From positions 1-41,581 of the forward strand of contig NZ_CAMDRA010000009.1 of the NCBI RefSeq assembly GCF_945906275.1: DNA of 41,581 nucleotides. Reading direction: 5' to 3'. The position numbers and the translations under genes are program-made. Source of the DNA: Dongia mobilis (lineage in GTDB: Bacteria; Pseudomonadota; Alphaproteobacteria; Dongiales; Dongiaceae). Below the pieces are notes generated by a model. That model saw nothing but the letters and a program-made list of their open reading frames with translations. It had not been told where the DNA came from and made no database searches. Of the stretch, positions 1 to 41,581 are shown piece by piece. Numbering within the stretch: position 1 is the first letter of the stretch; each line of letters begins with the position of its first letter.

Positions 1-507
1 CGCCGCGATCATCGCCCGCTGCCGCATGCCGCCGGAAAATTCATGGGCGTGGCCGAGCGCGCGGCGTGCCGGATCCGGAATGCCCACCTGGCGCAGCAGG
101 TCGATGGCCTGGCGCCACGCTTCGGCTCGGCTGACGCCGCGATGGACGAGGATGCTCTCCGCCACCTGATCGCCGATGCTCATGACGGGGTCGAGATGGC
201 TGGCCGGATTCTGGAAGATCATGCCCACCGAGGCGCCGCGCTCGGCGCGGATCTCCGCCTCCGCCATGCGCGCAAAATCGCGCCCGTCGAACAGAACCTC
301 ACCCTCGCTCAAACGAAGATTGGCGCCCGGCAGCAGGCGCAGGATGGCGCGGCAGGTGACGCTCTTCCCCGACCCGCTCTCGCCCACCAGCCCCAGCACC
401 TCGCCACGCCCGACCGAGAAGCTCACCTCTTCCACAATGTCGAAGGATCGTCCATGGCGCCTGGCGGTCACGCGCAGATTGCGGACATCGAGCAGTGGCT
501 TGCTCAT
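1..507 (-). CDS. Dipeptide/oligopeptide ABC transporter ATP-binding protein (DppD/OppD type), 3' end outside window
   Basis: Cytoplasmic ATPase that energises uptake of peptides or similar solutes through the two permeases encoded just upstream. The 169 visible residues start MSKPLLDVRNLRV and contain a Walker A motif (GESGSGKS), the Q-loop (MIFQNPASHLDP, the usual Opp/Dpp form) and the ABC signature (FSGGMRQR) near the window edge. The Walker B motif and the C-terminal oligopeptide/dipeptide domain lie beyond base 1, so the gene is cut by the window and not by mutation. The ATG overlaps the stop of the preceding permease in an ATGA arrangement (504-507), so translation is probably coupled. 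The family is certain. The substrate is inferred from the Dpp/Opp-like subunits and the peptidase next door; nickel or glutathione importers share the same architecture. Confidence 0.93.
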   Translation of the reverse strand, partial: MSKPLLDVRNLRVTARRHGRSFDIVEEVSFSVGRGEVLGLVGESGSGKSVTCRAILRLLPGANLRLSEGEVLFDGRDFARMAEAEIRAERGASVGMIFQNPASHLDPVMSIGDQVAESILVHRGVSRAEAWRQAIDLLRQVGIPDPARRALGHAHEFSGGMRQRAMIAA

Positions 508-1355
508 TCCCGCACCCCGAGATATTCGCCGAGGCCATCGGCGAGCAGGCTGAAGCCCAGCGCCATGACGACGATGGTGAGACCCGGGAAGGCGGTGATC
601 CACCAGGCGGTGGTGATGAAATTCTGCCCCTCGGCGATCATGATGCCCCATTCCGCCGTGGGCGGCTGCACGCCGAGACCCAGATAGGAGATGGCAGCAC
701 CGTTCAAGACCACCAGCACCACGTCCGACATCGAGAACACGATCGAGCCGGTCAGCACATTGGGAAGGATATGGCGGAAGAGGATGCGGAAATGACTGTA
801 GCCGAGGCTCCGCGCCGCCAGCACGAAATCCGCTGACTTCAGCACCAGCACCTGCGCGCGGATGAGCCGCGCATAGGAGACCCAGCCCACCAGCGCCATG
901 GCGATGTAGAAGCTGCTAAGGCCGGGCTTGAGGATCGCGATGATCGCCAGCATCAAGACCAGGAACGGAAAAGCCAGCACGATATCGACCACGCGCATGG
1001 CGACGGCATCGACCGCGCGGCCCGCATAACCTGCGATGGCGCCCACCGTCGTGCCGATGAGGAAGGGGAAGGCCACGCCGATCAGCCCCATCTGCAGGTC
1101 GATGCGCTCCCCCCAGATGATGCGCGAGAGAATGTCGCGGCCGAAATTGTCGGTGCCGAACGGATAGGCAAGGCTGGGGGGTTGCAGCTTCACGCTCAGA
1201 TTCTGCGCGATGGGATCGAACGGCGCCACGAAGGGTGCAAAGATCGCGATGAGGATGATGAAACCGATGAGCCCGCCACCGAGATATAGCGGCAGCGGAT
1301 AGCGGCCGAAGCGCGGCAGCCAGCCCGGGCGCGTCGCAATCGCCGCATTGCTCAT
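504..1355 (-). CDS. Peptide ABC transporter permease, DppC/OppC type
   Basis: Inner-membrane permease of 283 aa, the normal length for DppC-type subunits. An N-terminal membrane segment (about residues 25-47) is followed by the OppC_N-style motif FGTDNFGRDILSR, which is diagnostic of this subfamily. The BPD_transp_1 domain then has five or so hydrophobic segments. The EAA loop that docks on the ATPase reads AARSLGYSHFRILFRHILPN at about residues 185-204. The gene is sandwiched with 4-bp ATGA overlaps between the DppB-like gene upstream and the ATPase gene downstream, so the three were built to be made together. Because the DppB partner carries an internal stop codon, this subunit may lack a functional partner. 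Confidence 0.93.
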   Translation of the reverse strand: MSNAAIATRPGWLPRFGRYPLPLYLGGGLIGFIILIAIFAPFVAPFDPIAQNLSVKLQPPSLAYPFGTDNFGRDILSRIIWGERIDLQMGLIGVAFPFLIGTTVGAIAGYAGRAVDAVAMRVVDIVLAFPFLVLMLAIIAILKPGLSSFYIAMALVGWVSYARLIRAQVLVLKSADFVLAARSLGYSHFRILFRHILPNVLTGSIVFSMSDVVLVVLNGAAISYLGLGVQPPTAEWGIMIAEGQNFITTAWWITAFPGLTIVVMALGFSLLADGLGEYLGVRE

Positions 1356-2296
1356 AGTTCAACCCGGGGATCGATCGCGACGGTGAGGATGTCGGCGAGG
1401 AAATTCACCACCACGGTAGCGCAGGCGAACACCAAAGCGACCGACTGCACCACCATGTAATCGCGCGTGAAGATGCCGCGCACCAGCAGCTGCCCCATGC
1501 CGGGAATCGAGAACACGGTCTCGATGACGACGCTGCCGCCAATGAGCCAGCCGATATTGACCGCGAGCAGGTTGATCGCCGGAATGACCGCGTTGGGCAG
1601 CACATGGCGCCAGAACACGCGCGACTACGACAGGCCCCGTGCGCGTGCCGCCGTCGCATGGTCGGAGGCCAGCTCCGCGATCATGCTGGCGCGCAAATTG
1701 CGCGTGATGACGGCCGAGAGCGCCAGCGCCACGGTGAAGCAGGGCAGCATCAGGTGATGGAGCTGATCGATGAGCGTGTCGCCCCAGCCCGCCACCGGAA
1801 AGAGGTCGAGCTTCACGCTGAACACGATGATCAGCATGATGGCGAGCCAGAAGGGCGGGAAGCCGAGACCCGCGGTCGAGAACAGGCGAATGGCATGGTC
1901 AGTAAAGCGGCCGCGCTGCGTCGCGGCCAATGACGCCAGCGGAATGGCCAGCAACAAAGAGAGGAGCACGCTGCCGAGGATGAGGGCCAATGTCGGCCCA
2001 ACCCGCTCGCCCACCAATTGCAGCACGGGGATCTTGTAGAGGATCGACTTCCCCATATCGCCAAGACCGAGATTCTTCAGGAAATAGACATATTGCAGCC
2101 AGATGGGCTCATCCAACCCGAATTGCGCGCGGATGCGGGCGATGGCGTCGGGCGTCGATTTCGCCCCCAGCAGCACCCGCGCGGGATCGCCGGGGATGAG
2201 CCGCACCAGCACGAAGGTCACAAGGCTGATGCCGAACAGCACTGGCAGCAGCTGCAGCGGGCGCGTCAGGATGAAACGATAGCGATGCAGATTCAT
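1352..2296 (-). pseudogene. Peptide ABC transporter permease, DppB/OppB type, interrupted by an in-frame TAG
   Basis: Reads as one continuous 314-codon DppB-like permease except for a TAG at 1625-1627. The first part (223 aa) starts MNLHRYRFILTRPLQLLPVLFGI and has the usual family N-terminus, including LVRLIPGDPARVLLG. It stops inside the EAA loop right after ARARGLS. The same frame resumes with SRVFWRHVLPNAVIP and runs to a normal C-terminus ending AIDPRVEL, whose TGA overlaps the next ATG. Nothing is missing and no frame changes, so one substitution explains the break (for example CAG or TAC to TAG). Possible readings are a recent nonsense mutation, a sequencing error, or translational readthrough. 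A GTG at 1616-1618 could in principle restart translation but has no visible ribosome-binding site. Confidence 0.85.
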
Positions 2297-2309
2297 GTGC
2301 CGCCCAGGC

Positions 2310-3200
2310 TCATCTGGCGCCGTGGCGTGTCAGAAAGTCGATGAGCACCGGATAATAGGCATGGGGCTCTTCATAGAAGGGCATGTGGCTGCTGTTCGGG
2401 AACACATGCAACTCGGCGTCCTTGAGGTGCAGCTTCATGCGCAGCGAGCAGGCCGGCGTCAATTCGTCATGCTGGCCCGTGGTGATCAGAACCGGGCAGG
2501 GGATCTTGTGCAGATCCGGCACGCGGTTCCAATCCTTGAGGTTGCCGGTATAGAGGAATTCATTGGGCCCCTGCATGGTGCCGTAAGGTCCCATGTTCCA
2601 ATCGTCGAGCGAGCGCTTGACCGGCGCCGGCCATTCCTGAAGCCTGCAGACATGGCGGTAATTGAGGATGGTGACCGCCGCCTGGTATTCCGGGTGCGTC
2701 AACGTCCCCTGCGCCTCATGCCGCTGCATCATGGCGACCGTTTCCGAGCCCAGCGCATCGCGCAGCCGCATCAGCTCGCCGATCAAATGCGGCATGTCGG
2801 CATTGGTGTCTTCGAGGATGAGGGTCTTGAGGTTCTGCGGATGCGTCACCGCATATTCGATGGCGAGCCAGCCGCCCCAGGAATGGCCGAGCAGATGCAC
2901 CTTGCCCAGGCCCAGCGTGGTACGGACCGCCTCGACCTCCGCCACATAGCGCGTGATGCTCCACAATTTCGCATCGGTCGGCCGGTCCGACGACCCGGTG
3001 CCCAGCTGGTCGAAGGTCACGACCCGGAATCCCTGGTCGACAAGGCAGGAATGCGCCTCGCGCAGATAATCGCAGGGCAGGCCCGGCCCGCCATTCAGCA
3101 GCAGCACCGTGTCCGGCCCCTGGCCGAAGCTGTAGGTCACGACCTTGAATCCATCGACCGTGATCTCGCGCCGCTCATCGGCCGCCATCTCGCGCCACAT
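2310..3200 (-). CDS. Proline iminopeptidase-like alpha/beta hydrolase
   Basis: Serine hydrolase of the proline iminopeptidase / L-amino-acid amidase group (peptidase family S33), expected to release N-terminal residues from small peptides or amides. Family marks are LLLNGGPGLPCDYL (the HGGPG-type oxyanion-hole motif), DQLGTGSSDRP, the nucleophile elbow GHSWGGW and a C-terminal histidine in NSSHMPFYEEP. The frame is open to a GTG at 3269, but I place the start at ATG 3198-3200 because GAGAGG lies about 7 nt upstream and the next conserved block starts soon after; this gives 296 aa, typical for the family. It ends 13 nt before the DppB-like permease, consistent with a peptide-uptake-and-cleavage operon. 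Confidence 0.88.
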   Translation of the reverse strand: MWREMAADERREITVDGFKVVTYSFGQGPDTVLLLNGGPGLPCDYLREAHSCLVDQGFRVVTFDQLGTGSSDRPTDAKLWSITRYVAEVEAVRTTLGLGKVHLLGHSWGGWLAIEYAVTHPQNLKTLILEDTNADMPHLIGELMRLRDALGSETVAMMQRHEAQGTLTHPEYQAAVTILNYRHVCRLQEWPAPVKRSLDDWNMGPYGTMQGPNEFLYTGNLKDWNRVPDLHKIPCPVLITTGQHDELTPACSLRMKLHLKDAELHVFPNSSHMPFYEEPHAYYPVLIDFLTRHGAR

Positions 3201-3407
3201 GCCCCGTCCCTCTCGCGTCACCCAGCCAGTCACGGCCAACCTGTCATGCCACGCGTTCTTGTTCGACACGTGTGCAGTTGTGATGCTATGGCTTTCGCAG
3301 TTGCGAGATCAAGCGCATTCGCGGCCCCGACCTTGCAAGACTAGGTTGCGCGCCTCGCTTCCGCTTGACGCCTGACGCCAAGCACTTGACCGCGGCGGGT
3401 CGGGGGC

Positions 3408-4196
3408 TTACTGCGGCCCCATGAGCTTGAAGCGCGCATCTCTGAGATAGCCGAGTGTCGCCCGCGCCGTTGCCACCGACGCGGGATCAAGCTCGGCGAG
3501 GATCACCGCGGGTTCATCCGCCGCGCGCACCAGCACCTGGCCGTCGGGACCGACGATGCAGGAGAGGCCCGCATAGTCCCAATCCGCTTCCGACCCAGCC
3601 TGGTTGGCGTAGGCCACGAACAGGCCGTTCTCCAGCGCACGCACCGGGATCATCATCTCCGCGATCTGCGCCCAATGTTTGCGGAGCGCTGTCGGTGCCA
3701 CCACGAGATCCGCGCCGGCCAGCGCGCAGGCGCGCACGGTTTCCGGGAACTCGACATCGTAGCAGATGATGGGGGCCACCTTCATGCCGCAGAGATCGAA
3801 GGTCACCAGCCGGTCGCCCACCGCAAACACCGCCTGCTCCTCGTCGCTCGGCAGATGCAGCTTGCGATAGAGGGCAAGGCTCTTGCCATCGGCGCCGAAC
3901 ACCTGCACCGAATTGTAGATGAGATCGCCGTCTTGCTCGGGAAAGCCATAGAGGATGGCGACACCGGTTTCCTGGGCCAGCGCCGCCACGGCTTGCGCAA
4001 AGGCGCCGTCCGCCGGCTCGGCCAGCGCGCGCAGCGTCTCAGCGGGCAGGCGATAGCCGGTCATGAACAGTTCCGGCGTCACCAGGAGATCGGCGCGGCC
4101 GGCCAGATGCCGCGCCACTTCGCTGATCGCCGTCAATTGCCAGTCCTTGTCACCCGGCACCGAATCGTTCTGCAGCAGCGCCAGGCGCATGGACAT
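3408..4196 (-). CDS. Carbon-nitrogen hydrolase (nitrilase superfamily amidase)
   Basis: Cytoplasmic amidase/N-carbamoylase-like enzyme of 262 aa, cleaving a non-peptide C-N bond. The Glu-Lys-Cys triad of the superfamily is visible: Glu42 in TPELFMTGY, Lys112 in YRKLHLP and Cys145 in IICYDVEFPE. The sequence begins MSMRLALLQND, the standard first beta strand. It is the first gene of the minus-strand block, about 207 nt upstream of the iminopeptidase-like gene, so it may share its transcript or only its direction. The exact substrate cannot be read from the sequence; aliphatic amides, omega-amides and N-carbamoyl amino acids are all possible. Confidence 0.9.
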   Translation of the reverse strand: MSMRLALLQNDSVPGDKDWQLTAISEVARHLAGRADLLVTPELFMTGYRLPAETLRALAEPADGAFAQAVAALAQETGVAILYGFPEQDGDLIYNSVQVFGADGKSLALYRKLHLPSDEEQAVFAVGDRLVTFDLCGMKVAPIICYDVEFPETVRACALAGADLVVAPTALRKHWAQIAEMMIPVRALENGLFVAYANQAGSEADWDYAGLSCIVGPDGQVLVRAADEPAVILAELDPASVATARATLGYLRDARFKLMGPQ

Positions 4197-4283
4197 CCCC
4201 GAAAAGTCTTGCCCGCCATCAACTCTATGCGAGCCTCTATAGCTTAAGCTTGGCGTCAGGTGACAGGCGCTTATATCTCATCC

Positions 4284-4811
4284 ATGGATATCAGGACGGC
4301 ATCGGCGGCGGATCTCCCCGCCCTTATCGCGCTGCATGATGCGGCGTTCGGCACCCTGTTCGAGGGAAAGCTGGTGGCCGACCTCATGGCGGCGGACCTT
4401 GCCGCCTTGTCCCTGGTGGCGCTCGAAGATGGAAACATCGTCGGCCATATCCTGTTCAGCCCGATGATTGTCGAGATCGATGGGGAAACCGTGCTGGCCC
4501 TGGCGCTGGCGCCCCTCGCGGTCGATCCCCGGTTCCAGCGTCGCGGCATCGGCTCGGCCCTGACCGAGGCCGGCCTCGCCCGGGCGGCCCAGGCGGGGTG
4601 GGAAGCCGTCATTGTCCTCGGGCACCCGGAATTCTATGCCCGCTTCGGTTTCCGCGCCGACTTGGCGGAAGGCTTCGCAGCCCCCTTTTCCGGCCCGGCC
4701 TTCATGGCGCTGGAATTGACAAAATCGTCGCTAAGTGGTAGTAAGGGAAAGATAATTTATCCGGCACCCTTCGGCATTCCGGCTGACGAGGAAGCGCCGG
4801 CGGCGGTTTGA
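4284..4811 (+). CDS. GNAT-family N-acetyltransferase
   Basis: Small acetyltransferase of 175 aa, YhbS-like. The acetyl-CoA-binding signature is seen as LAPLAVDPRFQRRGIGSAL (the R-x-x-G-x-G/A loop), followed by VIVLGHPEFYARFGF, a motif shared by the YhbS group. I chose ATG 4284 (MDIRTASAADLPAL), which matches how GNAT domains begin; a GTG 24 nt earlier is in frame but adds residues with no match to the family. The gene is divergent from the amidase gene with under 90 nt between them. A perfect 10-bp palindrome (AGCTTAAGCT, 4241-4250) sits in that gap. The acceptor substrate is unknown. Confidence 0.85.
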   Translation: MDIRTASAADLPALIALHDAAFGTLFEGKLVADLMAADLAALSLVALEDGNIVGHILFSPMIVEIDGETVLALALAPLAVDPRFQRRGIGSALTEAGLARAAQAGWEAVIVLGHPEFYARFGFRADLAEGFAAPFSGPAFMALELTKSSLSGSKGKIIYPAPFGIPADEEAPAAV

Positions 4812-4831
4812 TAACCAACAGCCGCCCTTTT

Positions 4832-4850
4832 TGATAAATTTCTTTTATCA
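4832..4850 (+). promoter_or_regulatory. LysR-type operator dyad upstream of fdsG
   Basis: Perfect inverted repeat TGATAAA-N5-TTTATCA in otherwise GC-rich DNA. It contains the T-N11-A core (T4835, A4847) typical of LysR-family recognition sites. Its centre lies about 63 nt upstream of the transcription start predicted from the candidate promoter at 4870-4898, the usual position of a LysR activator site. The LysR gene at the end of the operon is the obvious candidate ligand. Confidence 0.6.
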
Positions 4851-4869
4851 GATCATAATAGAGAGCGAT

Positions 4870-4898
4870 TTGAATCCCGGCCTTTGGTTGTGGATTAC
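4870..4898 (+). promoter_or_regulatory. Candidate fds operon promoter
   Basis: TTGAAT (4870-4875) and GATTAC (4893-4898) are separated by 17 nt. The -35 matches the consensus in 4 of 6 positions and the -10 in 3 of 6, a weak form expected of an activator-dependent promoter. It would start RNA near 4905, about 88 nt before fdsG. This is inferred from position and spacing only. Confidence 0.35.
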
Positions 4899-4992
4899 TG
4901 ATCCCATGTCGTTTTCAAGACACCAAAGCCGGCATGAAGGTCCTACATCCAAGGGCAATCAATGATCCGGCCGCCGGGAGAGAGAAAAGCCA

Positions 4993-5487
4993 ATGTCGGG
5001 ATTAGCCGCCGCGAATTCCCCCGCGAGATCCTGGGACAATGATGCAGCCCTCAGCATCGTCCAGGAAAAGAAGAGCCTCGATGGCGCACTCATGCCCATC
5101 CTCCACGCCCTCAACGACAAATTCGGCTATGTCGATGCCAGCGTCGTGCCGGTGATCGCCGAGGAGCTAAACTTAAGCCGCGCCGAGGTCCATGGCGTGC
5201 TCACCTTCTACCATGACTTCCGCAAGGAACCGGCTGGCCGCCATGTCATCAAGATCTGCCGCGCCGAAGCCTGCCAGTCCATGGCCGGGCGCGATCTTGA
5301 GGAGCATGTGAAACGCCATCTCCGCATCGGCATGGGCGAAACCACGCCCGACAAGCACTTCACCGTCGAGGCGGTCTATTGCCTGGGGCTCTGCGCCTGC
5401 TCGCCGGCCATGAGCATCGACGGCAAGCTCCATGGCCGCGTGACACCACAGCGTTTCGACGCCCTCATGGCGGAGAAGCGCTCATGA
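4993..5487 (+). CDS. fdsG: NAD-dependent formate dehydrogenase gamma subunit
   Basis: Small [2Fe-2S] subunit of the soluble, cytoplasmic molybdenum formate dehydrogenase, homologous to NuoE of complex I. It passes electrons between the flavin subunit FdsB and the iron-sulfur chain. The four cluster ligands are Cys89 and Cys94 (CRAEAC) and Cys130 and Cys134 (CLGLC). At 164 aa the length is right for FdsG. GGGAGAG stands about 9 nt before the ATG. It is the first gene of fdsGBACD; its TGA overlaps the fdsB ATG (ATGA, 5484-5487), so translation is probably coupled. Confidence 0.96.
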   Translation: MSGLAAANSPARSWDNDAALSIVQEKKSLDGALMPILHALNDKFGYVDASVVPVIAEELNLSRAEVHGVLTFYHDFRKEPAGRHVIKICRAEACQSMAGRDLEEHVKRHLRIGMGETTPDKHFTVEAVYCLGLCACSPAMSIDGKLHGRVTPQRFDALMAEKRS

Positions 5488-7049
5488 GCACCGTTCTTTA
5501 TATCCCCGGCGATTCAGCCGCCCTGGCATTGGGCGCCGACGAGGTCGCACATGCGCTGAAGGTCGAGGCCCTTGCCCGCAAGCTCGATCTCACCATCATC
5601 CGCAACGGCAGCCGCGGCCTCTTCTGGCTGGAGCCGATGCTGGAAGTGGTGACGCCCGCCGGCCGCATCGCCTATGGCCCGGTCACGCCGGGCGATGTCC
5701 CGGGCCTGCTCGCTGACAATTTCCTCCACGGCGACAAGAACCACCCACTCTATCTGGGTAAGCCTGAGGAGATTCCGTACCTCAAGAACCAGGAGCGCCT
5801 GACCTTCGCGCGCTGCGGCATCATCGATCCCACCGACATCGAGGATTACATCGCCCATGACGGCTATCGCGGCCTGAAGAACGCGACAGGCATGCAGGGT
5901 GCGGACATCGTCGATGCGGTCACGGAATCGGGCCTGCGCGGTCGTGGCGGCGCCAGCTTCCCGACGGGCATCAAGTGGAAGACCGTGCTGGGCTGTGAAT
6001 CGGACCAGAAATACATCGTCTGCAATGCCGACGAAGGCGACAGCGGCACCTTCGCCGACCGCATGATCATGGAGGGCGATCCCTTCCTGCTGGTGGATGG
6101 CATGACCATCGCCGGCTTGGCTGTGGGTGCCACCAAGGGCTTCATCTATATCCGCAGCGAATATCCGGATGCCTACCGGCTGATGGAACAGGCGATCGTC
6201 AGCGCCAACCGCAAGGGCTATCTCGGGCCTAACGTGATGGGTTCGGGCAAGGCCTTCGATCTCGAACTGCGGCTGGGGGCGGGCGCCTATATCTGCGGCG
6301 AGGAAACCTCGCTGCTGGAAAGCCTTGAGGGCAAGCGCGGCATGGTGCGCGCAAAGCCGCCACTGCCCGCCATCAAGGGCCTGTTCGGCAAACCCACCGT
6401 CATCAACAACGTGCTCTCCTTCGTGGCGGTGCCGACCATCCTCGACAAGGGTGCCGCCTTCTACAAGGATTTTGGGCTGGGCCGCTCGCGCGGCACGATG
6501 CCGTTGCAGCTCGCCGGCAATATCCGCCATGGCGGCTTGGTCGAAAAAGCCTTCGGCATCACGCTCCGCCAGGTGATCGAGGAATTCGGCGGCGGCACCG
6601 CCAGCGGCAAGCCCCTCCGCGCGGTGCAGGTGGGTGGTCCGCTTGGCGCCTATTTCCCCGATGCGCTCCTCGACACGCCGCTCGATTACGAGGCGATGGC
6701 CGCTGCCAAGGGCATGCTCGGCCATGGCGGCATCGTCGTCTTCGACGACAGTGTCGACCTGTCGCTCCAGGCGCGTTTCGCCATGGAATTCTGCGCCATC
6801 GAATCCTGCGGCAAATGCACGCCCTGCCGCATCGGCTCGACCCGCGGCGTCGAGGTCATCGACCGCATCCGCAACGACGAGAACCGGCAGAAGAATATCG
6901 AGCTGCTGGCCGATCTCTGCGACACCATGCTGGACGGCTCGCTCTGCGCGCTCGGCGGCTTGACGCCGTTCCCGGTGCAAAGCGCCATCCGCCACTTCCC
7001 GGAAGATTTCAACCGCCCCAGCGCTGCCAAGCGCGCGGCGGCCGAGTAG
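5484..7049 (+). CDS. fdsB: NAD-dependent formate dehydrogenase beta subunit (flavin/NAD-binding)
   Basis: FMN- and NAD-binding subunit homologous to NuoF; it delivers electrons from formate oxidation to NAD+. Residues 1-110 form a thioredoxin-like N-terminal domain. The NuoF core follows with GLRGRGGASFPTG and NADEGDSGTFADR (FMN/NAD site), GAYICGEETSLL, and a [4Fe-4S] site at Cys442, Cys445, Cys448 (SCGKCTPC) and Cys488 (LCALGG). The frame is open from 5379, but ATG 5484 overlaps the fdsG stop and gives MSTVLYIPGD, the expected start; the protein is 521 aa. Confidence 0.96.
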   Translation: MSTVLYIPGDSAALALGADEVAHALKVEALARKLDLTIIRNGSRGLFWLEPMLEVVTPAGRIAYGPVTPGDVPGLLADNFLHGDKNHPLYLGKPEEIPYLKNQERLTFARCGIIDPTDIEDYIAHDGYRGLKNATGMQGADIVDAVTESGLRGRGGASFPTGIKWKTVLGCESDQKYIVCNADEGDSGTFADRMIMEGDPFLLVDGMTIAGLAVGATKGFIYIRSEYPDAYRLMEQAIVSANRKGYLGPNVMGSGKAFDLELRLGAGAYICGEETSLLESLEGKRGMVRAKPPLPAIKGLFGKPTVINNVLSFVAVPTILDKGAAFYKDFGLGRSRGTMPLQLAGNIRHGGLVEKAFGITLRQVIEEFGGGTASGKPLRAVQVGGPLGAYFPDALLDTPLDYEAMAAAKGMLGHGGIVVFDDSVDLSLQARFAMEFCAIESCGKCTPCRIGSTRGVEVIDRIRNDENRQKNIELLADLCDTMLDGSLCALGGLTPFPVQSAIRHFPEDFNRPSAAKRAAAE

Positions 7050-7059
7050 GAGATAGATC

Positions 7060-9894
7060 ATGCTGATCCAGGAAACCGATTACGGCACGCCGATCCGCCT
7101 CTCCACCAAATTGGTGACGCTCACCATCGACGGCCAGGACGTCACGGTGCCCGAGGGCACCTCGATCATGCGCGCGGCGGCCGAGATGGGTACGAAAGTG
7201 CCGAAGCTCTGCGCCACCGACAGCATCGAGGCCTTCGGCTCCTGCCGGCTGTGCGCCGTCGAGATCGAGGGTCGCCGCGGCACGCCCGCTTCCTGCACGA
7301 CGCCGGTCGAGAACGGGCTCAAGGTCTGGACCCAGACCGGCAAGCTCGCGAAGCTCCGCCGCAACATCATGGAACTCTATATCTCCGATCATCCGCTCGA
7401 CTGCCTGACCTGTCCCGCCAACGGCAATTGCGAATTGCAGGACATGGCCGGTGTGGTGGGTCTGCGCGATGTGCGCTACGGTTTCAAGGGCGCCAACCAT
7501 CTCGACGCCCAGAAGGATGAGAGCAATCCCTATTTCACCTTCGATGCCTCGAAATGCATCGTCTGCTCGCGCTGTGTGCGTGCCTGCGAGGAAGTGCAGG
7601 GGACCTTCGCCCTCACCATCGACAGCCGCGGCTTTGCCTCCACCGTCTCGCCCGGCCAGAAGGAAGATTTCTTAGGGTCCGAATGCGTCTCCTGTGGTGC
7701 CTGCGTGCAGGCCTGCCCCACGGCGACGCTCATGGAAAAGACCATCATCGAAGCCGGCCAGCCGGAACATTCGGTCGTCACCACCTGTGCCTATTGCGGC
7801 GTCGGCTGCTCGTTCAAGGCCGAATTGCGCGGCACCGAAGTCGTCAACATGGTCCCCTACAAGGACGGCCAGGCCAATCACGGCCATTCCTGCGTCAAGG
7901 GCCGTTTCGCCTGGGGCTACACCACGCATCAGGACCGCATCACCAAGCCGATGATCCGCGCCAAGATCACCGACCCCTGGACCGAAGTCAGCTGGGAAGA
8001 GGCGATCAACCACGCGGCCTCCGAATTCAAGCGCATCCAGAAGAAATACGGCCGCACCTCGGTTGGCGGCATCACCAGCTCGCGCTGCACCAATGAAGAA
8101 ACCTATCTGGTACAGAAGCTGATCCGCGCCGCCTTCGGCACCAACAATGTCGATACCTGCGCCCGCGTCTGCCATTCGCCCACCGGCTACGGCCTCTCGA
8201 CCACGCTGGGTACCTCGGCCGGCACGCAGAATTTCGATTCGGTGCGTGAAGCCGACGTCGTGATGGTGATCGGCGCCAACCCGACCGACGGCCATCCGGT
8301 GTTCGCGAGCCACTTGAAGAAACGCCTGCGCCAGGGCGCCAAGCTCATCGTCATCGATCCTCGGCGCATCGATCTGGTGAAGTCGCCGCACATCCAGGCG
8401 CAATATCATCTGCCGCTGAAGCCCGGCACCAATGTCGCCATGATCAACGCCATGGCCCATGTCATCGTGACCGAAGGACTGGTGCAGGAAGATTATGTCG
8501 CGGAGCGTTGCGACATGGCGGAATTCAACCGCTGGCGCGATTTTGTTTCCGACAAGCGTCATGCGCCGGAGGAAATGGAAAAATATACCGGCGTGAAGGC
8601 GGCCGATGTCCGCGAAGCCGCGCGTCTCTATGCCAGCGTCAGGAACGCCGCCATCTATTACGGCCTCGGCGTCACCGAACACAGCCAGGGCTCGACCATG
8701 GTCATGGGCATGGCCAATCTCGCCATGGCGACCGGCAATATCGGCCATGTCGGCGCCGGTGTTAATCCGCTGCGCGGGCAGAACAATGTGCAGGGCTCCT
8801 GCGACATGGGCTCGTTCCCCCATGAACTGCCGGGCTACCGCCATATCGCGACCGACGCCGTGCGCCACCAGTTCGAAGCGGCCTGGGGTGTGACCCTCGA
8901 TCCGGAACCGGGCCTGCGCATTCCCAACATGCTGGATGCCGCCGTCGACGGCACCTTCATGGGCATCTACATCCAGGGCGAGGATATCGCCCAATCCGAT
9001 CCCAACACCAAGCATGTGACCGCCGGCCTCGAGGCGATGGAATGCGTGGTCGTGCAGGACATCTTCTTGAACGAGACCGCGAACTACGCGCATGTCTTCC
9101 TGCCGGGCACCACGTTCCTCGAAAAGGACGGCACCTTCACCAATGCCGAGCGCCGCATCAACATGGTGCGCCAGGCCATCCCGCCGATGCCGGGCTATGC
9201 CGATTGGCAGGTGACCATGATGCTCAGCAACGCGCTGGGCTACAGGATGGACTACACGCATCCTTCCGAGATCATGGACGAGATCGCGCATCTGACGCCC
9301 ACCTTCAAGGGCGTCTCCTACCAGCGCCTCGAGGAAATGGGCTCGATCCAATGGCCCTGCAACGACGCCGCGCCCAACGGCACGCCCACCATGCATATCG
9401 ACAGGTTCGTGCGTGGGCTCGGCCGCTTCATGATCACCGAATTCGTGCCGACCGAGGAACGGGTGGGGCCGCGCTTCCCGCTCATCCTCACCACCGGCCG
9501 GATCCTCTCCCAGTACAATGTCGGCGCCCAGACACGGCGCACCGAGAATGTCGCCTGGCATCCCGAGGACGTGCTGGAGATCCACGCCCATGACGCCGAG
9601 CAGCGCGGCATCCGCGACGGCGATAATGTGGCGGTGGTGAGCCGCGTCGGCGAGACGAGCCTCAAGGCCGTCATCTCCGAACGCATGCAGCCCGGCGTGG
9701 TCTACACCACCTTCCACCATGTCGGCACCGGCGCCAACGTCATCACCACCGACTTCTCCGACTGGGCGACCAACTGCCCGGAATACAAGGTGACGGCGGT
9801 CGAGGTGCGGCTCTCCAACCATCAGTCGGAATGGCAGCGCGAGAACGCCCTGTTCCGCGACGCCACCCGCCGCATCCACAAGGCAGCCGAATAG
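7060..9894 (+). CDS. fdsA: NAD-dependent formate dehydrogenase alpha (catalytic) subunit
   Basis: Catalytic molybdenum bis-MGD subunit of 944 aa that oxidises formate to CO2; it can also run as a CO2 reductase. Domains in order are a plant-type [2Fe-2S] ferredoxin domain (Cys51, Cys62, Cys65 and one more), the NuoG-type Cys/His [4Fe-4S] segment, two [4Fe-4S] motifs (CIVCSRCVRAC and CVSCGACVQACPT), an Mo-oxidoreductase [4Fe-4S] motif (CAYCGVGC) and the molybdopterin domains. The Mo ligand is Cys371 in ARVCHSPT, next to the conserved His372, so this is a Cys and not a selenocysteine enzyme. A C-terminal dinucleotide-binding domain ends near YKVTAVEVRLS. A short AGGAG precedes the ATG. Length and domain order are those of FdsA. 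Confidence 0.97.
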   Translation: MLIQETDYGTPIRLSTKLVTLTIDGQDVTVPEGTSIMRAAAEMGTKVPKLCATDSIEAFGSCRLCAVEIEGRRGTPASCTTPVENGLKVWTQTGKLAKLRRNIMELYISDHPLDCLTCPANGNCELQDMAGVVGLRDVRYGFKGANHLDAQKDESNPYFTFDASKCIVCSRCVRACEEVQGTFALTIDSRGFASTVSPGQKEDFLGSECVSCGACVQACPTATLMEKTIIEAGQPEHSVVTTCAYCGVGCSFKAELRGTEVVNMVPYKDGQANHGHSCVKGRFAWGYTTHQDRITKPMIRAKITDPWTEVSWEEAINHAASEFKRIQKKYGRTSVGGITSSRCTNEETYLVQKLIRAAFGTNNVDTCARVCHSPTGYGLSTTLGTSAGTQNFDSVREADVVMVIGANPTDGHPVFASHLKKRLRQGAKLIVIDPRRIDLVKSPHIQAQYHLPLKPGTNVAMINAMAHVIVTEGLVQEDYVAERCDMAEFNRWRDFVSDKRHAPEEMEKYTGVKAADVREAARLYASVRNAAIYYGLGVTEHSQGSTMVMGMANLAMATGNIGHVGAGVNPLRGQNNVQGSCDMGSFPHELPGYRHIATDAVRHQFEAAWGVTLDPEPGLRIPNMLDAAVDGTFMGIYIQGEDIAQSDPNTKHVTAGLEAMECVVVQDIFLNETANYAHVFLPGTTFLEKDGTFTNAERRINMVRQAIPPMPGYADWQVTMMLSNALGYRMDYTHPSEIMDEIAHLTPTFKGVSYQRLEEMGSIQWPCNDAAPNGTPTMHIDRFVRGLGRFMITEFVPTEERVGPRFPLILTTGRILSQYNVGAQTRRTENVAWHPEDVLEIHAHDAEQRGIRDGDNVAVVSRVGETSLKAVISERMQPGVVYTTFHHVGTGANVITTDFSDWATNCPEYKVTAVEVRLSNHQSEWQRENALFRDATRRIHKAAE

Positions 9895-9898
9895 ACCG

Positions 9899-10762
9899 AT
9901 GGACAAGCGCCTGAAGCAGGACAACAGCGAACCACCCCAGGAAAGCTTATTGGCTGCCGACATGCCGCCGGTCGTGGCGCCTGTGAAGCTGCGGCAGCTG
10001 CGCTATGACGGCACCATCCTCGACCGGCTCGACATGCTGGCGGAGGAGGTGCCGGTGGCCCTCGTCTATAACGGCGTCTCCCATGCCGTGATGATGGCGA
10101 GCCCCGCCGACCTCGAGGATTTCGCCCGCGGTTTCTCCTTGAGCGAAGGCATCATCGAGCAATCATCCGAGATCCGCGGTGTCGAGGCGATCCCGCACGC
10201 GAAGGGCATCGAGCTCATCATCGATCTTGCCCCCGGCTCCTTCTGGCGCTTGAAGGAGCGCCGCCGCACCATCGCCGGGCGCACCGGCTGCGGCCTCTGC
10301 GGCCTCGACAGTTTGGAAGCCGTGGCGCGCGATCTGCCCAAGGTATCTGGCGATACGAAGATTTCACTTGGCGCGATCAAGCATGCCCTGGCCACTTTGC
10401 CGGCGGCGCAGACCTACAATGCCCAGGCCTATGCGCTCCATGCCGCGGCCTTCTGCGACCGGGATGGCAAGCTGCTGCTGGTGCGCGAGGATGTCGGCCG
10501 CCACAACGCGCTCGACAAGCTCATCGGCGCGGTCATGGGATCGGGCCTCGATCCCAAGAACGGCTTCTGCGTCATCACCAGCCGCTGCTCGGTCGAGATG
10601 GTGCAGAAGGCGGTCATCGCCGGCATGCCCATCCTGGTCTCCGTCTCGGCGCCGACCCTGATGGCGCGGCGCACCGCTGACGAGGCCGGCATCACCTTGC
10701 TCGCCTTGGCGCGCGATGACAGCGCGCTCGTCGTCACCCATCCAGAACGCATTTCGCTTTAG
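9899..10762 (+). CDS. fdsC: Formate dehydrogenase accessory sulfurtransferase FdhD/FdsC
   Basis: Maturation factor of 287 aa that binds bis-MGD and transfers sulfur from a cysteine desulfurase to the Mo cofactor before its insertion into FdsA. The CxxC motif needed for sulfur transfer is Cys131-x-x-Cys134 (GCGLCG). Other FdhD marks are DFARGFSLSEGII, REDVGRHNALDKL and ITSRCSVEMVQK. The ATG lies only 4 nt after the fdsA stop with no separate ribosome-binding site, so it depends on translation of fdsA. It carries a longer, low-complexity N-terminus (about 25 residues) than E. coli FdhD. Confidence 0.95.
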   Translation: MDKRLKQDNSEPPQESLLAADMPPVVAPVKLRQLRYDGTILDRLDMLAEEVPVALVYNGVSHAVMMASPADLEDFARGFSLSEGIIEQSSEIRGVEAIPHAKGIELIIDLAPGSFWRLKERRRTIAGRTGCGLCGLDSLEAVARDLPKVSGDTKISLGAIKHALATLPAAQTYNAQAYALHAAAFCDRDGKLLLVREDVGRHNALDKLIGAVMGSGLDPKNGFCVITSRCSVEMVQKAVIAGMPILVSVSAPTLMARRTADEAGITLLALARDDSALVVTHPERISL

Positions 10763-10774
10763 GAGTTTCCGGCC

Positions 10775-11011
10775 GTGAACAATGATCGCCTCGTCTCGAT
10801 GGCCAACCAGATCGCCGATTTCTTCCAGAGCTATCCGGAAGCCGAAGCCGTCGAAGGCGTCTCGGTCCATATCCACAAATTCTGGGACCCGCGCATGCGC
10901 CAGGGCATCTTCGCGCATCTCAACGCCGGCGGCGCCGGGCTGAAGCCGATCGCCTTGAAGGCCCTGCAGCATCTTGCTGAAACGCAACCCAATCTGTCGA
11001 AGAGCGCGTGA
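10775..11011 (+). CDS. fdsD: Formate dehydrogenase delta subunit
   Basis: Small 78-aa protein found at the end of fdsGBAC operons, reported in related systems to be needed for assembly or stability of the Fds complex; it has no cofactor motif. The sequence contains the family core with MANQIADFFQSYP and a motif around HIHKFWDPRMR. Translation starts at GTG 10775, which is preceded by AGGAG at a good distance. It lies 12 nt after fdsC and 21 nt before the LysR gene, all on one transcript. Confidence 0.92.
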   Translation: MNNDRLVSMANQIADFFQSYPEAEAVEGVSVHIHKFWDPRMRQGIFAHLNAGGAGLKPIALKALQHLAETQPNLSKSA

Positions 11012-11032
11012 CCAGGAGGCGCCGGAGCTAGC

Positions 11033-11926
11033 ATGCTCGTGCGCCAGCTCGTCTATCTCGCAGCCCTTGCCCGCGAGCGGCATTTCGCCCGCGCCGCTGC
11101 CGCCTGCAACATCACGCAGCCGGCCCTCTCGACCGCGATCAAGCAGCTCGAGGAGGAACTCGGTGTCCCCCTGGTCGATCGCGACAAGCGCTTCAAGGGC
11201 TTCACGCCGGAGGGCCAGGAGGTGCTGCTCTGGGCGCGGCGCATCCTTTCCGACTATGATTCACTCCGCCAGGGCATCCAGAACGCCAAGCGGAGTCTGA
11301 CCGGCACGCTGCGCCTCGGCGTCATTCCCTCGGCGCTCCCCCTGGTGCCCCTGGTCACCGACCCGCTTTACGACCGCCACCCGCAGGTGCGCGTCACCGT
11401 CTGGTCGACAAGCTCGGCCGAGATCCAGCAGGGCATCGATCATTTTGAGCTCGAGGCCGGCATCACCTATCTCGAATCCGAGCCGCTGAAGGGCGTATTG
11501 CAGCGCCCGCTTTACACCGAGCGCTATGTGCTGCTGACGCCGGAGCATGGCCCCCTGGGCACCGCGCGGGTCGCCACTTGGCGCCAAGCGGCGGAACTGC
11601 CGCTTTGCCTGCTCACCCCAAACATGCAGAACCGGCGCATCATCGACGCCATCTTCAAATCGCTGGATTGCAGCCCCCGCCCGCAGCTCGAGACCAATTC
11701 GGTGGTCAATCTCTGCGCCCATGTGCGCTCCGGCCGCCTCTCCAGCATCGTGCCCAAATCCCTGATCCAGGTCCTGGGCATGCCCTCCGGGGCGGTCGCC
11801 CTCGACCTCACCGAACCCGATATCAGCCGCCAGGTGGGCCTGGTCGTCCCCGACCGCGAGCCCCTCTCGCCCATCAGCCTCGCCCTCTTTTCCATGCAAT
11901 TTCCGGGCTTTAACGACGCCAGATAG
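11033..11926 (+). CDS. fdsR: LysR-family transcriptional regulator, probable formate dehydrogenase regulator
   Basis: DNA-binding regulator of 297 aa with the standard winged helix-turn-helix in residues 1-60 (HFARAAAACNITQPALSTAI then LEEELGVPLVDR) and a periplasmic-binding-protein-like effector domain in the remainder. It sits as the last gene of the fds operon, 21 nt after fdsD; in some betaproteobacteria the equivalent gene, fdsR, lies upstream of and divergent from fdsG. An AGGAGG occurs 12-13 nt upstream of the ATG, slightly far. It is the likely ligand of the dyad at 4832-4850, which would make a feedback loop because the gene is inside its own target operon. The gene name is an inference from context; the family is certain. 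Confidence 0.85.
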   Translation: MLVRQLVYLAALARERHFARAAAACNITQPALSTAIKQLEEELGVPLVDRDKRFKGFTPEGQEVLLWARRILSDYDSLRQGIQNAKRSLTGTLRLGVIPSALPLVPLVTDPLYDRHPQVRVTVWSTSSAEIQQGIDHFELEAGITYLESEPLKGVLQRPLYTERYVLLTPEHGPLGTARVATWRQAAELPLCLLTPNMQNRRIIDAIFKSLDCSPRPQLETNSVVNLCAHVRSGRLSSIVPKSLIQVLGMPSGAVALDLTEPDISRQVGLVVPDREPLSPISLALFSMQFPGFNDAR

Positions 11927-11927
11927 A

Positions 11928-11948
11928 CCTGCGTCAGGATGGCGCAGG
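11928..11948 (+). terminator. Weak hairpin after the fds operon
   Basis: CCTGCG and CGCAGG form a 6-bp stem around a 9-nt loop immediately after the LysR stop codon. It is followed by CGAAATCTCTT, not a clear T run, so an intrinsic terminator is only a possibility. The GCGCAGGC of the right arm recurs at 11960-11967, 18 nt on. Confidence 0.25.
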
Positions 11949-11976
11949 CGAAATCTCTTGCGCAGGCCTGAATAAT

Positions 11977-11995
11977 TGCAGATATCTGCAGATAT
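11977..11995 (+). promoter_or_regulatory. Overlapping palindromes at the bigR start, probable autoregulatory operator
   Basis: Two perfect 14-bp palindromes overlap: TGCAGATATCTGCA (11977-11990) and ATATCTGCAGATAT (11982-11995). They cover the place where a Shine-Dalgarno sequence would be and run into the bigR ATG at 11994. A possible promoter (TTGCGC at 11958-11963, 17 nt, GATATC at 11981-11986) would put the RNA start at about 11992-11994, so the site would overlap the -10. ArsR-family regulators normally bind such dyads over their own promoters. Confidence 0.55.
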
Positions 11996-12317
11996 GCAGG
12001 TACAAGATCTTCTCGAGACGGCTGACAAGGTGAGCGAGCTGATGAAGTCGCTCGGCAACCCCAAGCGGCTGCTGATCCTCTGCCAGCTGGTGGAGCAGGA
12101 GCGCTCGGTTTCTGAGTTGGCGCGCCTCATCGACATGAAGGAACCGGCCGTGTCGCAACAGCTGGCCCTGCTGCGCAAGGACGGCATCGTCAGTGCGCGG
12201 CGCGACGGACAGAACATGCTCTATGCCCTCGACCGCGTCGATGTGCGCAAGCTGATCGAATTTCTCTACGCGACCTATTGCCAGCCCTTTTGCGAGGAGG
12301 GTGGCGAACAGGGCTGA
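11994..12317 (+). CDS. bigR: BigR-type ArsR-family sulfide/persulfide-responsive repressor
   Basis: Small winged-helix repressor of 107 aa. The recognition helix region is SELARLIDMKEPAVSQQLALLR. Two cysteines, Cys30 (LLILCQLV) and Cys96 (ATYCQPFC), are spaced 66 residues apart, the same spacing as the Cys42/Cys108 pair that forms the redox switch of Xylella BigR; an extra Cys100 follows. In that family, sulfide or persulfide oxidises the pair and releases DNA. ATG 11994 is preferred over an in-frame TTG at 11976. The gene heads a block of sulfur genes as BigR does elsewhere, and overlapping palindromes lie at its start. Confidence 0.85.
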   Translation: MQVQDLLETADKVSELMKSLGNPKRLLILCQLVEQERSVSELARLIDMKEPAVSQQLALLRKDGIVSARRDGQNMLYALDRVDVRKLIEFLYATYCQPFCEEGGEQG

Positions 12318-12415
12318 CAGGGGCGCGCGTTAAGCCTCTGAAAGACCTGCAAGATTTAACACTGATTCGGTGGAAAACCGAAGCACGACAATCGACATCC
12401 AGGAGGAGACGCCAC

Positions 12416-13291
12416 ATGACCGCCAATACGCGCCCCGATGTGAAGGGCTTCTTCGATCCCGAGACCTTCACCGTCAGTTATGTCGTCATCGATCCAGCCA
12501 CCAAGAAGGCGGCGATCGTCGATTCCGTGCTCGATTTCGATGCACCCTCCGGCCGCACCAGCACGAAATCCGCCGATGCGCTCATCGCCTATGTGAAGGA
12601 AAAGGGCGTCACGGTCGAATGGCTGCTGGAAACCCATGTCCATGCCGACCATCTCTCGGCCGCCCCCTACCTCAAGGAAAAGGTCGGCGGCCGGCTCGCC
12701 ATCGGCTTAGAGATCGTCACCATCCAGAACGTGTTCGGCAAGGTCTTCAACGCCGGCACCGAATTCGCCCGCGACGGCCGCCAGTTCGACCGCCTGCTGA
12801 AGGATGGCGAGACCTTCAAGCTGGGCTCGATCGAAGCCAAAGCCATGCACACGCCCGGCCACACGCCGGCCTGCATGACCTATCTCATCGGCGATGCGGG
12901 CTTTGTCGGCGACACTTTGTTCATGCCGGATTACGGCACCGCGCGCTGCGACTTCCCCGGCGGCGATGCGCGCATCCTCTACCGCTCGATCCAGAAGATC
13001 TTCGCCCTGCCCGAGAGTACGCGCCTCTTCATGTGCCACGATTACCTGCCCACGGGCCGCACCGCCTATGTCTGGGAAACCACGGTCGGTGCCGAGAAGC
13101 ACAACAACATCCATGTCGGCGCCGGCAAGAGCGAGGACGAATTCGTCGCCATGCGGAAGGCGCGCGATGCCAAGCTCGACATGCCGCGCCTCATCCTGCC
13201 CTCGGTGCAGGTGAACATGCGCGCCGGCCACATGCCGCCGGCCGAGGACAATGGCGTTTCCTATCTGAAGCTGCCGCTCAACGCGCTCTGA
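12416..13291 (+). CDS. blh: Persulfide dioxygenase-like metallo-beta-lactamase-fold protein (Blh type)
   Basis: Mononuclear-iron enzyme of the ETHE1/Blh group that oxidises glutathione persulfide to sulfite. Metal-binding residues are in place: His74, His76, Asp78 and His79 (THVHADHLS), His149 (HTPGHTPAC), Asp166 (VGDTLF) and His208 (MCHDY). At 291 aa it matches the single-domain Blh form, longer than human ETHE1. The start is fixed by AGGAGGAG about 6 nt before ATG 12416, although the frame is open further upstream. It lies 98 nt after bigR and 24 nt before the phosphatase-SQR fusion, so the persulfide made by SQR would be consumed by this enzyme. Confidence 0.92.
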   Translation: MTANTRPDVKGFFDPETFTVSYVVIDPATKKAAIVDSVLDFDAPSGRTSTKSADALIAYVKEKGVTVEWLLETHVHADHLSAAPYLKEKVGGRLAIGLEIVTIQNVFGKVFNAGTEFARDGRQFDRLLKDGETFKLGSIEAKAMHTPGHTPACMTYLIGDAGFVGDTLFMPDYGTARCDFPGGDARILYRSIQKIFALPESTRLFMCHDYLPTGRTAYVWETTVGAEKHNNIHVGAGKSEDEFVAMRKARDAKLDMPRLILPSVQVNMRAGHMPPAEDNGVSYLKLPLNAL

Positions 13292-13315
13292 CCTTCGCCG
13301 CAAAGGAACGATGCC

Positions 13316-15079
13316 ATGGAACATCTCCGCCGCCTGACGCCTTTCCTCTCGGTCGCCCCCCAAATCAGCGAGGCCGATATCGGCACGCTGGCCGCGCGCG
13401 GCTATCACGCCATCATCAACAACCGGCCGGACCGCGAAGGCGACGACCAGCCGGGCTCCGCCGAGCTTGAAGCAGCGGCCAAGCGACATGGCCTTGCCTA
13501 TCGCCACATTCCCGTCATCTCCGGTCAGGTGACCGAGGCCGATATCGAGGCGTTCCGCGCCGCCCTGCGCGACCTGCGCGGGCCGGTCTTCGCCTTCTGC
13601 CGCACCGGCACGCGCTCGACCACCTTGTGGGCGTTGACCGAAGCCTCTCGTCTTGATCCGGCCGTCATCATCGGCGTCGCGGCCGATGCGGGCTACGACC
13701 TCAACCCGCTGCGGCCGCGCCTCGAGGCACGCTGGCAGGCCGGCGACAGCGGCACGATCAGCAGCGGCGCCATCGGCACGCCGGCCCGGCCGGCCAAGAG
13801 CTTCGACGTGGTCGTCGTGGGTGGTGGCGCCGCCGGCTGTGCCGTCTCGGCGAGCCTCCTGCGCCGCCGCCCCACGCTCAAGATCGCCATCATCGAGCCC
13901 AAGGACACGCATTACTACCAGCCCGGCTGGACCCTGGTCGGCGGCGGCGTGTTCGACCGCCGCAAGACCTCGCGCCCGATGGCGGATTGCATCCCCGAGG
14001 GCGTCGACTGGATCAAGGCGGCGGTCGCCAAATTTGAACCCGCCGGCAATGCCGTGCTGCTCGAGGACGGCACGCCGATCGGCTATTCGACCCTGATCGC
14101 CGCCCCCGGCCTCGAGCTGCGCTGGGATCTCATCGAGGGCCTCAAGGAAACCCTGGGCCGGAACGGCGTCACCTCCAACTATCAATTCGATCTTGCGCCC
14201 TATACCTGGGAACTGGTGCAGGGCATGAAGGGCGGCACCGCTCTCTTCACCCAGCCGCCGATGCCGATCAAATGCGCCGGCGCCCCGCAGAAGGCCATGT
14301 ATCTCTCCTGCAATCACTGGGAGAAGCAGCGCGTCCTCAAGAACATCAAGGTCGAGTTCAACAATGCCGGCGGCGTGCTGTTCGGCGTCAAGGAATATGT
14401 CCCGCCGCTGATGAAGTATGTGACGCGCTACGGCGCCGACCTCGCCTTCAACAGCAATCTGAAATCGATCGACGGCCCGAACCGGATGGCGGTGTTCGAG
14501 GTGAAGCAGGAAGATGGTTCGGTCGATCGCGTCACCAAGAGCTTCGACATGATCCATGTCGTGCCGCCGCAATCATCGCCGGAATTCATCCGCAATTCGC
14601 CGCTGGCCGACGGCGCCGGCTGGGTCGATGTCGATCCCGAGACCCTGCGCCACAAATCATTCGGCAATGTCTTTGCCTTGGGCGATGCCGGCTCGACGCC
14701 CAATGCCAAGACGGCGGCCGCCATCCGCAAGCAGGCGCCGATCGTCGCCGATAATGTGCTCGCAATCATCGACGGCAAGAACCCGCGCGCGATCTATGAC
14801 GGCTATGGTTCCTGCCCGCTCACCGTCGAACGCGGCAAGGTGATCATGGCGGAGTTCGGCTATGGCGGCAAATTGCTGCCGAGCTTCCCGTGGGATTCCA
14901 CCAAGCCCCGCTGGAGCGCCTGGTTCGCCAAGGTCTCGCTGCTGCCCTGGCTCTATTTCGACCTCATGCTGAAGGGGCGCGAATGGCTGGCAACGCCGAC
15001 CATCCTGCCGCATCAGCCCCAGGCCCATGAAGCGGCTGCGGCCTGCGTCGATCCCAGCGCCGTCCCGCCGCGTAAATAG
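13316..15079 (+). CDS. Fusion of DSP-like phosphatase domain (DUF442/TIGR01244) and type II sulfide:quinone oxidoreductase
   Basis: A 587-aa two-domain protein. Residues 1-140 resemble the small phosphatase-like domain common in Blh proteins, with a P-loop at Cys95-Arg100 (FCRTGTRST). From Phe163 it is an FAD-dependent sulfide:quinone oxidoreductase: dinucleotide-binding loop VVVVGGGAAG (165-174), THYYQPGWTLVGGG, the active-site Cys320 in IKCAGAPQKAMYLS (same context as Cys201 of human SQOR) and LGDAGSTPNAKTAAA near the C-terminus. At the position where I recall human SQOR having its second redox cysteine (GDC), this protein has Ala458. It would pass electrons from sulfide to quinone at the membrane face. 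ATG 13316 follows AAAGGA. Confidence 0.88.
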   Translation: MEHLRRLTPFLSVAPQISEADIGTLAARGYHAIINNRPDREGDDQPGSAELEAAAKRHGLAYRHIPVISGQVTEADIEAFRAALRDLRGPVFAFCRTGTRSTTLWALTEASRLDPAVIIGVAADAGYDLNPLRPRLEARWQAGDSGTISSGAIGTPARPAKSFDVVVVGGGAAGCAVSASLLRRRPTLKIAIIEPKDTHYYQPGWTLVGGGVFDRRKTSRPMADCIPEGVDWIKAAVAKFEPAGNAVLLEDGTPIGYSTLIAAPGLELRWDLIEGLKETLGRNGVTSNYQFDLAPYTWELVQGMKGGTALFTQPPMPIKCAGAPQKAMYLSCNHWEKQRVLKNIKVEFNNAGGVLFGVKEYVPPLMKYVTRYGADLAFNSNLKSIDGPNRMAVFEVKQEDGSVDRVTKSFDMIHVVPPQSSPEFIRNSPLADGAGWVDVDPETLRHKSFGNVFALGDAGSTPNAKTAAAIRKQAPIVADNVLAIIDGKNPRAIYDGYGSCPLTVERGKVIMAEFGYGGKLLPSFPWDSTKPRWSAWFAKVSLLPWLYFDLMLKGREWLATPTILPHQPQAHEAAAACVDPSAVPPRK

Positions 15080-15096
15080 GCCAATAGGCAAAGACC

Positions 15097-16899
15097 ATGT
15101 CCCGCCTGGAGCAATGGCTGCCCTCGATCGTGTGGGCGCGGCAGTATAACGCGCAGATGTTCGGCAATGATGCGGTGGCGGCAATCATCGTCACCATCAT
15201 GCTCATCCCGCAGAGCCTCGCTTACGCGATGCTGGCGGGACTGCCGCCCTATATCGGCCTCTATGCCAGCATCCTGCCGCTCATCGCCTATGGCATCTTC
15301 GGCACCAGCCGCACGCTGGCCGTGGGGCCGGTCGCCGTCATCTCGCTGATGACGGCGGCCGCCGCCGCCAAGATCGCCGCCCCTGGCTCGCCGCTCTATA
15401 TCGAAGCAGCCCTGGTGCTGGCCTTCCTCTCCGGCCTCATGCTGGTGGCGATGGCGGTGCTGCGCCTCGGCTTCCTCTCCAACTTCCTCAGCCACTCGGT
15501 CATCTCCGGCTTCATCAGCGCCTCAGGCATTCTCATCGCCGCCAGCCAGTTGAAGCATATCCTGGGCCTGAAGGCCGGCGGCGACACGCTGCCGGAAATA
15601 GCCATGGCGCTCGCATCGCAATTGGGTGCCGTCAACCTGCCCACACTCATCATCGGCCTCAGCGCCACCCTCTTCCTATTCTGGGTCCGTAAATCGCTGA
15701 AGCCGCTGCTGATCAAGACCGGCCTCGGCCCGCGCATGGCCGAAATCATCGCCAAGGCAGGTCCCGTGGCGGCGGTCATCGTCTCGACCTTGAGTGTCGC
15801 CTTCTTCGCCCTCGACAGCCAGGGCGTCAAAATTGTCGGTGCCATTCCGCAAGGTTTGCCGCCGCTCACTATCCCGCGCTTCGACGCCGATCTCTGGTCG
15901 TCGCTGCTGGGTGGCGCATTGCTCCTCAGCCTGGTGGGCTTCGTCGAATCGATTTCGGTCGCCCAGACACTCGCCGCCAAGCGCCGCCAGCGCATCACGC
16001 CGGACAATGAGCTGATGGGCCTCGGCACCGCCAATCTCGCCGCGGCCTTCACCGGCGGCTTTCCGGTGACCGGCGGCTTTGCCCGCTCGGTCGTTAACTT
16101 TGATGCCGGCGCCGAGACGCCTTTGGCCGGTGCCCTGACGGCGCTCGGCATCCTCCTCACAGCACTTCTGCTGACACCACTCTTTCACTTCCTGCCGCAG
16201 GCGGTGCTGGCCGCCACCATCATCGTCGCCGTCCTGTCGCTGGTCGATCTTGGCGCCCTGCCGCGCGTCTGGCGTTACTCGCGCCACGATTTCATCGCCA
16301 TGGCCGCGACCATGATCGTGGTGCTGGGCATCGGCGTCGAACCCGGCATCCTCACCGGCGTCGTGCTGTCGCTGGTGCTGTTCCTGTGGCGCACCAGCCG
16401 GCCCCATGTCGCGATCGTGGGCCTGGTGCCGGAGACCGAGCATTTCCGCAATGTCGAACGCCACCGCGTCCTGGTGAGCGACACGGTGCTCAGCATCCGG
16501 GTCGATGAGAGTCTCTATTTCGCCAATGCCCGCGCGCTTGAGGACCGCATCTATGCCGAGATCGCGGCACGTCCGGCCCTGCGCCATGTCGTGCTGATGT
16601 GCCCGGCGGTCAACCTCATCGATGCCAGTGCCTTGGAAAGCCTGGAAGCGATCCAGCACCGCCTGAAGGATGCCGGCGCCGTGTTCCATCTCTCCGAGGT
16701 GAAGGGCCCGGTCATGGACGCGCTCCACCGCAGCGATTTCCTGGATCATCTTGGGATGGGCGGCGGGCAGATCTTCCTCAGCCAGTTCGCGGCCTTGAGC
16801 GCCCTCGATCCCGACCTCCTCACCGGCCGGCGCGCCGACGGCAGTCCCTATCCGCTGAGCACACCCACTATCGGCACGCCCTTGACAGCCGTCGCCTAG
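15097..16899 (+). CDS. SulP-family anion transporter with STAS domain
   Basis: Inner-membrane protein of 600 aa with 10-12 hydrophobic segments, the SulP signature (QSLAYAMLAGLPPYIGLYAS near residues 34-53, then GTSRTLAVGPVAVISLM) and a C-terminal STAS domain (about residues 450-570, including LIDASALESLEAIQHRL). SulP proteins move sulfate, bicarbonate or organic anions. Lying 17 nt behind the SQR fusion and in the BigR block, it most likely handles sulfate or sulfite formed from sulfide; direction of transport cannot be told from sequence. Homologues frequently accompany bigR/blh genes. Confidence 0.9.
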   Translation: MSRLEQWLPSIVWARQYNAQMFGNDAVAAIIVTIMLIPQSLAYAMLAGLPPYIGLYASILPLIAYGIFGTSRTLAVGPVAVISLMTAAAAAKIAAPGSPLYIEAALVLAFLSGLMLVAMAVLRLGFLSNFLSHSVISGFISASGILIAASQLKHILGLKAGGDTLPEIAMALASQLGAVNLPTLIIGLSATLFLFWVRKSLKPLLIKTGLGPRMAEIIAKAGPVAAVIVSTLSVAFFALDSQGVKIVGAIPQGLPPLTIPRFDADLWSSLLGGALLLSLVGFVESISVAQTLAAKRRQRITPDNELMGLGTANLAAAFTGGFPVTGGFARSVVNFDAGAETPLAGALTALGILLTALLLTPLFHFLPQAVLAATIIVAVLSLVDLGALPRVWRYSRHDFIAMAATMIVVLGIGVEPGILTGVVLSLVLFLWRTSRPHVAIVGLVPETEHFRNVERHRVLVSDTVLSIRVDESLYFANARALEDRIYAEIAARPALRHVVLMCPAVNLIDASALESLEAIQHRLKDAGAVFHLSEVKGPVMDALHRSDFLDHLGMGGGQIFLSQFAALSALDPDLLTGRRADGSPYPLSTPTIGTPLTAVA

Positions 16900-16995
16900 A
16901 TTCAGCAAGATGGCCCCAAGGGGTTGACCGCGATCGCCCCGTGAGGCCTTGGCTAGAGAATCGCGTCCTGTCTCCCGCTAAGGAGTGGACGTCAC

Positions 16996-17817
16996 ATGCC
17001 CGGCCCCGATTCCATCACAATCGCCCAGTTCTCGCGCCTCATCGGCCTGCCCGATGCGCCGATCATCATCGACGTGCGCGACGACGAGGATTATGCGAGC
17101 GACCCGCGCTCGGTTCCGACCGCGATCCGGCGCGACTATCGGACAGTTGCCGAATGGGCGCCGGATTTCGCCGGCAAGACCGCCATCGTCACCTGCCAGC
17201 GCGGCCTGAAGCTCAGCCAAGGTGTCGCTGCCTGGCTGCGCCAGGCCGGCATTCCCGCCGAGAGTCTCGAGGGCGGCCACGAAGCCTGGGTCGCCGGCGG
17301 TGGCCTGTTGCGGAACGATGCGGCTTTGCCGGCGCGAAAGGCCGATGGCCGCACCGTCTGGGTCACCCGCGCCAGGCCCAAGATCGACCGCATCGCCTGC
17401 CCCTGGCTCATCCGCCGCTTCATCGACCGCGACGCGGTCTTCCTCTATGTCGCGCAATCCGAGGTCCTCAATGTGGCCGAGCGCTTCAACGCGACACCCT
17501 TCGACATCGACGGCGTGTTCTGGAGCCATCGCGGCGAGATGTGCAGCTTCGACGTCATGCTGCAGGAGTTCGGCCTCGATGCCGCGCCGCTCAAGCGCCT
17601 CGCCACGATCGTACGCGGCGCCGATACCGACCGCCTCGACCTCAGCCCGCAATCGGCCGGGCTGCTCGCGGCCTCACTCGGCTTCTCGCGCATGTACCGC
17701 GACGATCTGCAACAATTGGATGCCACCATGGCGCTCTACGATGCCTTCTATCGCTGGTGCCGCGATGCCGTGGCGGAATCACATAACTGGCCCAATGCAG
17801 GACCCCGTGACGCATGA
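16996..17817 (+). CDS. Rhodanese-ChrB fusion, chromate-resistance-related protein
   Basis: A 273-aa protein. Residues 10-110 form a rhodanese domain with the loop cysteine Cys67 (VTCQRGLKLSQG), able to carry a persulfide. Residues about 120-265 match the ChrB C-terminal (chromate_resist) domain, with RIACPWLIRRFIDRDAVFLYV at its start. AAGGAG lies 10 nt before the ATG. The last four bases overlap the chrA start (ATGA, 17814-17817), so both are made together. A role in sensing or detoxifying chromate is the family annotation; the rhodanese half and the sulfide-oxidation genes upstream suggest a link to sulfur metabolism instead or as well. Confidence 0.88.
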   Translation: MPGPDSITIAQFSRLIGLPDAPIIIDVRDDEDYASDPRSVPTAIRRDYRTVAEWAPDFAGKTAIVTCQRGLKLSQGVAAWLRQAGIPAESLEGGHEAWVAGGGLLRNDAALPARKADGRTVWVTRARPKIDRIACPWLIRRFIDRDAVFLYVAQSEVLNVAERFNATPFDIDGVFWSHRGEMCSFDVMLQEFGLDAAPLKRLATIVRGADTDRLDLSPQSAGLLAASLGFSRMYRDDLQQLDATMALYDAFYRWCRDAVAESHNWPNAGPRDA

Positions 17818-19142
17818 GCGATGATCACCCGCGCCTGCCGACATTCGGCACGGCGCTCCGCGTCTGGCTGAAGATCGGCCTCCTCTCCTTCGGCGGGCCG
17901 GCCGGGCAGATCGCCCTCATGCACAAGGTGGTGGTCGACGAATTGCGCTGGGTGGGGGAGCGGCGCTTCCTCCACGCGCTCAATTTCTGCACCCTGCTGC
18001 CGGGACCCGAAGCCCAGCAGCTCGCCACCTATCTCGGCTGGCTGATGCATGGCGTGAAAGGTGGCCTGGCCGCGGGCATTCTTTTCATCCTGCCCGGTGC
18101 CCTTGTCATGCTGGGGCTCTCGCTCGCCTTCGTGCTGCTGGGCCATCTGCCGCTGATGGCAGGTCTGTTCTTCGGCCTGAAATGCGCGGTGCTGGTGCTG
18201 GTGGTCGAAGCTCTGCTGCGCATCGGCCGGCGCGCGCTCAAGGGCCGCGCGGCCTATGCGATGGCCGCCGCAGCCTTCATCGGCCTCTTCCTGCTCAGGA
18301 TCCCGTTCCCGCTGGTGGTGATCGGCGCTGGGCTGATAGGCCTCCTCTTGCCGCGCGCCTTCACTCATCGCTGGCACGAAGCGGGCGATAAGGATGTACC
18401 AGCCCTGATCGATAGCCTGCTGTTGCGTGAGCCACGCCGCGCGGCAGAGCTGGCGCGCGGTGCAAGATGGGCCGGCCTGGGTGCCCTTATCCTGTGGCTG
18501 CTGCCGGCCTTGATCCTCATCTTCCTTGTCGGCGGGACCTATGGCGATATCGCCGCCTTCTTTTCCAAGATGGCGGTGGTCACCATGGGCGGCGCCTATG
18601 CGGTGCTGGCCTATGTGGCGCAGGACGCGGTCGCCACCTATGGCTGGCTGACCTCGGCCGAGATGCTGACCGGGTTGGGTCTCGCCGAGACGACACCGGG
18701 GCCGCTCATCCTGGTGCTGCAATTCGTGGGCTTCCTGGCCGGCTATCGCGACGGCGGCGTGCCGGGCGCGCTGATCGGCGCTGCCATCACATTGTGGGTG
18801 ACGTTTGTACCGTGCTTTGCCTTCGTCTTCATCGGCGCCCCCTGGATCGAGAAAATGCAAGGGAGCCGCCTGCTCGCCGGTGGCCTTGCCGCCATCACCG
18901 CGGCTGTGGTGGGCGTCATCGCGAACCTCGCTTTGTGGTTCGCGCTCCAGGTGATCTTCACCGCACAGGAAACGGTCAGGATCGGGCCGCTCTCCATCGA
19001 CCTGCCGGTGCCGGCCAGCATCGATTTTGCTGCCGGGGCTCTGGCCCTGCTTGCGGCCATCGCCTTGTTCCGCCTCCGCCTCGGCGTGTTCGGCACTCTG
19101 GCGCTCGTCTCGGCCTGCGGCGTCGGGCTCAGCTTCATCTAG
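17814..19142 (+). CDS. chrA: ChrA-family chromate/anion efflux transporter
   Basis: Inner-membrane transporter of 442 aa, the two-domain (long) CHR form. The N-terminal half has WLKIGLLSFGGPAGQIALMH and LLPGPEAQQLATYLGW; the C-terminal half repeats the plan with MGGAYAVLAYVAQDAV and ETTPGPLILVLQFVGF. About ten hydrophobic segments are visible. Family members expel chromate, usually in competition with sulfate. Translation is coupled to the rhodanese-ChrB gene by an ATGA overlap. It is the last plus-strand gene before the convergent katG, and a strong GC-rich hairpin lies between them. Confidence 0.93.
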   Translation: MSDDHPRLPTFGTALRVWLKIGLLSFGGPAGQIALMHKVVVDELRWVGERRFLHALNFCTLLPGPEAQQLATYLGWLMHGVKGGLAAGILFILPGALVMLGLSLAFVLLGHLPLMAGLFFGLKCAVLVLVVEALLRIGRRALKGRAAYAMAAAAFIGLFLLRIPFPLVVIGAGLIGLLLPRAFTHRWHEAGDKDVPALIDSLLLREPRRAAELARGARWAGLGALILWLLPALILIFLVGGTYGDIAAFFSKMAVVTMGGAYAVLAYVAQDAVATYGWLTSAEMLTGLGLAETTPGPLILVLQFVGFLAGYRDGGVPGALIGAAITLWVTFVPCFAFVFIGAPWIEKMQGSRLLAGGLAAITAAVVGVIANLALWFALQVIFTAQETVRIGPLSIDLPVPASIDFAAGALALLAAIALFRLRLGVFGTLALVSACGVGLSFI

Positions 19143-19168
19143 AGCGTTTCGTCGATCGAGAGAAACTC

Positions 19169-19198
19169 ACCCCTCCCCCCTTAAATGAGGGGAGGGGT
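19169..19198. terminator. Hairpin between convergent chrA and katG, possible bidirectional terminator
   Basis: ACCCCTCCCC (19169-19178) and GGGGAGGGGT (19189-19198) form a perfect 10-bp stem around a 10-nt A/T-rich loop, 26 nt after chrA and 10 nt after the end of katG. No long T run flanks it, so it may be a factor-dependent stop or a dispersed intergenic repeat. A similar purine-rich patch occurs at 24399-24414. Confidence 0.5.
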
Positions 19199-19207
19199 AA
19201 CTGTGGT

Positions 19208-21742
<2,535 letters not shown>

Positions 21743-24226
21743 ATGCGCCTCAGCCTTGCCAAGGCCATCATCCTGTTCGGCGTGCTGATCGTCGGCGGCT
21801 TTGCGGCCATCCTCGTCACCAATTCCCTGGCCTTGAACGAGTTGAAGGTCGGCGGCCCGCATTATCGGCAGATCGTCCTCGGCAAGGACCTCATCGCCGA
21901 CATCCTGCCGCCGCCGGAATATGTCATCGAAGCCTATCTCGAGGCGACGCTCGCCGTGAACAATCCGGGCGAGCTTGCCGCGCGGCGCGATCGTCTGGTG
22001 CAGCTGCGCAAGGATTACGATCTGCGCCATGAATATTGGCTGACCGCCGATTACGATGCGGGCCTCCGCCAGAAGCTCACCGAGGACAGCCATGCCGAGG
22101 TGGTGAAATTCTTCGCCGCCATCGACGCGCTGCTCCCCGCCATCGAGCAGAACGACCAGGCGGCCATCGCTGGCGCCTATGATGCGGTGAGCGCTGCCTA
22201 TCAGGCCCATCGCAAGGTGGTGGACGAGATCGTGGCCGGCGCCAACGCCGCCAATGCCGGCACCGAGAGCGCCGCCGCCGCCACCGACAGCAGCTACACC
22301 GCCATCGTCTGGACCGTCACTGTCATCGTGCTGGCTCTGGTTGCTGCCGGCATCGCCGCCATGGCGCTCTATGTCATCCGCCCGATCATCCGCATGACGG
22401 GAACCATGACGCAGCTGGCTGCCGGTCAGAACGAGATCGAGATTCCGTCCTCGGGTCGCCGTGACGAGATCGGCGCGATGGCGCGCGCGGTCGAGATCTT
22501 CCGCAACAATGCGCGCGAGAATGAGGAGCTTCGCCGCAAGCAGGAAGAAAGCCGCCAGCGCAATGAGGAAGATCTGAAGCGCGAAATGCTGCAGCTGACC
22601 GAGACCCTCGAGAACGAGGTCAAGGAGACAGTGGGCGACATCACCATCCAGTCGAACAAACTCTCCGAGAGTGCCCTGCAGCTGGCGCAGACGGCCGGCC
22701 ATCTGCGCGACATGGCGCAGGAGGTCAACAATCTGGTGGCGACCACCAATCAAAGCGTCGAGACGGTGGCCAGCGCCACCGCGGAGCTTGAGGCCTCAAG
22801 CCGCTCGATCTCCACCCAGATCGGCCATTCCACCAAGCTCGCCAACCAGGCGCGCGAAGGCGCCGAGATTGCCAACAGCGAAGTGGCGGGTCTGGCCCAG
22901 ACCGCATCCAGCATTGGCAATGTCGTCACCATGATCCAGGAGATCGCCGCGCGCACCCGCATGCTGGCCCTGAACGCCACCATCGAGGCGGCGCGCGCCG
23001 GCGAGATGGGCAGGGGCTTCGCGATCGTGGCCGATGAAGTCAAAAGCCTCGCCAAGCAGACCGAGGACGGCATCGCCCAGGTCAACGCCCAGGCCGAGGC
23101 GATCACGCAATCGACCGCCAAGGCAGTGGGCATCGTCGATTCCGTGGCTGGCGGCATCCGCGACATCGACGCCGTCACCGTCGAGGTGGCGCGCGCCAGC
23201 GAGGAGCAGCGCACCGCCACCGCCGAGATCATGGAAAGCGCCGGCCAGGCCGCGGCCTCGACCCGGTCGGTGGCCGACAATGTCGCCCGCATGCTGGACG
23301 GGGTGGAACTCACCGGCGTCACCCCGGGCCAGGTCAACGATCTCTCGGCACTCGTCAACCGCGACATCTCCGCCTTGCAGCAGCGCCTCTATGTCATCCT
23401 GCGCTCCTCGGTCGGCGGCAACCGCCGCGGCGCCCCGCGCCGCACGGCCGCCATCGCCTTCCGCGGCAATTTCGGCGGACAGGAGGTGACCGGTTTCACC
23501 GGCGATGTCTCGACCACTGGTGTCCTCGTGGTGGCGGATGGCAATGCCGTGCTGAAGCCGGGCGACGGCGCTTGCGAGTTGAAAGGTGTCGGCCATTTCA
23601 AGGCGCGCCTCATCAGCCAGGACCCGCTCGGCATCCATATCCAGTTCATCGAGCCCGGCGCCACCGAAGTGGCGGCGCTCGAAGCGCAGCTGGTGCAGTC
23701 GGGCAAGGATGACGAGCCCTACATGCAGCTTGCCAACGATGTCGCACACCGCGCCTCGGAAGCGCTCGAACAGGCGATCAAGGACCGCAGCATCACGCCG
23801 GACGATCTCTTCGACGTCGAATATGTCCCGATCGCCGGCACCGACCCGCAGCAGGTCATGGCGCGCCACACCAACCTGGTCGAGCGCCTGTTCCCGCCTT
23901 TCATCGAGCCACCGCTGGAAAAGGATTCGCGCCTGGTCTTCTGCTGCGTCATCGACCGCAAGGGCTATATCGCCGCCCACAACAAGAAGTATTCGGCGCC
24001 ACAGAAGCCCGGCGAGACCGTGTGGAACACCGCCAATTCCAGGAACCGCCGCATCTATACCGACCGCGCCGGGACCCTCGCCGGCCGCGCCACCAGGACC
24101 GTGGTGCAGACCTATGCCCGCGACATGGGCGGCGGCAAGTTCGTCGTGCTGAAGGAAATCGACGCGCCGATCAAGGCCGCCGGCAGACATTGGGGCGCCG
24201 TCAGGCTGGCACTGAAACTGTCGTAA
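21743..24226 (+). CDS. Methyl-accepting chemotaxis protein with C-terminal PilZ and an additional sensor-like domain
   Basis: Chemoreceptor of 827 aa. Membrane segments at about residues 7-27 and 187-209 enclose a roughly 155-residue periplasmic region with no recognised ligand motif. A HAMP domain (about 212-262) and the cytoplasmic signalling hairpin follow; its tip ([21 protein letters not shown]) lies near residues 400-422. Next comes a PilZ domain with an intact cyclic-di-GMP motif: Arg562-x3-Arg566 and Asp588-x-Ser-x-x-Gly593 (DVSTTG). Residues about 690-827 form a further domain ending near [11 protein letters not shown], which I recall from other alphaproteobacterial chemoreceptors but cannot name securely. 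It would connect chemotaxis to CheA/CheW with direct c-di-GMP control, as in Azospirillum Tlp1-like receptors. The neighbours (cyclase, oxidase) suggest an energy or aerotaxis role. Confidence 0.92.
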
Positions 24227-24276
24227 GGGAGAGGTGACTGTCGGTGTAATCCTTCCGCTCGATTGTTTTATAAGCC

Positions 24277-24365
24277 GTCATGCCCGGGCTTGACCCGGGC
24301 ATCTGGTTTGACTGGGCTCTGTCCCTCAGTTGCGGACTGATCCCCGGGTCAAGCCCGGGGATGAC
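24277..24365. repeat. Paired inverted repeat, intergenic REP-like element
   Basis: Two 27-nt units in opposite orientation (24277-24303 and 24339-24365) differ at two positions that preserve the internal symmetry of each unit. Each is itself nearly palindromic around GCCCGGGCTTGACCCGGGC or its relative. The whole could fold into a 27-bp stem with a 35-nt loop. This form is typical of dispersed palindromic repeats in alphaproteobacteria. A degenerate relative may lie at 28294-28350 (ACTGATCCC ... GGGATGACAGG). Confidence 0.75.
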
Positions 24366-24452
24366 GACCTAGAGGTTGCCCTATGCGGTTGCCTTCCCTG
24401 AAGGGGAGAGGGGGTGTTTGCGCCAGGCTCCACCCCGGCTATCCTCTACCCC

Positions 24453-25706
24453 ATGACCACACCCGCCACCGACGACGCCGGCTTCGGCCGCCTCTCCGCC
24501 TGGCTCGCCAGCGCGGCGCTGGGTGATACCGGCAGGCGCAGCGACGGGCAGCTTGCCAACAATCTCGGCGCCCTGCCGTTGATCGATGTCTTTGCCGGCT
24601 TCTGCGATCGCCTCCATGATTGGGCTGGTCCCTTCAGCCGCATCTCGCTGGGCATCGAGGTGCTGCATCCGGAACTCTCCGGCGGCTCGATGTACTGGCA
24701 TGAAGGCACGACCACCGAGCGCGAGATCGCGCGCGCCGGCATCCTCGGGTTCGACGAATATCTGCGCAGCCCGGTCTATGTCGTGGAACAGACCAACCGG
24801 CCGTGGCGCTGGCGCGCGGGCGAAACGGTGCCCGACATGCCGCTCATCCAGGACCTCCATGCCCAGGGCGTCACCGATTACTGCCTGTTGCCGCTGCCCA
24901 TACAAGACACCAGCCGCACCACCACCCTGTCCTTCGCCACGAAGCGGCCGGGCGGGTTCGGGACTTTCGGCGGCGACGAGCAGGGGCTGGGCCTGCTGCG
25001 GCGCATGGCCTGGCTGATGACGCCCTATGTCGAGCGGGTGGCGCTCCGCATCATCGCCCTCAATCTGCTCGACGCCTATGTCGGCAAGATCGCGGGCACC
25101 CGCGTCTATGCCGGGCAGATCTAGCGCGGCGCGGTCGAGCCGATCGACGCCGCCATCCTGATGGCCGATCTCCGTTCCTTCACACATCTGAGCGAGCAAC
25201 TGGGCGAGATCGCCATGGTCGATTTGCTCAACCGCTATTTCGACACGCTGGGCGACGCCATCGCCGCCCATGATGGGCAGATCCTGAAATTCATGGGTGA
25301 CGGGCTGCTCGCGGTCTTTCCGATCAACGATCCGGCACAGCGCCACGCGGTCCATGCGCAGGCGCTGGCCGCGGCCCTCGCCGCACGCGCGAATCTCGCC
25401 ACCCTCAACGCCGCCTTGGCGCGTGAAGGCAAACCCGCCATCGATTTCGGCATCGGGCTTCATGCCGGCACCGTCGCCTTCGGCAATATCGGCACCAAGA
25501 CGCGGCTCGACTTCACCGTCATCGGCCCCGCCGTCAACCAGGCGAGCCGCATCCAGGACTTGACCAAGGAGCTGCGCGTGCCGATCCTGGCGTCGGGCGA
25601 TTTTGCAGAAGCGGCGGATGTCGGCATGCGTCATCTGGGTGCCCGCAGCGTCCGCGGTGTGGCGGCGCCGGTCGACCTGTTTGCCCCTGCCGATGCCCCT
25701 CATTGA
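24453..25706 (+). pseudogene. Class III adenylate/guanylate cyclase, split by an in-frame TAG
   Basis: One 417-codon frame with a TAG at 25122-25124. The first part (223 aa from ATG 24453) is a GAF-like N-terminal region typical of rhizobial-type class III cyclases and ends KIAGTRVYAGQI. The frame continues with RGAVEPIDAAILMADLRSFT and the complete catalytic domain: metal-binding Asp residues in MADLRSFT and FMGDGLLAVF, and the substrate/transition-state residues in DFTVIGPAVNQASRI. No other lesion is seen. An ATG at 25161 could start a 181-aa catalytic fragment, but it lacks a ribosome-binding site and would lose the first beta strand. A GTG at 24414 behind GGGGAGAGG is an alternative upstream start. 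Confidence 0.85.
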
Positions 25707-25738
25707 CGTAAGGGCGCATACGCCGCATGCCGCCGATT

Positions 25739-25753
25739 GGCGGCTTCGCCGCC
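25739..25753 (+). terminator. GC-rich hairpin after the cyclase gene
   Basis: GGCGGC and GCCGCC form a 6-bp stem with a TTC loop, 33 nt after the cyclase stop. The nearest T run (GGTTTT) begins about 20 nt later, so efficient intrinsic termination is doubtful. It sits about 100 nt before cioA. Confidence 0.3.
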
Positions 25754-25849
25754 TGCGGCCAAATGCCGGTTGGGTTTTGCGGCGATGGCCGATTAGAGTG
25801 ATTCCAGATTTTGTCGTGCCGCCGGTTGCGGCCGCGGGAGGCGAAGATC

Positions 25850-27217
25850 ATGGACGCCATCATTCTGGCCCGGCTGCAATTCGCCGCCAACATCTCGTTC
25901 CACATCCTCTTTCCCACCATTACCATCGCCCTTGCCTGGGTGCTGCTCTATTTCAAGCTGCGCCATGACCGGCTCCGGCGCGTGAACCCCAAGGACGATC
26001 GCTGGATTCTCGCCTATCGTTTCTGGATCAAGGTCTTTGCGCTCTCCTTCGCCATGGGTGTCGTCTCCGGCATCACCATGAGTTTCCAATTCGGCACCAA
26101 CTGGCCGGGCTATATGGAAAAGGTCGGCAATGTCGCCGGCCCCTTGCTCGCCTATGAGGTGATGACCGCCTTCTTCCTCGAAGCGGTCTTCCTCGGCATC
26201 ATGCTGTTCGGCTTCCGCCGCGTGCCCAACTGGCTGCACAGCCTCGCCACCTTCCTGGTGGCCTTCGGCACCACCATGTCGGCCTTCTGGATTCTGGCGC
26301 TGAATTCCTGGATGCAGACGCCCACCGGGTACACGATGATCGGTGACGTGGTCCATGCCGAGGATTGGTGGGCCATCATCTTCAACCCCTCCTTTCCCTA
26401 TCGCCTTACGCATATGCTGCTGGCGTCCGGCGTCACGGTGAGCTTCCTCATCGCCGGCATCTCGGCGCTGCGCTGGTTGCGGGGCGATCGCGCGGCCGAC
26501 CTCACGGCAGGCCTCCGGACCGGCATCTATCTCGCGGCCATTCTCATCCCGCTGCAGATCGTCGCGGGCGACCTCCACGGCCTCAACACGCTGGAGCACC
26601 AGCCGCAGAAGGTGGCGGCGATGGAAGGCAATTGGCAGACCAGCAGCCATGTGCCGCTGCTGCTCTTCGCTTGGCCCGACATGGAGACGCGCTCCAACCA
26701 TTTCGAGATCGCCATCCCCAACGGCGCCAGCTGGATCCTGCGCCATGGGGCAGAGGGCGTGGTGCCGGGCCTCAACGATTATGCGGGCGAGCATCCGCCG
26801 GTCGCACCCTTGTTCTTCGCCTTCCGCATCATGGTGGGCCTCGGCCTCCTCATGCTGGCGGTGTCGTGGGTCGCGTCATTCTATCTCTGGCGCCGGCGCG
26901 ACCTGCCGCTCTATCTGCAGCGCACCCTCATCGCCATGACCTTCTCCGGCTGGGTCGCGACCCTGGCCGGCTGGTACGTGACCGAGATCGGCCGCCAGCC
27001 TTATCTGGTGACCGGCATCCTGCGCACGGCGGATGCAGCGAGCGCCGTCCCGGCGCCGATGATCGGCTTCTCCCTCACCCTCTATCTCATCGTCTATGCT
27101 GCCCTCATCATCGCCTATATGGGCGTCATCACCCGGCTCGCGCTGAAGGCCGCGCGCGGGCAGAAGCCATCCCCCGACCAACCTGCCGAAGCCGGCACAT
27201 TCGCAGCGGCGGAGTAG
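25850..27217 (+). CDS. cioA: Cyanide-insensitive bd-type quinol oxidase subunit I
   Basis: Large subunit (455 aa) of the bd-type terminal oxidase, which oxidises quinol and reduces oxygen to water in the inner membrane without a haem-copper centre. His18 in ANISFHILFP is the haem ligand expected at the N-terminus. The Q-loop (GDLHGLNTLEHQPQKVAAMEG) is the short version typical of the CioA branch. Nine or so membrane segments are visible. GGGAGG stands about 9 nt before ATG 25850; upstream in-frame codons lack family similarity. Such oxidases resist cyanide and sulfide, which fits the sulfide-oxidation block in this window. Confidence 0.94.
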   Translation: MDAIILARLQFAANISFHILFPTITIALAWVLLYFKLRHDRLRRVNPKDDRWILAYRFWIKVFALSFAMGVVSGITMSFQFGTNWPGYMEKVGNVAGPLLAYEVMTAFFLEAVFLGIMLFGFRRVPNWLHSLATFLVAFGTTMSAFWILALNSWMQTPTGYTMIGDVVHAEDWWAIIFNPSFPYRLTHMLLASGVTVSFLIAGISALRWLRGDRAADLTAGLRTGIYLAAILIPLQIVAGDLHGLNTLEHQPQKVAAMEGNWQTSSHVPLLLFAWPDMETRSNHFEIAIPNGASWILRHGAEGVVPGLNDYAGEHPPVAPLFFAFRIMVGLGLLMLAVSWVASFYLWRRRDLPLYLQRTLIAMTFSGWVATLAGWYVTEIGRQPYLVTGILRTADAASAVPAPMIGFSLTLYLIVYAALIIAYMGVITRLALKAARGQKPSPDQPAEAGTFAAAE

Positions 27218-27221
27218 CACC

Positions 27222-28235
27222 ATGCTCAACCTGTTCGGCGATCCCACGATCTGGCTGCCTTTGGCCTTCGCCGGCCTCATGGGCCTCTCGATCCTCATCT
27301 ATGTCGTGCTCGACGGGTTCGATCTCGGCATCGGCATGCTGTTCGCGCTGGGCGACGACGGCGAACAGGACCGGATGATGGCCTCGGTCGGACCCTTCTG
27401 GGACGCAAACGAAACCTGGCTGGTGCTGGCCGTGGGCCTGCTGCTGGTGGCCTTCCCGGCCGCCCACGGCATCATCCTCGGCGCCCTTTATCTGCCGGTG
27501 GCCTTGATGCTGGTGGGCCTCATCCTGCGCGGCGTCGCCTTTGAATTCCGCGCGAAGTCGGAAGGCTTCGCCAAGCGGCGCTGGAGCCATGTGTTCATCA
27601 CGGGCTCGGCTCTCACCGCCCTCACCCAGGGCTATATGCTGGGGGTCTACATCATGGGCCTCCGCCAGGATCCGGCGGCCATCGCCTTCGGCCTCCTCAC
27701 CGCGATCTGCCTGGTCGCCGGCTACATGCTGGTGGGCGCCACCTGGCTCATCATCAAGACCGATGGGGCCCTGCAGCGCCGCGCCATCGCCTGGGCCCGG
27801 CGCGCCCTCATCTTCGCCGCCATCGGCATGGCCGCGATCTCGATCGCCTCGCCGCTGGTCAGCCCCCGCATCTTCGAAAAATGGTTCAGCGGTCCGGCCA
27901 TCCTGGTGCTGGCCCCGCTCCCCATCGGCTCGGCCGTCATCTTCATCGTGCTCACCGTGCTGCTCAAGAACCTGCCGGATGCGGGCGACCGCTGGTGCCG
28001 CCTGCCCTTCATCGCGGTGACTGGCCTGTTCGCCCTCGCTTTCGCGGGTCTCGCCTATTCCTTCTATCCCTTCGTGGTGCCGGACCGGCTCACCCTCTTC
28101 CAGGCGGCAAGTGCCCCTGAGAGCCTGCTGATCATCCTCTTCGGCGCCCTTTTTGTGCTGCCGGCGATCATCGCCTATTCGGCCCTCAGCTATCATATCT
28201 TCCGCGGCAAGGCGACGCTGCTCAGCTACGACTAA
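27222..28235 (+). CDS. cioB: Cyanide-insensitive bd-type quinol oxidase subunit II
   Basis: Second subunit of the bd-type oxidase, 337 aa with about eight membrane segments. The N-terminal block is recognisable: LIYVVLDGFDLGIGMLFAL and GPFWDANETWLVLA. It begins 4 nt after the cioA stop, with GGAG inside the end of cioA acting as the ribosome-binding site. No CydX-like small ORF is obvious in the 119-nt gap that follows, which contains the palindrome GCTGCGCAGC and a degenerate intergenic repeat. Confidence 0.94.
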   Translation: MLNLFGDPTIWLPLAFAGLMGLSILIYVVLDGFDLGIGMLFALGDDGEQDRMMASVGPFWDANETWLVLAVGLLLVAFPAAHGIILGALYLPVALMLVGLILRGVAFEFRAKSEGFAKRRWSHVFITGSALTALTQGYMLGVYIMGLRQDPAAIAFGLLTAICLVAGYMLVGATWLIIKTDGALQRRAIAWARRALIFAAIGMAAISIASPLVSPRIFEKWFSGPAILVLAPLPIGSAVIFIVLTVLLKNLPDAGDRWCRLPFIAVTGLFALAFAGLAYSFYPFVVPDRLTLFQAASAPESLLIILFGALFVLPAIIAYSALSYHIFRGKATLLSYD

Positions 28236-28354
28236 CTCATTGTTCCAATTCATTTGCTGCGCAGCATAAATGCGCCACCGGCAACGTCCCTGAACTGATC
28301 CCGCCGCCGCCCCGTATCGATCGCAGGATCACAAGCGTACGGGATGACAGGGAT

Positions 28355-29089
28355 ATGGGCGGCGTCACGGGCACCACACTCATCTTCGGCGGCACCGGCG
28401 GCATCGGCGCGGCCCTTGCGCGTCGGCTGGCATCCAGCGGCCGCAGGATCCATCTCATCGCCCGCGATGGGCCACGCCTCGGCGCCCTCGCCCAGGAGCT
28501 GGGCGCCGGCCACAGCGTCTGCGACGTGACCGACCTCGCCACCATCAAAACCTGCCTTGCCGCCATCGAGGGTCCCCTCGACGGCCTCGCTTACGCCGTG
28601 GGCTCGATCGACCTGAAGCCGCTCGCGCGCCTGACGCCTGAAGACATGCTGGCGGCCTACCGCCTCAACGCGCTGGTGGCGGCCCTGTCAATCCAGGCCG
28701 CCTTGCCCGGCCTCAAGGCAGCGGGCGATGCGTCGGTTCTGTTGTTATCGAGCGTCGCGGTGGCCCAGGGCTTTCCCAACCATGCCGCCATCGCCATGGC
28801 CAAGGGGGCGGTCGAGGGATTGACCCGGTCGCTGGCTGCTGAACTCGCGCCCCGCATCCGCGTCAACTGCCTCGCCCCCTCGCTCACCCGCACGACGCTG
28901 GCTGAGCCCTTGCTCGCCAACGCGCAGATGGCGGACGCCATCGGCGCGCTCCATGCGCTGCAGCGCCTGGGTCAACCCGAGGACATCGCCGCCCTGGCGG
29001 CCCTGCTGCTTTCACCGGATGCGGGCTGGATCACCGGCCAGGTGATCGGCATCGATGGCGGCCGCGCGCGGCTGCGTACCAAAGGCTGA
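28355..29089 (+). CDS. SDR-family protein lacking the catalytic tyrosine
   Basis: Rossmann-fold short-chain dehydrogenase/reductase-like protein of 244 aa. The cofactor loop is intact (LIFGGTGGIGAALA) and Ser133 stands at the usual serine position (LLSSVAVAQG). In the Y-x3-K motif the lysine is kept (Lys150) but position 146 is Ile (AAIAMAKGAVEGL). The C-terminal part (INGLAPS-like NCLAPSLTRT, then ITGQVIGIDGG) is ordinary. A subfamily with this change seems to exist, so it may be a non-canonical enzyme or a binding protein, not a decayed gene. No close operon partner; cioB ends 119 nt upstream. Confidence 0.85.
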   Translation: MGGVTGTTLIFGGTGGIGAALARRLASSGRRIHLIARDGPRLGALAQELGAGHSVCDVTDLATIKTCLAAIEGPLDGLAYAVGSIDLKPLARLTPEDMLAAYRLNALVAALSIQAALPGLKAAGDASVLLLSSVAVAQGFPNHAAIAMAKGAVEGLTRSLAAELAPRIRVNCLAPSLTRTTLAEPLLANAQMADAIGALHALQRLGQPEDIAALAALLLSPDAGWITGQVIGIDGGRARLRTKG

Positions 29090-29147
29090 ATAAGGGGGGC
29101 TGACGCCCGCGCCGAGACATCCGGTCAACCGGCCTGTAAAGCCACCC

Positions 29148-29180
29148 TTGACAGCCATATGTAACGTGATACTTTACATA
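29148..29180 (+). promoter_or_regulatory. higBA promoter with overlapping inverted-repeat operator
   Basis: TTGACA (29148-29153) is a perfect -35. A -10 (TACTTT at 29170-29175 or ACTTTA at 29171-29176) follows at 16-17 nt. The inverted repeat TATGTAA-N9-TTACATA (29158-29164 and 29174-29180) spans the spacer and the -10, as expected for autorepression by the antitoxin. RNA would start near 29183, leaving about 20 nt before the higB ATG. Confidence 0.75.
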
Positions 29181-29202
29181 CGCAGTGGCGGTTCGTTCAG
29201 GC

Positions 29203-29478
29203 ATGATCAGATCATTCCTTGCCAAGAGCCTTAAAGAACTGTTTGAGACCGGCCGCGCCAAGGGCATGCGGCCGGACATTCAGAAGCGCGCCTTGTTGCG
29301 CCTCGACGCCCTCGACCGCGCCAGCGATGTGATGCAGCTTAATCAGCCTGGTTTCGACTTTCACGGCCTGCATGGCAAACCGAAGCGTTATTCGATGCAT
29401 GTCAACGGGCCTTGGTGCATCACCTTTGAATGGCGCGATGGCGATGCCTGGCGCGTCATGCTGGAGCAATATCATTGA
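29203..29478 (+). CDS. higB: HigB-type RelE-superfamily toxin
   Basis: Putative ribosome-dependent mRNA endonuclease of 91 aa. It begins MIRSFLAKSLKELFETGRAKGM, the characteristic HigB/GraT start, and keeps the segment HGLHGKPKRYSMHVNGPWCITFEW and a C-terminal MLEQYH histidine. ATG 29203 is chosen over GTG 29185 because the latter would coincide with the predicted RNA start and adds residues not shared by the family. The antitoxin gene follows after 13 nt, the toxin-first order typical of higBA. Confidence 0.9.
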   Translation: MIRSFLAKSLKELFETGRAKGMRPDIQKRALLRLDALDRASDVMQLNQPGFDFHGLHGKPKRYSMHVNGPWCITFEWRDGDAWRVMLEQYH

Positions 29479-29491
29479 ACGGAGGAATATC

Positions 29492-29857
29492 ATGGCGCCG
29501 TCCAGAAAATCCGGCACGCGCGTGACGGCAGAAAAAATGAGGGAATTGAACGTGACCGCCCGGCCCAATCGTGCACCGTCACATCCCGGTCTGCTGATCC
29601 GCGAGATTCTGCAGGAGCATCTTGGTGTCAGCATTTCGGAAGCGGCCCGGCAGATGCATATCAGCCGACAGTCACTGCATGCGGTCCTGCGGGGCGCCGT
29701 CAGCCTGACGCCGGAAATGGCCCTGCGCCTCGGTCGCCTGTTCGGCGCCGATCCGACCCTGTGGCTCAACATGCAGATGGCCCACGACCTCTGGATGGCA
29801 GAACGCACCCTGCGCCTGGAACTGGCCCGCATCCAGGCGCCGAAGGCCGCGGCCTGA
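29492..29857 (+). CDS. higA: HigA-type antitoxin, XRE helix-turn-helix
   Basis: Antitoxin of 121 aa that should bind HigB and repress the promoter upstream. The HTH is SISEAARQMHISRQSLHAVL, followed by the HigA-type segment LTPEMALRLGRLFGADPTLWLNMQ. GGAGG lies 6 nt before ATG 29492, a strong site that would favour antitoxin over toxin synthesis. The N-terminus has about 28 basic residues more than the common 95-100 aa HigA, ending at RAPSHPGLLIREIL, where homologues usually start; this extension is unusual but in frame and well supported by the start signal. Confidence 0.9.
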   Translation: MAPSRKSGTRVTAEKMRELNVTARPNRAPSHPGLLIREILQEHLGVSISEAARQMHISRQSLHAVLRGAVSLTPEMALRLGRLFGADPTLWLNMQMAHDLWMAERTLRLELARIQAPKAAA

Positions 29858-29935
29858 GGATCCCGTCATCGACAACTGCCCACTATCCCGTGCTAGCGTC
29901 CGACAATTGCAACATCGATCTGCTAGGCCTGTTCG

Positions 29936-29965
29936 TCGCTATCCAACACATCGCTATCCAACACA
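29936..29965. repeat. Perfect tandem duplication of a 15-bp unit
   Basis: The unit TCGCTATCCAACACA occurs twice without a gap, ending 14 nt before the ATG of the EEP-family gene. The copies are identical, so the duplication is recent or under replication slippage. It changes the length of the leader but not the reading frame of the gene. Confidence 0.9.
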
Positions 29966-29979
29966 TCGGGGGATCCACC

Positions 29980-30951
29980 ATGCGCCTGACACGTCTGCTG
30001 CCCGCACTCGCACTCTCACTCCCATTGGGCCTCGCGGCGACACTCTCGCCGGCCGCGGCCGAGACGGAGCTCACCATCATGAGCTACAATGTCTGGGGCG
30101 GCGGCGGCAATGAGCAGAAGCCGGTCGACGAGACGGTGGCCGTCATCAAGGCGGCGGGCGCCGACATCATCGGCGTCCAGGAAACGCGGCTGGAGCCGGA
30201 AGATTGCACCGCCGATGTCTGCCCGGCCGCCGGCGACAGTGTCGCGAAGAAGATCGCCGCGGCACTTGGCTATCATTATTACGACCAGAGCAAGGTCAAT
30301 GACGCGCTCTGGGCCAATGCCATCATCAGCCGCTATCCGATCGGCCCGGCGACACCCAACGATCTCGGCGTGCCGGTCGATGTGGAGGGCCGCAAGGTCT
30401 GGGTCTTCAACATCCATCTCGACGATTCGCCCTACCAGCCCTATCAGCTGCTCGACATCGAATATGGCGCCTTCCCCTTCATCAAGACCGAGGCCGAGGC
30501 AGTGAAGTTCGCGCAGGAGACGCGCGGGCACGCGCTGAAACTGCTGTTCGACGACATGAAGGCTGCCGAGGGGGCGGACGCCACCTTCATCTTTGGCGAT
30601 TTCAACGAGCCATCGTTCCGCGACTGGACGGCGGAAACGGTCAAGGCCGGGCACAATCCCATCCCCGTGCGATTCCCGACCACGGCGGCGATCGAGGAAG
30701 CGGGCTTCACCGATACCTATCGCGCCGTCTTCCCGGACCCGGTCGCCAAGCCCGCTTATACCTGGACACCGACGAGCGAGCCCACGGCGACGGACGATCA
30801 TCATGACCGCATCGATTTCGCCTTCGCCCGCGCCAAGGATCTCAACGTGATCAGCGCCGCCATCGTCGGCGAAAAGCCGGAAGCGGCCGAGATCGTGGTG
30901 ACGCCCTGGCCCTCCGACCACCGCGCCACCGTGGCCAGGATCAGCTTCTAG
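29980..30951 (+). CDS. Secreted endonuclease/exonuclease/phosphatase (EEP) family hydrolase
   Basis: Exported metal-dependent phosphodiesterase-like enzyme of 323 aa. Residues 1-27 form a Sec signal peptide (basic start, long Leu/Ala core, cleavage likely after SPAAA). The EEP fold marks are IMSYNVWGG, the metal-binding Glu in IGVQETR, FIFGDFNEPS, and the terminal SDHRATV histidine. An insertion with DDSPYQPYQLLDIEYG is recalled from a bacterial subgroup of unknown substrate. ATG 29980 has GGGGGA upstream. Its stop codon overlaps that of the convergent msrB by 4 bp. Substrate could be a phospholipid, sugar phosphate or nucleic acid; not determinable here. Confidence 0.88.
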   Translation: MRLTRLLPALALSLPLGLAATLSPAAAETELTIMSYNVWGGGGNEQKPVDETVAVIKAAGADIIGVQETRLEPEDCTADVCPAAGDSVAKKIAAALGYHYYDQSKVNDALWANAIISRYPIGPATPNDLGVPVDVEGRKVWVFNIHLDDSPYQPYQLLDIEYGAFPFIKTEAEAVKFAQETRGHALKLLFDDMKAAEGADATFIFGDFNEPSFRDWTAETVKAGHNPIPVRFPTTAAIEEAGFTDTYRAVFPDPVAKPAYTWTPTSEPTATDDHHDRIDFAFARAKDLNVISAAIVGEKPEAAEIVVTPWPSDHRATVARISF

Positions 30952-31373
30952 GCATCTTCGTCGGGCGTGAAGTTCATGGCGACACCATTGATGCAATAGC
31001 GCAGATGCGTGGGCGGCGGCCCGTCCTCGAACACATGGCCGAGATGGCTGCCGCAGGTCGCGCAATGGACCTCGGTCCGCGTCATGAACAGGCTGCGGTC
31101 GATGGTGGTTTGGATCGAGCCGGGGACCGGATCGTTGAAGCTCGGCCACCCGGTGCCGCTCTCGAACTTGCTGCCGGAGATGAACAGTTCCCTATCGCAG
31201 CCGGCGCAGGAAAAGGTCCCGGCGCGCTTTTCAAAATTGAGCGCGCAGGAGCCCGGCCGCTCGGTGCCGTGGCCGCGCATCACATGATACTGCTCGGGTG
31301 AAAGTCGCTGGCGCCATTCGGCGTCGCTGCGGGTGACGGGGAAAACCTGCTCGGAATTGGCCTTGCTCTGCAT
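30948..31373 (-). CDS. msrB: Peptide-methionine (R)-S-oxide reductase
   Basis: Repairs oxidised methionine in proteins. The 141-aa form begins at ATG 31371-31373, preceded by GGAGG at 5-6 nt. Zinc is held by Cys56, Cys59 (SCAGC), Cys104 and Cys107 (HCATC). The catalytic residue is Cys127 (RYCINGVAM); Cys43 is a candidate resolving cysteine. The GTGWPSF and GHVFEDGP motifs are intact. It is convergent with the EEP gene, and the two stop codons share the tetranucleotide CTAG (30948-30951). No signal peptide, so a cytoplasmic enzyme. Confidence 0.95.
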   Translation of the reverse strand: MQSKANSEQVFPVTRSDAEWRQRLSPEQYHVMRGHGTERPGSCALNFEKRAGTFSCAGCDRELFISGSKFESGTGWPSFNDPVPGSIQTTIDRSLFMTRTEVHCATCGSHLGHVFEDGPPPTHLRYCINGVAMNFTPDEDA

Positions 31374-31571
31374 CGGATCCTCCATCGCCCCAACATGGCG
31401 CAACCTCTTGTCGCACCGGGGCGGCCCTTCGGCAAGGCATGGAATGACCCCAAAATAGTTGCGGGCGCCCGATGGGGATGGCATCGGACGCCCGCGATAC
31501 GAAGCGGGGATGGGGACGGTTGGGTGAGCCCCGCTTCATGGAAAGTACCTTATCCCTGACGCCCTGCGTCG

Positions 31572-31591
31572 TCTGTGATCCGGGTCACAGA
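31572..31591. promoter_or_regulatory. CRP/FNR-type dyad
   Basis: TCTGTGA-N6-TCACAGA is a perfect inverted repeat holding the exact CRP core TGTGA-N6-TCACA (31574-31589). It lies about 200 nt upstream of msrB and 60 nt past the restored end of mlaA. It could serve msrB, or be a stem in the mlaA 3' region, although no T run follows it on either strand. Confidence 0.45.
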
Positions 31592-31666
31592 TCGTCGGGG
31601 GTTAGCGGGGGCCGGGAAAGCTGGCAATCCGAGGGCCGGCGCACCGGCCTCAGATGCCGTTGTTGA

Positions 31667-32380
31667 TCATGTCCAGCCGGCGCTGGCGATAGAGGCTGCG
31701 GACCGTGACGTAAAATCGACCGAGCCGTTCTGCAGGTCGACCACGGCCCTGAGATTGCGGGCGCGCGCGTCGAGCCCCTCGAGGGTCAACTGTGCTGGCG
31801 CCAGGTAATTGAGGTTGTGGACATAGCCGATCCAGATCAGCGGATTGAGCGCGTAATCGACCAGGCGGCCGGTTGAATCGCGCGGGTTGCTGGGGCCGAG
31901 CACGGGCAGCACCATGTAATAGCCTTCACCCACGCCATGGACGCCGAGGGTCTGGCCGAAATCCTCATGGTGATAGGACAGACCCAGCCGGTCGGCGACA
32001 TCGATCATGCCGCCGAGGCCGACCGTGCTGTTGACAAGGAAGCGGCCGGCCGTGTCGCCGGCCCGATCGAGTTGGCCCTGCATCAGATCGTTGGCAAGGA
32101 TCGACGGCGTGTCGAGATTGCGCATCACATTGCGCACGGCATCCTTTGCGATCGTAGGCACCGCGATGTGGTAATAGCCGGCAAAGGGCTTCACCAGCAT
32201 TTCGTCGACAAAGTGGTTGAGCTCGAAGACAAAGCGGTTGAGGGGCTCAAGCGGATCATTGGCCTCTTCATAGGCCGCCATCGCCGCCTCGTCCCGCGGA
32301 TCCGGCATCGTGGCACAGCCGGCAAGCAGCCACAGCAGAAGAACGGCACCACGCGGCCAGATCCCAGGGCACCCCATCAT
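31667..32380 (-). CDS. mlaA: MlaA/VacJ-family outer-membrane lipoprotein with probable C-terminal frameshift
   Basis: Lipoprotein that removes phospholipids from the outer leaflet of the outer membrane in the Mla pathway. The lipobox LLAGC puts the lipidated Cys at position 22 of the chosen start (ATG 32378-32380, with GGAG 7 nt upstream). Core motifs are present: NDPLEPLNRFVFELNHFVDE, VPTIAKDAVRNVMRNLDTP, NSTVGLGGMIDVADRLGL and GYYMVLPVLGPSNPRDS. After NGSVDF the frame runs to SRSAASIASAGWT, unlike the family. Adding one base to the A4 run at 31712-31715 (plus strand) restores YVTVRSLYRQRR and a stop at 31650-31652. So a 1-nt deletion, real or sequencing error, replaces the last 25 or so residues. 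No other mla genes are adjacent. Confidence 0.85.
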   Translation of the reverse strand: MMGCPGIWPRGAVLLLWLLAGCATMPDPRDEAAMAAYEEANDPLEPLNRFVFELNHFVDEMLVKPFAGYYHIAVPTIAKDAVRNVMRNLDTPSILANDLMQGQLDRAGDTAGRFLVNSTVGLGGMIDVADRLGLSYHHEDFGQTLGVHGVGEGYYMVLPVLGPSNPRDSTGRLVDYALNPLIWIGYVHNLNYLAPAQLTLEGLDARARNLRAVVDLQNGSVDFTSRSAASIASAGWT

Positions 32381-32700
32381 CCAGCACTCCACCCCCGGAA
32401 CCCGCTTCCCGCCGCCAAGGCACCGCAATTCTGCCAAGGCATTTCTGGCGCTGCAATCCTGCCAGCGCATTTCTGCCCGGCCTCGACCAACGGATAAGCC
32501 GCGATGGCTCCAACTCTGTCAAGATCGGCCAAGGTCTATGGCCTTCCATGACAGCCGAAGAAAGGGCTCTGAGAGCTTCGCCGCGGACAGGGTTGCCATC
32601 AGAATTTGTGGCGATCCGTTCCTGAAACCTTGACGGATCTCTCACGCGTCGGCGTTGCTTCTTGCAATGACGGACGCATAAGGGGACCGCTTCGCTCCCC
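32381..32700. other. 320-nt intergenic region between mlaA and the solute-binding protein gene
   Basis: No gene supported. Close to the right end, AGGGGA-N9-TCCCCT (32681-32701) can form a 6-bp stem overlapping the stop of the minus-strand solute-binding protein gene. Next to it, TTGCTTCTTGCAATGACG (32655-32672) resembles remnants of dispersed repeats of the CGTCATTGC type. The mlaA promoter should lie here but I could not pick it out. Confidence 0.4.
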
Positions 32701-33540
32701 TCACACACCCATGCCGTATTTGTGGAGCAGCTCGCCATAGCGGGGCGAGGCCTTGAGAATCCTGATGGCCTCGTCGAACTGCGCCATGTCGGGCAGCGCC
32801 GGCGAGCGTTTGCCGATGAGGAGATGCCAGTCGACGCGCTCGATCACCGTCGGCAGTTCGATCACGTCGGCGGCGTTGGGGTCGCTCTTCAGGATCCAGT
32901 TGATCTGCGACGACATGTCGACGATGACATCGCCGCGCTTTGCCAGCAGCATGCGCACCGTGCCGACCGTGCCGCTCGCGTGTTCGGTCCGGATGCCGCG
33001 GCTCTCGATGTTGCGCTTGATCCAGCCATTGCCGGTGAAGGCGATGACTGTGATGTCGGCGCGGGCGAGATCGTCGAGGGATTTCACTGCCTTCAGCCGA
33101 TCGAGAGCCGGGTTGTCGCGGCGTGCGAACATGGTGATGGGACCGGTCATCAACGGCTCGGCGCTGGCCACGGCATATTGCAGGCGCGCCGGGGTCACGA
33201 CCAGGCACATGGCGTCCGCGCCACCGCTTTCCACTTCGAGCTGCACGCGCGGCAGCGGCCGCGCCAGGGGACGGAAGATGTAACCGGTGCTGGCGGCGAC
33301 GTCGGCCATGACGTCGACCAGCAGCCCCTGCAGGCGGTTATCTTCATTCTGCCAGGAACTGGGCGGCGACTTGTCCGGATAGGCGATCCGGAGCACGCGT
33401 CCAGGATCGGTGGCCGGATTTTCAGCCCAGGCGCCCACTCGCCCGCCCGCGCGCCCGCCCGCCCGATCACCCATTGGGTTACCGAGGGGCAGGGTCGAAA
33501 GGAGCGTCGCGCCGCCCAGCAAAAAACCGCGTCGATTCAT
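32701..33540 (-). CDS. Periplasmic solute-binding protein, family 3 (amino-acid type), Tat-exported
   Basis: Putative periplasmic binding protein or sensor-like receptor of 279 aa. The start MNRRGFLLGGATLL is a twin-arginine signal (Arg3-Arg4), supporting ATG 33538-33540 over an upstream in-frame ATG at 33588. After the signal there is a short Gly-Arg repeat (GDRAGGRAGGRVGAW) coded by a CGCC-rich simple repeat, an odd linker for the family. The mature domain has LRIAYPDKSPPSSWQ, GLLVDVMADVAASTGY and VDMSSQINWILK, typical of SBP_bac_3. No transporter genes are adjacent, so it could be an orphan. It is divergent from the DUF2239 gene. Confidence 0.8.
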   Translation of the reverse strand: MNRRGFLLGGATLLSTLPLGNPMGDRAGGRAGGRVGAWAENPATDPGRVLRIAYPDKSPPSSWQNEDNRLQGLLVDVMADVAASTGYIFRPLARPLPRVQLEVESGGADAMCLVVTPARLQYAVASAEPLMTGPITMFARRDNPALDRLKAVKSLDDLARADITVIAFTGNGWIKRNIESRGIRTEHASGTVGTVRMLLAKRGDVIVDMSSQINWILKSDPNAADVIELPTVIERVDWHLLIGKRSPALPDMAQFDEAIRILKASPRYGELLHKYGMGV

Positions 33541-33619
33541 GAAAGCCAGACTATCTATGTCGCCTTTCCGATTGATTAATAATTTCATTTTGTCGCGCCG
33601 CCCGGCGGCTGCTCAAATA

Positions 33620-33665
33620 TTTATACCCGGATGATATTGACAGGATGTTTTTACCCGGGTATTAA
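33620..33665. promoter_or_regulatory. Divergent promoter region with CCCGGG-core operator, controls the DUF2239 gene
   Basis: Plus strand: TTGACA (33637-33642), 17 nt, TATTAA (33660-33665), a strong-looking promoter with an RNA start near 33671-33673. The perfect palindrome TACCCGGGTA (33652-33661) fills the spacer up to the -10. The sequence TACCCGG recurs 28 bp upstream (33624-33630), abutting a TATAAA (33620-33625 on the minus strand) that could be the -10 of the divergent gene. Two sites at this spacing suggest one repressor acting on both promoters. Confidence 0.6.
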
Positions 33666-33670
33666 GCGCC

Positions 33671-34267
33671 ATGCCCCATCAGAAAGCCGCCACCATGATC
33701 GATACCCCCAGCTGGACCGCCTTTACCGGCACAGACCGCCTCATCACCGCCCCCTTGGGCGAGGTGGCCTTGGCGGTCAAGCGCGCCTTGGCGGCGCGGC
33801 CGGATGCGACCATTCTCATCTATGACGATCGCACCGGCCGCGCGATCGATCTCGACCTGCGCGGTGCCGAGGCCGAAATCAGCACGCGCTACGGCGCCCC
33901 GCCGGTTGCCCCGCCAGCCGCAGAGCCGGAACCGCGCGGTCGCGGCCGGCCCAGGCTCGGCGTGGTGGCGCGCGAGGTGACTTTGCTGCCGCGCCATTGG
34001 GACTGGCTCTCCGCCCAGCAGGGCGGCGCCTCGGTGGCGTTGCGCCGGCTGGTCGAGGAGGCCCGCGGCAAAGGCGGCGACCGGCAGCGCCGCCGCGCCG
34101 CCCAGGATGCCGCCTATCATTTCATGTCGTCCATGGCCGGCGACCTGCCCGGTTTCGAGGAGGCGATCCGCGCCCTCTATGCCGCCGACCGCGCGACCTT
34201 CGCCGCACGGATGGAAAGCTGGCCGCCGGACATCCGCGCCCATGCGATGAAGCTCGCCGATGTCTAG
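33671..34267 (+). CDS. DUF2239 family protein, possible ribbon-helix-helix DNA-binding regulator
   Basis: A 198-aa protein of unknown function with the DUF2239 layout. Residues 15-75 form an N-terminal domain (TAFTGTDRLITAPLGEVALA). A Pro-rich linker leads to RGRGRPRLG (89-97), an AT-hook-like motif, and then REVTLLPRHWDWLSAQ and GGASVALRRLVEEAR (101-132). The last part reads like a ribbon-helix-helix: a short strand, a helix, a turn and a second helix. The C-terminal 60 residues are helical. The start could be ATG 33671, which would make the mRNA nearly leaderless, or ATG 33695 (MIDTPSW), about 23 nt into it; neither has a good Shine-Dalgarno. Its 3' end overlaps the nuclease-like gene by 8 nt. 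A repressor role is my inference. Confidence 0.8.
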   Translation: MPHQKAATMIDTPSWTAFTGTDRLITAPLGEVALAVKRALAARPDATILIYDDRTGRAIDLDLRGAEAEISTRYGAPPVAPPAAEPEPRGRGRPRLGVVAREVTLLPRHWDWLSAQQGGASVALRRLVEEARGKGGDRQRRRAAQDAAYHFMSSMAGDLPGFEEAIRALYAADRATFAARMESWPPDIRAHAMKLADV

Positions 34268-34907
34268 CGCGGAAGATGGCCGCTTCCCCCGGCTCGGCGA
34301 TCTCATGGCCGGCATCGCGCCACTCAAGCAGCGCAAGGCCTGGCAGAGGGAGCTTGAGAAGATCGTTCTCGAAGACGGGCCGCGCTGGGGACGGGTCGAA
34401 GCGACGCTCGCCCGACTACCGGTGGCGGCATGGCAGCGACTTAAGGCCGTCATCCTCGGCCAGGTTGATCTCCGCAATCCGGCGCAGGGCTGGGTGCAGG
34501 CCATGCCGCTGCTCAACGAAGCGCGCGCCCATGATCATCTTGTGCGACACGGGTTTCACGATGTCGACTTCCTCGTGGCACAGGCGCACGCGAAATCACC
34601 GGACCTGCGCGCCCTGCGCGATGGCAGGGTCATGCTCTGCGAAGTGAAGACAGTGAGGCTCGGCCGCGGCGATGGCCTTGCCGGCACTCTTGATGTGAAG
34701 CTCGCCCAGCGCCTTCGCGACGCCGCGCAGCAACTGGGCGCCATCAGCGATCCACCGGACGCGGCACGCATGATCTATCTCGTGCTCGACATCAGCGACG
34801 ATCTGCAACCGATGGCGGGCGAGATCAGGCAGCAGGTCGACCGCTTTCTCGCCCAGGTCGAATTGGCCGGGGTCGACGTCGTGGTCGACGACAACGCACC
34901 TGCATAG
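34260..34907 (+). CDS. Hypothetical protein with PD-(D/E)XK nuclease-like motif
   Basis: A 215-aa protein I do not recognise by name. The central part has the order of a PD-(D/E)XK nuclease core: a helix with an acidic residue (LLNEARAHDHLVRHGF), a strand (DVDFLVA), Pro114-Asp115 in SPDLRAL and, 12 residues on, Glu128-Val-Lys130 in MLCEVKTV, followed by a basic helix (LAQRLRDAAQQLG). Asp115 and Glu128-x-Lys130 would be the metal-binding and catalytic residues. The start overlaps the end of the DUF2239 gene by 8 nt, so the two are co-translated. Convergent with the PAS gene, 1 nt apart. Activity on DNA, RNA or none is unknown. Confidence 0.7.
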   Translation: MSSAEDGRFPRLGDLMAGIAPLKQRKAWQRELEKIVLEDGPRWGRVEATLARLPVAAWQRLKAVILGQVDLRNPAQGWVQAMPLLNEARAHDHLVRHGFHDVDFLVAQAHAKSPDLRALRDGRVMLCEVKTVRLGRGDGLAGTLDVKLAQRLRDAAQQLGAISDPPDAARMIYLVLDISDDLQPMAGEIRQQVDRFLAQVELAGVDVVVDDNAPA

Positions 34908-34908
34908 T

Positions 34909-35418
34909 TCAGCGCGGCAACGTTTCTTCGACCTCAAGATAGACGATGACCTTGTCGACGGTGACGCCGTCGCTGGAGAGCGGCAGCATCAGGGTTTCCG
35001 ACGCCCGCATCAGGCCGCTTCTGGAGATCGTGCCGTCCCGGTCATAGACCAGCACCTGCTCATCGACCACCAGGCGATAGTTTTCGAGAACCTCGCTCAA
35101 GGTCGGCCCATGATAGCCATCCTCGACGCGCCGGCCCGTGACGTCGCTCTGGCGCAAGGCCACCGAGCGTGAGCCCACGAGGCGATAGGTGAGCGACCGC
35201 GGATTGTGCGTGACATCGACCAGGATGATCCCGGGCAGCCATTCCTTCATCTCGAGGGGATCGAAATCGGCCCGCGACGGCATGCGGCGCCCCAGCCGCT
35301 TCGCGTCCCAATGGTGATAGAAGGACGCCACATGAACGGTGCATCGGTCGAGGAAATCGACCGACGTCAGGCGCGGATAGGGTGTCGTATCGCTGGGTGC
35401 GGGGCGGTTGGTCGGCAT
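34909..35418 (-). CDS. PAS-domain protein (PAS_5/PF07310 type)
   Basis: Single-domain cytoplasmic protein of 169 aa, similar to the alphaproteobacterial PAS_5 family of small sensors without output domain. Motifs are MPSRADFDPLEMKEWLPGIILVDV (family hallmark around residues 48-71), YRLVGSRSVALRQSDVTGR and a C-terminal LPLSSDGVTVDKVIVYLE. I chose ATG 35416-35418 (MPTNRPAPSDT); the frame is open further up but those residues are not family-like. Divergent from another PAS-like gene 227 nt away. Confidence 0.8.
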   Translation of the reverse strand: MPTNRPAPSDTTPYPRLTSVDFLDRCTVHVASFYHHWDAKRLGRRMPSRADFDPLEMKEWLPGIILVDVTHNPRSLTYRLVGSRSVALRQSDVTGRRVEDGYHGPTLSEVLENYRLVVDEQVLVYDRDGTISRSGLMRASETLMLPLSSDGVTVDKVIVYLEVEETLPR

Positions 35419-35645
35419 GCTCGATTCCAGGGATTCGCGGGCAGTGGGATGCCGCTTCGATCCTGGATCATTGCAGGCGCCGGTGGCGCCCAAGTCAAGC
35501 GTCGCCTGCCGGAGAGGCGCCTAACACATCTGGCGGTGCGGCCGCCGGGCCTTGCCGGGCCGGCGCCGAGCTTGGGCTTTACCTTTGCTTAACCAGCCGG
35601 GGCGAGACTGTTGCTCCCGCCCGAAACAGCCAGCACAGGAACCAG

Positions 35646-36506
35646 ATGGCCGACTCCTGGGACATGTCCTTCCTCATCGATCAGGCGACCAGGATCCATG
35701 AGGCGCGCGGCAATTTCGGCAAGCATCTCGGCAAGCCGATGCGCGGCCTTGTCGGCGATCATCTGATCAGCTTCGTGGCGCAGGAGGACCGGCTGCTGTT
35801 CCTGCGCTTCATGGCGCGGCTGCTGCTGGGTTCCGGCGGTACCACCGCGACGGCGCGCATCCACACCCCCATCATCGGCGAGAAGGTATTCGCCCTCGAC
35901 GCCCAGACGAGTGCCCGGCCCAAGACCTGGTGGCTGATGCTCTCGGCCTCCAACCTCCGCGGCTACCAGCCCTTGTCGGCCCAGGTCAGCAACGATCCGT
36001 TGGCGACCGGCGACGAATTCGGCCAATTGGCGCGGAGCGCCGCCAGGCGCGGCGGCGGCAAGCTCGACGTGACCCTGTTCCACTCGAACGCGGTCGCCGA
36101 GCGCAGCTTCGGCAAGATGACCAAGGAACGCCGCGCCGAGCTTGACCAGAAGATCGGCGACGCCCTCATCCACTCCAGCGACACCGGCATCGTCACCAAG
36201 CCGGAGGAGGGCCAGTATGCCGTCGTCCATGGCGCCGGCGTCTCGGCCGAGCAGATGTCGGAACGCATCATCGCCGCCGCCTCGGAAATGAATGTGAGCG
36301 CCGAGGAGCTCGGCCTCAGCCGCACGACCCAGGCGCTCGAGGAAAATATCGAGGCCGAGGAGATCACCCGCATGATCCGCGGCATGCGCCAGAAGCTCGC
36401 CGAGCGCACCGACGATCCGGTGATCGGCACCGTGAGCTTCGCCGCCAACGAGGATGCGGAGAAAAAGGGCCTGCTGAAGACCCTTCTCTCGAAGATCCAG
36501 AAATAG
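35646..36506 (+). CDS. PAS-like signalling protein of unknown function
   Basis: A 286-aa soluble protein. Residues 1-115 look like a PAS domain (LGKPMRGLVGDHLISFVAQEDRLLFLRFMARLL). The rest is not assigned: a segment with KLDVTLFHSN, then IGDALIHSS and GIVTKPEEGQYAVVHGAGVSAEQMSERI has the rhythm of a GGDEF-type fold but lacks GGDEF or any catalytic residues, so it could be a degenerate cyclase domain. This is a guess. The tail is charged and helical. CAGGAA is 4-5 nt before ATG 35646. Upstream in-frame codons run into GC-rich DNA without family support. Confidence 0.65.
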   Translation: MADSWDMSFLIDQATRIHEARGNFGKHLGKPMRGLVGDHLISFVAQEDRLLFLRFMARLLLGSGGTTATARIHTPIIGEKVFALDAQTSARPKTWWLMLSASNLRGYQPLSAQVSNDPLATGDEFGQLARSAARRGGGKLDVTLFHSNAVAERSFGKMTKERRAELDQKIGDALIHSSDTGIVTKPEEGQYAVVHGAGVSAEQMSERIIAAASEMNVSAEELGLSRTTQALEENIEAEEITRMIRGMRQKLAERTDDPVIGTVSFAANEDAEKKGLLKTLLSKIQK

Positions 36507-36687
36507 GGGGGCGCAGGGCCTGTCCTGCGAAGCGCCGCCAGGCGCGCAGCAGGATGGCGGAGGAAAAGGGCCTAGCATCCAACGCTCTCTGGAGGCGCAC
36601 CCTCACCCCGCGAAAGGACGCCGGCTGCGATGTTCCGTCGACCGCCAAGGACAACCAATCCGCTCCAGGACCACTCGGTGCAGGCCA

Positions 36688-37398
36688 GTGAGTGATCCTC
36701 TGCGACGTAACCTGCGTAAAAATGACTTGAAACAAATAATGGCTGTTTTACTGTCCCTATCCCTTGCCGGCTGCTCCGGGGTCGGCATCCAGAGCGATAT
36801 CGAACAGCCTCCCTACGAGGTCGTGGCTTCTCTGTCGGACGACATCGAGATCAGGCAGTACGCTCAGCGCATCGCCGTCGAGGCAACGGTCACAGCTGAC
36901 GATCCCCACGATGCCCGGAATGCAGCTTTCCGCCTATTGTTCGACTACATCTCCGGCTCCAATAAGGCGAACGCGGAGATCGCCATGACGGTGCCTGTTG
37001 AAACAACCAGCGATTCCAAGCGGATTGAGATGACGGCACCGGCCGAGAGCCAGATCGGCGACGCTGGTACCGTGACCATGAAGTTTTTCCTGCCGAGGCG
37101 ATTTACGCCTGAATCGGCACCCAAACCCACAGACGATCGGGTGCGCTTGGTGTTGATGCCGGAGCAACGCTTCGCGGTCCTGACCTTCTCGGGATCCCGC
37201 AACCAGCAGGGCGTCTCGGCGGGAGTAGATCAGCTCCGCGCGGCGCTCAAAGCCCGCGATCTCAATCCCGGGATATCAGCACGTGCCTTCTTCTATGATC
37301 CACCTTGGACGATTCCCTGGTTCCGGCGCAACGAGGTCGCAATCGAAGTCACGTCCGGTTCTTGTCCGATTTCGGATGCGATAGTGGAGATGGCCTGA
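36688..37398 (+). CDS. SOUL-family haem-binding lipoprotein
   Basis: A 236-aa protein with an N-terminal lipoprotein signal (basic LRRNLRKNDLKQ, then MAVLLSLSLAGC with lipidated Cys29) and a SOUL/HBP domain: YEVVASLSDDIEIRQYAQ, AFRLLFDYISGSNKAN, IAMTVPVE, IEMTAPAES and a C-terminal FFYDPPWTIPWFRRNEVAI. SOUL proteins bind haem or tetrapyrroles. GTG 36688 keeps the positive n-region; ATG 36739 would leave only 11 residues before the Cys, so it is less likely. From here to 41432 the DNA is less GC-rich with more A/T in third codon positions than in the rest of the window, suggesting a separate origin. First gene of the photolyase cluster. Confidence 0.85.
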   Translation: MSDPLRRNLRKNDLKQIMAVLLSLSLAGCSGVGIQSDIEQPPYEVVASLSDDIEIRQYAQRIAVEATVTADDPHDARNAAFRLLFDYISGSNKANAEIAMTVPVETTSDSKRIEMTAPAESQIGDAGTVTMKFFLPRRFTPESAPKPTDDRVRLVLMPEQRFAVLTFSGSRNQQGVSAGVDQLRAALKARDLNPGISARAFFYDPPWTIPWFRRNEVAIEVTSGSCPISDAIVEMA

Positions 37399-37454
37399 TC
37401 CGCACGGCAGATCCTTGCGTACAATGAATAGGTGCAATCAGAAGGATCCTTTCC

Positions 37455-37763
37455 ATGTTCACGCCGATCCGCAAATTCGTTGTCCATTGTTGGAATTTTG
37501 TCTTCGACCATGAAGTTAGCCCGGTTCGTAACATTCCCGATGTCGCCATCCGCCATTATGTCTTGCAGGCCCTGGGGCTTATGTGGGCCGTGGCCTTTGC
37601 GGCGGCGACTGGAAGTTACTCAATCTTTGCCGTTAGCGTGCTCGGCCATACCGTTCTGATAGCGGCCGCAGCCATCACGGTGGCGACCTGGACGGCAGCC
37701 ACCGTGAAACCTCAACTGTTCACGGGGGGCTACGGTCGCGGCGCTGGCGGCGAGCACGAGTAA
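37455..37763 (+). CDS. Small membrane protein of unknown function
   Basis: A 102-aa protein with a soluble N-terminus (MFTPIRKFVVHCWNFVFDHE) and two hydrophobic segments (about residues 38-58 and 60-83). I do not recognise the family. AAGGA lies about 10 nt before the ATG, inside AAGGATCCTT. It is 56 nt after the SOUL gene and on the same strand as the following NAD(P)-binding gene, so may belong to the photolyase cluster. A possible -10 (TACAAT, 37420-37425) has no good -35. Confidence 0.65.
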   Translation: MFTPIRKFVVHCWNFVFDHEVSPVRNIPDVAIRHYVLQALGLMWAVAFAAATGSYSIFAVSVLGHTVLIAAAAITVATWTAATVKPQLFTGGYGRGAGGEHE

Positions 37764-37917
37764 GTGCTTACATTGGCGATACACTTGTTGGCCCGTGGCG
37801 ACGTTAGCGGTTATTTTGCCTTCGCTGAAGAAATCGGATTGAAGCAGGGGCCTCAGCTCAATCTCATGACTTTTGGTCCGGCGTGTCTGTCTAAAGTTTG
37901 TGCTGGGAGAATGGATC

Positions 37918-38550
37918 GTGCGCGTATTGATTATCGGCGCCAGCAAGGGCATTGGCTTGGAAACGACCCGCCAAGCCCTCGATGCCGGACATGTCGTGCG
38001 CGCCTTGGCTCGATCCGCTAACGCAATTGCGATCTCGAATGCTAGCCTCGAGAAGATTCGGGGCGACGCTTTGAAGCCCGAGAATGTAGAGGTGGCTCTT
38101 GTCGGGGTGGACGTCGTGATCCAGACCCTTGGCGTTGGATTAGGAGACTTGTTTCGGCCTGTTCATTTGTTCTCGGACGCGACCGGAGTGCTGATCGCGG
38201 CAATGAGAAGACAAGGTGTCAAGCGTCTGATCTGTGTGACCGGTTTTGGAGCTGGTGATAGCCGCGTGAGCATCAACTGCCTTCAGCGTTTGCCGTTCCA
38301 GATCGTATTCGGCCGCGCTTATGACGATAAGAGTTTACAAGAGAAATTGGTCAAGGAAAGCGAGCTTGATTGGACGATCGCGAGGCCTGGAGTTCTGACC
38401 GGTGGACCGCGGACCGGCCGTTACCGGATTCTTGCCGAGGCCTCCCAGTGGCGCAATGGGATCATATCGCGCGCGGACGTCGCCGAGTTCCTCGTTCGCC
38501 AGATCGGGGATGGCGCGTTCATTCGCAAAACTCCGGTGCTGATCAACTGA
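37918..38550 (+). CDS. Atypical SDR / NAD(P)-binding protein (NmrA-like)
   Basis: A 210-aa Rossmann-fold protein starting VRVLIIGASKGIGLETTRQAL with the GxxGxxG cofactor loop. VKRLICVTGFGAGDS, SELDWTIARPGVLTG and SRADVAEFLVRQI match PF13460-type NAD(P)H-binding reductases, such as the flavin reductase/YwnB-like group. GTG 37918 is supported by GGGAGA 8 nt upstream and by the beta strand that begins there; the frame is open to a TTG at 37873. The 154 nt before it contain no other gene. It precedes the DCC gene by 24 nt. Confidence 0.82.
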   Translation: MRVLIIGASKGIGLETTRQALDAGHVVRALARSANAIAISNASLEKIRGDALKPENVEVALVGVDVVIQTLGVGLGDLFRPVHLFSDATGVLIAAMRRQGVKRLICVTGFGAGDSRVSINCLQRLPFQIVFGRAYDDKSLQEKLVKESELDWTIARPGVLTGGPRTGRYRILAEASQWRNGIISRADVAEFLVRQIGDGAFIRKTPVLIN

Positions 38551-38574
38551 CGAGTGGACTTTTAGGAGATTAGC

Positions 38575-38985
38575 GTGGAGTCGGAGCTTTCGAAATCGGC
38601 TGTGTATTTTGATGGCTCCTGTCCTCTGTGTCGGGCAGAGATCGGATACTATCAACATAAGGATCAAGACCGCGCTCTCTGTTTCGTCGATATTTCTGAA
38701 ACCGGCGCCGTACCTCCGAATGGAATTACCCAAGAGCGCGCAATGAAGCGCTTCCATGTTCGTGCAAGCGATGGGCGGGTTCTTTCCGGCGCGGCCGCAT
38801 TCGTCGAGGTTTGGACCCGTTTGCCCGGATGGCGCTGGGCAGCGCGTGCCGCGTCCCTGCCGGGCGCCCTGATTGTCCTGGAGTGGGGCTACAGGATTTT
38901 TCTTCCGGTTCGCCCGTTCATCTCGCATTTCTTTGGGCGAGCTATGGGGCTTAGGGCGGCCATAGGCGGAGCCAAGCGCTGGTGA
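38575..38985 (+). CDS. DCC-family (DUF393) thiol-disulfide oxidoreductase-like protein
   Basis: A 136-aa protein with the DCC motif near the N-terminus: VYFDGSCPLCRAEIGYY, Cys16-x-x-Cys19. A second part, LPGWRWAARAASLPG and LEWGYRIFLPVRPFI, is typical of the family. Function is unproven; a thioredoxin-like redox role is assumed. GTG 38575 is preceded by TAGGAGA at about 6 nt. Its stop overlaps the GTG of the next SDR gene (GTGA, 38982-38985), so translation is coupled. Confidence 0.87.
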   Translation: MESELSKSAVYFDGSCPLCRAEIGYYQHKDQDRALCFVDISETGAVPPNGITQERAMKRFHVRASDGRVLSGAAAFVEVWTRLPGWRWAARAASLPGALIVLEWGYRIFLPVRPFISHFFGRAMGLRAAIGGAKRW

Positions 38986-39731
38986 CTGGGCAATTTGAAC
39001 CGGAAGACGAAACGGCTGACAGGGTTGACCTTGGGTCGTTTCCCCAGGCCGGCGTGGCGGTCGTGTTCGGCGCTGGTGGCGGTATTGGAGGGGCATTGGT
39101 CGAAGCCGTCCAGGCCGCAGGAAAGTTCAAACATGTCGTCTCATTCAGTCGCAGCACTTCACCAGCGATCGACCTTCTGGACGAAGGCAGTCTCGAACGT
39201 GCCGCGGCGTTCGCCGCTGATTTGGGTGAGCTTCGTCTGGTGATCGATGCGACCGGATTTCTCCATCATGATGGCCAGGGACCCGAGAAGAGCTGGCGGC
39301 AACTCGATGCGGCCAATCTCGCGCGCGCCTTTGCGTTGAATGCGATCGGGCCCGCGCTGATCATGAAGCATGTGCTGCCGCGGTTGCCGAGGTCGGGCAA
39401 ATCTGTCTTTGCGACACTGTCCGCCCGAGTAGGGAGCATCGGCGACAATCGGCTTGGTGGTTGGTATTCCTATCGAGCGTCCAAAGCCGCACTCAATCAG
39501 CTCGTGCGAACTGCGGCTGTTGAATTGGGCCGTCGATCGCCAAATGCTGTTTGTGTAGCCCTACATCCGGGCACAGTGTCCACAGCGCTGTCTGCTCCCT
39601 TCGCAGCGACCGGTTTGGATGTGCACCCTCCCCCGGCGGCGGCGCGACATCTGCTCGCTGTCGTCGATCAACTCACGTCAGAAGCTAACGGGGGATTCTT
39701 CGACTGGCGCGGCCAGACTGTGCCCTGGTGA
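38982..39731 (+). CDS. SDR-family oxidoreductase (C-factor-like)
   Basis: A 249-aa short-chain dehydrogenase with a complete active site: cofactor loop [13 protein letters not shown], serine in [10 protein letters not shown] and Tyr164-x3-Lys168 (YRASK). Related proteins are annotated as C-factor-like. It begins with GTG 38982, sharing 4 bp with the DCC gene, and ends 4 nt before the DUF2256 gene. SDRs of this kind are recurrent neighbours of FeS-type photolyase genes. The substrate is unknown. Confidence 0.88.
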
Positions 39732-39735
39732 TCGC

Positions 39736-39912
39736 ATGGCTCGAATGCGTCGCAAGGATGAACTGCCGTCCAAGCTCTGTGTAGTTTGCAGTCGGCCCTT
39801 CGCCTGGCGAAAGAAATGGGCTCGCGACTGGGCGAACGTGAAATACTGCTCGGAGCGCTGCCGGTCTACGCCGCACCGAACCGCGTCGGAACGCGGACTC
39901 GCCCCGTCATGA
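39736..39912 (+). CDS. DUF2256 zinc-ribbon-like small protein
   Basis: A 58-aa basic protein with [16 protein letters not shown] and YCSERCR, a pair of CxxC/CxxxC motifs that should bind zinc. DUF2256 proteins are repeatedly encoded beside cryptochrome/photolyase genes. ATG 39736 gives [13 protein letters not shown], the normal length; a longer frame starts at 39619 within the SDR gene. Its TGA overlaps the ATG of the photolyase gene (ATGA, 39909-39912). Confidence 0.9.
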
Positions 39913-41432
39913 CTATCCTGAGAATTATTCTCGGCGACCAGCTGTCTCTGGACCTGTCCGCGCTGGACGACCTAGATCCAGGCCGTGACGTTGTCCTGAT
40001 GATGGAGGTTATGGAAGAAAATACCCACGTCCAGCATCACAAGCAGAAGATAGTCCTGGTGCTGGCGGCGATGCGCCACTTCGCCGAGGCGCTCCGCCAG
40101 CGCGGTCTGACAGTTGACTATGTAAGCCTCGACGCGTCCGACAATACCGGCAGCTTTACAGCCGAGATCCAACGCGCGGTTGCGCGGCATCGCCCGAGCC
40201 GCATTGTGTTGACCGAACCTTCGGAATGGCGTGTCCAGGCGATGGTCGAATGCTGGGAAGCTCTCACCGGCCTGCCCGTCGAAGTCCGCTCCGATCATCG
40301 CTTCTTTGCGAGCCGTGCGCGTTTCGCTGCCTGGGCTTCGGGGCGCCACGGCTGGCGAATGGAATATTTTTATCGCGAGATGCGGCGCGAACATAGCCTC
40401 CTTATGGAAGGCGATCGACCTGCCGGCGGCGAATGGAACTATGACCGGGAAAACCGCAAGAGGCTTGCTTCAGGTGCTGCTCCACCTGCGAGGCGACGGT
40501 TTTTGCCCGACGCCTCGACGCGCGAGGTGATCGCGCTCGTCGAACGCCGATTTCCCGATCATTTTGGCGAGCTGCAAGAATTCGGATGGCCGGTGACGCG
40601 ATCTGATGCGTTGCGCGCGCTGGGCGATTTCGTCGAACATGGACTGCCGCACTTCGGCGATTTTCAGGACGCCATGAAAGCCGACGCCCCATTCCTGTAC
40701 CACTCGCTGTTGGCGCCAGCTTTGAACCTCGGGCTGCTTTCCCCCCGCGAAGCTTGCAAGGCAGCGGAAGACGCTTGGAGGTCAGGCGGGGCGCCTCTGA
40801 ACGCCGTAGAAGGTTTCGTGCGTCAAATCCTGGGCTGGCGTGAATATGTCCGCGGCGTCTACTGGACTCTGATGCCGGGCTATGCGGATCAAAACGCACT
40901 GCAAGCGACCCGCGATCTGCCGGCGTTCTATTGGACCGGCGCCACCGACATGCGGTGCCTCCGAGAAGCGATCGGCAGTACGGCGAGACACGCTTATTCT
41001 CACCATATTCAGCGGCTGATGGTGACCGGCAACTTCGCCCTGCTGGCTGGCGTCGCACCGCGGCAAATCGAGCGCTGGTACCTCACCGTTTACGCCGATG
41101 CGTTCGAGTGGGTGGAGATACCCAACACGCTCGGCATGGCGGTCTTCGCGGATGGTGGGCAGATGGCTTCTAAGCCATATGCTGCTTCTGGAGCCTATAT
41201 CGACCGGATGTCGGATTTTTGCGCCGACTGCACCTACGATGTGAAGCAGAAGACCGGGCAAAAAGCATGCCCGTTCAATTACCTATACTGGGCCTTTTTG
41301 ATCCGACAGAAAGACCGACTTTCAGATAACCCTCGAATGGCGATGGCTTATCGTAATCTTGCCGGATGGCCGCGAGAACGTAAGGCAAAGATACTTGCTG
41401 AGGCGGACGCATTTCTCGATCAACTAGTCTAG
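39909..41432 (+). CDS. phrB: FeS-BCP cryptochrome/(6-4) photolyase (PhrB/CryPro type)
   Basis: Flavoprotein of 507 aa that repairs (6-4) photoproducts in UV-damaged DNA with blue light, or acts as a photoreceptor. It starts [20 protein letters not shown]. The [4Fe-4S] cysteines fall at Cys350 (TDMRCLREA), Cys438, Cys441 (DFCADC) and Cys454 ([10 protein letters not shown]), the same numbers as I recall for Agrobacterium PhrB, so the cluster should be bound. FAD-site motifs include [27 protein letters not shown] and [17 protein letters not shown]. It is the last gene of the coupled SOUL-to-photolyase cluster and depends on DUF2256 translation. Confidence 0.95.
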
Positions 41433-41528
41433 ATCCCGCATTTCCCAAGTAGATTACCGATTTCGCTGTCCTGATCGTGGTATTTTCTTTATAAATCATG
41501 GTGTTGACGACTTATAGGGGCGTGTTTT

Positions 41529-41581
41529 ATGGATCACCCAGAGGGTGCGGACTTGCAGCGGGCAGATCGGGTGGATTTCGA
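41529..41581 (+). CDS. Start of an unidentified CDS, cut by the window edge
   Basis: ATG 41529 follows AGGGG at a suitable distance and opens a frame, MDHPEGADLQRADRVDF, that reaches the last base. Too short to identify. The 96 nt between it and the photolyase gene show no terminator or inverted repeat that I could support. A transposase is one possibility, not supported by visible evidence. Confidence 0.4.
   Translation, partial: MDHPEGADLQRADRVDF

Follow-up and report, generated by a model that had tools for sequence, protein, structure and literature searches.

TetR- or MarR-type repressors control small drug or stress regulons. In these regulons, a DNA-binding protein controls its own gene through palindromic operators that cover the core promoter, and a small number of genes for efflux or detoxification are also under its control, features that the DUF2239 system described here appears to share. 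DUF2239 differs from them in that it matches no TetR- or MarR-type Pfam family and in that nuclease-like genes are found among its candidate targets. A search of 5.39 million openly available papers, a scope outside which most subscription journals lie, returned no paper on DUF2239, COG3644 or PF09998 and no report of an operator, a regulon or a co-occurrence pattern for DUF2239; within that literature, the family is not described as transcription regulators.

The window analyzed here, a stretch of 41,581 nucleotides from Dongia mobilis, contains a DUF2239 gene followed by a gene for a 215-amino acid protein. We favor, with a probability of roughly 0.72, a reading in which DUF2239 is a DNA-binding regulator, most likely a repressor, with a variable operator-linked regulon; the nuclease would be a single, replaceable member of this gene set. 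Computed support comes from conservation of the operator, co-occurrence of gene families, the operator at unlinked genes and a PD-(D/E)XK core in the model of the 215-amino acid protein.

Promoter and start codon of the DUF2239 gene

Direct reading of the window bore out the promoter described in an earlier note on this DNA: TTGACA and TATTAA boxes 17 bp apart, the TACCCGGGTA palindrome and, 28 bp upstream, a second copy of its TACCCGG sequence (Table 1). The consensus TAYCCGGRTA occurs once in the 41.6-kb window and in none of 100 shuffles. The first ATG of the DUF2239 frame (33671) lies 6 nt past the -10 box, at about the expected transcription start. Because this is too close to the -10 box, translation more likely begins at the ATG at 33695 (MIDTPSWTAF...), except in the case of a leaderless mRNA; the later ATG gives a protein length that agrees with those of relatives.

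Table 1 Features of the DUF2239 locus in the window
Feature	Position	Strand	Remarks
Upstream operator copy TACCCGGATG	33624..33633	+	Just 5' of -35 box; read directly
-35 box TTGACA	33637..33642	+	Between both operators
Downstream operator TACCCGGGTA, perfect palindrome	33652..33661	+	Inside spacer end, overlaps -10
-10 box TATTAA	33660..33665	+	17-bp spacer from -35
DUF2239 gene (PF09998), proposed autorepressor	33671..34267	+	Likelier start 33695; Pfam match
215-amino acid protein, predicted PD-(D/E)XK core (E87, D115, E128-x-K130)	34260..34907	+	Model, alignment

The divergent gene encodes a family-3 solute-binding protein (32701-33588), and 36 nt separate its ATG from the first operator. 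This neighbor was not seen beside DUF2239 in the other genus members examined, and the gene was dropped as a part of the module. In genome G040, the promoter of an unlinked SBP_bac_3 gene (L137, 1084-1818) contains a twin operator that is AT-rich; the presence of a solute-binding protein beside the operator in both the window and G040 may be a coincidence.

Conservation of the operator across bacteria

The comparison covered 80 named loci of DUF2239 in GTDB genomes, eight viral loci and further ones obtained by family search. An operator was called when at least 9 of the 10 positions of TAYCCGGRTA matched within 130 bp of the conserved protein start, and 4000 windows taken from the same DUF2239 loci served as controls. 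Among the 80 loci, an uneven sample with many from Bradyrhizobium and Burkholderia, 77 contain the operator compared to 0.6% of control windows, and 70 contain a pair 25-31 bp apart compared to 0.15% of control windows. The three bases on either side of the operator are 99% A/T, a value that falls to 55% slightly further off. The twin arrangement recurs in Acidobacteriota (L017, L071, L081) and is kept by Deinococcus gobiensis and by a plasmid of Paenibacillus, the latter with the same ATATTGAC context of the -35 box. This context is also found in relatives and in promoters of unlinked regulon genes, and Acinetobacter copies of DUF2239 have TACCCTGATA present twice. On sequence grounds, DUF2239 genes have in this palindrome a genuine and ancient operator, conserved over large evolutionary distances. 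Its conservation renders autoregulation, as the earlier note had proposed, very likely. The note had also tied its proposal to DUF2239 genes elsewhere keeping both the palindrome and the partner gene; the palindrome is kept, and the partner is mostly missing.

Structural analysis of DUF2239 and the 215-amino acid protein

The DUF2239 protein matches PF09998 over its full length (E = 3.6e-79; score 265 bits, cut-off 25) and belongs to this family, which has no assigned function. The AT-hook-like RGRGRPRLG noticed earlier is indeed present at residues 89-97, in a flexible, low-confidence linker of the predicted structure. G92, R93 and P94 are invariant across 66 DUF2239 proteins, giving a GRP core with basic flanks that would qualify as an AT-hook. 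A near-invariant AREVTLLPRHWDWL...GGAS..LRRLV block stands after this stretch. The model (pLDDT 89) reveals an alpha/beta N-terminal part, the flexible linker, two helices and a helical end. The two helices (residues 107-115 and 119-134) come after a near-invariant REVTLLP stretch, of which VTLLP is coil in the model. This arrangement is compatible with an RHH monomer, and the strand-helix-helix order is consistent with RHH; compared with the RHH_1 set, the first helix is short by roughly one turn. Pfam RHH models matched none of the 66 DUF2239 members, hhalign against RHH_1 sequences gave a probability of 0.5%, a PDB sequence search returned no match and comparison with solved structures yielded no convincing match to the DUF2239 fold.

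The open reading frames of DUF2239 and the 215-amino acid protein overlap by 8 nt (34260-34267), as had been noted, and the two genes are probably co-transcribed. The AlphaFold2 model of the 215-amino acid protein (pLDDT 88.2) displays a canonical alpha-beta-beta-beta-alpha-beta PD-(D/E)XK core (elements H87-96, E100-104, E116-120, E123-134, H140-161 and E169-178). Residues D115, E128 and K130, to which the earlier note had drawn attention, are present, and six relatives, with identities as low as 24%, all keep E87, P114-D115, E128 and K130. The protein thus shares with the PD-(D/E)XK superfamily both this core and the E, D, E-x-K motif, and differs from it in an extra N-terminal helical part. 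Its PDB neighbors are mostly PD-(D/E)XK enzymes with Z values of 6-8, which are tied, so that no subfamily can be assigned. The nearest folds are CdiA-CT (4zqu), AF1548 (1y88) and XisH (2inb), with Z values of 8.3-8.4; others include HamA of Hachiman (8vx9; Z 7.4), Hjc resolvases and Card1/Can2. Pfam, NCBIfam and PHROG hold no family for this protein. The model, the conserved catalytic positions and the PDB neighbors support the fold assigned in the earlier note, and we predict that the protein is nuclease-like with a PD-(D/E)XK core. Among relatives it diverges faster than DUF2239 (38-65% versus 66-71% identity). No plasmid or viral copies of its gene were found.

Partner genes of DUF2239

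Seven genomes of the window's genus were compared. DUF2239 occurs in four of them, each time with the PD-(D/E)XK gene directly 3' and abutting, overlapping or a few bases apart. Only in this genus was the gene found beside DUF2239; elsewhere it is rare. Across 398 genomes of the phylum, the PD-(D/E)XK model matched in four, two of them from the window's genus, one G471 (L197) and one marginal, and the protein was rejected as a general companion of DUF2239. The conserved linkage that the earlier note had looked for between the two families does not hold, since most DUF2239 genes lack this partner. Stand-alone PD-(D/E)XK relatives, members of an unnamed nuclease family, were seen in distant Proteobacteria (L004, 1360-2079; L197, 1318-2313), with no DUF2239 gene or operator nearby.

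Outside the genus, the usual partner is a GIY-YIG-family gene that is divergent, downstream or unlinked. The name is taken from public annotation, and HMM matches to TIGR01453 and PF01541 are weak but consistent. Of the 398 genomes, 43 contain DUF2239, 26 contain the GIY-YIG family and 24 contain both; the hypergeometric P of about 1e-24 is uncorrected for relatedness and overstates independence because the genomes are related. The GIY-YIG gene is unlinked to DUF2239 in 10 of the 24 genomes. Nine of these ten genes are preceded by the operator at a distance of about 45-85 bp; the remaining one, a weak match, lacks it. No operator was found at the two GIY matches in genomes that lack DUF2239. 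Unlinked GIY genes with the operator look like the pattern expected of a regulon under DUF2239 control. Within the window's genus, none of the seven genomes yielded a GIY-YIG gene of this family. The GIY-YIG family and the 215-amino acid protein would occupy the same place in the DUF2239 regulon, although their fold classes are unrelated. Among neighbors of DUF2239, no other gene family was prominent beyond genus-level synteny, and for betaproteobacterial and other DUF2239 genes often no nuclease target was found. Betaproteobacterial-type GIY-YIG relatives 3' of DUF2239 (L070, L073, L075, L093) contain VAG instead of W-V/I-G; loss of the aromatic residue of this second motif suggests that they may be non-catalytic.

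The wider regulon

We scanned 80 genomes, 59 with DUF2239 and 21 without, for the pattern HAYCCGGRTRRTATTG. Matches were found in 23 of the 59 genomes versus 3 of the 21 (Fisher p 0.03), a difference that on its own is only weakly significant; the three single matches in DUF2239-negative genomes resemble chance or coding sites. In three genomes, perfect operator sites precede genes for MATE efflux pumps; such sites also precede a gene for an alpha/beta hydrolase and one for a SnoaL-like protein. All of these genomes contain DUF2239. Regulon members other than GIY-YIG are based on few genomes. In Phyllobacterium, DUF2239 is followed by a MATE gene, and in Paenibacillus by DUF1330 and alpha/beta hydrolase genes. 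A strict twin-site pattern that included the -35 box matched in 6 of 40 genomes with DUF2239 and in none of 40 without it, and revealed two new targets; it was set aside as a census because it is too strict. Pattern searches of the window's own genome gave the DUF2239 promoter as the sole convincing site.

A model for DUF2239 and its alternatives

We propose a model in which DUF2239 binds the palindrome TAYCCGGRTA with its AT-only flanks. The two operator copies, 26-30 bp apart, would bracket the -35 box of its promoter, the second covering the spacer and the -10 box. Bound protein should therefore keep RNA polymerase off the promoter and hold down expression of the DUF2239 operon through negative autoregulation. 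Since the nuclease-like gene is in the DUF2239 operon, the PD-(D/E)XK protein that the window's operon also yields would be held low until a signal frees DUF2239. Elsewhere, the same operator would govern a small, variable gene set that often includes GIY-YIG and sometimes MATE, alpha/beta hydrolase or SnoaL-like genes. We infer the identity of the binder, repression as the sign of control, the signal and the nuclease activity. The combination of efflux, detoxification and nuclease targets suggests a stress or xenobiotic response, and the system looks like such a regulon with an exchangeable nuclease effector rather than an obligate toxin-antitoxin pair. Under the model, DUF2239, so far a widespread family without a function, becomes a transcription factor that can be tested, with a candidate site, promoter layout and regulon. 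Two unrelated nuclease-like families, GIY-YIG and PD-(D/E)XK, would fill one regulatory slot, which raises the question of which stress requires a small nuclease and an efflux pump jointly.

In a type II toxin-antitoxin module, the nuclease would be the toxin and DUF2239 an autoregulating antitoxin that also binds it. Such a module would fit the position of a gene for a small, autoregulated DNA-binding protein just 5' of the nuclease, the overlapping or close genes in the four genus members and the substitution of GIY-YIG genes for the partner elsewhere. However, an antitoxin that is obliged to neutralize its toxin is rarely unlinked from it, and the constant linkage of regulator and toxin is not found here: DUF2239 mostly occurs without the 215-amino acid partner, and of the 24 genomes with both DUF2239 and GIY-YIG, ten have the two genes unlinked. 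The operator also stands at efflux and hydrolase genes. We regard this explanation as very unlikely, and a toxin-antitoxin pair as the general plan was rejected on linkage. The fixed two-gene toxin-antitoxin or defense unit envisaged in the earlier note gives way to a partner that is usually GIY-YIG and often unlinked, and to an operator shared with efflux and hydrolase genes. It is also unlikely that another, unlinked transcription factor binds TAYCCGGRTA and that DUF2239 is simply its most conserved target. DUF2239 is a predicted binder, and profile and fold searches gave no support for an RHH fold in it, which would leave room for such a factor. Against it, the operator tracks DUF2239 across phyla, it is missing from GIY genes where the genome has no DUF2239, and the AT-hook-like core and near-invariant block of DUF2239 suit an AT-flanked site.

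PD-(D/E)XK and GIY-YIG effectors are common in defense, and DUF2239 might silence an anti-phage nuclease, with phage-borne DUF2239 acting at the common operator so that the nuclease of the host stays repressed. Consistent with this idea, DUF2239 is encoded on eight viral contigs, on most of which one operator-like site precedes the gene, and the one contig checked bears a virion structural gene. HamA of Hachiman and Card1/Can2 among the PDB neighbors and the faster divergence of the nuclease relative to DUF2239 (38-65% versus 66-71% identity) point in the same direction. Other findings weigh against it: PADLOC gave no family match above noise (the best match of the nuclease, to HEC-02B, had an E of 0.01 and covered only a part of it; no match for DUF2239), efflux and hydrolase genes have the operator in common and the nuclease has no viral copies. 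We regard the anti-phage explanation as unlikely. The operator-like sites on the viral contigs may mean that phages use a host operator. A broader proposal, that DUF2239 is a new phylum-spanning class of repressor whose phage copies silence a host nuclease-and-efflux regulon in which the nuclease swaps between GIY-YIG and PD-(D/E)XK, appears improbable.

The viral copies come from IMG/VR contigs (L094-L101). In most of these, a TTGAC-like box precedes DUF2239, and structural genes are nearby on the other strand.

Other features of the window

A ChrB-like gene with a rhodanese-like N-terminal part (16915-17817) is followed in the window by a ChrA-like transporter gene (17814-19142). A chrB-a RNA motif (59.7 bits) lies directly 5' of the ChrB-like gene. 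Judged by sequence reading, from which the ChrB and ChrA names are taken, the region at 16915-19142 is an RNA-associated chromate-resistance operon.
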